52,992 bases of DNA from contig SOJN01000063.1 of the NCBI GenBank assembly GCA_004376575.1, forward strand, positions 1 through 52,992. Reading direction: 5' to 3'. Each line of letters begins with the position of its first letter. Position 1 is the first letter of the stretch. This DNA is from a candidate division TA06 bacterium (GTDB lineage Bacteria; Hydrothermota; DG-26; E44-bin18). The position numbers and the translations under genes are program-made. Below the pieces are notes generated by a model, which was given only the letters and a program-made list of their open reading frames with translations, was not told the origin of the DNA and did not search any database. This document shows, piece after piece, positions 1 through 52,992 of the stretch.

Positions 1-188
1 TGCTTCGACTCGGTCTGCGAGTCTCGCAATGACAACTCTTTTCCTTTGTGGTGAGCGTGTGGTGTTATCACCTTCTCCTACTCACTCGAAAACAGAATAC
101 TAAACCCTCAAAACGCGTTTGGAAGCTGACGGCAGATAGCTGATAGCTGACACCTGTCCTTCAGCCTATAGCGTTACTAGTCTTACAA

Positions 189-1712
189 CTAGAAGGAGAG
201 TTTGATTCCCATTCCCGCCTGGGCTGTTTCGAGAATCTTGTAGAGGTCAATGCCTTGAGCCATCGTCTCCCAGGAGGTTCCAAGATATGTGAGTGTGTTC
301 GCGCTGAGTGCTGCGTCGAATTCAAGAAAAGGAGTGAGCTGAAGAGATGTGCCAACTACGGCCGTGCCGGAGGGAACATCCATGTTAAGGTCGGCAAACT
401 GAATGGTTCTTCTAGACAATTCGATTGTGGAATGGAAAGACATGACCTTGAGGGGCTTCACCTCAAGCCCGACAACAAGAAAATAGAGGTTTGAGGAATT
501 CTTTTCCAGAGAGAACGATCTGCCTGCATCCACGGCGAGCGTTAAGATTGGGAAGTGTATGGCTGCTCCGATGCGGACCTTTGCCTCGGCAGGCATCCTG
601 TAGATAGTGCCTTGCATGGCCATCTCCCCATCCTCCAGTGGTATTGAGGAGAGATCAACATCGATGCTTCCATATATCCTTCTCCCGGTTGAATCAACCT
701 GTATATTACCGCCAAAGCCTTCTATGGTTGGTGTTCCCATGGCGATTGATGAGCTCGACTCGTACGTTGACGTGAGTGATACGGGTGTGTTCAGCTCTAC
801 AGCCACCCCGATCCCTGCGTGCTCCCCCTTTGCCTGGGTTCCCAGAACCAAGGCGACACAATCACCCTTGATCTGACCTGTACCGCTGTAGCCAAGCAGC
901 GTCTGCCTGCTGATTGAGGCTGTTCCCTCAAGTTCTACGTGCCAGTCTCCCGAATCTGCAGGAACAGTCCCGGTCAATCTGCCCTCACCATCTATTTTGA
1001 TGTCCGATTGGACATAGCCTTCTATTGAATAGAGCTTGATTCCAGCGCCGATACTAAATGGGCCCAGTTTGTGGGCCAGGGCAATCATCGTGGGTCTCTG
1101 GTCAAGCTCAGAGTCTATTTTTCCATCAAGGTCGAGTTGAACCTCACCCTCTATGTGGAAGACGACCGGGATTTCCACACCGTCTGGAAGTCCAGGTATC
1201 TCTTCACTGGTGAGTGTATAAGGGATATCCACGTCCAAAACCTGAAAAATGCTTTGGGTTCCAGATAGATGGATTCCAATATGTTCTGGTTCGAGAAATC
1301 CGAGACTTGCATGGAATATGGGCGTCCTGGCGGCGAGTGAAAATTGCTCGATTCCGCCCTTCCTCCTTAGGAGGAAATTCAGCGGCACCTTGACCTCGCC
1401 GACCATTTCTCCTGCGTCGAACGACAACTGGCTGTTTGATCTCCAGCTTCGCCCTCCAGCCATGGCAAGGGCAATCTCGAAGTTCTTCACGTCCGTGAGC
1501 GCAGCGGGGTTGATGGCCGCTCCTCTGATCCCCTCTGCCATTCCCACGTGGCAGGATTTGAGACTCAGGGCACTAAGGCTCAAAAAAGAAGGGCTTACAG
1601 ATATGACACCCGTGAGCGAACCAACATAAGAGCTCTGCTCCTGTGCCAGGCCACCTGAGCTGATCATCATAATCAGAAGTAAACCAACGCTGATTGAAAA
1701 CAAACTCTTCAT
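189..1712 (-). CDS. Exported beta-rich, probable outer-membrane protein of unknown function
   Basis: I do not recognise a specific family. The start is placed at the ATG at 1712, where an AGGAC ribosome site lies just upstream on the minus strand and a clear Sec signal peptide begins (MKS, then a hydrophobic core through LLLIMMISSGG, cleavage near LAQ). The in-frame ATG at 1784 would bury that signal behind 24 residues. The mature part, about 485 residues, has no further membrane helix. It has many short alternating segments, a GAAINPAAL motif after the signal like that of many small-barrel families, and a C-terminal phenylalanine (IKLSF), typical of outer-membrane barrels. It is transcribed divergently from the thiamine genes and has no operon partner in the window. 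The outer-membrane location is inferred from composition and both termini. Confidence 0.7.
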   Translation of the reverse strand: MKSLFSISVGLLLIMMISSGGLAQEQSSYVGSLTGVISVSPSFLSLSALSLKSCHVGMAEGIRGAAINPAALTDVKNFEIALAMAGGRSWRSNSQLSFDAGEMVGEVKVPLNFLLRRKGGIEQFSLAARTPIFHASLGFLEPEHIGIHLSGTQSIFQVLDVDIPYTLTSEEIPGLPDGVEIPVVFHIEGEVQLDLDGKIDSELDQRPTMIALAHKLGPFSIGAGIKLYSIEGYVQSDIKIDGEGRLTGTVPADSGDWHVELEGTASISRQTLLGYSGTGQIKGDCVALVLGTQAKGEHAGIGVAVELNTPVSLTSTYESSSSIAMGTPTIEGFGGNIQVDSTGRRIYGSIDVDLSSIPLEDGEMAMQGTIYRMPAEAKVRIGAAIHFPILTLAVDAGRSFSLEKNSSNLYFLVVGLEVKPLKVMSFHSTIELSRRTIQFADLNMDVPSGTAVVGTSLQLTPFLEFDAALSANTLTYLGTSWETMAQGIDLYKILETAQAGMGIKLSF

Positions 1713-1979
1713 TATAAATGTCCTATTGTGTTGTTCACTGCTATAGAATGCAAGAAACATGCCCACGATGCGACACTGGGTCATACCTAACCTGTGGCCT
1801 TAACTGGGATTAGCCCACCTGAAAAGAGACTGCCAGCGTGGGCCTGGGCCTTAGTTTCGCAAATTGCAATGTTTTATTTCTAGATTTGCAACGGTCCAAT
1901 GCACCGGGCTATTCTGGAAAGTCTGAGATAAGCAGAGACGATTGTGCGGCGGTTGGATACGTCAATGGGGACATTGATA

Positions 1980-2008
1980 TTGACTCTTTGACGGTTAGTC
2001 TATATAAT
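1980..2008 (+). promoter_or_regulatory. Sigma-70 promoter of the thiamine genes, leaderless geometry
   Basis: A -35 box TTGACT (1980-1985), a 17-bp spacer and a perfect -10 box TATAAT (2003-2008) match the consensus at 11 of 12 positions. Transcription should start near 2015, at or within two bases of the GTG start codon at 2017, so the mRNA would be essentially leaderless. No Shine-Dalgarno sequence lies between the -10 box and the GTG, which agrees. I saw no TPP riboswitch core in the preceding 300 bases. Confidence 0.75.
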
Positions 2009-2016
2009 AGTCTAAG

Positions 2017-2427
2017 GTGGAGAAAGGTTTACTGCGATTGTTTGATGCGAACGCGAATCGCGCAAGGGAGGGTTTGCGCGTCGCGGAGGATGTGGCGAGG
2101 CTCATCGCTTGTGATGAAGCACTTGCCGTCAAGCTGAAAGAACTGAGACACAGGCTGACAGAGCTTTGCTCTTCCGTGGTTGGCGAGGGCCTTCTTATAG
2201 CAGAAAGGAATAGCCAGGCTGACCTGGGTCGGTCGGCCGCGTTCGACTCGAAAAAGAAGTCAAAGGATATACGGGATCTTGTCCGGCGCAACATGAGGAG
2301 AAGCGAGGAGGCTTGTCGCGTCCTCGAGGAGACTTCTGGTCTGGTGGATGGGGACATAGGGGGCGGATTCAAAGAGCTCAGGTTTGAGATGTACGATATG
2401 GAGAAGCTCCTTTTGGAAAGGTTCTGA
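2017..2427 (+). CDS. ThiD2-like domain protein (thiamine synthesis)
   Basis: A 136-residue all-helical protein starting RLFDANANRAREGLRVAEDVAR. This is the signature of the ThiD2-type domain usually found at the N-terminus of some ThiE proteins. ThiD2 has been linked to phosphorylation of the hydroxymethylpyrimidine phosphate precursor of thiamine; that role is from memory and less certain than the family match. The domain is complete and ends two bases before thiE, so an arrangement that is often one fused protein is split here into adjacent genes. The GTG at 2017 is the only sensible start, because the conserved motif begins seven residues later. It has no Shine-Dalgarno sequence and follows a strong -10 box by only eight bases. 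A helical protein of other function is possible, but the ThiE neighbour argues for thiamine. Confidence 0.8.
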   Translation: MEKGLLRLFDANANRAREGLRVAEDVARLIACDEALAVKLKELRHRLTELCSSVVGEGLLIAERNSQADLGRSAAFDSKKKSKDIRDLVRRNMRRSEEACRVLEETSGLVDGDIGGGFKELRFEMYDMEKLLLERF

Positions 2428-2429
2428 CC

Positions 2430-3083
2430 GTGACCAGGAGGTTTGATCTTCTTCTCTATGCAATCACCGAGAAGAGATACTCAAGAGGCAGGTCTCTGAT
2501 AGAATTGATGGAACCCTGTCTGAAAGGCGGGGCGTCGGTAGTACAACTCAGGGACAAGGATGCTTCCACAAGGGAGTTGGTGAGCGAGGCGATTGAGCTC
2601 AGGAATCTCACCCGCGCCCATTCTGCTCTTTTCATAATAAACGACAGAGTTGATGTGACTCTCGTAGTTTCCGCAGACGGTGTCCATCTGGGGAGTGATG
2701 ATATGGAGCCTGCGCTTGCCCGCAACCTGCTCGGTCCTGATAAGATCATAGGGAAGACAGTGAGGAATGCAGATGAAGCTGGCGAGGCTGAACTTCAAGG
2801 GGTGGACTATGTTTCAGCCGGATCAATTTTCAAGAGTGAAACGAAGGATGCGCCGGTTATCGGGCTGGGGGCCCTTGAGAATATCTGTAAGGCGACCAAT
2901 CTGCCCGTGGTGGCCATTGGCGGGATTAAGCTCGAAAATCTAGAAAGCATTTTCGCCAGAGGGGCAAGCGGAGTTGCAGTGGCAAAAGAGCTTCTTGATT
3001 TTCCGGACATAGAAGAAAGAGCGAAGAATCTCAGGACAGTCATTGACAAGCTAAATTCTGAAACTGCTGGCAAGCAGAAGTAA
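2430..3083 (+). CDS. thiE: Thiamine-phosphate synthase
   Basis: ThiE condenses HMP diphosphate with thiazole phosphate to give thiamine phosphate in the cytoplasm. The 217-residue TIM-barrel protein has the family landmarks in order: YAITE at the start, VVQLRDKDASTREL, FIINDRVDVTLVVSADGVHLG, IIGKTVRNADEA in place of the more common SxH segment, AGSIFKSETKDAP (phosphate and Mg-diphosphate binding), and VVAIGGI near the C-terminus. Length is normal. The GTG at 2430 lies two bases after the ThiD2-like stop, with GGAAAGG upstream at suitable distance, so the pair is translationally coupled. No thiC, thiG or thiM homologue is in the window, so the pathway is only partly represented. Confidence 0.93.
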   Translation: MTRRFDLLLYAITEKRYSRGRSLIELMEPCLKGGASVVQLRDKDASTRELVSEAIELRNLTRAHSALFIINDRVDVTLVVSADGVHLGSDDMEPALARNLLGPDKIIGKTVRNADEAGEAELQGVDYVSAGSIFKSETKDAPVIGLGALENICKATNLPVVAIGGIKLENLESIFARGASGVAVAKELLDFPDIEERAKNLRTVIDKLNSETAGKQK

Positions 3084-3101
3084 GAGAAGACAGGTGAAGA
3101 G

Positions 3102-5759
3102 ATGGAAGATTTTTCGGAACAAGCCCAATCAGGGTCCGATTTAACGTTTCAGAACTTCGTTGCAGGAGAATGCAATTCGGCTGCCCTTGCAGCAACACGG
3201 GAAGTCTCAGAATCGCCTGGTATCAAATACAATCCTCTCTACATTTACTGCGGCGTGGGTCAGGGGAAGAGCCATCTTCTTCAAGCGCTGGGTTGGGACT
3301 TCAAGAGGAGAAACCCGAACAGCGCTGTTCTCCTTGTGAATGGAGAGGAGTTCTCTGAGGAATTTGGGCAGGCAGCGGACAAGCAGGCTTTCAGAGAAAG
3401 GTACTCACAGCCGGCCCTTCTTCTCATCGACGACTTTCACCTCTTGTCAGAAACTGCCAGAACCGAAATCCTGAGGATCTTCGAAACACTTCAGTCTAGG
3501 AAGAAACAACTGGTGCTCACTAGCCTTCGCAATCCACAAAGGATGACAATGGATGAGAGACTGAAATCGAGGATTGAGGGTGGCCTCGTGTGCAAGATTC
3601 TTCCCCCCGATCTGAATACGCGAATAGGTATTCTTAAGCTGAGGGCCAAGAAAGCAGGGGTGAGTATCAGTCAGAATGTTCTTGAGGAGATAGCGGGGAG
3701 GGTGATTTTGAATGTGCGCAAGCTGGAGGGCGCAATCAACAGGTTGGCAGTGCTCTCAAAGGCGAAGGGTGAGGAGATATCAGTCGAATTCGTTGAATCT
3801 GCGCTCAGAGACATGATACCCGAATTTCCCAGTGAGGGGGCGGCAGCTTATAAAGAACCGGTTGAAGGGGGGCAGGAGGAATTCGGCGACTTCGTCCTGG
3901 AAGTTGCGAAGACGATGTCAGTTATAAGGCAGGAGCCGTCCGAAGAAGCGAGAATGAGGGAGGCTTACGCTGAGAAGCTCTATGTTTGGGAAATGAAGGG
4001 ATTCAATGTGGGCAGGTTGAAAGCTGCCATGGACAAGAAAATGGATGTTGTGGCAAGGGAATTCATTACATTCACGTCCAATGTGCAAAGGCTGATAGAA
4101 CTCCAGAACAGATACGGCGCCCTAAATGCGAAACGTTTTCCAGATGAGCAGGCAGAGATAGAGGAACTCCTGTTCAATCCAGACGCTCTGGAGGAAGTGA
4201 CCAGGCGCATAAATTGGCTGGAATCCAGAGTTTCGGCGACATCACTCGATCTCATAGAGGACTACACTTTCGAGAGATTCTCAGTAGATAGCCCCAATCA
4301 GGAGGCCCATAAGCTCTGCCGCTCTGTCGCGGAATCGCCGTGGACCTGTCCTGACGTGATATTCCTGTGGGGCGGGCAGGGGACAGGGAAAAGCCATCTC
4401 ATCAGCGCAGTGGCGAGGGAGCTGTACACGAAACGAAGCAACATAAATGTTTTCTTGCTCCACGGTGAGATTTTTGTGGACGATCTAAAGATGGAAAGGG
4501 GAAGACATACGAGGGGAAAGTTGAGGGCGAGATGTCTTGAGGCAGACCTTCTCCTGGCTGATGACGTCCAGGCAATCTTTGAGAATCAGATCTCAGCAAA
4601 CGAGTTCATGGCCATACTTGAACAGCGTGTTGAGCAGAAAAAGAAGATGATTCTTGTTTCCGATCTCCCGCCTGAGAAAACCTACATAGATCCGGGCTTT
4701 ATGAGACTCATGTCGAAAGGTGTTGTCCACGAAATAGGTGCGCCCACCGAGAAGCTGAAGCAGGCGATCGCCTGGGACTACCTCCTGAGGAAAGAAGTAA
4801 AGGTCAGTCAGGGGGAGATAGAAGAGGTCTGTGCAGGTGTCAAAGACAACTTATGGGAACTGATGGACAGACTTGATCAGGTCGTAGGAGGGAGGCGTGG
4901 AGAGACTGCACTCGTGGAAGGTACTCCTGTTGTGGAAGACAGATCAGCCTACCGACCTGTTGTAGAGAAAGCCAAAGTCAAGCCTCCTGTGGAAGAGGCC
5001 GAAGAGGTGGCTGCTCCACCTTTAGAGGAACAAAAGCTTGATCAGGTGTTAGAAGAGAGGCCTGCGGAGACAATTCCTGTTGAAGGTACTCCCACCACAA
5101 TAGACAGGTCAGCCTACGAACCTGAGCCAGAGAAGGCAGAACCTGAGCCTTCTGCGGAAGAGGCCGAAGAGACGCCTGGGCCTGATCTATTGGTGGAAGA
5201 GAAGCTCAGCGAGATTCATCCAGGTGAAGGTGCCCCTGCTGAGGAGGCAGAGGTCAAGCCCTTTGTCGAAGAGGCTGAAGGTGCCCCTGCTCCTTCTTTG
5301 GCGGAGCCCGGCCTTGACCTGGTGGTAAAAGAGAAGTTCAGCAAGATTCACGTGGATGAAGGTACTCCCGCAGAAGAAGACACATCTGCCCCTCGGCCAG
5401 CAGCAGAGGAGGTTGAGCCTTCTGTGGATGAGGCGGAGGAAGTGGCTGCTCCGCCCGCGGAGGAGCCCGACCTTGAAAAGGTATTGGAAGAGCGCTTTGG
5501 AGAGACTGTTGCACCGGAAGGTGCTCCTGTTGAAGAGGATAGGTCTGCGTACGAAACAGTGCCAGGAATGGCAGAAGAAGTGGTTGCTCCCCCTTTGATG
5601 GAAGGTGAAGAGAGAGAGCCGGAGGCGGAACCTGTTGCTGAAGCTGAGGTGCCTCCGAAAGAAGTAAAGGAGGGTCACCCATCTGAGCACGGACGGGCGG
5701 AAGAAATGATGGACGCAGAGTGGGATGTTGACGAAGAAAGGCTGATCGAAGGGCCGTGA
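3102..5759 (+). CDS. Tandem DnaA-like AAA+ ATPase with acidic repeat tail
   Basis: An 885-residue protein not matching any standard replication protein. Residues 15-240 form a DnaA-type AAA+ module: YNPLYIYCGVGQGKSHLL Walker A (51-57), LLLIDDFHLL Walker B (D110-D111), LVLTS sensor 1, SRIEGGL with a possible arginine finger (R157), and NVRKLEG sensor 2 (204-210). Residues 260-385 are helical (EKLYVWEMKGFNVGRL). Residues 388-590 form a second DnaA/DnaC-like module with Walker A GGQGTGKSH (424-432), Walker B LLLADDVQ and sensor 1 ILVSD. Residues 591-837 are five Glu/Pro/Ala-rich repeats. The domain IV helix-turn-helix that lets DnaA bind DnaA boxes is absent, so this is not the initiator. A Hda-like regulator, remodeller or scaffold ATPase is possible. 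It is followed closely by DUF4388 and TPR genes, suggesting one complex. Confidence 0.85.
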   Translation: MEDFSEQAQSGSDLTFQNFVAGECNSAALAATREVSESPGIKYNPLYIYCGVGQGKSHLLQALGWDFKRRNPNSAVLLVNGEEFSEEFGQAADKQAFRERYSQPALLLIDDFHLLSETARTEILRIFETLQSRKKQLVLTSLRNPQRMTMDERLKSRIEGGLVCKILPPDLNTRIGILKLRAKKAGVSISQNVLEEIAGRVILNVRKLEGAINRLAVLSKAKGEEISVEFVESALRDMIPEFPSEGAAAYKEPVEGGQEEFGDFVLEVAKTMSVIRQEPSEEARMREAYAEKLYVWEMKGFNVGRLKAAMDKKMDVVAREFITFTSNVQRLIELQNRYGALNAKRFPDEQAEIEELLFNPDALEEVTRRINWLESRVSATSLDLIEDYTFERFSVDSPNQEAHKLCRSVAESPWTCPDVIFLWGGQGTGKSHLISAVARELYTKRSNINVFLLHGEIFVDDLKMERGRHTRGKLRARCLEADLLLADDVQAIFENQISANEFMAILEQRVEQKKKMILVSDLPPEKTYIDPGFMRLMSKGVVHEIGAPTEKLKQAIAWDYLLRKEVKVSQGEIEEVCAGVKDNLWELMDRLDQVVGGRRGETALVEGTPVVEDRSAYRPVVEKAKVKPPVEEAEEVAAPPLEEQKLDQVLEERPAETIPVEGTPTTIDRSAYEPEPEKAEPEPSAEEAEETPGPDLLVEEKLSEIHPGEGAPAEEAEVKPFVEEAEGAPAPSLAEPGLDLVVKEKFSKIHVDEGTPAEEDTSAPRPAAEEVEPSVDEAEEVAAPPAEEPDLEKVLEERFGETVAPEGAPVEEDRSAYETVPGMAEEVVAPPLMEGEEREPEAEPVAEAEVPPKEVKEGHPSEHGRAEEMMDAEWDVDEERLIEGP
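4872..5612 (+). repeat. Five acidic E/P/A-rich tandem repeats inside the AAA+ gene
   Basis: Codons 591-837 encode about five degenerate units of 37-55 residues. The shared frame begins LDQVLEER or similar, continues with an EGTP or EGAP turn, then often DRSAYEP, then EEAEEVAAPP. Units start near residues 591, 646, 701, 738 and 791. The third is shortened. The stretch is highly acidic and proline-rich and should be an extended, flexible linker or binding platform. Confidence 0.8.
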
Positions 5760-5789
5760 ACGGTCTTGGATGTGTCATAGAGGTTTTTG

Positions 5790-7178
5790 ATGAGCATAGA
5801 AGGAAGTCTGGCTGAACAGTCATTGGTAACGGTTATACGTTCACTTGCGAACACCAACAGGACCGGGGTTCTGAATGTGACAAAAGGAAGTAGTATGGGG
5901 ATGTTCTTTTTCGAGGATGGGAAGATATCCAGTGTTGAAATGGACCAGGTGGAGGAAGGTCTGGGCCGCAGGTTGCTAAAGAGCGGTTGGATAACGGAAG
6001 AGCAGCTCGAAGAGGCTCTAGAAATTGGAGAAAGTCAAGCTGAGAAGAAGCCTGTTTCAGATATATTGACCGACATGGATGTAGTCCCTGCTTCAGTCCT
6101 CAGGTCACACGTTGTGGAGCAGTTGGAAGAGGTCATTTCCAAGATTCTGACATGGAATGAGGGTTCATTCGTTTTCGATCCTTTTCCGTGGCCCGCAGAT
6201 AAGCATTCGACTGTGGCGATAGATTCGGATGAGGTTCTCGTGGGGCCCATCAGAAAACTGGAGCGCGCAGAGGACATGGCAAAGATACTTCCACCGAAAG
6301 ATGTGGTTCTGGTGCGTACGAAACACGAGCTCGAGGAAGAATGCCTCAATGCTGAAGAAAAAGAAGTTTTGTCCGCGGTGGATGGTTCACTTTCCATGAA
6401 AGAACTGATAGAGAAACATCAGGGAGACTCTGTTTCTACAGCGCGCGCACTTTGTGTTCTCTATGGTGCTCGGTTCATTGGAACGCAGGATGAACAGAAA
6501 ATTGCTGGGGCGAAGAAAGCACCAAAGAGGGATGAACACGTGGAGATGGGGATTGCCTTTCTTGAAATGAAGATGTACGATGCGGCACAGCGCGAGTTCA
6601 GATGTGCAGTCGAAATGGATCCCAACTCAGCAGAAGTGAGGTTCTATCTTGGCCTAGCCTGTTACAAGCTCAACCTTTTCCGGGCGGCTGCCGACTATTT
6701 CGCTGAGGCTAGAGAATTGGGCTCCGCGAGCAATGCTGTGCTCAACGACATGGGTCTGGCGTATGAGAGGTTGGGGCATCTGGATAGGGCCAGGGAATGT
6801 TATGCAAAGGCGGTAGAAGCTGACGATGCCAACAGCACGTCCTATGTGAATCTTGGAATAGCGTGTTACAAAAAAGGTTTGTATGAGGAAGCCGAGAACG
6901 CTTTCAGACTCGCGATTAAAATGGGCTCTACGGCTTCATTGTGTCCATACTATTTGGGTATGATACTTGCTAGAAAAGAAGAATATGATGAAGCAGAAAA
7001 GATGTTCAAGTCTGCAATCGAGGCAAACCCGGGTTCTGTTGCTGCTCATAACAATCTGGCAGTAGTCTATGAACTAAAGGGAGACCGCAAGAGGGCCGTG
7101 GGCGAGTATGAGATGGCGTATGAGATCGATCCTGACTATCGAAAAGCCAAAGACAATTTGAGAGCTATTGGAGGTTGA
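5790..7178 (+). CDS. DUF4388 (PATAN-type) and TPR protein
   Basis: A 462-residue cytoplasmic protein. Residues 1-135 are a DUF4388 domain: IEGSLAEQSLVTVIRSLANTNRTGVLNV, FFFEDGKISSVE, LGRRLLKSGWITEEQLEEAL, and ILTWNEGSFVFDPFPWP. Such domains occur in signalling and polarity proteins of bacteria with many regulatory systems. Residues 190-235 form a small helical domain (VDGSLSMKELIEKH). Residues 245-462 contain about six tetratricopeptide repeats (for example AVEMDPNSAEVRFYLGLACY). It probably acts as an adaptor binding other proteins. The ATG at 5790 follows AGAGG by six bases and is preferred over the TTG at 5787. It follows the tandem AAA+ gene by 30 bases and precedes another TPR gene by three. 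Confidence 0.88.
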   Translation: MSIEGSLAEQSLVTVIRSLANTNRTGVLNVTKGSSMGMFFFEDGKISSVEMDQVEEGLGRRLLKSGWITEEQLEEALEIGESQAEKKPVSDILTDMDVVPASVLRSHVVEQLEEVISKILTWNEGSFVFDPFPWPADKHSTVAIDSDEVLVGPIRKLERAEDMAKILPPKDVVLVRTKHELEEECLNAEEKEVLSAVDGSLSMKELIEKHQGDSVSTARALCVLYGARFIGTQDEQKIAGAKKAPKRDEHVEMGIAFLEMKMYDAAQREFRCAVEMDPNSAEVRFYLGLACYKLNLFRAAADYFAEARELGSASNAVLNDMGLAYERLGHLDRARECYAKAVEADDANSTSYVNLGIACYKKGLYEEAENAFRLAIKMGSTASLCPYYLGMILARKEEYDEAEKMFKSAIEANPGSVAAHNNLAVVYELKGDRKRAVGEYEMAYEIDPDYRKAKDNLRAIGG

Positions 7179-7181
7179 TGG

Positions 7182-8105
7182 TTGCCTGCAGGACTCCCCA
7201 AATACATTGAGACTTTCAATCTTCAGTTCGAGCAGATGAAGGAAGCTCTGAAAGTCGCAGAGTCTGAGAAAGACAAGGAATATGTCAAGGGCCAGATCCA
7301 GGAGCTTTACAGGCTGATTGAGATGCACGTACAGAGCCTGAGGAGGATTCAGAGGCTAATAAAGGAATTTGCAGCAAGAGAGAAGGTCCCTTCTTCTGCT
7401 GACTCTGGGCCTGAGCCGAAACCCGAGATGGATGAAAAGTCAAGAGGGGAGTTGACCTCCTTCCTCAAGAGTCTGAAGATTTCAGAAACAGACCTGCAGA
7501 CCTTGAGGCAGAGAGGCTGGGAAATGATAACGGCCGGTGATTGGGACGATGCTCTTTCCGCACTTACGCGTACAGTGGAACTCGCTCCAGATGACGTGCG
7601 GAGTCTTGTTCTTCTAGGATGGGCATACTCAGGCAAAGAGATGTACGAGAAGGCAGAGGAGATTCACGCCCACGTGTTAGAGAGGGAACCTGAGCACGCG
7701 ATGGCCCTGGTCAACCTCGGGTACATATCCTTGAAGAGATGCAACTATAGGGATGCGATCCAGTTCCTCTCAAAGGTCATGAAGCAGGACAGCGATAGTA
7801 CGGCTCTCATATATGCACACTACTACATGGGACTCGTTTACATGGAAAGGAAGATGCTGGAGGATGCAGTTGGTTTTTTGAAGAAGACTGTTGAAATGGC
7901 TCCAAACCTACTTGAGGCATACTACAACTTGGGTCTGGTATATGAAAGGCTGGGTGAGTCCGAAAAAGCCGTGAATATCTGGCAGGACATAGTGGCGATA
8001 GACCCCGGTGATAAATGGGCTCAAATGGCTGGAAAGCAGCTTGAGTCCGTTGGGGACTCAAACCCTGAACCCGAGGAGTCCAAGCAGGGCGAGTTTTCGC
8101 CTTGA
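7182..8105 (+). CDS. Coiled-coil and TPR protein
   Basis: A 307-residue protein with no signal peptide. Residues 5-70 form a charged helical coiled coil (FNLQFEQMKEALKVAESEKDKEYVKGQIQ begins it). A linker follows, and residues 110-290 hold about five TPR units (GDWDDALSALTRTVELAPDD, AYYNLGLVYERLGESEKAV). The TTG start at 7182 follows the GGAGGTTGAT ribosome site, and only three bases separate it from the preceding DUF4388-TPR gene, so the two are almost certainly co-translated. I infer a structural or adaptor partner of the AAA+ and DUF4388 proteins. No enzymatic motif is visible. Confidence 0.85.
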   Translation: MPAGLPKYIETFNLQFEQMKEALKVAESEKDKEYVKGQIQELYRLIEMHVQSLRRIQRLIKEFAAREKVPSSADSGPEPKPEMDEKSRGELTSFLKSLKISETDLQTLRQRGWEMITAGDWDDALSALTRTVELAPDDVRSLVLLGWAYSGKEMYEKAEEIHAHVLEREPEHAMALVNLGYISLKRCNYRDAIQFLSKVMKQDSDSTALIYAHYYMGLVYMERKMLEDAVGFLKKTVEMAPNLLEAYYNLGLVYERLGESEKAVNIWQDIVAIDPGDKWAQMAGKQLESVGDSNPEPEESKQGEFSP

Positions 8106-8130
8106 CAAACAATACAATGGGAAATAATAT
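8102..8130 (+). promoter_or_regulatory. Sigma-70 promoter for tRNA-Val and possibly thrS
   Basis: A perfect -35 TTGACA (8102-8107), a 17-bp spacer and -10 TAATAT (8125-8130). The -35 box overlaps the stop codon of the upstream TPR gene. The predicted start is near 8137, about 80 bases before the tRNA. Confidence 0.7.
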
Positions 8131-8215
8131 ACATGGTTTGGCGTTTCTGACATCACGTGTTCCTGAAGAAAAGAGCCTCGGGAAGGTGATAGGTAGTGGG
8201 CCGGGGAAGAGGATT

Positions 8216-8294
<79 letters not shown>

Positions 8295-8344
8295 TTTGAA
8301 CAGGAGGTATTTCTGTCTTCTTCTGGTTTCGGTTGTAGAATCGA

Positions 8345-10267
8345 ATGAAAAACATAGAAGTAAAACTTCCCGGCGGAGTCGTCAAACAATACCCGACCGG
8401 GATTAGATTGTCTCAAGTCCTGAACGAGCTTGGCGGCGACCTGAACGGGAGAGCTCTTGCGGCAGCCGTGAATGGTGAGGTGACAGACCTGTCCAGGGAG
8501 CTTCAGGATGATTCGCAGGTTCGCTTCTTCGCCTTTGACTGCGAAGAAGGGAAGGCTGCATATTGGCACAGCACGTCTCATATTATGGCGCAGGCGGTCA
8601 AGGAACTCTTTCCTGAGGCAAAGCTGGGGATAGGCCCTCCCATTTCTGAGGGGTTCTATTACGATTTTGATGTGGAGAAACCGTTTTCGACGGAAGACCT
8701 CAAGAAAATCGAAAAAAGGATGCACGAGATTGCAAAGGAGGATCTACCATTCCAGAGGAGAGAGGTGAGCAAGGAGGAAGCCCGAGCTTTGTTCAAAGAG
8801 AAGAATGAGCCCTACAAGATCGAGCTGCTCGAAGGCTTAGAAGGACAGGTTTCACTCTACGAACATGACGATTTCGTTGACCTGTGCAAGGGACCTCATG
8901 TCCCATCAACAGGAAGGATAAAGTCTTTCCAGCTCCTGTCAGCTGCCGGAGCTTACTGGCGTGGAGATGAAGCAAACAAGATGTTACAGAGAATCTACGG
9001 CATCGCATTTGAGAATGAAGAGGATTTGCAGAAGCACATCGAGCTTCTGGAAGAGGCGAAGAAGAGAGATCACAGAAGGCTTGGCACGGAACTAGACCTC
9101 TTCTCAATCCATGAGGAGACGGGAGCCGGGCTCGTCTACTGGCACCCTAAAGGTGCACTCATTCTTGAGTTGATAAGGGATTTCTGGAGGGAGGAGCACT
9201 GGAAGAGAGGGTATCAACTCGTCTCCACTCCTCACATAGCAAGTGGCAGGCTGTGGCGTTCCTCAGGCCATCTCGATTTTTTTGGAGAGAACATGTACGT
9301 GTTTGATGTGGATGAAGTGCCCTATGCTTTGAAACCCATGAACTGCCCCATGCACGTGGTCATATACAAGACCAGGGTGAGAAGCTACAGGGATCTCCCT
9401 CTAAGGTTTGCTGAGCTGGGGACTGTTTACAGGAAAGAGAAGTCTGGAGTTCTCCACGGCACATTGAGGGTGAGAGGGTTCACTCAGGATGACGCGCACA
9501 TCTTCTGCATGCCCGAGCAGCTTGTGGAGGAACTTGTCGGGGTGGTGGAGCTTGCAAAGTACATGATGTCCTCGTTCGGGTTCAAAGAGTACAAGGTGAA
9601 TCTCTCTGTCAGGGACCTGGCACAGAAGGAAAAGTATATGGGAAGCGACGAGGATTGGAAGAAGGCAGAATCTGCTTTGATAGAAGCTCTTAAGAAGGCA
9701 GACCTGCCCTATCACAGGGCTGAGGGAGAGGCCATTTTCTATGGACCAAAGATAGACATAGACTTGCTCGATGCTCTTGGGCGGCACTGGCAGGCGACGA
9801 CAATTCAATTCGATTTCAATCTTCCCGAGCGGTTTGGCATAACCTATATGGGAAAGGACGGAAAAGAGCATACTCCCTACATGATCCACAGGGCCATACT
9901 GGGCGCGCTTGAGCGGTTCGTCGGAACCCTGCTGGAACACTATGCTGGCGCTCTACCTGTCTGGCTTTCGCCAGTCCAGGCGAAAGTAATGTCCATAACT
10001 GACGGGCAAGCCTCTTACGCTAATTCTGTTTCTGAGAGGCTGAAGAGCGAAGGGTTAAGGGTTGAACCTGATGTGAGAAACGAAAAGATTGGCCACAAGA
10101 TCAGAGAGGGAGAAAAGGAGAAAATTCCATACATGCTCATAGTTGGCAAGAAGGAGGTTGAAACCGGGAAGGTTTCCCTGAGGAGGCGGCACGAAGGGGT
10201 TAAGGGCGTGATGAGTGTTGAAGAGTTCTTGAAACTTGCCGGTGAAGAGATTTCCAGCAAAGTCTAA
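8345..10267 (+). CDS. thrS: Threonyl-tRNA synthetase
   Basis: A 640-residue class II synthetase that charges tRNA-Thr. Order of domains: TGS (1-62, VKLPGG onward), editing domain with the HxxxH motif WHSTSHIMAQAV (H75, H79), catalytic core with KPMNCPMH (zinc cysteine), motif 2 EKSGVLHGTLRVRGFTQDDAHIFC (zinc histidine in DDAH), HRAILGALERF (third zinc ligand region), and the anticodon-binding domain from LPVWLSPVQ to the end. The length is normal. The start is fixed by a TAG seven bases upstream in frame. The gene heads the conserved thrS-infC-rpmI-rplT order and lies 50 bases after the tRNA. I saw no T-box leader. Confidence 0.97.
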   Translation: MKNIEVKLPGGVVKQYPTGIRLSQVLNELGGDLNGRALAAAVNGEVTDLSRELQDDSQVRFFAFDCEEGKAAYWHSTSHIMAQAVKELFPEAKLGIGPPISEGFYYDFDVEKPFSTEDLKKIEKRMHEIAKEDLPFQRREVSKEEARALFKEKNEPYKIELLEGLEGQVSLYEHDDFVDLCKGPHVPSTGRIKSFQLLSAAGAYWRGDEANKMLQRIYGIAFENEEDLQKHIELLEEAKKRDHRRLGTELDLFSIHEETGAGLVYWHPKGALILELIRDFWREEHWKRGYQLVSTPHIASGRLWRSSGHLDFFGENMYVFDVDEVPYALKPMNCPMHVVIYKTRVRSYRDLPLRFAELGTVYRKEKSGVLHGTLRVRGFTQDDAHIFCMPEQLVEELVGVVELAKYMMSSFGFKEYKVNLSVRDLAQKEKYMGSDEDWKKAESALIEALKKADLPYHRAEGEAIFYGPKIDIDLLDALGRHWQATTIQFDFNLPERFGITYMGKDGKEHTPYMIHRAILGALERFVGTLLEHYAGALPVWLSPVQAKVMSITDGQASYANSVSERLKSEGLRVEPDVRNEKIGHKIREGEKEKIPYMLIVGKKEVETGKVSLRRRHEGVKGVMSVEEFLKLAGEEISSKV

Positions 10268-10284
10268 GGGAGGTGATATAATAA

Positions 10285-10800
10285 TTGGAGAAGCCAAGGG
10301 TCAATGAAAGGATAAGGGTTCCCAAGGTGAGAGTGGTAGGGGCGGATGGGGTACAGATAGGGATAATTGATACCAAAGACGCGATGGCAAGAGCAAGGGA
10401 GGCAGGGCTTGATCTGGTTGAGGTAGCACCAGTTGCCGAACCTCCCGTCTGTAAGATAATGGATTTTGGGAAGTACAAGTACGAGGAAGCCAAGAAGGAG
10501 AGGGCGGCGAAAAGGAAAGCGCACGCATTCCATCTGAAAGAATTGACCTTAAGGCCCAAGATTGAGGAACACGACTATCAGGTGAAACTGAAACATTTGC
10601 GCAGCTTCCTGACAGCACACAGCAAGGTTAAGATAACCTTGAAGTTTAGAGGGAGGGAGATGGCGCATCTCGATCTCGGGAAGAAGGTGCTTGACAGACT
10701 CGTCAAGGATTCAGAAGATCTCGGTTCTGTTGAGCATCCACTCAAGGTTGAAGGCAAGCGCATGATTATTGTATTGGCTCCGAAGATGCAGAAGAAATAG
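10285..10800 (+). CDS. infC: Translation initiation factor IF-3
   Basis: A 171-residue IF-3 with both domains: the N-terminal RVNERIRVPKVRVVGADGVQIG and LDLVEVAPVAEPPVCKIMDFGKYKYE, and the C-terminal KELTLRPKIEEHDYQVK followed by VKITLKFRGREMAH. It binds the 30S subunit, prevents premature 50S joining and proofreads start codons. The start is a TTG (10285), because an in-frame TAA ends immediately before it and the strong GGAGGTGAT ribosome site lies seven bases upstream. A non-ATG start on infC matches the autoregulation known in enterobacteria, where IF-3 discriminates against its own unusual start codon. It lies 17 bases after thrS. Confidence 0.97.
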   Translation: MEKPRVNERIRVPKVRVVGADGVQIGIIDTKDAMARAREAGLDLVEVAPVAEPPVCKIMDFGKYKYEEAKKERAAKRKAHAFHLKELTLRPKIEEHDYQVKLKHLRSFLTAHSKVKITLKFRGREMAHLDLGKKVLDRLVKDSEDLGSVEHPLKVEGKRMIIVLAPKMQKK

Positions 10801-10809
10801 GATGGACAC

Positions 10810-11013
10810 ATGCCAAAGTTGAAAACGAGAAGATCTGTAGCAAAGAGGCTGAAGAAGACTGCAAAAGGGAAGTTCAAGCGTCAGAAGGCCTATCATAGCC
10901 ACATCTTGACCAAGAAGACGAGGGCCAGGAAGAGAAGCCTGAGAAAGAAGACAATTGTGAAGGGACCTGAGAAGAAGAAGCTCAAAAGAATGGTGCCCTT
11001 CATAGGAAAATAA
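10810..11013 (+). CDS. rpmI: Ribosomal protein bL35
   Basis: A 67-residue, strongly basic protein starting [31 protein letters not shown] and ending VPFIGK, the standard bL35 pattern and length. It is a large-subunit protein. It lies between infC and rplT with gaps of about ten bases, the usual operon order. Confidence 0.96.
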
Positions 11014-11024
11014 GGAGGAGAAAC

Positions 11025-11378
11025 TTGGCCAGGGTTAGGAAAGGCCCGGCCGCCAAAGCAAGAAAAAAAAGGTGGCTGAAGGCAGCAAAAGGATACTGGG
11101 GAGGCAGAAGCAGACTCTACAGGACTGCTCGAGAAGCAGTGATGAAGTCGTGGTCCTATTCGTACAGAGATAGGAAGAAGAAGAAGGGTGATTTCAGGCG
11201 GTTGTGGATAATCAGGATAAACGCCGCGGCGAGGGAGCACGACTTATCATACAGTGCATTCATGTATGGTCTCAAGAAGGCGAACATTGCTCTTGATAGA
11301 AAGTCGCTGGCCGACATAGCAGTCAACGACACCAAAGGCTTCGCCAAACTGGCAGAGTTGGCAAAGAGCGGAGAATGA
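11025..11378 (+). CDS. rplT: Ribosomal protein bL20
   Basis: A 117-residue bL20 with the basic N-terminal extension ([24 protein letters not shown]) and the globular domain ([25 protein letters not shown]). bL20 organises 23S rRNA early in assembly and in several bacteria represses its own operon. The start is TTG at 11025 behind an excellent AAGGAGGAG site. It is the last gene of the thrS-infC-rpmI-rplT unit here. The pheS and pheT genes that commonly follow are absent. Confidence 0.96.
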
Positions 11379-11731
11379 CTTAACCGCTGTACGCCATACG
11401 CTGTACGACCCGTCAGACTGTCAGTTCTCAGCTGTCAGTCGTCAGCGAATCATTCGAAATTACGAAATCCCTTACAACCCTTCCCCGCACCTTCGAAATT
11501 AGGAAATTGAAAACCGTTTCACCCTCTCCTTAATCCTCTCCCTTGACACAGGGAGAGAAACGGATGGGGTCGGACGAAACTAGAAAATTGCCCCCTGGCA
11601 TCCCCTTGGGGAAATGAAAGCGTCTAGTTGCATTTTCGATTTTCGGAGGGGGGGAGCAAGGCGAAGGGGAATTTCCGGAGCGAGGTCGGTAGGGTCGGGA
11701 ATTTCGCAATTTCGTGGTTTGTGATTGGCAC

Positions 11732-11801
11732 GGGGACTTCGTGAAATGGGGGCTCGTGAAACGGGGCGGGCCCCGTGTATCTCACTACATGAGAAACGGG
11801 G
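11732..11801 (+). repeat. 70-bp direct repeat, copy 1
   Basis: Starts GGGGACTTCGTGAAATGGGG and ends TGAGAAACGGGG. It matches 11913-11982 at 67 of 70 positions by eye. Confidence 0.85.
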
Positions 11802-11843
11802 CAGGCAGGTGTAAACTCACAAACTTCTTGTGATTTCGTTGTT

Positions 11844-11897
11844 GTAGGGGCGCGGTCGCCGCGCCCTTTAGTTTGGGCAGGGAGACCCTGCCCCTAC
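11844..11897 (+). repeat. Palindromic dispersed module, copy A
   Basis: Two adjoining hairpins. GTAGGGGCGCGG/CCGCGCCC is followed by GGGCAGGGAGACCCTGCCC and then CTAC. The second half, with its flank to 11914, recurs at 27711-27752 with one mismatch, and the whole module recurs interrupted at 29781-29868. Confidence 0.85.
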
Positions 11898-11912
11898 AAA
11901 GTCTCAAACCAT

Positions 11913-11982
11913 GGGGACCTCGTGAAATGGGGGCTCGTGAAACGGGGCAGGCCCCGTGTATCTCACTACGTGAGAAACGGGG
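11913..11982 (+). repeat. 70-bp direct repeat, copy 2
   Basis: Second copy of the unit at 11732-11801, differing at three positions. It follows the palindromic module directly, so the island reads repeat, spacer, palindrome, repeat. Confidence 0.85.
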
Positions 11983-12203
11983 GGCCGTGAAACGCCCCAG
12001 GCAGGCAGGATGCACATGGACTTCTGTACTTTTTGGTTTCGGGGAACTGGCACTTCCTTCCGTTTGTTTTTCCATTCCTCCCTCAATTAGGTCTTTGTAC
12101 TTCGCAATTCGTCCTTCGTACTTCAAGTAGCATGGTTCTGAAGTTCGTTACTGCTTATGACTAAATGAGTTACAGTCTGTCAGTTAATATTTCAAAAAAG
12201 GTG

Positions 12204-12232
12204 TTGACACATAGGTTGCTCAGTGATAAAAT
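12204..12232 (+). promoter_or_regulatory. Sigma-70 promoter, near-leaderless lipoprotein mRNA
   Basis: A perfect -35 TTGACA (12204-12209), a 17-bp spacer and -10 TAAAAT (12227-12232). Only 11 bases separate the -10 box from the ATG at 12244, which predicts a 5' leader of about four or five bases with no Shine-Dalgarno site. Confidence 0.7.
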
Positions 12233-12243
12233 GCTTTTGACAA

Positions 12244-12834
12244 ATGAGGTTATGGGCTGGGATCTGGCCGGCTGCTGTGCTTCTTCTCATTGCCAGCGGG
12301 TGCGGCCGTGGTTTTGAGACGCCCCATTGGCGCGTCGGACAGTGGGTTAGATACAGCGTTACCTCAAGTGGCGAGACCTGGCAGCTTGAGTACGCTCTGG
12401 TCGGCGAAGAGAAAGACGGAGAGTCCCAGCTGTTCTGGCTGGAGACGAGAAGGTTTGACGGGAAAGATACGCTCTTTGTAAAGTGGCTTGTTCCCGCCGG
12501 GCTCAACGGCCCAGCAGAGAGGGTCCTGGTCGGTGAAGGAACTTCTGCAGGTGTCATGGTAGATGGCCCAGGCCTGCCCCAGCAATCTGAAGGGGGAAGG
12601 TCTTCTGGTGGCCAAAGTCTGGCTGTTCTGGAGAGTGTGGAAACGCCGGCCGGCCCGTTTTTATCGGAGAGGTATGCAAAACCTTCCGGCCTGGTCTGGC
12701 TAAGCCCCAAGGTGCCTATCTTCGGGGTGGTCAGGTCAAAAGGTGAGGAAGGTGAGCTGATGTTGGTTGCATATGGACTGAAAGGAGCGACCAGCAAATT
12801 GACAGAGGCGCCCGGTATGATGACCATTCCCTGA
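12244..12834 (+). CDS. Predicted lipoprotein of unknown function
   Basis: A 196-residue protein with a lipoprotein signal: MRLWAGIWPAAVLLLIASGC, where C20 in ASGC is the predicted lipidation site. The mature part is beta-rich (WRVGQWVRYSVTSSGETWQLEY, FWLETRRFDGKDTLFVKWLVPA), and a segment VLESVETPAGPF then ERYA resembles small periplasmic or outer-membrane lipoproteins that measure or carry a ligand. I cannot assign a function. It occupies the place between rplT and the zapB/zapA genes where pheST is usual. The ZapB-like gene begins 15 bases downstream, so a shared transcript from the 12204 promoter is likely. Confidence 0.8.
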   Translation: MRLWAGIWPAAVLLLIASGCGRGFETPHWRVGQWVRYSVTSSGETWQLEYALVGEEKDGESQLFWLETRRFDGKDTLFVKWLVPAGLNGPAERVLVGEGTSAGVMVDGPGLPQQSEGGRSSGGQSLAVLESVETPAGPFLSERYAKPSGLVWLSPKVPIFGVVRSKGEEGELMLVAYGLKGATSKLTEAPGMMTIP

Positions 12835-12849
12835 TAGGAGGGTCTGGAA

Positions 12850-13080
12850 GTGGATTCGGAGATAAAAGACATTGACATACTGGAGAAGAGGATCGGGGGC
12901 GCCGTAAAATTGATAGATGGTTTGAAGAAAAGGGAGGATGATCTAAAGAACAGATTGCGGATCCTCGAGGATGAGAACAGACTCCTCAAGGATCAAAGCA
13001 AGAGCCTTTCAAGAGGTCGTGAAGAAGCAAGAGTTAAAGTGCAGGCTCTGCTCGAAAAGCTGAAGCTTGCAGAGGAGTAG
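12850..13080 (+). CDS. ZapB-like coiled-coil protein
   Basis: A 76-residue protein that is almost wholly coiled coil (ILEKRIGGAVKLIDGLKKRE, LRILEDENRLLKDQ). Size, composition and position directly before zapA match the ZapB/DUF904-like proteins that help bundle FtsZ at midcell. The family is defined weakly by sequence, so the role is inferred. The start is GTG at 12850 behind AGGAGGG. Confidence 0.7.
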   Translation: MDSEIKDIDILEKRIGGAVKLIDGLKKREDDLKNRLRILEDENRLLKDQSKSLSRGREEARVKVQALLEKLKLAEE

Positions 13081-13157
13081 GTGTTGGTCACAGCAGTGAA
13101 CATTAGCAGTTGTATAGTTGTTTCCGGTTTATCCAAGGAACACTCGCTGCGGGGTGG

Positions 13158-13466
13158 ATGAAGATGCAAGATGAAAAGGAAAAGCCAGTAAGTGTAAGAA
13201 TCATGGATAGTGAATACTCAGTCAGTGGAAGTGTGGACGAGGAGTACACTAAAGAGATTGCCAGATACGTTGATGAGAAGATGCGGCAGATTGCGAGTAA
13301 GCATCCCTATCCATCCTCGGCAAAAGTGGCAATACTGGCGGCTCTCAACATTGCAGATGAGCTGTTTGATGAAAAGAAAGCCAGGTCACAGCTTAAAGAA
13401 GAGCTGTCAAGGAGAGCCAGAGTAATGGCGCAGGCGCTTGAGCAGAGGCTCTCTACTGCTCCTTGA
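13158..13466 (+). CDS. zapA: Cell division protein ZapA
   Basis: About 102 residues with the ZapA pattern: VSVRIMDSEYSVSGSVDEEYTKEIARYVDEKM, then VAILAALNIADELFDEK, then a C-terminal coiled coil. ZapA cross-links FtsZ filaments. An upstream in-frame TTG at 13110 would add 16 residues that do not fit the family. The ATG at 13158 (or 13164), following GGGGTGG, is preferred. Its neighbours, a ZapB-like gene before and a 6S RNA after, are the usual company of zapA. Confidence 0.88.
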   Translation: MKMQDEKEKPVSVRIMDSEYSVSGSVDEEYTKEIARYVDEKMRQIASKHPYPSSAKVAILAALNIADELFDEKKARSQLKEELSRRARVMAQALEQRLSTAP

Positions 13467-13492
13467 TATACTGGATTTAAGAAGCATTCTAT

Positions 13493-13683
13493 ACAGAAGT
13501 TCCCTGTCGTGTTCGTGACGGGTGAATTGAAAATGAGCCAACACCTGACTCTAGGGAGCTCACATTCGAATGCGTAGGGCAGACCGCTCTGTGCGGAAGC
13601 GCGAAACAATCGAGAGGGCACCCACCTTGGAGAAAGGTTCATATCACTTCACTTGGCGGCACTGAGGCAGGGAACTTTTCTGT
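13493..13683 (+). ncRNA. ssrS: 6S RNA
   Basis: About 190 bases between zapA and rarA. The ends pair as a closing stem: ACAGAAGTTCCCTG at 13493 with CAGGGAACTTTTCTGT ending at 13683. Just inside, CCTGTCGTGTTCGTGACGGG matches the conserved 6S 5' segment (CCTG, GTTCG, CGGG). The 3' half has an ACCTTGGAGAAAGGTTCA hairpin like the one seen in known 6S RNAs. 6S RNA sequesters sigma-70 RNA polymerase by mimicking an open promoter and lies next to zapA in many bacteria. The ends are estimated from the stem. Confidence 0.85.
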
Positions 13684-13688
13684 TTAAC

Positions 13689-14981
13689 ATGGAAGAGAAG
13701 ATAGATCTTTTTGAGGAAGAAAGTGGTGGTCGGACCAGAGCTCCTCTGGCCGCAAGAATGAGGCCCAGAAATCTTGATGAGTTCGTAGGACAGTCTCACA
13801 TCCTTGGTAAGGGCAAGCTGTTAAGGAGAATGATAGAGGCTGACCGACTCAGTTCGCTCATTCTTTATGGCCCTCCTGGATGCGGCAAGAGTTCCCTTGC
13901 CTACGCCATAACGGACATGACCACATCCCACATCAAGAGAATCAACGCGACCACCTCTGGCGCGTCTGAAATCAGGGCAATCTGCACGATGGCGGAGCGG
14001 CGAAGGACCGTACTTCTGGTTGATGAGATAAGCCACTTCAACAAGCTCCAGCAGGACGGCCTTCTGGCTGCGGTGGAGGAAGGAAATGTGATACTGATAG
14101 GTACCACTGTGTACAACCCTTTCTTCTCCATCATTCCGGCACTCAACTCCAGGTCGCACATATTTGAGCTGAAGCCTCTGTCCGTTGATGAGATAAAGGA
14201 GCTTATCAAGCGCGCTATCAATGACAAGGAGAGGGGTCTGGGGGAATACAGAACAGGAATGGCCGATGACGCATTGAACCACCTGGCAAGGTTTTCGGGC
14301 GGCGATGCGAGAAAGGCGTTGAATGCGCTAGAGATCGGCGCACTGTCCACCTCTGCTGTAAACGGTGTGGTGGAGTTTACGCTCGAGGTGGCAGAGGACT
14401 CTATGCAGAAGATGTTCTTTCGCTACGACACGGATGAACACTACGACACGATTTCTGCTTTCATAAAATCGATGCGCGGTTCGGATCCAGATGCCTCCCT
14501 CTACTGGCTGGCCAAGATGATAGCCTGCGGCGAGGATCCCAGGTTCATAGCAAGAAGAATCTGCATCTGCGCATCAGAGGATGTCGGTAACGCAGACCCG
14601 ATGGCAACTGTTCTGGCCTCCGCAGCCCTGCACATTGTGGAAACAATAGGTCTGCCTGAAGCAGGAATAACGCTAGCCCAGGCTACCACGTACGTTGCGA
14701 GCGCTCCAAAAAGCAACGCATCCTACGTGGGCTACAGGGAGGCCACAACAGACGTGGAAAGTTCAAGGACGATGGAGGTTCCTCAAAACCTGAAGGAGGC
14801 AGGATACTCTGGAGCTCGAAGGCTGAAGAGGGGAGAGAGCTACAGGTATCCGCACGCCGCCTCAACGGGTTTTGTCGAACAGGAGTACACCCCAGAGAAG
14901 AGAACCTACTATCGTCCGACAGATAGAGGATATGAAAAAAAGATTCAAGAGTATCTTCGAAATCTACGGGCAGAAGAGTGA
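13689..14981 (+). CDS. rarA: Replication-associated recombination protein RarA (MgsA)
   Basis: A 430-residue clamp-loader-like AAA+ ATPase acting at stalled forks. Landmarks: LAARMRPRNLDEFVGQSHILG at the N-terminus, Walker A ILYGPPGCGKSSLAY, Walker B LLVDEISHFNKLQQDGLL, VILIGTTVYNPFFSIIPALNSRS (sensor and arginine finger), SGGDARKALNALE (sensor 2), and the C-terminal tetramerisation domain (DPMATVLASAALHIVETIGLPEAGITLAQATTYVA). The start is placed at the ATG at 13689, since an upstream TTG at 13653 lies within the 6S RNA and adds residues not seen in the family. Confidence 0.93.
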   Translation: MEEKIDLFEEESGGRTRAPLAARMRPRNLDEFVGQSHILGKGKLLRRMIEADRLSSLILYGPPGCGKSSLAYAITDMTTSHIKRINATTSGASEIRAICTMAERRRTVLLVDEISHFNKLQQDGLLAAVEEGNVILIGTTVYNPFFSIIPALNSRSHIFELKPLSVDEIKELIKRAINDKERGLGEYRTGMADDALNHLARFSGGDARKALNALEIGALSTSAVNGVVEFTLEVAEDSMQKMFFRYDTDEHYDTISAFIKSMRGSDPDASLYWLAKMIACGEDPRFIARRICICASEDVGNADPMATVLASAALHIVETIGLPEAGITLAQATTYVASAPKSNASYVGYREATTDVESSRTMEVPQNLKEAGYSGARRLKRGESYRYPHAASTGFVEQEYTPEKRTYYRPTDRGYEKKIQEYLRNLRAEE

Positions 14982-15054
14982 GATGGAGACGAGTCGTGTA
15001 CCCTTTGGCTCATCAGTCTCACAAAACTCTGCCTGAAACGGGGGGGTGATAGGT

Positions 15055-16620
15055 GTGGACATAAGTCTTCTTTCAGTACTTACAAGTATGGGAATTGCGG
15101 CACTATTTTTCATTCTGGGTTTCTTTGTAAACAGGAAGATCGGCGAGCTGAAGCTGTACAATGCAAAGAAGATGGCTGGGAACATCGTTGAGGAGGCGAA
15201 GAAAGAGGCAGAGAGCTATAAGAGGGAGGCAGCCCTTGAGGCCAGAGACAAGATGTACAAGGCCAAGTTGGGATTTGAAAAGGACACTGCAAAGAAAAAG
15301 AGAGAGTTGCAGAATATTGAAAGGAAGCTCGCCGACAGAGAGAGCAATGTCGAACGCAAGAGCGACCTGCTTGCCAGAAAAGAGAGGGAGACGCAGAGAA
15401 GAGAGAGGGATCTTGCCCTCAAAGAGAGGACTGTGAAGGCGAAGGATGAAAGGTACAAGCAGCTTCTGGAAGAAGAGAATGCAAAATTGGAGAGGATAGC
15501 GGGGATGACTGCAGAGCAAGCCAAGCAGAGATTGATGGCAAACCTGGAGGCGCAAGCGAGGTATGAAGCTGCACAGATGATCAAAGAGATAAAGGACAAG
15601 GCAAGGGAGTCTGCGGAAGGGGACGCAAAGGAGATAATCACTTCTGCCATCCAACGGTGTGCAACCGACCACGTGGTCGAGTCGACTGTCTCGGTTGTCT
15701 CCTTGCCAAACGAAGAGATGAAAGGAAGAATCATCGGGAGAGAAGGGAGAAACATCAGGGCTTTCGAGACTGCAACCGGTATTGAGGTCATAATAGATGA
15801 CACCCCTGAAGCTGTCTCCCTGTCCGGGTTTGATCCGGTACGAAGAGAAACTGCAAGACTGGCGCTGGAGACTCTGGTCGCAGATGGACGCATACATCCT
15901 GCAAGGATAGAAGAGATAGTGGCCAAGACGGAAAAGCAGGTTGAGGAATTGATAGACAAGACCGGAGAGGAAACGCTGCTGGAAATGGGGATCCCGGATG
16001 CCCATCCCGAGGTTGCCAGGCTTCTGGGGAGGCTGAAATACAGGACAAGTTATGGACAGAATGTTCTTCAGCACTCCAAGGAGGTAGCTTATATATGTGG
16101 CCTGATGGCGGGTGAACTCGATTTCGATGGCGCTATTGCCAGAAGGGCTGGTTTGCTGCATGATCTGGGAAAGGCCGTTGACCAGAGCCATGAGGGGACA
16201 CACGCAAAGATTGGTGCAGAGCTTGCCAGGAAGTATGGAGAAAGTGATCTGATAATCAATGCGATACTCGCTCATCATGAGGACACAGAGCCCACGTCAG
16301 CGATAGCCACACTGGTTGCGGCTGCGGATGCTGTCTCAGGAGCACGTCCGGGAGCAAGGAGGGAGACGCTAGAGGCCTACATCAAGAGGCTCGAAAAGCT
16401 GGAGGAGATAGCGAACTCCTTCAGAGGTGTGGATAATGCTTACGCAATTCAGGCTGGTAGAGAGATAAGAATAATCGTTCAGCCTGAGGAGATATCCGAT
16501 GTGCAGGCCGGGGAGCTTTCTTCGATGATTGCAAAGAGGATTGAAGCTGAACTGAAGTATCCTGGCCAGATAAAGGTGACGGTAATAAGAGAGATGAGGG
16601 CTGTTGGATACGCCAAGTAG
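15055..16620 (+). CDS. rny: Ribonuclease Y
   Basis: About 521 residues. Order: an N-terminal membrane helix (GIAALFFILGFFVNRKIG), a long charged coiled coil (about 40-190), a KH domain (KGRIIGREGRNIRAFETATGIEVIIDD), and an HD domain with HSKEVAYICG and AGLLHDLGKAVD, whose HD pair binds the catalytic metals. RNase Y starts mRNA decay at the membrane in bacteria lacking or supplementing RNase E. GTG at 15055 is preferred to GTG at 15046 because the GGGGGGTGAT ribosome site overlaps the latter. ymdB follows, the order also seen in Bacillus. Confidence 0.95.
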   Translation: MDISLLSVLTSMGIAALFFILGFFVNRKIGELKLYNAKKMAGNIVEEAKKEAESYKREAALEARDKMYKAKLGFEKDTAKKKRELQNIERKLADRESNVERKSDLLARKERETQRRERDLALKERTVKAKDERYKQLLEEENAKLERIAGMTAEQAKQRLMANLEAQARYEAAQMIKEIKDKARESAEGDAKEIITSAIQRCATDHVVESTVSVVSLPNEEMKGRIIGREGRNIRAFETATGIEVIIDDTPEAVSLSGFDPVRRETARLALETLVADGRIHPARIEEIVAKTEKQVEELIDKTGEETLLEMGIPDAHPEVARLLGRLKYRTSYGQNVLQHSKEVAYICGLMAGELDFDGAIARRAGLLHDLGKAVDQSHEGTHAKIGAELARKYGESDLIINAILAHHEDTEPTSAIATLVAAADAVSGARPGARRETLEAYIKRLEKLEEIANSFRGVDNAYAIQAGREIRIIVQPEEISDVQAGELSSMIAKRIEAELKYPGQIKVTVIREMRAVGYAK

Positions 16621-16642
16621 TCAACGCGACAAAGGTGATCTG

Positions 16643-17458
16643 GTGCGTCTTCTCTTCATAGGCGATATCTTCGGAAGGCCCGGTCGCAAAATGGCTCAAG
16701 CTGCGGTTCCATTGATCAGGGAGAAGGAGTCAGTGGACCTTGTGGTGGCTAACGCGGAGAATGCCGCTGGGGGAAATGGGCTGACGAAAAAGGTTGTGGA
16801 GGAGCTTTATTCTGCGGGGATAGACTGTCTTACCAGTGGTAACCACCACTGGGATAAACGAGAGATACTCGAGTACGTGCAGGACGATGGAAGACTGCTA
16901 CGACCTCTCAACTACCCTCCGGGTACCCCTGGCCAGGGATCTGTCGTACTGAATCTTGATTCAGGCAGAACCTGCGGAATTGTGTCCCTGGTAGGCCGCC
17001 TGTTCATGAAATCTGTCGATTGCCCGTTCAGGGCCGCAGAGGAGGAAGCGGCAAGGATGATGAAGTTGACCAGCACCGTAGTCGTCGATTTCCATGCCGA
17101 AGCTACCGCGGAGAAACAAGCGCTGGGCCACTACATGGATGGAAAAGTCTCTGCAGTGCTGGGTACCCACACCCATGTCCAGACCGCGGACGAGAGGATT
17201 CTGCCCGGGGGAACAGCCTACATTACGGATGTGGGTATGACAGGTCCGTTCGACTCATGTATTGGCATAAGAAAGGACCAGGCGATCGAGAAGTTTCTCC
17301 GTCAGCTTCCAAGGAAGTTTGATGTGGCAAAGAGAGATGTTAGACTGAATGGTGTCATAATTGACCTGGGCGATGATGGGAAAGCCCGAGCAATAAGAAG
17401 ATTCGAAATGTGCTGGGACGAGGTTGTCAATGTCGGCGACGATAATAAGCGGGACTGA
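16643..17458 (+). CDS. ymdB: YmdB-family metallophosphoesterase
   Basis: About 271 residues of the TIGR00282/YmdB family. Metal-binding motifs are LFIGDIFGRPGR, NAENAAGGNG, SGNHHWD, DFHAEATAEKQALG and LGTHTHVQTAD. The Bacillus protein hydrolyses 2',3'-cyclic nucleotides and affects biofilm choice and RNase Y-dependent decay. GTG at 16643 is preferred because AAAGGTGAT lies just upstream and family members start right at the first beta strand. A TTG at 16604 would overlap rny. The rny-ymdB pairing supports a joint role in RNA metabolism. Confidence 0.93.
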   Translation: MRLLFIGDIFGRPGRKMAQAAVPLIREKESVDLVVANAENAAGGNGLTKKVVEELYSAGIDCLTSGNHHWDKREILEYVQDDGRLLRPLNYPPGTPGQGSVVLNLDSGRTCGIVSLVGRLFMKSVDCPFRAAEEEAARMMKLTSTVVVDFHAEATAEKQALGHYMDGKVSAVLGTHTHVQTADERILPGGTAYITDVGMTGPFDSCIGIRKDQAIEKFLRQLPRKFDVAKRDVRLNGVIIDLGDDGKARAIRRFEMCWDEVVNVGDDNKRD

Positions 17459-18344
17459 ACTGGCTCAAAGCCTGAGAAAAGAGATAAGTGTAGAGGCGGA
17501 GACACTCTCTCAAAGAGGGATAACACCCGGACTGGGAGTCGTACTGGTCGGCGATGATCCTGCCTCAATATCCTACGTTAGGGGGAAAGAGAAGGCATGC
17601 GCGCAGGTGGGCATCTATACTGAGACTTTGAGGATGGCTGCCGAGACCAGCCAGGAAACTGTTCTGGGAACTCTCGCAGAGATGAATCAGAACAGCAAGT
17701 TCCACGGTATTCTGGTTCAGCTTCCCTTACCCAGCCACATAGATGAGATGCGTGTCATCGAATCGATTCTGCCACTGAAAGATGTTGATGGATTCCATCC
17801 AGCAAATCTGGGGAGGCTGATGATAGGTAAGCCGAGATTCAAACCGGCAACCCCGGCAGGGATAGTTGAACTTCTGCTTCGCAGTGGGAACAGCCCGGAA
17901 GGGAAATCCGTGGTGATAGTTGGAAGGAGCAACATCGTTGGCAAGCCGCTTGCGAATCTTCTCATCCAGAAGTGTGAGGGCGGGAATGCCACAGTAACTA
18001 TCTGCCATACCAAGACTCAGAATTTGGGTTCATATACTTCCCGGGCTGACATACTGGTGGTTGCAGCCGGGAAGCCGAACACAGTTTCTGGCAGCATGAT
18101 AAAGTCAGGTGCTGTCGTAATTGACGTAGGCGTAAACCGCGTTCCAGACTCATCTAAGAAAAAAGGATACAGACTTGTCGGTGATGTGGATTTCGAATCT
18201 GCCAAGGAAGTTGCCAGAGCGATAACCCCTGTGCCGGGTGGAATAGGTCCGATGACAATTACCATGCTTCTTAAGAATACTGTACATGCAGCGAAACTGC
18301 AGGCAAGAGAACTGACCGAGACCAACAGCGAACGGAAAGAATAG
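17430..18344 (+). CDS. folD: Methylenetetrahydrofolate dehydrogenase/cyclohydrolase
   Basis: About 304 residues. FolD interconverts methylene-, methenyl- and formyl-tetrahydrofolate. Motifs: SYVRGKEKACAQVGI (catalytic lysine), VQLPLPSHID, DVDGFHPANLGRL, ATPAGIVELL, GRSNIVGKPLANLL (nucleotide binding), VTICHTKT, VIDVGVNRV and TPVPGGIGPMT. The ATG at 17430 follows GGGACGAGG by six bases. The gene overlaps the end of ymdB by 29 bases, which implies translational coupling. Length is normal. Confidence 0.96.
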   Translation: MSATIISGTELAQSLRKEISVEAETLSQRGITPGLGVVLVGDDPASISYVRGKEKACAQVGIYTETLRMAAETSQETVLGTLAEMNQNSKFHGILVQLPLPSHIDEMRVIESILPLKDVDGFHPANLGRLMIGKPRFKPATPAGIVELLLRSGNSPEGKSVVIVGRSNIVGKPLANLLIQKCEGGNATVTICHTKTQNLGSYTSRADILVVAAGKPNTVSGSMIKSGAVVIDVGVNRVPDSSKKKGYRLVGDVDFESAKEVARAITPVPGGIGPMTITMLLKNTVHAAKLQARELTETNSERKE

Positions 18345-18386
18345 ACGGTATTGCAGTATAAAGATGGTATTTTCGAGGGGTGTCTT

Positions 18387-19589
18387 TTGGGTGCTGAGAA
18401 GGTCTACAAGGTAAGTGAGATAACCAGGCAGCTCAGGAGTCTGCTTGAAGACGCCTTCCCCGAGGTTTGGGTGGTGGGTGAAGTGAGCAATTTCAAACCA
18501 CATTCTTCTGGTCATATCTACTTCTCCCTGAAAGATGAGGCTAGTGAACTGAAATGTGTCATGTTCAGGAGAGACGCAGAGTCCTTGAGCTTCACCCCTA
18601 TTGATGGCATGAAGGTGAAGTCGTTAGGCCGCATAACAGTATATGAGAAGAGGGGTTTCTACCAGTTGCAGGTTCTCTTCCTCATGCCTGCTGGGGTTGG
18701 AGAGCTGGCCCTGGCCTTCGAAAAGATGAAGGCGAGGCTCCAGGCAGAGGGCCTCTTTGATGAGGAAAAGAAGAAGAGTCTGCCTCCGTTTCCTGCCCGC
18801 ATCGGTGTGGTAACCTCTTCCACAGGTGCTGCCCTGAGAGACATATTGAACATCCTCAGGAGAAGGTGGCCCTTCCTGACAGTCGTTCTCCGCCCAGCAA
18901 GAGTGCAGGGGGAGGGTGCATCAGCGGACATTGCAGAGGCAATTGACGATCTGAATGAGTACGGAGAAGTGGACCTGATCATAGTGGGGAGAGGAGGAGG
19001 TTCAATAGAAGACCTCTGGGCATTCAACGAGGAAGTTGTGGCAAGAGCCATTAACCGATCAACGAAACCTGTTGTCTCTGCTGTTGGTCATGAGGTAGAC
19101 TATACGATTGCCGATTTCGTTGCTGACCTGAGAGCCCCCACTCCTTCGGCAGCCGCAGAAATAGTCGTCCCGAACAAACGGGAGATCCTCTCGCAACTGG
19201 ATAGTCTTGTCAAAAGAGGCACGCGAGCCTCTTTTGCACGGATTAGTGACCTGAAAAGGAAACTCCAGGCACTGGCCAGAAGTTATGGATTGAGGAGGCC
19301 TCAGGATTTGGTCATGGAGAGCTGGCAGAGTCTGGATGAACTACAGAGGAGAGGTTCCACGGCCATCAGACACCGGCTTGAGATTCTGGGCGGGAAGATC
19401 TCCGCACTGGAGGCGAGGTTGAAAAGTGCCGGACCTGAAGCGACCCTTTCCAGAGGCTACTGCATATGCCTCAAACTTCCACAGAAGGAATTGGTGAGAA
19501 ATTCCTCAGTACTGAGCAAGAGCGATGGTGTCTCTTTGAAATTCGCTGAGGGGAGCGCGAAATGTATTGTTGAAGAGGTGGGGGCCTGA
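18387..19589 (+). CDS. xseA: Exodeoxyribonuclease VII large subunit
   Basis: About 400 residues. The N-terminal OB-fold (WVVGEVSNFKPHSSGHIYFSLKD) precedes the catalytic core with RIGVVTSSTGAALRDI, VGRGGGSIEDLWAFNEE and SAVGHEVDYTIADFVADLRAPTPSAAAE, and a helical C-terminus ends in the conserved SRGYCICL region. With XseB it degrades single-stranded DNA. The TTG at 18387 behind GAGGGGTG is preferred. The TTG at 18351 would add 12 residues not found in the family. Confidence 0.94.
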   Translation: MGAEKVYKVSEITRQLRSLLEDAFPEVWVVGEVSNFKPHSSGHIYFSLKDEASELKCVMFRRDAESLSFTPIDGMKVKSLGRITVYEKRGFYQLQVLFLMPAGVGELALAFEKMKARLQAEGLFDEEKKKSLPPFPARIGVVTSSTGAALRDILNILRRRWPFLTVVLRPARVQGEGASADIAEAIDDLNEYGEVDLIIVGRGGGSIEDLWAFNEEVVARAINRSTKPVVSAVGHEVDYTIADFVADLRAPTPSAAAEIVVPNKREILSQLDSLVKRGTRASFARISDLKRKLQALARSYGLRRPQDLVMESWQSLDELQRRGSTAIRHRLEILGGKISALEARLKSAGPEATLSRGYCICLKLPQKELVRNSSVLSKSDGVSLKFAEGSAKCIVEEVGA

Positions 19590-19592
19590 GAA

Positions 19593-19826
19593 ATGCGCGA
19601 TTTGACCTTTGAAGATGCAATGAACAGGCTGGAGGAGATCGTTGCAGAAATAGAGTCCGGGGAAGTTGGTCTTGACCGCTCGATAGAGCTGTGCGAGGAA
19701 GCGTCCAGACTGGTGAAAACTCTGAAGAAAAGGCTGACCGATGCGGAGCTAAAGGTGAAAGAACTGACAAGGGATGAACAGGGCGAACTGAAGGTTGATG
19801 AAGAAAAGGAGGAGGGGGGGTGTTAG
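19593..19826 (+). CDS. xseB: Exodeoxyribonuclease VII small subunit
   Basis: 77 residues with the XseB signature TFEDAMNRLEEIVAEIESGEVGLDRSIELCEEA, followed by a charged C-terminus. Several XseB copies bind one XseA to form the nuclease. The ATG lies three bases after xseA, and the gene overlaps the following DUF212 gene, so the three are co-translated. Confidence 0.95.
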   Translation: MRDLTFEDAMNRLEEIVAEIESGEVGLDRSIELCEEASRLVKTLKKRLTDAELKVKELTRDEQGELKVDEEKEEGGC

Positions 19827-20260
19827 CCTTCTACGACCAGTACAGGGCCATCATCCTTCCCATCGTGTGTGGTCTGGTTGCTCAACTTTCAAAAGTTGTC
19901 AGCTTCTATATCAGAGAGAGAAGGATCAATCTGAAGAGAATGACTGAACCTGGAGGGATGCCCAGTTCACATTCTGCAGCCATAGTTGCTCTGTGTACTG
20001 TGGTCGGGTTTGAAAATGGGATTAATTCGACGGTGTTTGCAGTCACTTTTCTTTTGAGTCTGGTTATAATGTATGAGGCTGCCGGTGTACGGCGAGCGGC
20101 AGGGGAACAGGCGGAAGTGCTCAACAGGATTGTTGATGAGTTCTTTAGAGACAGGAAAGTATCAGAGGGGAAGGTCAAGCAGTTGCTGGGGCATACGCCT
20201 TTTGAGGTTCTGGCAGGGGCCGCAATCGGTTTTATTGCGGGATTCCTGTTCGGGAGATAG
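19820..20260 (+). CDS. Divergent PAP2 family (DUF212) membrane protein
   Basis: 146 residues, a small integral membrane protein of the YuiD/DUF212 family, distant relatives of PAP2 phosphatases. Signature segments are GGMPSSHSAAIVAL and MYEAAGVRRAAGEQAEVLN, with three or four hydrophobic helices (for example VFAVTFLLSLVIMY and VLAGAAIGFIAGFLFG). Phosphatase activity is presumed from the family and has not been shown generally. In this position, just before dxs, an isoprenoid-phosphate substrate is attractive but unproven. GTG start at 19820 within the G-rich ribosome site. Confidence 0.88.
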   Translation: MLAFYDQYRAIILPIVCGLVAQLSKVVSFYIRERRINLKRMTEPGGMPSSHSAAIVALCTVVGFENGINSTVFAVTFLLSLVIMYEAAGVRRAAGEQAEVLNRIVDEFFRDRKVSEGKVKQLLGHTPFEVLAGAAIGFIAGFLFGR

Positions 20261-20269
20261 GGAGAAGTT

Positions 20270-22180
20270 TTGTCCATTCTTGAAAAGATAGAGTCGCCAG
20301 CAGACCTGCGCGAATTGAAGATGGGCGACTTGAAGAAGCTGGCAGGAGAAATCCGTGCCGAAATCATTGACATAGTGAGCAGAAATGGCGGCCACCTCGC
20401 GCCGAATCTTGGTGTTGTCGAATTGACCCTCGCTCTCCATTATGTGTTCGACGCACCCCGGGACAAGCTCATCTGGGATGTTGGGCACCAATCGTACACT
20501 CACAAGATTGTCACGGGAAGAAGAGAGCAGTTTCACACCTTGAGGACCCTGAACGGCATAAGCGGTTTTCCCAGAAGAGATGAGAGTCACTTCGACGTTT
20601 TCGGCACCGGCCATTCTTCGACCTCCATATCCGCATCGCTCGGTCTTGCTGCTGCCAGAGACCTTAAGGGAGAAGATTTCAGAGTGATTGCTGTCATAGG
20701 AGACGGCGCTCTCACTGCAGGAATGGCCTTTGAGGGCTTAAATCAGGCGGGTCATCTGAAGAAGGATTTGGTTGTTATACTGAACGATAACGAGATGTCG
20801 ATCTCTGAAAATGTGGGAGCACTCTCTGAATACCTTACGAGGATAACCATGTATCCCATATACAACAGGATTAAGGATGATGTGTGGGAGCTTTTGGGTA
20901 AGCTGCCAAAGGGGTTGAGTTCAAGGGCAAGGGATGCCGCAAGGAGGATAGCTGAAGGTCTTAAGAACCTGGCTGTCCCTTCGATACTGTTCGAAGAACT
21001 GGGGTTCAGATATGTTGGTCCTCTGGATGGACACAACATGGAGGAACTAATAACCACGCTCAACTCAGTCAAAAGGCTCAAAGGGCCAATACTGGTGCAT
21101 GTCCTGACCCAGAAAGGGAGAGGTTATTCCTATGCCGAGGAGAATCCAACAAGATTCCACGGTCTGGGCTCTTTCGATGTTGAGACCGGCCTTTCCAAGC
21201 CTTCCGATGCCCCCCCTGACTACACAGATGTGTTTGGCAGAACACTTGTAAAACTCGGAATGAAGGACAAAAGAGTTGTGGCAATAACTGGTGGGATGAG
21301 GGAAGGGACCGGCTTGCGCTATTTCGCGGACAGGATACCTGACAGGTTTTTTGATGTGGGCATTGCAGAGCAGCATGCTGTCACATTCGCCTGCAGCATG
21401 GCCCTTGCGGGTCTCAGACCTGTCGCTGCCATATACTCCACATTCCTCCAGAGGGCGTTTGACCAGGTGCTGCACGATGTCTGCCTGCAGAACTCTCCCG
21501 TTGTGTTCTGCATGGACAGGAGTGGTATTGTGGGCGAAGACGGACCCACGCATCACGGCACCTTTGACCTCTCCTACCTGAGGCTGATACCGAATATGAT
21601 CATAATGGCGCCCAAAGACGAGAACGAGCTGAGGAACATGCTTTTGACTGGAATATCGTACACAAAAGGTCCTGTTGCCATAAGATATCCGAAAGGTGCC
21701 GGCGTTGGGGTCAGACTGGAGAAGGAGATAAAGGTGCTCCCCATGGGCAAGGCTGAAACCTTGAAGAAGGGTAAGGATGTCGCCATCCTGGCCATCGGCT
21801 CGATGGTTTACCCCTGCCTTGAGGCTGCAAAACTTCTGAAGTTGGCGAAAATAGACGCAGCTGTTATCAATGCACGGTTTGCTCAGCCGATTGATGAGGC
21901 TCTGGTCAAGACTGTGGCCAAGAAAACAGGCAAGATCGTCACTGTTGAGGAGAATGTGCTCAGGGGAGGTTTTGGTTCAGGCGTAATTGAAATCCTGGAG
22001 GACCTGGATTTAAGCGACGTGAGAGTTCTCCGCTTGGGGCTTCCCAATCAGTTCGTGGAGCACGGATCACGAGACAAGCTGCTGGACATCTGCAGCCTGA
22101 CCGCACAAAAGATTGCAGACAGGATTGCGAATCACTTCTTCTCCCAAAAAGGCAAACGTAAGAGAAAAACGAAAGCCTGA
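20270..22180 (+). CDS. dxs: 1-Deoxy-D-xylulose-5-phosphate synthase
   Basis: 636 residues. DXS condenses pyruvate with glyceraldehyde 3-phosphate using thiamine diphosphate, the first step of the MEP isoprenoid pathway. Motifs: GGHLAPNLGVVELT, DVGHQSYTHKI, GDGALTAGMAFEGLNQAG (ThDP/Mg), NDNEMSISENVGALS, GIAEQHAVTFACSMA (catalytic Glu) and DRSGIVGEDGPTHHG. The start is TTG at 20270 behind GGAGAA. The basic tail (KGKRKRKTKA) is an unusual short extension. It could supply undecaprenyl carrier for the downstream cell-wall genes. Confidence 0.97.
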   Translation: MSILEKIESPADLRELKMGDLKKLAGEIRAEIIDIVSRNGGHLAPNLGVVELTLALHYVFDAPRDKLIWDVGHQSYTHKIVTGRREQFHTLRTLNGISGFPRRDESHFDVFGTGHSSTSISASLGLAAARDLKGEDFRVIAVIGDGALTAGMAFEGLNQAGHLKKDLVVILNDNEMSISENVGALSEYLTRITMYPIYNRIKDDVWELLGKLPKGLSSRARDAARRIAEGLKNLAVPSILFEELGFRYVGPLDGHNMEELITTLNSVKRLKGPILVHVLTQKGRGYSYAEENPTRFHGLGSFDVETGLSKPSDAPPDYTDVFGRTLVKLGMKDKRVVAITGGMREGTGLRYFADRIPDRFFDVGIAEQHAVTFACSMALAGLRPVAAIYSTFLQRAFDQVLHDVCLQNSPVVFCMDRSGIVGEDGPTHHGTFDLSYLRLIPNMIIMAPKDENELRNMLLTGISYTKGPVAIRYPKGAGVGVRLEKEIKVLPMGKAETLKKGKDVAILAIGSMVYPCLEAAKLLKLAKIDAAVINARFAQPIDEALVKTVAKKTGKIVTVEENVLRGGFGSGVIEILEDLDLSDVRVLRLGLPNQFVEHGSRDKLLDICSLTAQKIADRIANHFFSQKGKRKRKTKA

Positions 22181-22195
22181 GAGAGTCTGGAAAAA

Positions 22196-23143
22196 GTGAA
22201 AGTTGGCGTCATAGGCGTGGGCTATCTGGGTAAACACCACGCTCGAATCTATTCTGAGATTGAGCGCGCACAACTTGTTGGAGTGAGTGACATAGACGAG
22301 GGGCGCGGAAAAGAGATTGCCTCCACCTACGGTACTCAATTCTTTTCAGAGCCTGCAGACCTTCTCGAAAGAGTGGATGCTGCAAGCATAGCAGTGCCTT
22401 CCAAGCACCACTATACTCTGGCAAAAGAAGCACTTTCAAAGAGGGTTCACACTCTCGTGGAGAAACCGATAGCCTGTAGTGTAGAGGAGGCCAGTTCTCT
22501 TGTTGAGCTTGCCAGGAAGAATGGGACAAGGCTCTATGTCGGTCACACGGAGAGATTCAGTCCACCAATCGTGGCGCTGAGAGAGAGGATAAGCTGTCCC
22601 CTTTTCATAGAGTGCCACAGGCTTGCAAGTTTCAGGCAGAGAGGAACTGATATCGCCGTGGTCCTCGATCTGATGATTCATGACATAGACATGGTTCTCT
22701 GGTTGGTCAGGTCTCCACTGGAGAAGGTTGATGCTGTGGGCATACCTGTACTCACTGAGCATGAGGACATAGCAAATGCTCGAATGGAGTTTGCCAGCGG
22801 CTGCATTGCTAATCTAACTGCCAGCCGTGTTTCAAAGGGAAATCTGAGAAAGATCAGAATATTTCAGAAGAATGAGTACATTTCGATTAACTCTCCGGGC
22901 AAGAGTGTGGAGATCTACACAAGACTCCTGGGTGAAGATGGGAGGCCTCAGGTGAGAAGGGAAGAGGTTGAGGTGGGTGGAGATGAACCGCTCAGGGCCG
23001 AATTGGAGGCTTTCCTTGAGGAGATTGGTGAACAGGAGAAGACGAATCTGGCTACAGGGGAGGAAGGGAGAGATGCCCTGGTGGTGGCCTTCAAGATTCT
23101 CCAGTTGATCAGAGAAAGGAGAGCCAGGATAGGAATAGAGTGA
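22196..23143 (+). CDS. Gfo/Idh/MocA oxidoreductase, possible GnnA
   Basis: 315 residues. An N-terminal Rossmann domain (VGVIGVGYLGKHHARIYSEI, EKPIACSVEEA with the conserved EKP) is followed by the C-terminal Gfo/Idh/MocA beta-sheet domain (DLMIHDIDMVLWLV). It binds NAD(P) and oxidises or reduces a sugar-type substrate. It lies directly before lpxB. In several diderms a homologue in this position, GnnA, oxidises the 3-OH of UDP-GlcNAc, which GnnB then aminates to make diamino-sugar lipid A. No GnnB aminotransferase is in the window, so this role is a hypothesis. Confidence 0.85.
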   Translation: MKVGVIGVGYLGKHHARIYSEIERAQLVGVSDIDEGRGKEIASTYGTQFFSEPADLLERVDAASIAVPSKHHYTLAKEALSKRVHTLVEKPIACSVEEASSLVELARKNGTRLYVGHTERFSPPIVALRERISCPLFIECHRLASFRQRGTDIAVVLDLMIHDIDMVLWLVRSPLEKVDAVGIPVLTEHEDIANARMEFASGCIANLTASRVSKGNLRKIRIFQKNEYISINSPGKSVEIYTRLLGEDGRPQVRREEVEVGGDEPLRAELEAFLEEIGEQEKTNLATGEEGRDALVVAFKILQLIRERRARIGIE

Positions 23144-23151
23144 CCATCTAA

Positions 23152-23216
23152 GTCCTTCGATTCATAAATTCGATGACGAATTCATTCACTCAGGACAAGT
23201 GCTGAGTGAGCAACCT
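23152..23216 (+). repeat. 65-bp dispersed element, copy 1
   Basis: GTCCTTCGATTCAT at the left end and GTGAGCAACCT at the right. It matches 51587-51651 at 60 of 65 positions. It contains two small inverted repeats, CACTCAG/CTGAGTG and AATTCG/CGAATT. It fills most of the gap between the Gfo/Idh gene and lpxB. Confidence 0.85.
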
Positions 23217-23273
23217 ATTGAAGCACTAAGTCCAGACGCCCGTTTTGTACCCCAAGCAGTTGGTCAAGAGATC

Positions 23274-24434
23274 ATGAGTTCAAAAAGAGTCCTCATAGTT
23301 GCCGGCGAGGCATCCGGAGACATGCACGCTGCGAATCTGGTCAGGGAACTGAAGAAGCTTGAACCCGAGTTCTCGTTTTTCGGAATAGGCGGTTCCAGGA
23401 TGGAAAATGCAGGCGTAGAACTTCTGAGGCGGACCGAGGAACTGTCGGTTGTTGGGTTTAGTGAGGTACTTTCCAAGCTGGGGGCGATAAGGGGAGCAAT
23501 GTCTCACCTTTTCAGAGAAACCTCCAGACGAAGGCCGCATATGGCTGTGCTTGTAGACTATCCGGGGTTCAATCTGAGATTTGCCAGACTGATAAGAGGT
23601 TCGATCCCGAAGATTTTCTACTACATTGGTCCGCAGGTCTGGGCCTGGGGCGGTTGGAGGACCAGGTCTGTGTCCCTTTTGTTTGATGGTCTCATATCTG
23701 TGATTCCCTTTGAATGTGACCTGTATGAAGGGACACGACTGGAGTGTCACTTCGTTGGACACCCCATCCTCGATCTGGTGAATCCGAAGGTTTCAAAAGA
23801 AGATTTCCGTTCTGAGTGCTGTTCCAGAAGTGGTCCGCTCATAGGCATGGTGCCGGGGTCGCGGAAGGAAGAAGTGAGGAGGATACTGCCTATCATGCTT
23901 CGCTGTGCGAAGATGATAAGAGAGAAGAAGAAGGAAACCTGCTTCGCCATTGGAGTGGCAGAGACTATCGACACGGGATTTGTCAGATCTCTGTGCGAGA
24001 AGATTTTCGAAGACGTTTTAGTCCTCGAGGGGAAGACATATGAGGTGATGCAGGCCTCTGATTTGCTGATGGTTGCATCCGGCACTGCAACGCTTGAGGC
24101 TGCAATACTGGGCATTCCCATGTTTATCATCTACAAGACTTCTCCTCTAACCTGGGCACTGGCAAAAGCGCTTATTAAGGTCAGGTCTGTGGGACTTGTC
24201 AATATCATAGCGGGACGAAGGATCGTTCCCGAGTTCATACAGTTTCAAGCGACTCCGAGAAAGATATGTGATCAGATTCTTTTTCTCCTTTCAAACCGTG
24301 AACGTATGGAAGAGACGAAGAAGGCCCTCTCTGAGGTGCGTTCACGTCTAGGAAGTCCTGGCGCAAGCAGGCGGGCTGCGGAGATCATTCTCGACCTTTC
24401 GGAGAAGAGATGCAACTTGAGCGCTTCAAGATAA
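23274..24434 (+). CDS. lpxB: Lipid-A-disaccharide synthase
   Basis: About 386 residues. LpxB joins UDP-diacylglucosamine and lipid X. Motifs: VLIVAGEASGDMHAANLVREL at the start, FFGIGGSRMENAG, VLVDYPGFNLRFA, YYIGPQVWAWGG, GHPILDLV, LIGMVPGSRKEEVRRILPIML and LLMVASGTATLEAAILGIPM. The ATG at 23274 is chosen because the family motif begins seven residues later. The longer frame from 23199 would translate the 65-bp repeat and add 25 unrelated residues. It overlaps the next gene by 25 bases. Confidence 0.95.
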   Translation: MSSKRVLIVAGEASGDMHAANLVRELKKLEPEFSFFGIGGSRMENAGVELLRRTEELSVVGFSEVLSKLGAIRGAMSHLFRETSRRRPHMAVLVDYPGFNLRFARLIRGSIPKIFYYIGPQVWAWGGWRTRSVSLLFDGLISVIPFECDLYEGTRLECHFVGHPILDLVNPKVSKEDFRSECCSRSGPLIGMVPGSRKEEVRRILPIMLRCAKMIREKKKETCFAIGVAETIDTGFVRSLCEKIFEDVLVLEGKTYEVMQASDLLMVASGTATLEAAILGIPMFIIYKTSPLTWALAKALIKVRSVGLVNIIAGRRIVPEFIQFQATPRKICDQILFLLSNRERMEETKKALSEVRSRLGSPGASRRAAEIILDLSEKRCNLSASR

Positions 24435-25039
24435 ACGCTGCTGCGGTGCTGGGCAGCCTCTTTGTGCTGGTTCTCGGCCGAACCCTGAGAACAAAAAAGG
24501 CGGGTAGGAAAGACCCCGGCCGTTGTGTCATATACGCATTCTGGCACGGCAGAATGATAGTTCCTCTATTCACTCACAGGGGGAGACGAATAAGCATACT
24601 GATAAGTCAGCACACAGACGGTGAAATTGCCTCAAAGGTTGCCAGGATTCTTGGATACGACCCTGTGAGGGGATCGACAACAAGGGGAGGAGCGAAAGCT
24701 TTCAGACAGATGTTGAGGAAGGCGAGAGCAGGCAGATGCCTTGCAGTCGCTTCAGATGGCCCGCGCGGTCCAAGGTGCGTATTCCAGCCCGGAGTAGTCA
24801 AGCTCGCGCAACTGACCGGTCTCCCCATTCTACCTGTGGGAATTGGGGTCGAGCGGAAGAAAGTTCTCTCGTCCTGGGATAGGTTTGTCATTCCGGCGCC
24901 TTTCTCGCGCTGCGTCGTTGTATATGGGGATCCAATTCACGTCAACAAAAGGGATGATGTATCGACGGTGACGAGTGTTGCAGGAAAGGAGCTGGCAGAG
25001 CTGTCGGAAACCGCAAACAGTTACTTTCTCACGAGGTGA
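24410..25039 (+). CDS. DUF374 (LpxJ-like) lipid A acyltransferase
   Basis: 209 residues of the DUF374 family. Motifs: CVIYAFWHGRMIVPL (catalytic-type H), ISQHTDGEIASKVARILGYD, RGSTTRGGAKAFRQM, ASDGPRGPRCVFQPGVVKLA and a C-terminal VYGDPIHV. The epsilon-proteobacterial LpxJ, a secondary acyltransferase for lipid A, belongs to this family and can act before Kdo addition. Its place between lpxB and waaA, overlapping lpxB, suits that role. No LpxL-type acyltransferase is seen in the window. The exact substrate is inferred. Confidence 0.85.
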   Translation: MQLERFKINAAAVLGSLFVLVLGRTLRTKKAGRKDPGRCVIYAFWHGRMIVPLFTHRGRRISILISQHTDGEIASKVARILGYDPVRGSTTRGGAKAFRQMLRKARAGRCLAVASDGPRGPRCVFQPGVVKLAQLTGLPILPVGIGVERKKVLSSWDRFVIPAPFSRCVVVYGDPIHVNKRDDVSTVTSVAGKELAELSETANSYFLTR

Positions 25040-25042
25040 ATC

Positions 25043-26302
25043 TTGTGGCATGTCGTCTATAGCCTGCTCACCTTTCCTGTGTCGATTTCCCTTCACCTGC
25101 TCCGACCTTTGCTTAACGAAGAGTTCACGGAGAGGTTGGGAGAAGTTGCCCCACCTGAAGCGAGCATAGTTTATTGGTTCCACTGCGCTTCTGTTGGTGA
25201 GCTCTCTGCAATATCCGGTCTTCTTTCAGAGATTAGAAGACGAGAACCGGACTCTGGGGTAGTCATCTCCACCATGACCAGGACTGGAAAGGATCGGGCA
25301 AAGAGACTTTTTCCTGATGTCCCCTCCTTTCTTGCACCCCTGGACTCCTCTCGTTTTATAAAAACCGCCCTGAGCAGGATAAAGCCTTCGGTTCTTGTCA
25401 TCGCCGAGACAGAAATCTGGCCCAATCTGATAAAGCTGACAGCAGAATCTGGAACTCAGGTTGTGATGGTGAATGCGAGGCTCAGCGCTAGGAGTCTCAA
25501 CCGTTATCTTCTTTTCAGACCGCTTTTTGCCAGAGTGTTGAAGAGGGTCGAGTGGTTGTTTGTACAGACAGAGGCAGACCGTGTTCGGTTTGAAAGGCTG
25601 GGTGCGGAGAATCTACGTATAACAGTCACAGGGGGGATGAAGTCTGATTTGGACATACCTTCAATACCAAGAAATTCTATCAACGAGGAGTTCTCACTGC
25701 CAGATGAGAGGAAAATTGTGGTGGCAGGCTCTGTCAGACCCGAAGAGGAGAAGGAGATAATCGAAGCCTTTGAGATTGTGAGGGAGCATCACCCATCCAC
25801 TTATTTTGTGGTGGCACCGAGGCACGTACAAAGAGCTCAGAATATTGCCAGTCTCGCAGAAGAGAGGGGGATGAGAGTAACACTCAGGTCGGATGGCAAC
25901 TGCTATTCAGGCGAAGACATGCTCATACTTGATACCATTGGCGATCTCGCCAGGGTCTACGGGTGCGCTCATGTGTCGTTTGTTGGTGGGAGTCTGAGGG
26001 CCTACGGAGGACACAACCTTCTTGAACCTGCCATGTGGGGCTCTCCCGTACTTTTTGGGAGATATACTGACAATTGCGATGAAGAAGCCCGGGCCTTGAT
26101 CAGACAAAAAGGGGGGATGAGGGTGGATGGGTGGAGGGACCTTGCCTCCAAGTTCAATTGTGTGCTTGGAAATGATGGGTTGCGTGATGAAATGGGCAGG
26201 AATGCAAAAGATGTGGTCATACAAAGATCAGGAGTTTCGCACAGGATATACGAAGACCTCTGCCAGAAAAAAATCTTAGGGACTGGACATGGAAAACGAT
26301 AA
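25043..26302 (+). CDS. waaA: Kdo transferase
   Basis: 419 residues of the GT30 family, membrane-associated at the inner leaflet, adding Kdo to lipid IVA. Motifs: FHCASVGELSA with catalytic Glu53, VVISTMTRTGKDRA, VIAETEIWPNLI, VMVNARLSARS, VTGGMKSDLD, VVAGSVRPEEEKEI and FVGGSLRAYGGHNLLEPAMWG. The TTG start at 25043 is close behind GAGGTGA. The 3' end overlaps lpxK by 14 bases. How many Kdo residues it adds cannot be read from the sequence. Confidence 0.95.
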   Translation: MWHVVYSLLTFPVSISLHLLRPLLNEEFTERLGEVAPPEASIVYWFHCASVGELSAISGLLSEIRRREPDSGVVISTMTRTGKDRAKRLFPDVPSFLAPLDSSRFIKTALSRIKPSVLVIAETEIWPNLIKLTAESGTQVVMVNARLSARSLNRYLLFRPLFARVLKRVEWLFVQTEADRVRFERLGAENLRITVTGGMKSDLDIPSIPRNSINEEFSLPDERKIVVAGSVRPEEEKEIIEAFEIVREHHPSTYFVVAPRHVQRAQNIASLAEERGMRVTLRSDGNCYSGEDMLILDTIGDLARVYGCAHVSFVGGSLRAYGGHNLLEPAMWGSPVLFGRYTDNCDEEARALIRQKGGMRVDGWRDLASKFNCVLGNDGLRDEMGRNAKDVVIQRSGVSHRIYEDLCQKKILGTGHGKR

Positions 26303-27377
26303 GCTGGAAGCTTTTCTCATATCAAGAATGGACCACCCTGCCGTAGACGTTCTTCTCAAAGCTGCCACGCCCTTCTATCCTCTGGTCTATCTTGGCGCCA
26401 AGGCCCACGCTAATTTCAAGCTGAGGAGAAGGAGACTGCCTAAACCTGTGATAAGCGTGGGAAACATCACTGTTGGGGGAACTGGAAAGACGAGCTTCGT
26501 CAGACTTCTGCTTGAAATGCTAGAGAAGGAAGGGCTGAGAACTGCGGTTCTTTCCAGAGGATACAAGAGGACGGGAAGAGGACTGAGGGTAGTGAGCAAA
26601 GGCGGGGGTCCTTTGCTCGGTTATGAGTCCTGCGGCGACGAGCCGTGGATGATAGCGAACTGGGGGACGAATGCAGCGGTGCTGGTCAGCAGGGATAGGT
26701 TTGAGGCTGGCCTTGCTGCCATGGAAGAATATTCGCCAGATGTCTTCGTGCTGGACGACGGATTTCAGCACGTGAGCTTGGAAAGAGACCTGGATATTGT
26801 TCTACTGGACTGCACAAACGCTTTCGGCAATGGGAGGATTATTCCATTTGGCCTGCTGAGAGAGCCTCTTTCTGCGCTCAGGCGAGCCGACTTAATCGTT
26901 GTCACCAGATGCAATCAGTCAGATATTGTTGAGGCGGTGGAAACCCTGGCTCGGCAGTTTGCATGTGGTGTTCCCCTGATGAGGGCATCGCACGAGCCTG
27001 AATTGCTTGTGGGCTGCGATCAAAAGGCTCTTGATCTGGGAGAGCTCCGGGGCCGACCCGTCTATGCATTTTCTGGTATCGGAAACCATTCTTCGTTCTA
27101 TTTGTCCGTCCTTCAGTGTGGAGGAGATATCAAAGATACAAAGCCTTTTCCTGACCACCACAAATACACCAGGGATGAGCTGCTCGTAATGGAAACAGAG
27201 GCCCGGGGTTCAGGTGCCGAGTGGCTCCTCACCACTGAAAAAGATATGGTTCGGATTACGGATGTAAATTTGACAATTCCCCTCTATGCCCTCACAGTAC
27301 GGTTGCGGATTCTTTCAGGCATGGAATTGCTTGAATCCGCACTAGATAAAGCCCTGCAACCACCCCTTTCCCCGTAA
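26289..27377 (+). CDS. lpxK: Tetraacyldisaccharide 4'-kinase
   Basis: 362 residues. LpxK phosphorylates the 4' position of the lipid A disaccharide at the inner membrane. It has an N-terminal hydrophobic segment (PFYPLVYLGAKAH), Walker A ISVGNITVGGTGKTSFVRLL (63-68), LSRGYKRTGRG, GDEPWMIA, VFVLDDGFQH and LLDCTNAFGNGRIIPFGLLREPLSALRRADLI. The ATG start overlaps waaA. It is the last gene of the long rny-to-lpxK run, and a repeat island follows. Confidence 0.95.
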   Translation: MENDKLEAFLISRMDHPAVDVLLKAATPFYPLVYLGAKAHANFKLRRRRLPKPVISVGNITVGGTGKTSFVRLLLEMLEKEGLRTAVLSRGYKRTGRGLRVVSKGGGPLLGYESCGDEPWMIANWGTNAAVLVSRDRFEAGLAAMEEYSPDVFVLDDGFQHVSLERDLDIVLLDCTNAFGNGRIIPFGLLREPLSALRRADLIVVTRCNQSDIVEAVETLARQFACGVPLMRASHEPELLVGCDQKALDLGELRGRPVYAFSGIGNHSSFYLSVLQCGGDIKDTKPFPDHHKYTRDELLVMETEARGSGAEWLLTTEKDMVRITDVNLTIPLYALTVRLRILSGMELLESALDKALQPPLSP

Positions 27378-27867
27378 TCCCTGCCCTTCGAGCTGTAAGC
27401 CATAATTGACGAATTCACAGCATTTGGTGCCAGGTATAAACTTTTGGCTCTTCTCCAAGAAAGTTGGTGACAGGGAGAAGTTGGGGAATGTGCGGAGAAC
27501 CCTTGCCTGTGGCGCCGAGCAAGCTCGGCTACTCCTGAATGTATGGAGTAGCGCCGCTTGCGGCGCGCTAGGTTGGCGCCCAGTTCGAGGAAAACGGCGC
27601 AGAGTATGACATGGAGGAAAAGAAAAGTCAGACGCTCAGCTGCTTCGAAAGTGTCAGACATCCGCTGCTAGTTATCATTTAGAGATTAGGATTTGTTCCA
27701 TCCCTGGTTATTGGGCAGGGAGACCCTGCCCCTACGAAGTCTCAAACCATGGTGCCAGGCATGCACTTTTGCACTTTTGATAGAAAACACGCCACTGGTT
27801 GGGTGAGGGCTGGCCAAGATGTCAATGTGTCACGCCAGGCACCAAATGCGAGCCTGGGAAAGAAGGC
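27378..27867. other. Repeat-rich intergenic island after lpxK, no gene seen
   Basis: About 490 bases without a supportable gene. It holds a GCCGAGC/GCTCGGC hairpin module (27514-27535, identical to 29708-29729), a GCGCCGC/GCGGCGC hairpin, copy C of the palindromic module (27711-27735), and a 25-bp unit (27748-27772, identical to 29733-29757). Motifs of the type GGTGCCAGGC recur within it. No rho-independent terminator with a T-run is evident. Confidence 0.8.
27711..27752 (+). repeat. Palindromic dispersed module, copy C (half)
   Basis: GGGCAGGGAGACCCTGCCC followed by CTACGAAGTCTCAAACCATGG. It matches 11873-11914 with one mismatch over 42 bases, but lacks the GTAGGGGCGCGG half found in copies A and B. 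Confidence 0.85.
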
Positions 27868-27895
27868 TGGACAAGTGCGAGATTGGTGCTATGAT
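27868..27895 (+). promoter_or_regulatory. Probable sigma-70 promoter of the LVIVD gene
   Basis: TGGACA (27868-27873), a 16-bp spacer and TATGAT (27890-27895). The predicted start is about 10 bases before the TTG at 27913, so the leader is again very short. Confidence 0.45.
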
Positions 27896-27912
27896 ATTGG
27901 CGATTTCCCAGC

Positions 27913-29244
27913 TTGGAGGCAAAGATAAAAAGGGCAACCTGTCCAGCAATCATCATGGCAGCCTTGGTGGCTCCTTTCGGCATAGCCTTGGCTGAACCTG
28001 CAATGCCAGACTCCGTCGTGAGGGTGGGGGCATGTGCTACGCCAGGGATTGCTTGGGGTGTGTTCGTGCAGGGCGACTACGCCTATGTGGCGGACAGAGG
28101 GGCAGTAACAGTAGTAGATGCGACGGATCCCTCCTTTCCTTGGGTCGCTGGTACACTCAATGATCCGCTAGCTTGGGCATTGGGACTCTTCGTTGAGAAT
28201 GCCGTTGCATACCTAAACTGGACTGCATTGGGCAATGGCTTTTCCACGTTGGACGTTTCCAACCCCGATTCACTCTATGTCATTGGCTGGTGCTATGTGC
28301 CGCCAGCTGGCGGCCCGGATCCGACGGGCGTCTGTACAGTAGATACCATAACCTATTTGGCAAATGGTGATGACGGCTTGGGTATTATCAATGTGTCGGA
28401 TCCCGCATCACCAGATACTGTGACGTACTTCGATACGCCTGGATATGCGCTTGACCTCTCCACACAGGACACACTCGTCTTCATTGCCGACTATGATAGT
28501 CTTGTGATTGTGAACGTCGCTGACGTTCTGAACCCTTATCGTGTTGGTGCGGTCAACATGCCCGACAACTGCTACGGTATCTCTGTGGCTGGTGAATATG
28601 CGTACGTCGCATGCAAGGGCGGTTTTGGCTTTGGTAGTCTCGAGGTGGTTAATGTTTCTGATCCGTCTTCTCCCCAGATAGTCGCCAGTGTTGACAACAT
28701 CGTAGGGGACCCGCTTGATGTTTGGATTTCAGGCAGCTATGCCTATGTGGCTGCCGCAGATTACCCGTCTATTGAGGGAGGAGTAAGGGTAGTAGATATC
28801 TCTGATCCACTCAGCCCAAGTCTGGTGGCGAGCTACGATACACCAGGGGATCCAAGAGGTGTATTTGCAGTTGGCGACCTTGTGTTCGTTGCTGACTATG
28901 ACAGTCTGCAGATACTGAGACATATTGCGACAGGTATCAATGAATCAACGGTTGAGCAGCAACCAAGGGTCTTGAGGTTACGACAAAACCAGCCCAACCC
29001 ATTCACCGACTTTACGACCGTCAGATATGAACTACCAACCGCAGGCTCGGTTACGTTGGAAATCTATGACGTCACAGGGCGTCTTGTGAGAACACTGGTT
29101 GATGCGGCTCAACCTGCCGGCTTACATACAGCCATGTGGGATGGTAGAGATGAAGCAAATGGAAAGCTAGCAAGCGGTGTCTATTTCTGCCGTCTGACAA
29201 CCGAGTCAGGCACTCTGTCCAACAAGATGCTTCTGGTTCGTTAG
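27913..29244 (+). CDS. Secreted LVIVD-repeat protein with FlgD-like C-terminal tail
   Basis: 443 residues. A signal peptide (hydrophobic IIMAALVAPFGIALA, cleavage near ALA-EP) precedes about seven LVIVD-type repeats of roughly 45 residues (YAYVADRGAVTVVDATDP, LVFIADYDSLVIVNVADVLNP, GGVRVVDISDPLSP). These should fold as a beta propeller. From about residue 355 there is a FlgD-Ig-like tail: QNQPNPFTDFTTVRYELP, VTLEIYDVTGRLVRTL, MWDGRDEANGKLASGVYFCRL. Such tails mark exported surface proteins in FCB-group and related candidate phyla. No secretion machinery for it is in the window. The start is uncertain: TTG at 27913 has no ribosome site, and the ATG at 27955 also lacks one. Confidence 0.82.
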   Translation: MEAKIKRATCPAIIMAALVAPFGIALAEPAMPDSVVRVGACATPGIAWGVFVQGDYAYVADRGAVTVVDATDPSFPWVAGTLNDPLAWALGLFVENAVAYLNWTALGNGFSTLDVSNPDSLYVIGWCYVPPAGGPDPTGVCTVDTITYLANGDDGLGIINVSDPASPDTVTYFDTPGYALDLSTQDTLVFIADYDSLVIVNVADVLNPYRVGAVNMPDNCYGISVAGEYAYVACKGGFGFGSLEVVNVSDPSSPQIVASVDNIVGDPLDVWISGSYAYVAAADYPSIEGGVRVVDISDPLSPSLVASYDTPGDPRGVFAVGDLVFVADYDSLQILRHIATGINESTVEQQPRVLRLRQNQPNPFTDFTTVRYELPTAGSVTLEIYDVTGRLVRTLVDAAQPAGLHTAMWDGRDEANGKLASGVYFCRLTTESGTLSNKMLLVR

Positions 29245-29968
29245 TAGGGTCTACAAAAGCAGATTCTTCCCCCCTTCGCCTAATCGGCTTCGGGGGACTG
29301 CGCCCGACTCAGCGGTATCCCCTTAGTCGGGCTTGCGTCTTGTACGGCTCTGAAGGACAACTGGGCTCCTCTAGAATGACCCGTCTTCGCTCAACTTCGT
29401 TGAGCTTCGACGGGCTGGCGCAGCCCGACGTAGCTAGCGAAAGCGTAGTCGGGTCACTCTGAGCGTTAGCCCTTCGTCTCACTCAGGATAAACTCCGAGT
29501 CTGCTTTTCGCATAGACGTGGGGACAGGCCCTTCGTGGTTTTGTCGGGTTTTGCCTTCGTAATAAGTCTTCACCCTCTCCTTTATCCTCCCCCTCAGCGA
29601 CGGGGCTCGTGAGACGAGCCAGGAAGGAAAGTGAAAAGGGATGGCTCCGCGCTTCGCCAAGCCTCTGGAGTAGCACCACTTGCCTGCCTCGTTTCACGGG
29701 GTGGCGCGCCGAGCAAGCTCGGCTACTCCAGGCATGGTGCCAGGCATGCACTTTTGCTGACATCGATGTTGGGTGTCCTTGTAGGGGCGCGGTTTCCGCG
29801 CCCTTTAGTTTGGGCAGGGAGACCCTCCTTCGCTCTCCGTAGCTACGGAGGACAAGCCCTGCCCCTACAGAAATGTAAAAATGTAAAACCTGGTACCACT
29901 TGAACCTATCCTATGTTCTACATCTTACATCCAACGTCTGCAAGTTGTCCGATTTTTTTAAATTTCTC
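29245..29968. other. Repeat-rich intergenic island before mraZ, no gene seen
   Basis: About 720 bases. It contains several hairpins: GCCCGACT/AGTCGGGC (29302-29309 with 29325-29332), CGGGCT/AGCCCG (29411-29427) and CCCGAC/GTCGGG (29424-29453). A CACCCTCTCCTTTATCC unit is shared with the island at 11520. The GCCGAGC/GCTCGGC module (29708-29729), the 25-bp unit at 29733-29757 and palindromic copy B (29781-29868) follow. Short open frames here simply read through repeats. Confidence 0.8.
29781..29868 (+). repeat. Palindromic dispersed module, copy B, interrupted
   Basis: The same order as copy A (GTAGGGGCGCGG, CCGCGCCC, then GGGCAGGGAGACCCT), but the second palindrome is split by about 34 bases containing the perfect palindrome CTCCGTAGCTACGGAG before the CCCTGCCCCTAC end is resumed. 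This looks like one small element inserted in another. Confidence 0.8.
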
Positions 29969-29997
29969 TTGACAAAGGAGTTAGATGCCCTTAGAAT
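29969..29997 (+). promoter_or_regulatory. Sigma-70 promoter of the dcw cluster (PmraZ)
   Basis: A perfect -35 TTGACA (29969-29974), a 17-bp spacer and -10 TAGAAT (29992-29997). Transcription should start near 30004, just at the first MraZ operator repeat. Confidence 0.8.
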
Positions 29998-30002
29998 GCC
30001 TC

Positions 30003-30032
30003 TGTGGTGAATTGTGGGTAAATGTGGTGAAC
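30003..30032 (+). promoter_or_regulatory. MraZ operator: three 10-bp direct repeats
   Basis: TGTGGTGAAT, TGTGGGTAAA and TGTGGTGAAC are head to tail with exact 10-bp spacing. MraZ proteins bind direct TGG-containing repeats at one-helical-turn spacing in front of their own gene. The repeats cover the predicted transcription start, as expected for autorepression of the cluster. Confidence 0.85.
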
Positions 30033-30052
30033 TGTAAGGACATGTTGGTGTG

Positions 30053-30490
30053 ATGAATTACCAGGGAACATACTACTACTCTGTAGACCACAAGGGCAGG
30101 ATTGCAGTTCCGGCCAAGTTCAGAAAGGTGCTGCTCCCGGAGGCTGATTCTACATATGTGGTGACAAAAGGGTTTGATAAGTGCCTATCTTTATACTCAC
30201 TGGACCAGTGGATGAACTTCGCCGATTCGCTTGCCAAACTCCCCAAGACGAAAAGGCAGTCACGGAACGTGGTGAGATGGTTCATGGCGAACGCAGAGCG
30301 GGTACTGGTTGACTCCCAGGGAAGGATAAAAATTCCTCAACATCTCCTCGAATACGCAGGCGTCAAGAAGGATGCGGTCATAATTGGCGTCTACGATAGG
30401 ATGGAAATCTGGAACAGGAAGGACTACGAGGAGAATGCGGCAGCAGTTGAGGAGACAATAGAGGAAGATCTCGAATCACTCGATTTTTAG
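30053..30490 (+). CDS. mraZ: Transcriptional regulator MraZ
   Basis: 145 residues with two SpoVT/AbrB-like MraZ modules: MNYQGTYYYSVDHKGRIAVPAKFRKVL and ANAERVLVDSQGRIKIPQHLLEYAGVKKDAVIIGVYDRMEIW. MraZ assembles as a ring and binds tandem repeats to control the dcw cluster. The operator repeats lie about 20 bases upstream. ATG at 30053 or GTG at 30050 could both use TAAGGA; the choice changes one residue. Confidence 0.96.
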   Translation: MNYQGTYYYSVDHKGRIAVPAKFRKVLLPEADSTYVVTKGFDKCLSLYSLDQWMNFADSLAKLPKTKRQSRNVVRWFMANAERVLVDSQGRIKIPQHLLEYAGVKKDAVIIGVYDRMEIWNRKDYEENAAAVEETIEEDLESLDF

Positions 30491-30514
30491 AAATGGCTTC
30501 GAGAGGTTAGTTCA

Positions 30515-31399
30515 TTGACAGAGCATATTCCCGTGCTTTTGGAGGAAGCCATCGAGAAGCTGAGGGTGAGGCCGGGGGGGACCTATGTTGACTGCACAGT
30601 GGGAACAGGAGGTCATGCTGAAAAGATTCTCGAAGTGTCGTCCCCCAACGGAATTCTCATAGCTATTGACAGGGACAACGAGGCCCTGGAGATTGCAAGA
30701 GAGAGACTCAAGAGATTCGACAAGAGGGTGAACTTCTTCAAGAGAAGATTCGGGGAGCTGGATGAGATTCTAAGAGAAGCAGGCGCCGGTTCAGTTGATG
30801 GGTTCCTTTTCGATCTGGGCATTTCTTCTGTTCAGATCGGGAACCCTGAGAGGGGATTCAGCTACAGGTTGGACGGTCCCCTTGACATGAGAATGGACCA
30901 GGAGTGTGAGTTTACCGCCGCCGACCTCCTCAACGAGCTCGAAGTTGACGAGCTGCAGCAGATAATACGAGCATATGGGGAGGAGAGGTGGTCGAGGAGG
31001 GTCGCCAGGTCGATCGTGCAGGAGAAGAAGAGGGGAAGGGTTGCATCGACAGGGCAGCTCGCATCTGTCGTGAGGAGGTCGGTCGGCGGTAAGCTTGCTC
31101 ACAAGTCCCTGGCACGGGTCTTTCAGGCTCTAAGAATCAAAGTGAACAATGAGCTGGAAGAGATTACGGCCGGTCTTGATTCTGCTCTTGAAAACACGAA
31201 GAAAGGCGGAAGGATTGTTGTCATTGCATACCATTCACTAGAGGACAGGATAGTGAAGCGCAGATTCCTCGAGTTGTCCAGGGGGTCCACACCAACTGTC
31301 AAGTTGATCACCAAAAAGGTGATCAAGCCACAAGAGGGAGAACTCAAGGCCAACAAGAGGTCACGCAGCGCAAGGCTCAGGGCTGCGGAGGCTGTCTAA
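30515..31399 (+). CDS. rsmH: 16S rRNA m4C1402 methyltransferase
   Basis: 294 residues, the MraW/RsmH family. The SAM-binding region is YVDCTVGTGGHAEKIL, followed by AIDRDNEALEIARERL, FLFDLGISSVQIGNPERGFSYRLDGPLDMRMD, LARVFQALRIKVNNEL and the C-terminal IVVIAYHSLEDRIVKRRF. It methylates the N4 of C1402 in the ribosomal P site. TTG start at 30515 behind GAGAGG, second gene of the dcw cluster as usual. Confidence 0.96.
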   Translation: MTEHIPVLLEEAIEKLRVRPGGTYVDCTVGTGGHAEKILEVSSPNGILIAIDRDNEALEIARERLKRFDKRVNFFKRRFGELDEILREAGAGSVDGFLFDLGISSVQIGNPERGFSYRLDGPLDMRMDQECEFTAADLLNELEVDELQQIIRAYGEERWSRRVARSIVQEKKRGRVASTGQLASVVRRSVGGKLAHKSLARVFQALRIKVNNELEEITAGLDSALENTKKGGRIVVIAYHSLEDRIVKRRFLELSRGSTPTVKLITKKVIKPQEGELKANKRSRSARLRAAEAV

Positions 31400-31741
31400 G
31401 TGAAAAAAGCGAAAAGAGGAGTGTTGAGGAGTAGAGTCTTTACCACATTCCTCTTCTTTTTTGCCGTTTCCTTTGCTGTCTTCTATGTGTGGGAGCGTAT
31501 CACTGCTTTGGAACTGACTATCAGCGTGGAAGAGTTGAAGGACGAGATTTTGAGCGTGGAGAATGCCGCAAAAAGGTTAGAAATCGAAAAGACGGTACTC
31601 TCCTCACGCAGCAGGATAGAAAGAATCGCCATAGACCGGCTTGGCTTGAGGTTTCCAGCCGCGGATCAGATTGTCGTGGTGAGATCTGACTCAAGATGCA
31701 TACATTTGAGTGAAAAGGGTCGCATAAATGGGAAGAATTAA
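31400..31741 (+). CDS. ftsL: Cell division protein FtsL
   Basis: 113 residues: a short basic cytoplasmic tail, one membrane helix (FTTFLFFFAVSFAVFYVW), and a periplasmic coiled coil with the RIERIAIDRLGLRFP segment seen in FtsL/DivIC proteins. FtsL joins FtsB and FtsQ to activate FtsW-FtsI. The family is poorly conserved, so position between rsmH and ftsI is the main support. GTG start directly after the rsmH stop, and a 14-base overlap with ftsI. Confidence 0.88.
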   Translation: MKKAKRGVLRSRVFTTFLFFFAVSFAVFYVWERITALELTISVEELKDEILSVENAAKRLEIEKTVLSSRSRIERIAIDRLGLRFPAADQIVVVRSDSRCIHLSEKGRINGKN

Positions 31742-33413
31742 GTTTGTCGTTGTGCTCCTGGTGCTAGCCTGGTCAGGCCTGGTGTTCAGGCTGGGTATGA
31801 TTCAGCTGGTGGAAGGAAAGCAGCTCGAGGAGTGGGCCAGAAGGGAGCAGCAGTGCCGTGTCGTGCTTGAGTCTGAGCGGGGAAACATCTACGACAGAAT
31901 GAATCGGCTGCTTGCGGGCTCCGTGGAGGTCAGCTCCGTAGGTGCCGTCTGCCCTGCTATCGAGAACAAAGAAGATGTGGCCGAAGTGTTGAAAGACTTA
32001 GGCCTGGGCGAATACAAGGAGATTCTATCTCTCCTGAGGAGTGGCTCAAGATTTGTCTGGATCAGAAGGTCAGTTCGGGAGGAAACGGCCTTGCTGGTCA
32101 AAAAAGCGAAGATTCGTGGGATCAGCGTCTCCAGGGATTCCAGGAGACACTACCCGATGCGAAGCCTGGCCGGAAATCTTCTGGGCTTCGTAGGTGAGGA
32201 CAAGACGGGCCTTGAGGGAATAGAGTATCAGTTCGAATCTATACTTGGCGGTTCACCAGGATGGGCTGTACTCCAGAGGGTCTCAGGCAACCATTATCCC
32301 TTCCCAGACTGCCCCAGAAAGAAGGCTGAAAGGGGCAAGGACATGATTCTGACGATTGACGCGAGTGTTCAGTCTATCTGCGAAGAAGAACTGAAGAAGA
32401 CCGTGGATAGGTTCCGTGCCAGGCAAGGAGTTGTGATTGTATTGGATCCGAGTACCGGCGAAATCCTGGCTATGGCCAACTGTCCCAGCTATGATCCAAA
32501 CCTTTTGGGTAGGGGTGATGCGAGTACGTGGAAGAACAAGGCGATCACAGACATGTTTGAGCCGGGCTCAACTTTCAAAATAGTTGTCGATGGTGCGGCG
32601 CTGGACCAGTCCCTGGTGGCTCCGGGAGACTCAATAGATTCCAATGGAGGAGTAATTCGAATAGGTTCGCTGAAGATACAGGATGTCAAGAACCATGGAA
32701 TCATGACTTTCAGTGAAGCTGTTGCCTATTCGAGTAATGTGGTGGCGGTGAAAGTGGCAAGGAGGCTTGGGAAGGAAGGGATGTATGAGTCAGCCAGAGC
32801 CTTCGGGTTCGGCAACAGGACCGGAATTCTGCTTCCCGGAGAGGCGAAGGGATTTCTTTCTCCACCAGGTGAATGGTCGGAGATCCGCTTTGCCAATGTG
32901 GCCATTGGCCAGGGTGTTGCCGTGACTGCTCTGCAGTTAGCAGTTGCCTACGCTGCCATAGCAAACGGCGGGGAATTGGTTGAGCCGACAATTGTGAAGG
33001 GAGTCATCGACAGCAATGGCAGGGTTCTCAAGAAATCGGGCGTCCAAGTAGTAAGAAGAGTCATCTCAAAAGAGGCTTGTGACAAATTGAGAGGCATTCT
33101 CACAGGCGTTGTGGAGTATGGCACTGGCCGGATGGCGCGCCTTGATGGAATATCTGTTGCCGGGAAGACCGGTACGGCTCAGAAGGCTGAGCCTGGTACC
33201 GGGTACGTTGATAGTAAGCTTGTCTGTTCATTCGTGGGTTTTCTTCCTGCAACTGATCCCAAACTCGTCATCGTGGTGGTCGTGGATGAGCCAGTTGGGA
33301 GACACTGGGGTTCAGATGTTGCCGCCCCACTGTTCAAGAGAATAGCAAAGAAGGTAATTGAGATGCGGCCCTACCAGTCAGACATATATTCGGGCCTGGC
33401 TGAGTTGCGATGA
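31728..33413 (+). CDS. ftsI: Division-specific transpeptidase (PBP3)
   Basis: 561 residues. An N-terminal membrane helix (VVVLLVLAWSGLVFRLGMIQL) precedes the pedestal domain with RGNIYDRMNRLLA, and the transpeptidase domain carries STFK (S281 nucleophile, K284), SSN (335-337) and KTGT (480-483). FtsI cross-links septal peptidoglycan made by FtsW. There is no PASTA extension. The stop overlaps the murE start in ATGA. Confidence 0.96.
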   Translation: MGRIKFVVVLLVLAWSGLVFRLGMIQLVEGKQLEEWARREQQCRVVLESERGNIYDRMNRLLAGSVEVSSVGAVCPAIENKEDVAEVLKDLGLGEYKEILSLLRSGSRFVWIRRSVREETALLVKKAKIRGISVSRDSRRHYPMRSLAGNLLGFVGEDKTGLEGIEYQFESILGGSPGWAVLQRVSGNHYPFPDCPRKKAERGKDMILTIDASVQSICEEELKKTVDRFRARQGVVIVLDPSTGEILAMANCPSYDPNLLGRGDASTWKNKAITDMFEPGSTFKIVVDGAALDQSLVAPGDSIDSNGGVIRIGSLKIQDVKNHGIMTFSEAVAYSSNVVAVKVARRLGKEGMYESARAFGFGNRTGILLPGEAKGFLSPPGEWSEIRFANVAIGQGVAVTALQLAVAYAAIANGGELVEPTIVKGVIDSNGRVLKKSGVQVVRRVISKEACDKLRGILTGVVEYGTGRMARLDGISVAGKTGTAQKAEPGTGYVDSKLVCSFVGFLPATDPKLVIVVVVDEPVGRHWGSDVAAPLFKRIAKKVIEMRPYQSDIYSGLAELR

Positions 33414-34873
33414 GGCTGATGATGAACCTGGCAGAGCTGATCGAAGAACTGAGAGGTTGCGTGATTGATGGAAACCCAACTGTTGAAATATCCAGTGTTG
33501 CGTACCACTCGCGGAAGGCGACCGACGGCACCCTTTTCGTAGCTATAAAGGGGTTCAAAGCGGACGGTCATGATTATGTCAGTGATGCGGTAAAAAGGGG
33601 TGCTGTGGCAGTGGTAGTAGAGCGGGAGGTTGACGCGGCCTTTGAGGTCTGCAAGGTGTTGGTTCCTGACACCAGGGAAGCTCTCTCCCACATATCAAGT
33701 GTCTACTACGGCACTCCATCAAGGAAGCTTGACATAACTGGAGTCACAGGGACAAATGGAAAGACTACAACCTGCTATCTACTAAGGTCAATCTATGAGG
33801 CCGCTGGTATGCGTTCAGGGATGTTGACCACCATCGAATACTGGATTGGCAGAAAAAGGCAAAGGGCACAGCTGACCACTCCGGAATCCCTGGATTTGCA
33901 GAGGATCCTGGGGAAGATGGTAGAAGGCAGAGTTAAGGCTCTGGCCATGGAGGTCTCCTCCCACGGGCTGGCCTTGAAGAGGGTGAGGGATGTCGAGTTC
34001 GCCAAAGGTGTGTTCACCAACCTTTCCAGGGACCATCTGGACTTCCACGTTGATATGGAAAACTACATCTCCTCCAAGAGATCCCTCTTCAAGAATCTAC
34101 GATTAGGAGCGATTGCTGTCCTCAATTGCGACGATCCACACTGGGAGGACATGGCATCTGCTACTCAAGCCAGAGTGGTGAAATATGGTTTCGCCGGTAG
34201 TGCGGATTTTAGAGCGACAGAAGTCAAAGCCACTCTTGATGGAACGCAGATAAAGGCGAGCTGGGAGAGGGAGACTGCTGAGATTGAGTCATCTCTCATA
34301 GGCAGGCACAATGCCTATAACATGCTGGCTTCCGCCGCAACGGCAGCGTACTCGGGTCTGGACAAGGAGGCCATAATTGCTGGCATAAAGAATGTCAAAC
34401 GGGTTCCTGGCAGGCTCGAACCATTCCGCCTTCCCAACGGAGCCAAGGCCTTTGTTGACTACGCGCATACACCAGATGCCTTGAAGAGGGTTCTTGACTC
34501 GCTCAAAGAGGTGACAGAGGGCGACATCATCTGCGTGTTTGGATGTGGAGGAGATAGGGACAAGGGCAAGAGACCAATCATGGGCGAGGTGTCCACAAAT
34601 CTCGCAGACTTCACCATAGTGACGTCGGACAATCCCAGGTCTGAGAATCCCCAAGCCATAATCGATGAGATCATAAGTGGCGCAAAGAAGGACAACTTCA
34701 AGATAGAGGTCGATAGAAGGAAGGCGATTGAAGAAGCGGTTGCCATGGCAAAGCCGCGGGACTCCGTTCTCATTGCGGGTAAGGGGCATGAGAGGTTTCA
34801 GACAGTTGGGGACGTCAGGAAACCTTTTGACGATAGAAAGGTCCTTTCCAGTCTAATTGGGAAAGGGAACTGA
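33410..34873 (+). CDS. murE: UDP-MurNAc-tripeptide synthetase
   Basis: 487 residues. ATP loop TGVTGTNGKTTTCYLL, then LTTPESLDLQRIL, AMEVSSHGLALKRV, FTNLSRDHLDFH, LIGRHNAYNMLASAATA, VDYAHTPDALKRVL and TSDNPRSENPQAII. The DNPR motif is typical of enzymes adding meso-diaminopimelate rather than lysine, which implies DAP-type peptidoglycan. Overlaps ftsI at its start and murF at its end, each by one to four bases. Confidence 0.96.
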   Translation: MRLMMNLAELIEELRGCVIDGNPTVEISSVAYHSRKATDGTLFVAIKGFKADGHDYVSDAVKRGAVAVVVEREVDAAFEVCKVLVPDTREALSHISSVYYGTPSRKLDITGVTGTNGKTTTCYLLRSIYEAAGMRSGMLTTIEYWIGRKRQRAQLTTPESLDLQRILGKMVEGRVKALAMEVSSHGLALKRVRDVEFAKGVFTNLSRDHLDFHVDMENYISSKRSLFKNLRLGAIAVLNCDDPHWEDMASATQARVVKYGFAGSADFRATEVKATLDGTQIKASWERETAEIESSLIGRHNAYNMLASAATAAYSGLDKEAIIAGIKNVKRVPGRLEPFRLPNGAKAFVDYAHTPDALKRVLDSLKEVTEGDIICVFGCGGDRDKGKRPIMGEVSTNLADFTIVTSDNPRSENPQAIIDEIISGAKKDNFKIEVDRRKAIEEAVAMAKPRDSVLIAGKGHERFQTVGDVRKPFDDRKVLSSLIGKGN

Positions 34874-36246
34874 TGGAGCCTTTGACCGTGGATTTCATTG
34901 CACAGGCTGTGAATGGGACGTTGAGAACTGGTGGGAACGACTCCCAGACTCTGAAGATGCTAATCAAAGGCGTCTCTACAGATTCCAGATCCATAGAGAA
35001 AGACCAACTCTTCTTCGCCATAAAGGGTGACAGATTCGACGGTCATGATTTCGCAGAAGAGGCGGTGTCCAGGTCCGGGACCCTGGCTGTGGTCGGTAAA
35101 CCACTGGACCGAGTATCCACTCTTCTGGTCAAGGATACGGTTGATGCACTGGGTGATCTCGCGAGGGCTTACAGAGGGAAACTTGGGAAGAGGACCATTG
35201 CGATAACAGGGACAAACGGGAAGACTACCACAAAAGAGATGTCTGCGCTCGTCTTGGGCGTCAAATACCAGGTTCGCAAAAACAGGGGGAATCTGAACAA
35301 CCTGATCGGGCTTCCACTCTCGGTGCTGGAGATGGATGGGGAAGATGAGCTGGGAGTGTTCGAGATGGGGATGAGTGCACAGGGCGAGATAGAGAAGATG
35401 TGTCAGATATCTGAGCCGGTTCTAGGAGTGATCACGAACGTGAGCGCTTGCCATCTAGAATCACTGGGAGACATGGAAGGGGTAGCCAGGGCCAAGCGAG
35501 AGCTCCTCGACTATCTGGATGAAGACAAGAAGGTCGTCCTCAATTTCGACGACCCCACGCTCAGAGAAATGGCCAAGGAGACGAGGGCGAGCGTGATTGG
35601 GTTTGGTGTAGAATGTGATGCTCCCATTCGGGCCCGGAGTGTTTGCGAAGAAAACTGGGGAATATGTTTTACTCTGGAATCCGGAGGCGACTTCAAAATA
35701 CCCATCCCAGGCACATTCAATGTGTACAATGCGTTGGCTGCGATTGGGGTGGGTATGGCTTTTGGTGTTAGTACACAGGAAGCGGGCGAGGCTCTATCCC
35801 AGCTTGTTCCAGAAAAGAGGAGGATGGGTAGGATCCCCTTAGACGGTGCCATACTCGTAGACGATTCCTACAACGCCAATCCAGCGTCGGTCGTGTGTGC
35901 CCTCCAGGTTCTTTCTAAGATGGGTGCCAAAAGGAGAATAGTGGTCCTTGGTGACATGCTTGAACTCGGGGCCACGTCGAGACTATTGCATGAGAAGGTG
36001 GGGCTCCAGATGAAAGAACTGGGGGTTGATATTCTCTACGTTCATGGAAAGGATGTGAAGTACACTGCACAGTCGGCAAGGAGGTCCGGACTGGAATGTG
36101 TGAGAGAATTTCCGGAGAAGTCTGAGCTGATCACGGCCCTGAAGACCCTTTTGAAGGATGGGGACGTGGTTCTGGTGAAGGGTTCAAGAGCAACGCGCAT
36201 GGAAGAGATCGTGCAGGCCCTAGTTCTGGAAAGGACTGGAGGGTAA
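34873..36246 (+). CDS. murF: UDP-MurNAc-pentapeptide synthetase
   Basis: 457 residues. It adds D-Ala-D-Ala to the UDP-MurNAc-tripeptide. Motifs: GVSTDSRSIEKDQLFFAIKG, ITGTNGKTTTKEM, NLNNLIGLPLSVLEM, LGVFEMGMSAQGEI, VTNVSACHLESLG, DDSYNANPASVVCAL and VVLGDMLELG. Length normal. Its start overlaps the murE stop. No ddl gene for D-Ala-D-Ala is found in this cluster. Confidence 0.96.
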   Translation: MEPLTVDFIAQAVNGTLRTGGNDSQTLKMLIKGVSTDSRSIEKDQLFFAIKGDRFDGHDFAEEAVSRSGTLAVVGKPLDRVSTLLVKDTVDALGDLARAYRGKLGKRTIAITGTNGKTTTKEMSALVLGVKYQVRKNRGNLNNLIGLPLSVLEMDGEDELGVFEMGMSAQGEIEKMCQISEPVLGVITNVSACHLESLGDMEGVARAKRELLDYLDEDKKVVLNFDDPTLREMAKETRASVIGFGVECDAPIRARSVCEENWGICFTLESGGDFKIPIPGTFNVYNALAAIGVGMAFGVSTQEAGEALSQLVPEKRRMGRIPLDGAILVDDSYNANPASVVCALQVLSKMGAKRRIVVLGDMLELGATSRLLHEKVGLQMKELGVDILYVHGKDVKYTAQSARRSGLECVREFPEKSELITALKTLLKDGDVVLVKGSRATRMEEIVQALVLERTGG

Positions 36247-36256
36247 ACTACAGCTT

Positions 36257-37339
36257 ATGCTCTATCATCTACTATATCCACTCAGCAGATATGTCTCTTT
36301 CTTTAACGTATTTAAATACATAACCTTCAGGGCAGCCTATGCCGCTGTGACGGCTCTCATTATGGCGTTTATCGTAGGCCCGGCAATAATACGGAGGTTG
36401 GAAAGGTTCAATGTCAGGGAGAAGATAAGTGATGATCTGCCAGAATGGCATAGATCGAAAGAAGGTACCCCAACCATGGGGGGGCTAATCCTCCTCTTGA
36501 CTTTTGTCGTTCCTGTGCTCCTCTGGGCGGATTTGACGAACAGATTCATCCAGCTCATTTTGATAGCCTCAATCTGGTTGGGGGCCATGGGTTTCGCTGA
36601 TGACATGTTGAAGTTCAAAAGAGGGAAAGGGATGGGAGGGAAGTATAAACTCCTTGGTCAGTTCGCGCTCGGTTTGGTGGTGGGGTTGAGTCTGATTCTG
36701 GGTCCAGTCAAGGAGGGATATGCTACCAAGACGAGCCTCCTCTTCTTGAAAAACTATTTTCTGGATTTTGGATGGTTCTACATACCATTCCTTGTTCTAG
36801 TGATCGTCGGTTCTTCAAACGCAGTCAACCTTGCCGACGGCCTTGATGGACTTGCCATAGGAATGGTGGCCATCGCTTTCGGTGCCTACGCTATCCTGGC
36901 ATACCTTACGGGACATGCCAAGATAAGCGAATACCTGAGTATTCTCTTTCTCCCCGGGGCAGGAGAACTTTCGGTCTTTTGCCTTTCCGTAGTGGGGGCC
37001 TCTCTGGGGTTTCTCTGGTTCAACGCAAACCCTGCCAAGATTTTCATGGGTGATACCGGCTCTCTTGCCCTCGGGGGTGCTATTGGTACTGTTGCCGTAC
37101 TCATAAAACATGAGATGCTCCTTCTGGTGATAGGAGGTGTGTTTGTGGCAGAGACGGTTTCAGTCATGCTGCAGGTAGCTTACTTCAAGAGGACTGGCGG
37201 GAAGAGGCTTTTCAAGATGGCGCCTCTCCATCACCATTTCGAGCTTTCAGGGATACCAGAGCAGAAGATAGTGGTGAGATTCTGGATAGTAGCGATACTC
37301 TGTGCCCTTGTCGGTCTATCCACCTTGAAGATAAGATGA
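36257..37339 (+). CDS. mraY: Phospho-MurNAc-pentapeptide transferase
   Basis: 360 residues with about ten membrane helices. It transfers phospho-MurNAc-pentapeptide to undecaprenyl phosphate, making lipid I. Motifs: HRSKEGTPTMGGLILL, GFADDMLKFKRGKGMGGKYKLLGQ (catalytic aspartates), NAVNLADGLDGLAIG, AKIFMGDTGSLALGG and PLHHHFELSG. It begins ten bases after murF. Confidence 0.97.
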   Translation: MLYHLLYPLSRYVSFFNVFKYITFRAAYAAVTALIMAFIVGPAIIRRLERFNVREKISDDLPEWHRSKEGTPTMGGLILLLTFVVPVLLWADLTNRFIQLILIASIWLGAMGFADDMLKFKRGKGMGGKYKLLGQFALGLVVGLSLILGPVKEGYATKTSLLFLKNYFLDFGWFYIPFLVLVIVGSSNAVNLADGLDGLAIGMVAIAFGAYAILAYLTGHAKISEYLSILFLPGAGELSVFCLSVVGASLGFLWFNANPAKIFMGDTGSLALGGAIGTVAVLIKHEMLLLVIGGVFVAETVSVMLQVAYFKRTGGKRLFKMAPLHHHFELSGIPEQKIVVRFWIVAILCALVGLSTLKIR

Positions 37340-37348
37340 GACAAGAAG

Positions 37349-38713
37349 ATGGATGTAAAGGGGAGGAAGTTCTCAATTATAGGGCTGGGAAGGAGCGGTG
37401 TTGCAGCCGCCAGGCTCCTTATGAGGAAGGGTGCAGAAGTGTTTGCAAGTGATGTGAGGGAAAGATCTGAGCTGACAGCGGTGGCGGACGAACTGGAACG
37501 GTTGGGAGTTCGACTCGAGTTTGGCCGGCATTCGGAGAGAATATTGGAGAGTGAGAGCATAGTGGTCAGCCCTGGGGTCCCATCCGACACACCCGTTCTC
37601 AAGCAGGCAAAAGAAAAAGGGAAGGCGGTCATATCAGAGGTTGAACTTGCGTACTCTTTCCTTGAGTGTCCCATGGTTGCTGTCACAGGGACAAACGGGA
37701 AGACTACGACTGCCGCGCTCATCAATCATGTTCTTGAAAGAGAGGGTCTTCGTACTGCCCTCGGCGGAAATGTCGCGCCAGGCATCCCCATGAGCGGTCT
37801 TGTGGGCAAGCCACTTGATTTTGCAGTGGTGGAAGTTTCAACCTTTCAGTTGGAAACAATAGACAGATTCAGGCCACACGTGGGAGTACTCACAAACATT
37901 GCTCCTGACCACCTTGATAGGCACGGGAGCTTCGAAGAGTATAAGAGGTTAAAGGCAAGGCTGTTCTCCAACCAGACAGATCAAGACTTCTCTGTTCTCA
38001 ACGCTGATGATGAGAATGTGATGGATGCGACGGAGGCTGTAAGGTCGAGGAGAGTCTTCTTCAGCATAAGTGGAAGGGTGGATAGTGGGGTGTGGGTTGC
38101 TGAAGGCGACATACGATTCCGAATCTTAGAAAGGTCGGGCCGCATATGCTCCAGCTCTGAAATCGCGTTGAAGGGCGAGTTCAACCTGGAGAACAGCCTT
38201 GCAGCATCTGCTGCCTGCCTTCTGTTGGGCGTAGAAAAAGAGACTATTGCTGAAGCGTTGGCGAGCTTCAAAGGTGTTATACACAGGCTTGAGGAGATAG
38301 GGGAAATTAGAGGAATCACTTTCGTCAACAACTCTATGTGCACAAACCCGACTGCAGCCTCGAAGTCTCTTGCAGCCTTCAGTGAGCCTCTGGTACTGAT
38401 AATGGGAGGCAAGGACAAGGGGTTCGACACAGATCTGCTCATAAAGAGTGTGGTGGAGAAAGCGAAACACGTAGTACTGATCGGTGAGGTTGCCAAAAGA
38501 CTGTCAAAGGAATTGGAAGTGGCTGGCTTCAGCCGATATGAGAGTGCCAGCTCTATGAGTGACGCATTTAACAAGGCCTATGCCGCTTCTACAAGTGGGG
38601 ACACAATCCTTTTGTCTCCTGGATTTGCCAGTTTCGACATGTTCAAGAACTTTGAGGAGAGAGGGTTTGCATTCAAGGAGGCCTTTGCCCAACTCAAGTC
38701 GAAGTCTCAGTGA
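37349..38713 (+). CDS. murD: UDP-MurNAc-L-alanine:D-glutamate ligase
   Basis: 454 residues. FSIIGLGRSGVAAARLL at the N-terminus, VVSPGVPSDTPVL, the ATP loop VTGTNGKTTTAALI, VVEVSTFQLETIDRFRPHVGVLTNIAPDHLDRHG, HRLEEIGEIRGITFVNNSMCTNP, VLIMGGKDKGFD and LLSPGFASFDMFKNFEERG. It adds D-glutamate to UDP-MurNAc-Ala. In the usual VDDSKATN-type motif this enzyme reads VNNSMCTNP, a variant also present in other lineages. ftsW overlaps its end. Confidence 0.95.
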   Translation: MDVKGRKFSIIGLGRSGVAAARLLMRKGAEVFASDVRERSELTAVADELERLGVRLEFGRHSERILESESIVVSPGVPSDTPVLKQAKEKGKAVISEVELAYSFLECPMVAVTGTNGKTTTAALINHVLEREGLRTALGGNVAPGIPMSGLVGKPLDFAVVEVSTFQLETIDRFRPHVGVLTNIAPDHLDRHGSFEEYKRLKARLFSNQTDQDFSVLNADDENVMDATEAVRSRRVFFSISGRVDSGVWVAEGDIRFRILERSGRICSSSEIALKGEFNLENSLAASAACLLLGVEKETIAEALASFKGVIHRLEEIGEIRGITFVNNSMCTNPTAASKSLAAFSEPLVLIMGGKDKGFDTDLLIKSVVEKAKHVVLIGEVAKRLSKELEVAGFSRYESASSMSDAFNKAYAASTSGDTILLSPGFASFDMFKNFEERGFAFKEAFAQLKSKSQ

Positions 38714-39845
38714 TTATCAGGCTCGTCCTGACCTGGGGCTTTTCATAGGTATGCTCGTTCTTGTAGGATTCGGAACGATAATGGTTTACTCATCGAGCGC
38801 CTTCTATGCGTGGGCCACGTCCGAATTCGGCAGTGGGTTCTTCTTTCTCAAGAGACATCTCATCAGGCTTGGGGTGGGGCTGTGCGCGATGGTGGTGGCT
38901 GAGAAGATCGACTACCGGTTCTGGTCGAGGATAGCAAAGCCGCTCCTGGGTGTGTGTATGCTTCTTCTGGTGGCAGTGCTCATTGTTGGTTCTGGCCGGT
39001 CACACGGGGCGAGCAGGTGGCTTCGTATCTCTTTTGTTTCTGTCCAGCCTTCTGAATTGATGAAGGTCTGTCTGGTCATATTTCTGGCTTCATACGTGGT
39101 ATCTGCACGAGAAAATATGAAACATTTCAGTCGAGGTTTCCTTCCTCCCCTTGTTGTGCTGGGCATTATTACAGCGCTGGTCGTCAAGCAACCGAACTTC
39201 GGTACCGCGGTTGCCCTTCTTTTGATAGGCTTTTTCATGCTATATATTGGCGGTTCGAGGGTACATCACCTCGTTGGGGCAGGGATAGCTGGCGCGGTCG
39301 CCGTTGGATTGATTGCCTATGGAATACCCTATGCGCACCACAGGATTGTGGGATTTATGGGTGCGGCCTCGGGGAGCCTTGACGGTAACTATCAGCTCAG
39401 ACAGTCGCTCTTGGGTATGGGGTCTGGAGGGCTGTTCGGAGCGGGATTGGGCGGGAGCAGGGCGAAGCTCCTCTTCCTTCCCGAACCGCACACAGACTTC
39501 ATCTTTGCGGTTGTAGCAGAGGAACTGGGTTTCATAGGGGCCATAGTTCTCATGGGTACTTTTCTATTTATTCTGGTGAGGGGGGCGCAGATCGCACTCT
39601 CTTCGCCGGACGATTTTGGCATGTTTTTGGCGGCTGGTCTGACGATTTCCATATTCACCTATGTGTTGTTGCACATAGCAGTGGTGGTGGGAGCGCTTCC
39701 CACCACAGGTCTACCACTCCCATTTCTCAGTTTTGGGGGTAGTGCCCTGTTCACAAATCTTGTTTCTGTGGGGATTCTCCTGAACATATCGAAGAGGCGC
39801 CAGAAATCTAAGGCACCCCACTATGGCAGGAGATGTCTAAGGTGA
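38685..39845 (+). CDS. ftsW: Septal peptidoglycan polymerase FtsW
   Basis: About 386 residues of the SEDS family with around ten membrane helices. Motifs: MVYSSSAFYAW, LRISFVSVQPSELMKVCLVIFLASY, VVKQPNFGTAVALLLIG, YQLRQSLLGMGSGGLFGAGLGGSRAKLLFLPEPHTDFIFAVVAEELGFIGA, and a C-terminal PTTGLPLPFLSFGGSALFTNLVSVGILLNI. The start is unclear. TTG at 38685 follows AAGGAGG but only by three bases, and ATG at 38751 lies inside the first membrane helix region. The frame stays open upstream within murD, but that extension has no family similarity. Confidence 0.93.
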   Translation: MPNSSRSLSDYQARPDLGLFIGMLVLVGFGTIMVYSSSAFYAWATSEFGSGFFFLKRHLIRLGVGLCAMVVAEKIDYRFWSRIAKPLLGVCMLLLVAVLIVGSGRSHGASRWLRISFVSVQPSELMKVCLVIFLASYVVSARENMKHFSRGFLPPLVVLGIITALVVKQPNFGTAVALLLIGFFMLYIGGSRVHHLVGAGIAGAVAVGLIAYGIPYAHHRIVGFMGAASGSLDGNYQLRQSLLGMGSGGLFGAGLGGSRAKLLFLPEPHTDFIFAVVAEELGFIGAIVLMGTFLFILVRGAQIALSSPDDFGMFLAAGLTISIFTYVLLHIAVVVGALPTTGLPLPFLSFGGSALFTNLVSVGILLNISKRRQKSKAPHYGRRCLR

Positions 39846-40951
39846 AGGTGCTGGTGGCGGTTGGAATGACCGGTGGTCACATATTCCCAGGCATTGCTGT
39901 GGCTGAAGAGTTGAAGGCATTCGATTCTGGTTGTCAGGTTGTCTTTGCAGGCTCAGGTAGGGGAAGAGCGAAAAGCCTGGTAGCAAGGGCCGGCTACAAT
40001 TTCATAGCAGTCGGCGCGCGTGGATGGGTTGGCGTTGGAACAAGGGGGAAGATGTTGTTTCTGTTTCTGATGGCGATGTCTCTGGTTGCCGCTTTTCTTG
40101 CTCTGCTCAGAGAGAGACCGCAAGTGGTCGTGGGGACAGGAAGCTATGCGACAGTTCCTTTTGCCGTGTCAGCACTCCTGATGGGCATACCAACGGTCCT
40201 TCTTGAGCAGAATGTGGTGCCTGGCAAGGCGACGAGGTTGCTCTCTCATTTTGCCAGAGAGGTTCACGTCGCCTATGGAGAGAGTACTCGACACCTGAGC
40301 AAGAGGGCGAGGGGCATTGTCTCGGGAAATCCGGTCCGCAGGTCTCTTTTCGCTCCAGACCGCAAGAGTTCAATAAAAGAGTTCGACCTTGATGCGAATT
40401 TGAAGACGGTGTTCGTATTCGGTGGAAGCAGAGGTGCGCGCTCCATAAACAGAGCTTTTGCAGACGCAGCACATGTTCTATCGGAGCATGATGAATTGCA
40501 GTTCATTGTTCAGACTGGAGAAGACGACCTTCAGTGGGTGAGGGAGGCTTGCACCAAGGCAAAACTGAAAGCCTACACAGCGCCATTCATACATGGCATG
40601 GAGTTGGCTTATGCGTGCGCAGACATTGTGGTTTGCAGAGCCGGAGCCACAACTGTTGCTGAACTTACTGCTCTTGGCCTCCCTTCAATACTGATTCCAT
40701 ACCCTTATTCTGCAGGTGGACACCAGGAGAAGAATGCGATGATGCTCCAAAAGGCGGGCGCCTCGGTTCTTGTCTACGACCGGAGACTCACTGGAGAAAT
40801 ACTCGCCTCTCTGATACTCGAGACCCTGAAGAGTGAAGCGAGGCTCGCAAGCATGGCAAAGGCGGCGAAAGCATTGGGCAGGAGAGATGCAGGAAGACAT
40901 ATTGCGCAGTCGATTCTGAATGCAGGTAGGAGAGAGTGTTCAGGAAGATAA
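39833..40951 (+). CDS. murG: Lipid II synthase (GlcNAc transferase)
   Basis: 372 residues of the GT28 family. MurG adds GlcNAc to lipid I at the inner membrane. Motifs: TGGHIFPGIAVAEEL, GTGSYATVPFAVSALLMGIPTVLLEQNVVPGKATR, VSGNPVRRSLF, VFGGSRGARSINRA and CRAGATTVAELTALGLPSILIPYPYSAGGHQEKNA. One oddity: the first glycine-rich loop, normally GGTGGH, reads GMTGGH (residues 11-16). Overlaps ftsW by 13 bases and murC by 16. Confidence 0.95.
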   Translation: MSKVKVLVAVGMTGGHIFPGIAVAEELKAFDSGCQVVFAGSGRGRAKSLVARAGYNFIAVGARGWVGVGTRGKMLFLFLMAMSLVAAFLALLRERPQVVVGTGSYATVPFAVSALLMGIPTVLLEQNVVPGKATRLLSHFAREVHVAYGESTRHLSKRARGIVSGNPVRRSLFAPDRKSSIKEFDLDANLKTVFVFGGSRGARSINRAFADAAHVLSEHDELQFIVQTGEDDLQWVREACTKAKLKAYTAPFIHGMELAYACADIVVCRAGATTVAELTALGLPSILIPYPYSAGGHQEKNAMMLQKAGASVLVYDRRLTGEILASLILETLKSEARLASMAKAAKALGRRDAGRHIAQSILNAGRRECSGR

Positions 40952-42339
40952 AACATATGCATTTCGTGGGTATTGGTGGAATAGGGATGAGCGGAATCGC
41001 AGAGGTTCTGCTGAATTTGGGATACACAGTGACAGGCTCAGACTTGAAAGAGTCTCCAATAACGGAAAGGCTTTCCAGTCTCGGAGCGAAAGTTTCCACG
41101 GGTCATTCTCCCCACAATGTGAAGGATGCCGACGTGGTTGTGTACAGCTCCGCGGTCAAGCCTGACAACGTAGAACTGGTGGAAGCCAAGTCACGGCAGA
41201 TACCAACAATAGCGAGGGCAGAGATGTTAGCTGAACTGATGAGGATGAAGTACGGCATAGCGGTGGCTGGAACCCATGGCAAAACGACAACCACCTCTAT
41301 GATTGCAAGGATTCTTACTGAAGGCGGCTTAGATCCTACCATTGTCGTTGGGGGCAAGTTGAGGAGCTTGGACACCAATGCCAAGCTTGGAGCAGGTGAG
41401 TACCTGGTGTGTGAGGCGGACGAAAGCGACAGATCATTCCTGAAGCTTTCACCCACCATTTCTGTCATAACAACTCTCGAAGAAGAACACATGGAAAGCT
41501 ATAGAGACCTGGAAACTGTTGAAGACGCCTATGTTCAGTTTGCAAACAAGGTTCCATTCTATGGATGCGTAGTGCTTTCGCTTGATGAAAAGAACCTCCA
41601 GAACATACTCGCCAGGATTGAAAAAAGGTGCATTACGTACGGCATGAAGACCCAGGTGAATGTGAAAGCAAAGGGTGTAGTTTTTGAAGGGTTCGGTTCT
41701 AAGTACGTGCTTCAAAGCAACGGGGATACGCTGGGTGAAATCAGGCTTGGCGTTCCTGGTCTACACAATGTATACGATTCTCTTGCCGCTTGCGCTGTGG
41801 GGCTCGAACTCGGGCTGGATTTTTCTGTTCTCACCAGGGCGCTCGCTGAGTTCAAAGGAGTGAGAAGGCGCTTTGAGATAAAAGGGGAGGTGGATGAAGT
41901 AACGCTCATCGATGACTACGGTCATCACCCCACTGAGATTGAGGTGACGCTGGAGGGAGCAAGGCGGGCATGGCCGGGCAGAATCATAGCCGTATTCCAG
42001 CCGCATCTCTACTCCAGGACAGCCAGACTGGCAGATTCCTTTGGAAGAAGTTTCTACAATGCTGACCTGGTTGTTGTTACCGACGTCTATGGCGCCAGAG
42101 AGGAGCCCATACGTGGTGTGAGTGGTAGGTTGATAAGCGATGCGTGCACGGCCAGCGGGCACAAGGCCGTAAACTATGTTGAGGATATGGCGTTTGTGGC
42201 CAGGTGGCTTCTGGACATTGTGAGACCTGGTGACATGGTGCTCACCATGGGCGCTGGAGACGTGTATAAAGTCGGCGAGGAACTCCTCAAATTGCTAAAG
42301 GCGAGAAGCGAGAATTCCAAAGCCCGCGCAACTAGTTGA
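40936..42339 (+). CDS. murC: UDP-MurNAc-L-alanine ligase
   Basis: 467 residues. HFVGIGGIGMSGIAEVLLNLGYTVTGSD, VVYSSAVKPDNVE, ATP loop AVAGTHGKTTTTSMIARIL, CEADESDRSFLKLSP, VTTLEEEHMESY, FKGVRRRFEIKGE, DDYGHHPTEIEVTL, AVFQPHLYSRTARL and TMGAGDVYKVGEEL. It starts peptide-stem assembly on UDP-MurNAc. GTG at 40936 is taken; an ATG at 40957 is a possible later start. Normal length. Confidence 0.96.
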   Translation: MFRKIKHMHFVGIGGIGMSGIAEVLLNLGYTVTGSDLKESPITERLSSLGAKVSTGHSPHNVKDADVVVYSSAVKPDNVELVEAKSRQIPTIARAEMLAELMRMKYGIAVAGTHGKTTTTSMIARILTEGGLDPTIVVGGKLRSLDTNAKLGAGEYLVCEADESDRSFLKLSPTISVITTLEEEHMESYRDLETVEDAYVQFANKVPFYGCVVLSLDEKNLQNILARIEKRCITYGMKTQVNVKAKGVVFEGFGSKYVLQSNGDTLGEIRLGVPGLHNVYDSLAACAVGLELGLDFSVLTRALAEFKGVRRRFEIKGEVDEVTLIDDYGHHPTEIEVTLEGARRAWPGRIIAVFQPHLYSRTARLADSFGRSFYNADLVVVTDVYGAREEPIRGVSGRLISDACTASGHKAVNYVEDMAFVARWLLDIVRPGDMVLTMGAGDVYKVGEELLKLLKARSENSKARATS

Positions 42340-42350
42340 AGGTGTGCAAA

Positions 42351-43247
42351 ATGGGAGTCCTGTACGAGAAACTGAAGGAGTTGTTTAAGGGTGAAATGGC
42401 TGAGAATAAGCCCATGTCACGCCACACGTCTTTCGGCATAGGGGGGCCGGCAGAGATCTACTGTAGGCCCAAGAACGAGGAAGATCTTTCTGGACTTCTG
42501 CGGTTTGCACGCTCAGAAGGTATCGACACTCTGGCGCTGGGGAATGGCACCAACATACTTGTGAAAGATGGGGGTATCCCAGGCATAGTTATACACACTG
42601 CTTTTGAAACGCTAATCCTGGAGGGTGAGATCCTTACGGCAGGGTCAGCCCTTTCCCTGGCAGACCTACTGGAGTTCTGCATTGAGAACTCCGTGGCCGG
42701 TCTGGAGTTTATGGCCGGCATACCCGGTTCTGTAGGAGGAGCACTGGCAACAAATTCAGGTGCATACGGACACGATTTCGGCGAGAGGGTGGTATGGGTA
42801 AGAGGTGTAAACATGGACGGCAGTGCGGTGGAACAGTCTGTTGGAGGCGAGGAGTTCGCGTACAGGGGCTCCAACTTCAAGGGGAAGATGGTCATAGAAG
42901 GAGTGAGAATCTCGGTTGAGAAGGGTGAGTCTGAGACTCTGCGAAGAGAGATATCAGAATACCTCGGTAGGCGGAAGAAAAACCAGCCTATTGGTGAGAG
43001 GAGTGCAGGTTGTATCTTCAAGAATCCAAAGGGCCTTCACGCCGGTAAACTGCTCGACTCAGTGGGGCTTAAGGGGAAGACCCATGGTGGCGCAGAGGTT
43101 TCGCAAATACATGCCAATTTCATAATAAACAGGGGTGGGGCATCTGCGAAGGATGTTCTCTATTTAATTGAGCTGGCCAAAGATGCTGTGCGTGAAAAGC
43201 AGGGTGTCGAACTTGAACATGAAATCGCTATCGTAGGAAGGGACTAG
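42351..43247 (+). CDS. murB: UDP-N-acetylenolpyruvoylglucosamine reductase
   Basis: About 298 residues. FAD-binding domain: MSRHTSFGIGGPAEIYCRP, LALGNGTNILVKDGGIPGIVI, FMAGIPGSVGGALATNSGAYG. C-terminal domain: GERSAGCIFKNP, HGGAEVSQIHANFIINRGGASAKDVL. The residue that protonates the enol intermediate, serine in E. coli MurB, is cysteine here (SAGCIFKNP), a known variant in other phyla. ATG at 42351 lies six bases after GAAGGTG and is preferred to TTG at 42336. Confidence 0.95.
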   Translation: MGVLYEKLKELFKGEMAENKPMSRHTSFGIGGPAEIYCRPKNEEDLSGLLRFARSEGIDTLALGNGTNILVKDGGIPGIVIHTAFETLILEGEILTAGSALSLADLLEFCIENSVAGLEFMAGIPGSVGGALATNSGAYGHDFGERVVWVRGVNMDGSAVEQSVGGEEFAYRGSNFKGKMVIEGVRISVEKGESETLRREISEYLGRRKKNQPIGERSAGCIFKNPKGLHAGKLLDSVGLKGKTHGGAEVSQIHANFIINRGGASAKDVLYLIELAKDAVREKQGVELEHEIAIVGRD

Positions 43248-43251
43248 TGGG

Positions 43252-44013
43252 ATGAACAGTTCCCATAGGCAGGTGAAGAAGAGAAGAACCAGGAAGCTCA
43301 GAGTGAGAGTCACATTCATTCTGTTCGTTCTCGGCCTTCTTGCTTCGGGTGGCTGTGGAATGTACAGGCGTGCCAGAGATTGGCGAATTTTCTCAATCAG
43401 CCAGATAGTGGTGAGGGGAGTGGGTGAGGAGTACGTGACCAGAGTGGCTGATGCCAGTGGGATAAAACGGGGCAGGTCGATGCTTGAACTGAACCCGAGA
43501 GAGATAGCCAGAAGGCTGGAGTCGCTCGACTTCGTGAGGAGGGCGTATATCAGAAGGAGGCCGCCCGGGAGAGTGATTCTCGATATCTCGGGCCGGAAAC
43601 CTTTTGCCCTCGTGAATGGAAACATTGTTGTGGGAGAGGATGGAAGAGCAGTCTCTTCAGATGTGAAGGGGTTGGACCTCCTGGTCGTAGACTGTCCCTT
43701 GAGGAAGGGCGAGGGAGGATTTGAAAGTGTGGATCCTGGGCTCTTGCAACAGGCTTTCCTCGTCCTTGCTGCAGTTGAGAGCCTTGGTGTGAAGAGAGTA
43801 GATGTCACCAACCTGGATGACGCGAGGGTGTTGCTTGCAGATGGAACGCTCCTTCGTCTGGGATCAGGGAGATTCTGCGAGAAATCAAGGATGATCGCCC
43901 TGGTTCTAAGAGACCTCAAAGAGAGGAACGGGAAGGTCTCAACAATTGATGCACGCTTTGATTCTCAGATCTTGGTGCTAAGGCAGGAGTCTTTGCGTTC
44001 TCGAAAAAACTAA
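43252..44013 (+). CDS. ftsQ: Cell division protein FtsQ
   Basis: 253 residues: a basic cytoplasmic tail (RQVKKRRTRKLRVR), one membrane helix (VTFILFVLGLLASGGCGMY), then a POTRA domain (ISQIVVRGVGEEYVTRVADASGIKRGRSMLELNPREIARRLESLDFVRRAYIRRRPP) and the FtsQ/DivIB beta domain (REPFAxV-like RKPFALVNGNIVVGEDGRAV). It connects the FtsLB pair to the divisome. Placed between murB and ftsA as in many dcw clusters. Ddl, often adjacent, is missing. Confidence 0.92.
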   Translation: MNSSHRQVKKRRTRKLRVRVTFILFVLGLLASGGCGMYRRARDWRIFSISQIVVRGVGEEYVTRVADASGIKRGRSMLELNPREIARRLESLDFVRRAYIRRRPPGRVILDISGRKPFALVNGNIVVGEDGRAVSSDVKGLDLLVVDCPLRKGEGGFESVDPGLLQQAFLVLAAVESLGVKRVDVTNLDDARVLLADGTLLRLGSGRFCEKSRMIALVLRDLKERNGKVSTIDARFDSQILVLRQESLRSRKN

Positions 44014-44027
44014 AAGGTGGTGGAAAA

Positions 44028-45263
44028 ATGGGAAGAAGCACGGTGATCGTCGGTCTTGATTTGGGCACAACAAAGATTGCAGCCATAGTTGCCGAAGTTA
44101 GCGAGAAGGGAGAGGTGAATGTTGTAGGAGTGGGCACCAGCCCTTCAGATGGGTTGAGAAGGGGAGTTGTGGTTAACCTGGAGAAGACAGTCAATTCTGT
44201 GAAGAAGGCGGTCCATGAGGCGGAACTGATGGCTGGAGTCAGAGTTGACGAAGTCTACGCCGGGATCGCCGGCGACCACATCAGGTCTATTAACTCCAGA
44301 GGCGTGATTGCGGTCACCCGCTCTGGGAACGAGATTGGACAGAGTGATGTGCACAGGGTCATAGAGCAAGCGAGAGCCGTCGCCATCCCCATAGACAGAG
44401 AGATCATACATGTGATACCTCAGGAGTTCGTGGTTGATGACCAGACAGGGATCAAGGATCCGGTGGGCATGGCCGGGGTCCGGCTTGAAGCAGTAGTCCA
44501 CATTGTGACCGGAGCTGTGACGTCCGCGCAGAATATCTACAAGTCGATAGACCGCGCGGGGATGAAGATTAGGGACCTCGTTCTTCAGCCGCTCGCAGCA
44601 AGCTATGCTGTTCTCGACCCCGAAGAGAGAGAGCTGGGTGTCGCGATTATCGATATTGGAGGCGGGACTACTGACATAGCAATCTTCTACGACGGATCTA
44701 TCAGGCACACATCAGTGGTGGGACTGGGCGGCTCAAACATCACCAACGACATAGCCATAGGCTTAAGGACGCCAAGAACTCGTGCAGAAGAGATAAAGAT
44801 GAAATATGGCTCTGCAATGGCCTCTCTCATTGACCCTGAGGCGAAAATAAAGGTACCAGGAGTTGGAGGAAGGGAAGAGAGGGAGGTCTCAGCGCAGGTT
44901 CTGGGGTCAATCATAGAGCCGAGACTTGAGGAGATACTCTCGCTGGCCCACCGTGAGATAAAGAAGACCGATTATGCAGATCTGCTTGGTGCTGGAGTTG
45001 TCTTAACTGGAGGGACAGCACGGATGGTGGGGATAGCCCAGCTGGCAGAACAGATCTTTGATCTTCCTGTGAAGGTGGGCATACCAAAGGGTGTTGGCGG
45101 TCTCACCGATTCTGTGACAGACCCTCTTCACGCAACGGGGGTCGGACTGGTTCTCTATGGGTATGAGAACAGGTTCAAAGGAGGATTGACTGGAGTGACC
45201 GACCACAACCTGTTCGATAAGATTGTGGACAAGATGAAGAACTGGTTTGGAGACCTATTCTAG
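44028..45263 (+). CDS. ftsA: Cell division protein FtsA
   Basis: 411 residues of the actin-like ATPase family. Phosphate-1 loop VGLDLGTTKIAAIVAEV, the 1C subdomain (EVYAGIAGDHIRSINSRGVIAV), VVDIDIGGGTTDIAIFYDGS-like phosphate-2 region (read here as AIIDIGGGTTDIAIF), VVLTGGTARMVGIAQLAEQIF and a C-terminal amphipathic helix (MKNWFGDLF) for membrane attachment. FtsA tethers FtsZ to the membrane. It is directly upstream of ftsZ. Confidence 0.96.
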   Translation: MGRSTVIVGLDLGTTKIAAIVAEVSEKGEVNVVGVGTSPSDGLRRGVVVNLEKTVNSVKKAVHEAELMAGVRVDEVYAGIAGDHIRSINSRGVIAVTRSGNEIGQSDVHRVIEQARAVAIPIDREIIHVIPQEFVVDDQTGIKDPVGMAGVRLEAVVHIVTGAVTSAQNIYKSIDRAGMKIRDLVLQPLAASYAVLDPEERELGVAIIDIGGGTTDIAIFYDGSIRHTSVVGLGGSNITNDIAIGLRTPRTRAEEIKMKYGSAMASLIDPEAKIKVPGVGGREEREVSAQVLGSIIEPRLEEILSLAHREIKKTDYADLLGAGVVLTGGTARMVGIAQLAEQIFDLPVKVGIPKGVGGLTDSVTDPLHATGVGLVLYGYENRFKGGLTGVTDHNLFDKIVDKMKNWFGDLF

Positions 45264-45294
45264 TAATCAAATAAAACTGGAGGAAGGAGGTGTT

Positions 45295-45402
45295 TTGCGG
45301 CTTCAGTTCTTTGAGGAGTTCAGATCAAAGTGGATTCAGTTCAACAAGGTGGTGTGGTTTGTGCAAGGGGGTGGGACATGTTTGATCTCGTTGAAAATCT
45401 AA
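45295..45402 (+). other. Possible leader ORF overlapping the ftsZ start
   Basis: A TTG at 45295 lies just after the near-perfect ribosome site AGGAAGGAGGTG and opens a 35-codon frame that ends 22 bases into ftsZ, out of frame with it. The peptide (MRLQFFEEFRSKWIQFNKVV onward) has no recognised family. It may be chance, or a coupling leader for ftsZ translation. Nothing else explains the strong ribosome site here. Confidence 0.3.
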
Positions 45403-46532
45403 AACAAAACGCCAAGATAAAAGTGCTGGGAGTGGGAGGCGCAGGAGGGAATGCTGTCAATAGAATGATAGAATCCGGTCTGGCCGGAGTCGAATTCATT
45501 GCAACAAACACTGATATCCAGGTCCTTTCCATGTCCAAGGCAGATGTGAAGATCCAGCTCGGAGTGGAACTCACCAAAGGGCTGGGGTCCGGCGGAGATC
45601 CTGAAATCGGGAGAAAAGCAATCGAAGAGAACATAGACGACGTTGCAGATGCAATACGAGGAGCTGATATGCTGTTCGTGACTGCTGGATTGGGCGGCGG
45701 CACAGGTACTGGAGCCTCTCCCAGGGTTGCTGAGGTTGCCCGGGACCTGGATGTTCTCACGGTCGCTATCGTCACCAAGCCATTCGATTTCGAGGGGACG
45801 AAAAGGATACGCCAGGCTCAGGTTGGTGAGAAGGAGCTCAAAGGAAGGGTGGACACTCTGATAGTGATTCCCAATCAGCGGTTGCTTGCAGTGGTGGGCA
45901 ACCAGACACCCATATATGAGGCGTTTCAGGTGTGCGATGAGGTGTTGCTTCAGGCAACAAGGGGCATTTCAGATCTGATAACTGTGCCCGGCCTCATCAA
46001 CCTCGATTTTGCAGATGTGAGAACGATCATGTCCGAGACCGGAGAGGCCCTCATGGGAGCAGGATCTGGCACTGGCGAGAACAGGGCTCAGGCTGCAGCA
46101 ACAGAAGCTATCGGCTGTCCGCTCCTGGAGGATGTTTCCATAGAAGGGGCAAGCGGCATTCTGGTCAACATAACTGGAGGACCTGATCTCACCTTGCACG
46201 AAGTAAGTGATGCTACCACCGTGGTCTGTGAAGCAGCAGGCAAGGAAGCGAACGTCATATTCGGTGCAGTCATTGACAAGGCGCTGGAAGGTTCTGTCAG
46301 AGTGACAGTTATTGCCACTGGACTACCATCAAGGAAAGAGGATCAGATTTCAGAGGTTCTGGAGGCGAAGCCATCGGAATTTGGTCCACTCAGGAACCAG
46401 GCATTGGACATGCCAGCCTTCCGGAGAAAAGACGTACTCTCAAAGAGTAAACTTCTGCAAAAAAGGGACATTAGAGATTTCAGCACAGATGAGCTGGAAA
46501 TCCCTACTTTTATGAGGAGGCAGATGGACTAG
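45378..46532 (+). CDS. ftsZ: Cell division GTPase FtsZ
   Basis: 384 residues from the ATG at 45378, which follows GGGGGTGGG. An upstream GTG at 45330 would add 16 residues without family support. Motifs: IKVLGVGGAGGNAVNRMI, ATNTDIQVL, TAGLGGGTGTGASP (tubulin signature; the usual GAAP reads GASP), NLDFADVRTIM with the synergy-loop aspartates, and a C-terminal peptide EIPTFMRRQMD that binds FtsA. The linker is short, about 35 residues. It is the last gene of the dcw cluster. Confidence 0.97.
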   Translation: MFDLVENLKQNAKIKVLGVGGAGGNAVNRMIESGLAGVEFIATNTDIQVLSMSKADVKIQLGVELTKGLGSGGDPEIGRKAIEENIDDVADAIRGADMLFVTAGLGGGTGTGASPRVAEVARDLDVLTVAIVTKPFDFEGTKRIRQAQVGEKELKGRVDTLIVIPNQRLLAVVGNQTPIYEAFQVCDEVLLQATRGISDLITVPGLINLDFADVRTIMSETGEALMGAGSGTGENRAQAAATEAIGCPLLEDVSIEGASGILVNITGGPDLTLHEVSDATTVVCEAAGKEANVIFGAVIDKALEGSVRVTVIATGLPSRKEDQISEVLEAKPSEFGPLRNQALDMPAFRRKDVLSKSKLLQKRDIRDFSTDELEIPTFMRRQMD

Positions 46533-46656
46533 ATCTCAGCCACTTTCGCTCCGTGCAAGAAGTGCAGAATAGGCCAGCCGATAAGGGGTCAATCTAGACC
46601 GTTTCTGCGCCGCTAAGTACAGGGAAGTAAAGGCGTTGTGCATTGTGACCCGTTGA

Positions 46657-46672
46657 TGGCATATATCTTGCT
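46657..46672 (+). promoter_or_regulatory. Sigma-54 promoter 1
   Basis: TGGCATATATCTTGCT matches the -24/-12 consensus TGGCACRNNNNTTGCW at all but one specified position, with the GG and GC pairs separated by the required 10 bases. Transcription should begin near 46683, 19 bases before the ATG at 46702. Just upstream, GGTCAATCTAGACC (46588-46601) is an inverted repeat that could be part of an activator site. Confidence 0.75.
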
Positions 46673-46701
46673 GCGTCATGTTGGAGTGAGAAGGGGGTGT
46701 G

Positions 46702-47082
46702 ATGGAGAGGGTACTTGTGGTGGATAAGGATCAACTCTCAGCCAGGTCCATTGTGGGCGCGGCATCTGGCATTGGAGTCGGAGTCGATCTTTGTGAGGGG
46801 ACGACCGAGGCGTTGAAGAGGTTGAAATCTCACAAGTACTGTTCGGTGATTGTTGACATCGATAATGCCGGGACAAACCCCACCGATGTCGTAAGCGCTT
46901 TCAGGGGCGCTTCTCCAGGGACGAGCATTATTACCTTCACTGCCAGAAACCGCCTGGAACTTGAGAGGAAGATCAGGTTGAAAGGCGTCTTCTACTATAT
47001 GGTTGGACCGCTCAGCGAAATCGAATTCAAGGAGGCCTTAGAAGGTGCCGTAAGGGCAGCCGATCACGGTCGATTTGAATAG
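46702..47082 (+). CDS. Degenerate receiver (REC-like) protein 1
   Basis: 126 residues, a stand-alone response-regulator receiver fold: VLVVDKDQLSARSIV (acidic pocket), CSVIVDIDNAG (phospho-acceptor position, D52), SIITFTARN (conserved T), then VFYYMVGP where the usual lysine of the KP motif is replaced by glycine. Classic phosphorylation switching needs that lysine, so this is probably a pseudo-receiver. It has a close paralogue at 49441. It is led by sigma-54 promoter 1 and followed by a terminator, so it forms its own transcript. No output domain is present. Confidence 0.82.
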   Translation: MERVLVVDKDQLSARSIVGAASGIGVGVDLCEGTTEALKRLKSHKYCSVIVDIDNAGTNPTDVVSAFRGASPGTSIITFTARNRLELERKIRLKGVFYYMVGPLSEIEFKEALEGAVRAADHGRFE

Positions 47083-47105
47083 TAACGTTTTGTTGTAACG
47101 AAATA

Positions 47106-47135
47106 GCCCTGGTTTTGCGGCCGGGGCGTTTTTTT
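47106..47135 (+). terminator. Rho-independent terminator after receiver 1
   Basis: GCCCTGG (47106-47112) pairs with CCGGGGC (47121-47127), including one G-U pair, and is followed by a T-run (47129-47135). It lies 24 bases after the receiver gene and isolates it from the next sigma-54 promoter. Confidence 0.75.
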
Positions 47136-47397
47136 GCCGAAATTTCGCAATTTGCTTTCATGACGCGATAGATTTTCGCCTTTGGCAAGTACTGGCCGTC
47201 TTTTTTTATACCATTTTTGGAATGAATTAGCTTCTGCCATTCTGGCAGTTTTGCACACTCCTGTAATCGCAAAAAGACAGAAGTTAAGTTTTAGGGGCAG
47301 TTAGGTTCCCAATCCCGCCTCATCCGGCACGCTCTAAAACCGCCTGCACAGCCCATCTTCCCACGAAGCGCTCTCTTGAACCTCTAGGACGCTGATA
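47136..47397. other. Intergenic region before sigma-54 promoter 2
   Basis: No gene seen. A smaller hairpin, CTGCCA (47234-47239) with TGGCAG (47243-47248) followed by TTTT, could be a weak terminator. The rest may hold activator binding sites for the promoter at 47398, but I could not identify a repeated motif shared with promoter 1. Confidence 0.6.
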
Positions 47398-47413
47398 GGG
47401 CACGGTTTTTGCA
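47398..47413 (+). promoter_or_regulatory. Sigma-54 promoter 2
   Basis: GGGCACGGTTTTTGCA fits the -24/-12 consensus TGGCACRNNNNTTGCW except for the first base. GG and GC are 10 bases apart. The start is expected near 47424, about 22 bases before the ATG at 47446. Confidence 0.75.
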
Positions 47414-47445
47414 ATAGTCTTGGGCTGGAGGCGTCAAGAGGAAAA

Positions 47446-48330
47446 ATGAGTAGACACAAGAGAGCTGTATCTAAGCTGATTCTGGCAGGAGGAGGGGCCC
47501 TCGTGCTCCTCATTCTGGTCTGTACGGAGGCTGAGGCTGTCTCCATCAACTGGGGTACAGCAGGTAATCCCATCTACGGTGAAGGTGGGGTGGGATCCGA
47601 CCTTCTCGCGAGGGGTGATGTGGTCCAGTTGATTTGCGACAGAGCCCAGGACGGTATTGATCCGCCTGGGAAGGACGGAATGCCGACAGGTGATGATGAA
47701 CTGATACATACGTCCTATATAGGCCACGGAAGCTTTTTTGAGGGTGAGTTCTCTGACAATGTGCTCACGGGGATTGTGGGTATAGGCGATTTCCTCTACG
47801 TGAGAGCGTGGAATGACTCGGTGCTGTTGAGAGCCGCCCGGTTTGGGGACACTCGACAGCACGATCCTCAAGAATGGGTTGTTGACAACAGTATTCAGTT
47901 TACGCTTAACGCCACTGAGAATGGATCTTGGGCAGCCACCTTCTACAAGCTGAAGATTCTCTCCAAGAGATTGAGAGCCTTCCGCCCGGGGGCGAGTCCA
48001 GGTGTGGCGGACCTGGTAGATTTGGGTGATGGTGCAGCCATTTTGTACCTCAACCGACCCAATCCATTCAGCAGCTCGACAATGCTCGGGTTCAGCTTGG
48101 TAGGATGCGCGGCTAGCTCGAGGGCAGAACTGAAGATTTACGCTGTTAGTGGTTCTCTGGTAAGAAACTTGTTTTCTGCAGAAAGCGTTCAAGGTGATCG
48201 GTGGGTCATCTGGGACGGTAAGGATGATTCTGGCAGTGATGCAGGGAGCGGAATATATATCTGCAGGCTGAGGATTTTCGATGGAACGCGCACTGCAGAA
48301 CTTTTGGCGAAGTTGGTCTACGCGCGGTGA
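47446..48330 (+). CDS. Secreted protein with FlgD-like C-terminal tail
   Basis: 294 residues. A signal peptide (SKLILAGGGALVLLILV, cleavage near AEA-VS) precedes a unique domain of about 180 residues (INWGTAGNPIYGEGG, RGDVVQLICDRAQDGIDPPGKDGMPTGDDE), followed by a FlgD-Ig-like tail: LYLNRPNPFSSSTMLGFSL, ELKIYAVSGSLVRNL, VIWDGKDDSGSDAGSGIYICRL. The acidic loop with GKDGMPTGDDE may bind calcium. The start codon follows AAGAGG. It is the first gene of the transcript from sigma-54 promoter 2 and lies 32 bases before the PilX-like gene. I do not recognise the central domain. Confidence 0.8.
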   Translation: MSRHKRAVSKLILAGGGALVLLILVCTEAEAVSINWGTAGNPIYGEGGVGSDLLARGDVVQLICDRAQDGIDPPGKDGMPTGDDELIHTSYIGHGSFFEGEFSDNVLTGIVGIGDFLYVRAWNDSVLLRAARFGDTRQHDPQEWVVDNSIQFTLNATENGSWAATFYKLKILSKRLRAFRPGASPGVADLVDLGDGAAILYLNRPNPFSSSTMLGFSLVGCAASSRAELKIYAVSGSLVRNLFSAESVQGDRWVIWDGKDDSGSDAGSGIYICRLRIFDGTRTAELLAKLVYAR

Positions 48331-48362
48331 CTGGCGCATGAGAGATAAGGGAGATTGCTATT

Positions 48363-49415
48363 GTGAGATCTAGTCCAAGTGAGAAGAAATTTGCCATCTT
48401 GGTGCCACTGGCAGTTGTCTCTGTGACTGTAGTACTGGCTGCCTCGGTTGTGAGGTTGACGGCCTCAAGCTTGGAAGCCCGAGTGATGAACTTCTACAGG
48501 GTTCAGTCTGAATATGTGGCCAGAGCCGGTGTCGCAGAGGCGCTAACCCGGCTTGCAAATGGTGAGATTCATGACCCTGATGAGGGGAATCCTGATTGGA
48601 GAGCCGAAATATGTGTAGGCTTGAGAACAGAGAGTTCTCCTCCAATTTATCGATATACAAGTTATCAGACCGACCTTAGTTACGGGACACTCAAAGACCC
48701 GGTTACTGTGACGTACCTGTTGGATCGGGGAAGCATAGTCTACTTTGACCCGGATAGTAAGATGAAGACGACAAGACCTGGTGACTATCCCGTATATGTG
48801 GCTCAGGCCGTAGGTGGTAAAGGGAGGTCTGCCAGTAGATTCAGAGGTGAGTACATAAGCTATCCATTTCAGCCTCGAATGGAAGAAGCGTTCATCTGCG
48901 AGAGTTGGCCAAAGCCTCTTTCCAGGAACCGCATCTGTTCAAACGAGCATGGCACACACCTTCCGGCGTTGACGCGACCACCGTTCTGTGCGAGGTACCA
49001 CGTTTCGAGGAAGGACGACCTGCCGGTTCCTTCTGGTCGCATTCCCAGTACTAGTGAGGTTCTGGGAATATCTCCTGCCGAGCTGATTACCGTTTTGAGA
49101 GCGGCCAGTGTAAACAGGAGCCTGGAGAACGAACCCGTCGGAATAACATTTTTCTCCACGCATGCACGGTACGACAGAAGCGTGTCGGGTTCAGGGCTCC
49201 TCTATGTGGTAGGTAATTTGGTCGTTAAGGGCGACTTTCGTTTCAATGGGTTGGTGTATGTGGAAGGTAGTGCCAGTTTTGCTGGGGATGTTTGGGTAGT
49301 TGGGGGGCTGGTAGTCAGCGGGCACTGCAATGTTGGCCCTACTGTGCTGTACTCAAGAGAGGCGATTGTTGAGTCTATGAGGAATTCAATTCTAGTGGAT
49401 CTGTCTAGGATATGA
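48363..49415 (+). CDS. PilX-like membrane-anchored protein with beta-helix-like C-terminus
   Basis: 350 residues. One N-terminal membrane helix (FAILVPLAVVSVTVVLAASVVRL) is followed by FYRVQSEYVARAGVAEALTRLANGEI, the pattern of PilX-type minor-pilin N-termini (YAAEAGLEEAL). The glycine and glutamate of a standard prepilin cleavage site are not apparent, as in many PilX-type proteins. The C-terminal 100 residues (GSGLLYVVGNLVVKGDFRFNGLVYVEGSASFAGDVWVVGGLVVSG) read as a short beta-solenoid. GTG start. It may be a pilus-tip or envelope component. No pilin secretin or ATPase is in the window. Confidence 0.75.
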   Translation: MRSSPSEKKFAILVPLAVVSVTVVLAASVVRLTASSLEARVMNFYRVQSEYVARAGVAEALTRLANGEIHDPDEGNPDWRAEICVGLRTESSPPIYRYTSYQTDLSYGTLKDPVTVTYLLDRGSIVYFDPDSKMKTTRPGDYPVYVAQAVGGKGRSASRFRGEYISYPFQPRMEEAFICESWPKPLSRNRICSNEHGTHLPALTRPPFCARYHVSRKDDLPVPSGRIPSTSEVLGISPAELITVLRAASVNRSLENEPVGITFFSTHARYDRSVSGSGLLYVVGNLVVKGDFRFNGLVYVEGSASFAGDVWVVGGLVVSGHCNVGPTVLYSREAIVESMRNSILVDLSRI

Positions 49416-49440
49416 GGAATCAAGTTCTTGGAGGTGAATT

Positions 49441-49875
49441 ATGGAACACAGAGTTCTAGTCATTGGAGATGATGAGCACAAGAAGGAGGAGCTCTCGGGT
49501 CTCACCGCTGTATTCGGGATGCCATCCGACAACTGCAATTGGTCTGATCTCGCTGTGAAGAGGTTGAAATCCTTTCGATACTCCGCTGTGGTGGCTGACA
49601 TAAGTGGTGGAAACCTTTCACCAGAAGACTGTGTGACTCTGGCAAAGGCCGCAGCTCCGTATACTCCAATCATAGTTGTTGCAAGCGAAAACGATCTTGA
49701 CACCGAAAGAATCGTAAGACAGATGGGGGTATTCTACTACATGGTTAGACCATATCACAGAGAAGAATACATTGAAGCGCTTGGTGATGCTGTCGAATTC
49801 GCCGCGGGCCTCAGATCAAAAGAGGTTATTGCTTCAGAGATTCTTTCATCTGTTGGCAAAGACGAGTGGAGGTGA
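49441..49875 (+). CDS. Degenerate receiver (REC-like) protein 2
   Basis: 144 residues, paralogous to the receiver at 46702. Shared segments include KRLKSFRYSAVVADISGG (KRLKSHKYCSVIVDIDNAG in the other) and GVFYYMVRP (GVFYYMVGP). D10-D11 and D53 sit at the acidic-pocket and acceptor positions, but the beta-5 lysine is arginine. A C-terminal tail of about 30 residues (GLRSKEVIASEILSSVGKDEWR) is extra. The ATG follows GGAGGTG. It is co-transcribed with the PilX-like gene 26 bases upstream and lies five bases before a small gene. Confidence 0.82.
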   Translation: MEHRVLVIGDDEHKKEELSGLTAVFGMPSDNCNWSDLAVKRLKSFRYSAVVADISGGNLSPEDCVTLAKAAAPYTPIIVVASENDLDTERIVRQMGVFYYMVRPYHREEYIEALGDAVEFAAGLRSKEVIASEILSSVGKDEWR

Positions 49876-49879
49876 GACT

Positions 49880-50038
49880 ATGTCCGGAGCGATTCTGATT
49901 GATCGGAAACTCGAGGATACCATTTTGGTGGGTGAGAACGATGAAACCAAAAGCGTAGCAGATGCTCGTTTTGAGGAGGAGGTTAACTGGATCCTTTTGA
50001 AGTTGCATCTAGAGGCTTTTCATACACTGTCCAGGTGA
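49880..50038 (+). CDS. Small protein of unknown function
   Basis: 52 residues starting MSGAILIDRKLEDTILVGENDE and ending NWILLKLHLEAFHTLSR. The ATG at 49880 is six bases after GAGGTGAG, a good ribosome site. A longer frame from 49772 overlaps the receiver and is rejected. It is acidic in the middle and amphipathic at the end. Its tight position between receiver 2 and the sigma-54 activator suggests a protein-protein regulator, but I have no family match. Confidence 0.6.
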   Translation: MSGAILIDRKLEDTILVGENDETKSVADARFEEEVNWILLKLHLEAFHTLSR

Positions 50039-50060
50039 AGTTTATCTAGGAGGAACTGTT

Positions 50061-51440
50061 TTGTCTTTCACAGTTTTGGCCATACGCGAGGACAAGTACA
50101 AAGAGTCTGTAGAAAATATTCTGAACGGTGATCAGTACGATACAATCTGGGCAAAAAATGAGGATGAAGTGATCGAGCATGCTGCATCCGGAGTGGGTGG
50201 ACTGATTCTTTTCGATGCAGACATGCCATACGTGGAGAGAGAGAATCTTCTGGAGAGACTTAGGAAGGTGAATGGCCATCTGAAGGTGGTGGGACTTACA
50301 AAGGATCCCACTCTTACAGATGCGCTGGAAACCCTGCGGATGGGGGCCGATGACTACATTCACATTCCTTCGGAACTGAGAAGACTGAGGAAAATTGCGG
50401 ATAGCGCCTACAAGAAGTGGGTGAAGTCGCGCGACCAGAAGACTCCCTATGACGGGCACAAGAAAAGGTACGCGTTCGATGCCGTGATAGGTGAAAGTGA
50501 CGGGATAAAAGAGGTTCTCCATATTGCCAGAAAGGTTGTGGAAACTGGTGCGAGCCCGGTGCTGATCCGTGGTGAGACAGGAACCGGCAAGGAACTGATT
50601 GCTCGTGCAATACATTACAACAGCTCAAAAGCTGACCAGCCGTTTGTTGAGATTAATTGCACGGCCATTCCTGAGACCCTTTTGGAGGCGGAGCTCTTTG
50701 GCCACGAAAGGGGAGCCTTCACTGACGCCAAGAGGCAGAAGAAGGGCCTCTTTGAGCTGGCCGATGGGGGAATGCTCTTTCTGGACGAGATTGGGAAGAT
50801 GTCCGTCAATCTCCAGATCAAACTTCTCAAGGCAATTGAGGACAAGCGCTTCAGAAGGCTTGGTGGCACCAGTGACATAAAGGTCAAGGTGAACATCATG
50901 GCCGCGACCAACATCAACCTGGAGGAAGCGCTTAGCGAAGGTACTTTCAGAGAGGATTTGTACTTCAGACTGAACATGGTGTGTATAGAGGTACCGCCTC
51001 TGAGGAAGAGAGGGCGTGATGCGATTATCCTGGCGCGCCATTTTATCACCAGGTTCAACGAGGAATATGGGAAGAATGTTACTGCCATGTCGCCAGACGC
51101 TGAGGAGTGCTTGTTGAACTACTCCTGGCCTGGTAATGTACGGGAACTGAAGAATGTGGTGGAGAGGTCTGTTCTTCTTGGTTCAGGCGACCTGATAACC
51201 CTGGAGTCGCTTCCACCCGCGTTGAGATCTGGAAAGAGGATTCGCGAAAACATGGGCGCCGGGAACATTATCGTGCCCATTCCTCCAGGAGGCATCTCTC
51301 TAGCTGATGCCGAGAAGATCCTGGTGAAATCAATATTGAAAATCACAGGATGGAACAAATCGAAAGCCGCCAGGATACTGAAGATCTCCAGGCCCAGATT
51401 GGCACGAAAGATACAGAAGTACGAGATCGTTAAGGAGTAG
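50061..51440 (+). CDS. NtrC-family sigma-54 activator with degenerate receiver
   Basis: 459 residues. Residues 1-115 are receiver-like (FDADMPY near the acceptor site, but no N-terminal DD pair, and HIP in place of KP). The central AAA+ domain has GESDGIKEVLHIARKV, Walker A GETGTGKELIARAIH, GHERGAFTDAKRQK (the sigma-54-binding GAFTGA loop, as GAFTDA), ADGGMLFLDEIGKM (Walker B) and REDLYFRLN (arginine fingers). NVRELKNVVER follows, and a Fis-type helix-turn-helix ends the protein (NKSKAARILKISRPRLARKIQKY). TTG start behind AGGAGGAA. It should activate the two sigma-54 promoters upstream; how its activity is gated is unclear. Confidence 0.93.
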   Translation: MSFTVLAIREDKYKESVENILNGDQYDTIWAKNEDEVIEHAASGVGGLILFDADMPYVERENLLERLRKVNGHLKVVGLTKDPTLTDALETLRMGADDYIHIPSELRRLRKIADSAYKKWVKSRDQKTPYDGHKKRYAFDAVIGESDGIKEVLHIARKVVETGASPVLIRGETGTGKELIARAIHYNSSKADQPFVEINCTAIPETLLEAELFGHERGAFTDAKRQKKGLFELADGGMLFLDEIGKMSVNLQIKLLKAIEDKRFRRLGGTSDIKVKVNIMAATNINLEEALSEGTFREDLYFRLNMVCIEVPPLRKRGRDAIILARHFITRFNEEYGKNVTAMSPDAEECLLNYSWPGNVRELKNVVERSVLLGSGDLITLESLPPALRSGKRIRENMGAGNIIVPIPPGGISLADAEKILVKSILKITGWNKSKAARILKISRPRLARKIQKYEIVKE

Positions 51441-52126
51441 ATGTAACAGAACACTACAGTCCTTTAGCTGTCCTTGGCGACTGCAAACAATCCGGTTGGA
51501 TTGTCTTAGGCACTGCACATCACCATCCTACAGAAGGCGTTGGGATTCCTGGGCGTAATTGTCTGTCTTTGAAACGGTTGGCCTTGGTCCTTCGATTCAT
51601 GAATTCGATGACGAATCCATTTACTCAAGACTAGTGCTGAGTGAGCAACCTGGGGCAATGTCCCTTGAATGGAACGTCGCTGTACTTGCGAATCGAACCA
51701 CTCAAGCAACAGAATTGGTCACGGCTGAGATGAAATGTTTCGGAATCGTACCTTCAAATCCACGAGAGAGATGGGAGACTTGTGGGCTAAGTCTTTGAAG
51801 ATCCGACGGATATGGCTGTCGAGGGGCGGCGGCATGGAATTTGCAAACAGATAAACCTGGAGTTGTTTGTCTTTGAAAGGCTGAGATTTATTAGCACTAG
51901 AGAGGTTCGGGTTTTGAGAATGGTCCAGGGGGACAACAGAACGATCTTGCACAGGCTTTTTCTTGCCCCCCTTCTTCTTTCTTTTGCTGGTCTCGGAGGC
52001 GAGCACTAAACCCTGTTGAGAGCTTTCAAGTAGTGGCTCAGATTGAGACTAAACGTAAAGGAGGTGTGGCGAGGTAGGCAAGCTTTTTCTAACACTTTTT
52101 CCTAGTAATCCGGAAGGGGTGATAGC
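51441..52126. other. Intergenic region with a dispersed repeat, no gene seen
   Basis: Almost 690 bases. After the activator there is a perfect CAATCC/GGATTG hairpin (51488-51503, tetraloop GGTT) without a real T-run. The 65-bp element copy 2 lies at 51587-51651. The short frames at 51559 and 51812 have no ribosome site or known similarity and are not called. A GGAGGTG at about 52060 has no convincing coding frame after it. Confidence 0.75.
51587..51651 (+). repeat. 65-bp dispersed element, copy 2
   Basis: Five mismatches in 65 bases with 23152-23216. Both copies are in the same orientation and are open in the same frame, reading a PSIH, FDDE, VLSEQP-type peptide, but the differences are mostly amino acid-changing. 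Confidence 0.85.
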
Positions 52127-52648
52127 ATGTCTTCTTTAGGGAAAAAGGCAGCGGCTGCACTCATTGGACTCGTTGGCATAGGTTTTGTGGTGGCGGGGTG
52201 TGGTGAGTTCGACGTTCCCTCGAGTGCTACTAATGGAGTCGAGAATATCCGATTCTTTCGTGACACGAGGGCAACCCTGGGGCCCAGCTACGTTGAAAAA
52301 GTGATCAAGGCCGAGGACGGGGGCACACTGACGCTCAACAGGTACACTATCGTTATTCCACCAGGAGCGTTGGAACGCAACACGAGGATATCGATTTCCG
52401 AGCCGATGCCCGGGTATGTCCTGGGAGACTTCGGTCCTGAAGGGATCCATTTCAAGAAGCCCGTAGAACTCTCGATGACATATCAATTCCTCGATCTGGG
52501 CGGTATTCAGGAAGATCGACTCACCATCTACTGGTTCAATCCTGAAACAGAAACCTGGTTCGATCTTCTAGCTCACGTTGACAAAGAAACACAGACCGTA
52601 ACATTGGAGATTGACCATTATTCGCGCTATGCACTTTCTGATCACTAG
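52127..52648 (+). CDS. ZU5-like lipoprotein
   Basis: 173 residues. The signal ends in the lipobox VVAGC with C25 the predicted lipidation site. The rest resembles ZU5/GAIN-like surface domains: GGTLTLNRYTIVIPPGALERNTRISISEP, then GPEGIHFKKPVELSMTY, YWFNPETETWFDLLA and a final IDHYSRYALSDH. Such domains sit in exported adhesin-like or cell-surface proteins of uncertain function. ATG behind GGGGTGAT. It is not obviously linked to the activator upstream, since 686 bases lie between. Confidence 0.82.
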   Translation: MSSLGKKAAAALIGLVGIGFVVAGCGEFDVPSSATNGVENIRFFRDTRATLGPSYVEKVIKAEDGGTLTLNRYTIVIPPGALERNTRISISEPMPGYVLGDFGPEGIHFKKPVELSMTYQFLDLGGIQEDRLTIYWFNPETETWFDLLAHVDKETQTVTLEIDHYSRYALSDH

Positions 52649-52695
52649 AGTCGGTAGAGACCGACGGCTTACACAACTTTTTGGAGGGATGGCCG

Positions 52696-52992
52696 TTGAA
52701 AAAAGAGAAAATTCCCATAGAGGAACTGACTGTCCTTGTGGAGAGGATGAGGTCAGCTGTGGATGGCTCTCCGTCCGGCTCTGGATCAAGTGACAGGCTA
52801 AGGAAGTGCTCAGTCGATGAGGTGCTGGCTATTCTCAGGTCTGCCTGTTCAGTGAGAGCTGAAGACGAGCTGGATCCTCGGCCCAAGAGACCTTCAGAGT
52901 ATTTCGATATTGCGCTTGGAGCTCTCGGGAAGAGCGGCAACTCTCCTTCAGAGGAAGAGGGGATGCTGCGCCTGATCTTCGAGATGGGCAAG
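52696..52992 (+). CDS. Unidentified gene, 5' part only
   Basis: The frame opens at TTG 52696, eight bases after GGAGGG, and stays open for 99 codons to the end of the window. The product begins MKKEKIPIEELTVLVERMRS, then a Ser/Gly-rich stretch (DGSPSGSGSSD), and is otherwise helical and charged. There is no signal peptide and no recognisable motif. Its tight distance from the ZU5-like gene (48 bases) suggests one transcript. Too short to assign. Confidence 0.6.
   Translation, partial: MKKEKIPIEELTVLVERMRSAVDGSPSGSGSSDRLRKCSVDEVLAILRSACSVRAEDELDPRPKRPSEYFDIALGALGKSGNSPSEEEGMLRLIFEMGK

Follow-up and report, generated by a model that had tools for sequence, protein, structure and literature searches.

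The six genes that lie just 3' of ftsQ-ftsA-ftsZ-type division genes are read here, with somewhat less than even confidence, as a sigma-54-controlled cell-envelope module of one order, made up of the operon F-X-R2-S-A together with R1, in which the activator A would be kinase-light and FlbD-like and the stand-alone receivers R1 and R2 would be its modulators. The part of which we found no description is a clade of stand-alone receivers paired with activators that lack a receiver. Control of the bacterial exterior by sigma-54 is an established theme (PMC3162934). Our literature search returned no paper that connects sigma-54 activators either to stand-alone receivers or to type IX secretion, a result that does not in itself prove novelty.

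The window, i.e., the whole stretch of DNA analysed, is contig C63 (52,992 bp) of the host genome, G000 (3.0 Mb, 97% complete). G000 is the sole member of its family in the comparison set, in which its order and its class are represented by one further genome each: G001 (candidate division TA06 isolate B6T1B8; same order) and G002 (same class). G001, the one genome compared within the order, is a MAG with short contigs. Homologues of S and of the N-domain of F were searched for in 147 genomes of the phylum, and the receiver clade was sought in four genomes.

Gene layout and sigma-54 promoters

F, X, R2, S and A form a tight operon with intergenic gaps of 32, 25, 4 and 22 nt, respectively, and R1 stands apart as a unit of its own, with a promoter in front of it and, behind it, an intrinsic terminator that separates it from the operon (Table 1). 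All six genes, including S (0.25), had codon scores in the range seen for real genes (whose 5th percentile was 0.09; 95th percentile of wrong frames, 0.004). No homologue of S was detected in the 147 genomes. Pfam assigned Sigma54_activat, a degenerate Response_reg and HTH_8 to A. Response_reg matched R1 barely above its cutoff (31 bits) and R2 below it (20.5 bits), and X and S had no Pfam match.

Table 1. Features of the six-gene locus (positions in the window).
Feature	Position	Strand	Remarks
P1, sigma-54 (-24/-12) promoter, TGGCATATATCTTGCT	46657..46672	+	29 nt upstream of R1 ATG
R1, stand-alone receiver, 126 aa, directly 3' of ftsZ	46702..47082	+	Asp kept, beta5 Lys replaced by Gly
Intrinsic terminator 3' of R1	47106..47127	+	9 bp stem, T7 tail
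Weak candidate activator site, TTCTGCCATTCTGGCA	47232..47247	+	~150 bp upstream of P2
P2, sigma-54 promoter, GGGCACGGTTTTTGCA	47398..47413	+	32 nt upstream of F ATG
F, exported protein, 294 aa	47446..48330	+	N-terminus signal-like; N-domain (~130 aa) undescribed; Ig domain at the C-terminus FlgD/type IX-like
X, PilX paralogue, 350 aa	48363..49415	+	N-terminal membrane helix, no Gly at prepilin cleavage position
R2, stand-alone receiver, 144 aa, C-terminal tail	49441..49875	+	Asp kept, beta5 Lys replaced by Arg, beta4 Thr by Ala
S, 52-aa protein	49880..50038	+	Strong Shine-Dalgarno, coding-like codon use
A, NtrC-type activator, 459 aa	50061..51440	+	Degenerate receiver, AAA+ with GAFTDA loop, Fis-type HTH

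P1 and P2 each possess the GG-N10-GC core in a TGGCAY / TTGCW context with a gene downstream. At 15.2 and 14.6 bits, they had the two highest sigma-54 scores of the 53-kb window, in which DGGCAYN5TTGCW matched only three times, and the frequency of a chance match in an intergenic gap, estimated by resampling, was 0.1% and 0.3%. Further, the motif matched 38 times in G000 and 37 times in G001, compared with four and two matches of the reversed control, respectively. Thus, the motif, some ten to twenty times commoner than its control, is real in both genomes.

An earlier note on this DNA, made from its letters alone, had placed six genes and two sigma-54 sites here and proposed sigma-54 control; the open reading frames, the Pfam matches, the motif scores and the genome-wide enrichment of the motif confirmed these points. 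Its two paralogous degenerate receivers were also recovered (R1 and R2 are 39% identical and both lack the beta5 Lys), and, as it had said of the cluster, there was no histidine kinase among the window proteins scanned, which were a subset of the ORFs. Its proposal that the activator drives both promoters found no backing in a shared upstream element. The best 16-mer match shared by the regions upstream of P1 and P2, that of TTCTGCCATTCTGGCA with positions 46554-46569 (-) upstream of P1, agreed at 13/16 positions and was equalled or exceeded in 22/150 shuffles (15%), and was thus not significant. We therefore do not claim TTCTGCCATTCTGGCA as a shared enhancer. The lack of a significant shared enhancer counts against the envelope-module model.

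An Rfam scan of the region and related loci detected no RNA family except one unrelated tRNA. The PADLOC anti-phage protein sets identified no such system, giving only generic AAA+ matches to A.

Stand-alone receivers and the NtrC-type activator

In the receiver tree, R1, R2 and seven further stand-alone receivers of G000 and G001 formed one clade (100/99), apart from the receivers fused to activators. Four members of this clade adjoin activators that have no receiver (in G000, at 93 kb on C46 and on C65; in G001, on C130 and C182), and these receiverless activators themselves formed a clade with 100/99 support. Clade receivers of both genomes are often preceded by a sigma-54 site, either directly or as part of an operon. 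The direct adjacency at four loci lends support, of an indirect kind, to the earlier suggestion that the two receivers of the window may act as partner switches.

The beta5 Lys was kept in all five clade receivers located within activator clusters and lost in all four located at the loci of ftsZ or F, namely R1 and R2 and the receivers that correspond to them in G001. The exact p of this split was 0.008, a value that treats the receivers as independent despite their kinship and that belongs to a comparison picked after alignment. R1, R2 and A all deviate from the signature of phospho-regulated receivers (acidic pair, phosphoacceptor Asp, beta4 Thr/Ser, beta5 Lys): Lys is replaced by Gly, Arg and Ile, respectively, the acidic pair is incomplete, and R2 has also lost Thr. 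The phosphoacceptor Asp is retained in R1, R2 and A, and this retention in all three weighs against the envelope-module model. In the ftsZ-linked receiver of G001, the R1 ortholog, Asp is also gone.

A has the domains of an NtrC-type activator, namely a Sigma54_activat AAA+ domain with Walker A and B motifs (PF00158, 226 bits; Walker A, GETGTGKE) and a C-terminal Fis-type HTH (PF02954, 40 bits). Its receiver, which formed the longest branch of the tree, has lost one residue of the acidic pair in addition to Lys and has kept Asp and Thr. The sigma-54-contact loop of A reads GAFTDA instead of GAFTGA; among the 25 activators read, Asp occurred in this loop only in A, its sister in G001 (on C6) and one activator of G002. 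The identical Gly to Asp change in NorR (G266D) fully releases the protein from its regulatory domain, i.e., the variant is constitutive and still activates (PMC2941729). Unlike in NorR, the change is natural in A, and NorR possesses a GAF domain whereas A possesses a receiver. The G001 sister, the closest relative of A, combines the GA[FY]TDA loop with a canonical receiver and an adjacent membrane histidine kinase. The loop alone therefore implies no kinase independence, and GAFTDA was rejected as proof of it; the combination found in the sister also speaks against the envelope-module model. It is plausible that the loop changed first and that the receiver decayed later in the lineage of the window.

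The nearest worked-out precedent for such a circuit would be FlbD of Caulobacter, a sigma-54 activator with a divergent receiver and no known kinase, which drives surface-structure genes and is set by its partner protein FliX (PMC3096577). The putative A circuit differs from FlbD/FliX in that the partners are non-homologous (FliX is no receiver) and the outputs of FlbD are flagellar. By analogy, A may work without a dedicated kinase, as FlbD does, and may activate its own operon through P2, a positive feedback, and possibly R1 through P1. We infer that R1 and R2 modulate A: together perhaps with S, they may bind A, or receiverless activators from other loci, and modulate them independently of phosphorylation.

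Rather unlikely, by comparison, is that A serves as the activator of an ordinary two-component system, an orphan pair with a PilS-like membrane kinase encoded elsewhere, and that R1 and R2 are phosphate sinks or drifting relics. The Asp and Thr kept in the receiver of A, the membrane histidine kinase gene that follows its closest relative in G001, and several genes elsewhere in G000 (C80 and C54) that have sigma-54 sites and probably encode membrane kinases are consistent with a distant kinase, whereas the loss of Lys and of one acidic-pair residue and the long branch of this receiver argue against it. Further, the loss of Lys in the R1/R2-type receivers of both genomes is a repeated pattern, not random drift. 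The locus resembles PilS/PilR control of pilin in its sigma-54 sites, NtrC-type activator and link to pilin genes, and a kinase-activator pair adjoins the sigma-54-preceded FimT-PilV-PilW-PilX operon on C142 of G000. In contrast to PilS/PilR, the window locus has no nearby kinase, a degenerate receiver and additional stand-alone receivers.

We consider it just as doubtful that other activators drive P1 and P2, either the receiverless ones of C46 and C65 or a PilR-like one beside the pilin operon, and that A regulates genes elsewhere and is carried merely as an output of the operon. G000 encodes at least 14 further sigma-54 activators, at four loci a receiver of the R1/R2 clade adjoins a receiverless activator, and no significant enhancer is shared by P1 and P2, all of which favors this explanation. 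However, the P2 operon ends with A, and the relative of A in G001 lies directly behind a sigma-54 site, an arrangement that fits autoregulation. Because no enhancer is assignable, this explanation and that of a distant kinase both stand beside the FlbD-like one.

The probable envelope proteins F and X

The N-domain of F matched no Pfam or NCBIfam model and, by sequence search, no solved structure. It was present in 2/147 genomes of the phylum, G000 and G001, with four copies in each, and a public genome scan, which may omit the window's own genome, returned G001 alone. That the F family occurs in two genomes only weighs against the envelope-module model. The C-terminal tail matched FlgD_ig just above the cutoff (27.4 bits; cutoff, 27) and, together with the signal-like N-terminus, agrees with the FlgD-tailed secreted protein described earlier. 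The tail also matched the C-terminal region of PorU, the type IX sortase (E=1.3e-7). Its score against TIGR04183, the sorting domain of type IX cargo, was 13.1 bits and below the cutoff of 23; we therefore term F type IX-like and do not file it as a member. An AlphaFold model of F based on five sequences (mean pLDDT 60) gave weak support for the tail only, and a Foldseek search with this low-confidence model ranked PorU (6za2) first and also returned PorZ and FlgD.

The genome of F encodes SprA, PorU-like and PorV-like proteins, as would accompany type IX cargo: SprA (494 bits) and the PorV family (119 bits) scored above their cutoffs, and the PorU-like protein scored 320 bits, under the equivalog cutoff of 420. 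On C46 of G000, PorU-like and PorV-like genes adjoin two F homologues, and on C151 of G001 an F homologue lies upstream of a PorU-like gene, as is also the case in G000. F thus shares with the type IX cargo of Bacteroidetes an Ig-like tail similar to C-terminal domains of the PorU/FlgD type and a genome with SprA, PorU-like and PorV-like genes, but differs from it in the score under the TIGR04183 cutoff, the undescribed N-domain and the sigma-54 context. We consider it likely, as inferred from these sequences, that F is exported via a type IX route, by which it would reach the surface.

The closest relative of X within G000 is PilX of the complete pilus locus on C142 (pilT, FimT, PilV, PilW, PilX, PilM-Q). 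The identity of X to this PilX_N protein (32%, E=7e-13) and its N-terminal membrane helix agree with the PilX-like anchored protein of the earlier note. X resembles the type IV minor pilin PilX in the N-terminal helix region, the ARAGV-EAL region and a similar strand-rich C-terminal segment. In contrast to PilX, it lacks the glycine at -1 of the prepilin cleavage site that marks a minor pilin: X and its G001 homologue, which is only ~187 aa long, have Lys at this position, and Gly is present in those PilX proteins whose N-terminus is readable. Because this glycine is missing, X is probably an unprocessed, membrane-anchored PilX derivative and not itself a pilin. It may stay in the inner membrane and thereby connect the module with the minor-pilin machinery of type IV pili. 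A single-sequence AlphaFold model of X was dropped (pLDDT 42).

The suggestion that the products form or decorate a pilus-like structure thus held in part: F-R2 lies by FimT, PilV and PilW in G001 and the X homologue behind PilX, which supports a pilus link, but X is probably no pilin. We regard it as improbable that F, X and their partners build or decorate a pilus-like fibre with X as minor pilin and F as tip or shaft protein, an explanation that draws on the paralogy of X with PilX and on the location of F-R2 and the X homologue among minor-pilin genes in G001, and that is opposed by the missing Gly in X and its homologue and by the tail of F, which points to the type IX route.

Linkage within the order and regulatory implications

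The order ftsA-ftsZ-receiver is retained in G001. The R1 ortholog there (L036) has no sigma-54 site upstream, and no receiver follows ftsZ in G002 or in the other genomes with a readable downstream gene. On C247 of G001, F and R2 are adjacent and divergent from FimT-PilV-PilW, F has no recognisable sigma-54 site, and the contig ends 38 bases past R2. The X homologue is located on another contig, behind a PilX with its own sigma-54 site. The ends of C247 and C310 do not overlap, and the adjacency of these contigs is therefore only suggested by gene order. G001 has exactly two copies of an element of ~140 nt, one preceding F and the other preceding the X homologue, and the element thus ties these genes together despite their separate contigs. 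The relative of A on C6 lies directly behind a sigma-54 site and is unlinked to F and R2; the lack of linkage, like the absence of a sigma-54 site at F in G001, counts against the envelope-module model.

The cluster is therefore no fixed, self-contained block; its linkage is partial and its pieces are partly rearranged in G001. The earlier note had called the circuit self-contained, a description that does not survive the presence of at least 14 other activators, the unlinked and kinase-adjacent relative of A, the R1 ortholog without a sigma-54 site, and the absence of S from every other genome searched. It had also asked whether synteny is conserved in relatives or the genes are unlinked in all of them: the ftsZ-receiver and F-R2 linkages are kept in G001, and X and A are elsewhere. 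Partial dispersal in G001, the loss of Asp from the R1 ortholog there and the singleton S might indicate mere neighbours without a common function, remnants of a once larger type IX/pilus region in which R1 and A are in decay, but we deem this the least probable explanation given the tight operon spacing and clean coding signal, the two linkages conserved in the sole same-order genome, and the repeat element found upstream of F and the X homologue only.

Beyond the locus itself, we put forward, as a possibility held with considerable doubt, that the order uses a split NtrC scheme. Lineage-specific stand-alone receivers, several of them expressed from their own sigma-54 promoters, would act in trans on receiverless activators, and the R1/R2 copies would have become pseudo-receivers, independent of phosphorylation, by which a constitutively competent activator of type IX-exported and pilus-linked envelope proteins is tuned. 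Since a laboratory host can express every part, the circuit can be tested without culture of the organism. If the scheme is true, sigma-54 activators would be regulated by separately encoded rather than fused receivers, and, in an uncultured lineage, sigma-54 would be tied to pilus genes and to export of the type IX kind.

Other features of the window

A third sigma-54-like site, besides promoters P1 and P2 of R1 and F-X-R2-S-A, was found in the window. A 507-aa signal-peptide protein, in which no Pfam match was found, lies 36 nt downstream of this site. The type IX-type tail is clearer in an LVIVD-repeat protein than in F, the exported protein with a FlgD/type IX-like tail. Further, an 885-aa protein contains two AAA+ regions of the DnaA type, and a DUF4388-TPR protein follows it.

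Features in the window, the host genome (G000) and the only other genome of its order (G001)
Feature	Location	Strand	Remark
Sigma-54-like site GGGCATGTTTCTTGCA	window 1749-1764	-	
507-aa protein	window 189-1712	-	
885-aa protein	window 3102-5756		DnaA model matches in two stretches
LVIVD-repeat protein	window 27913-29241		FlgD_ig and Por_Secre_tail both above cutoff
Small lipoprotein-like protein	window 52127-52648		ZU5-like stretch, score slightly under cutoff
Repeat copy 1	G001 C247:2824-2960 (L058)		upstream of F homologue
Repeat copy 2	G001 C310:1548-1690 (L062)		upstream of X homologue
1709-aa protein	G000 C46:81211-86340 (L056)		Ser/Thr protein kinase region, sigma-54 AAA+ activator
Activator-sigma-54 site-stand-alone receiver-histidine kinase cluster	G000 C46:86426-93193 (L056); G001 C135 (L148)		

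A repeat in G001

A repeat of ~140 nt occurs in only two copies in G001, 5' of the homologues of F and of X (the PilX paralogue). Its first 60 nt can fold into a hairpin, and Rfam gave no match for it.

Activators and receivers outside the window

The 1709-aa protein of the host is an apparent kinase-activator fusion. The activator-receiver-kinase cluster is conserved between the two genomes, and its stand-alone receivers constitute a second lineage, distinct from the clade of R1 and R2.
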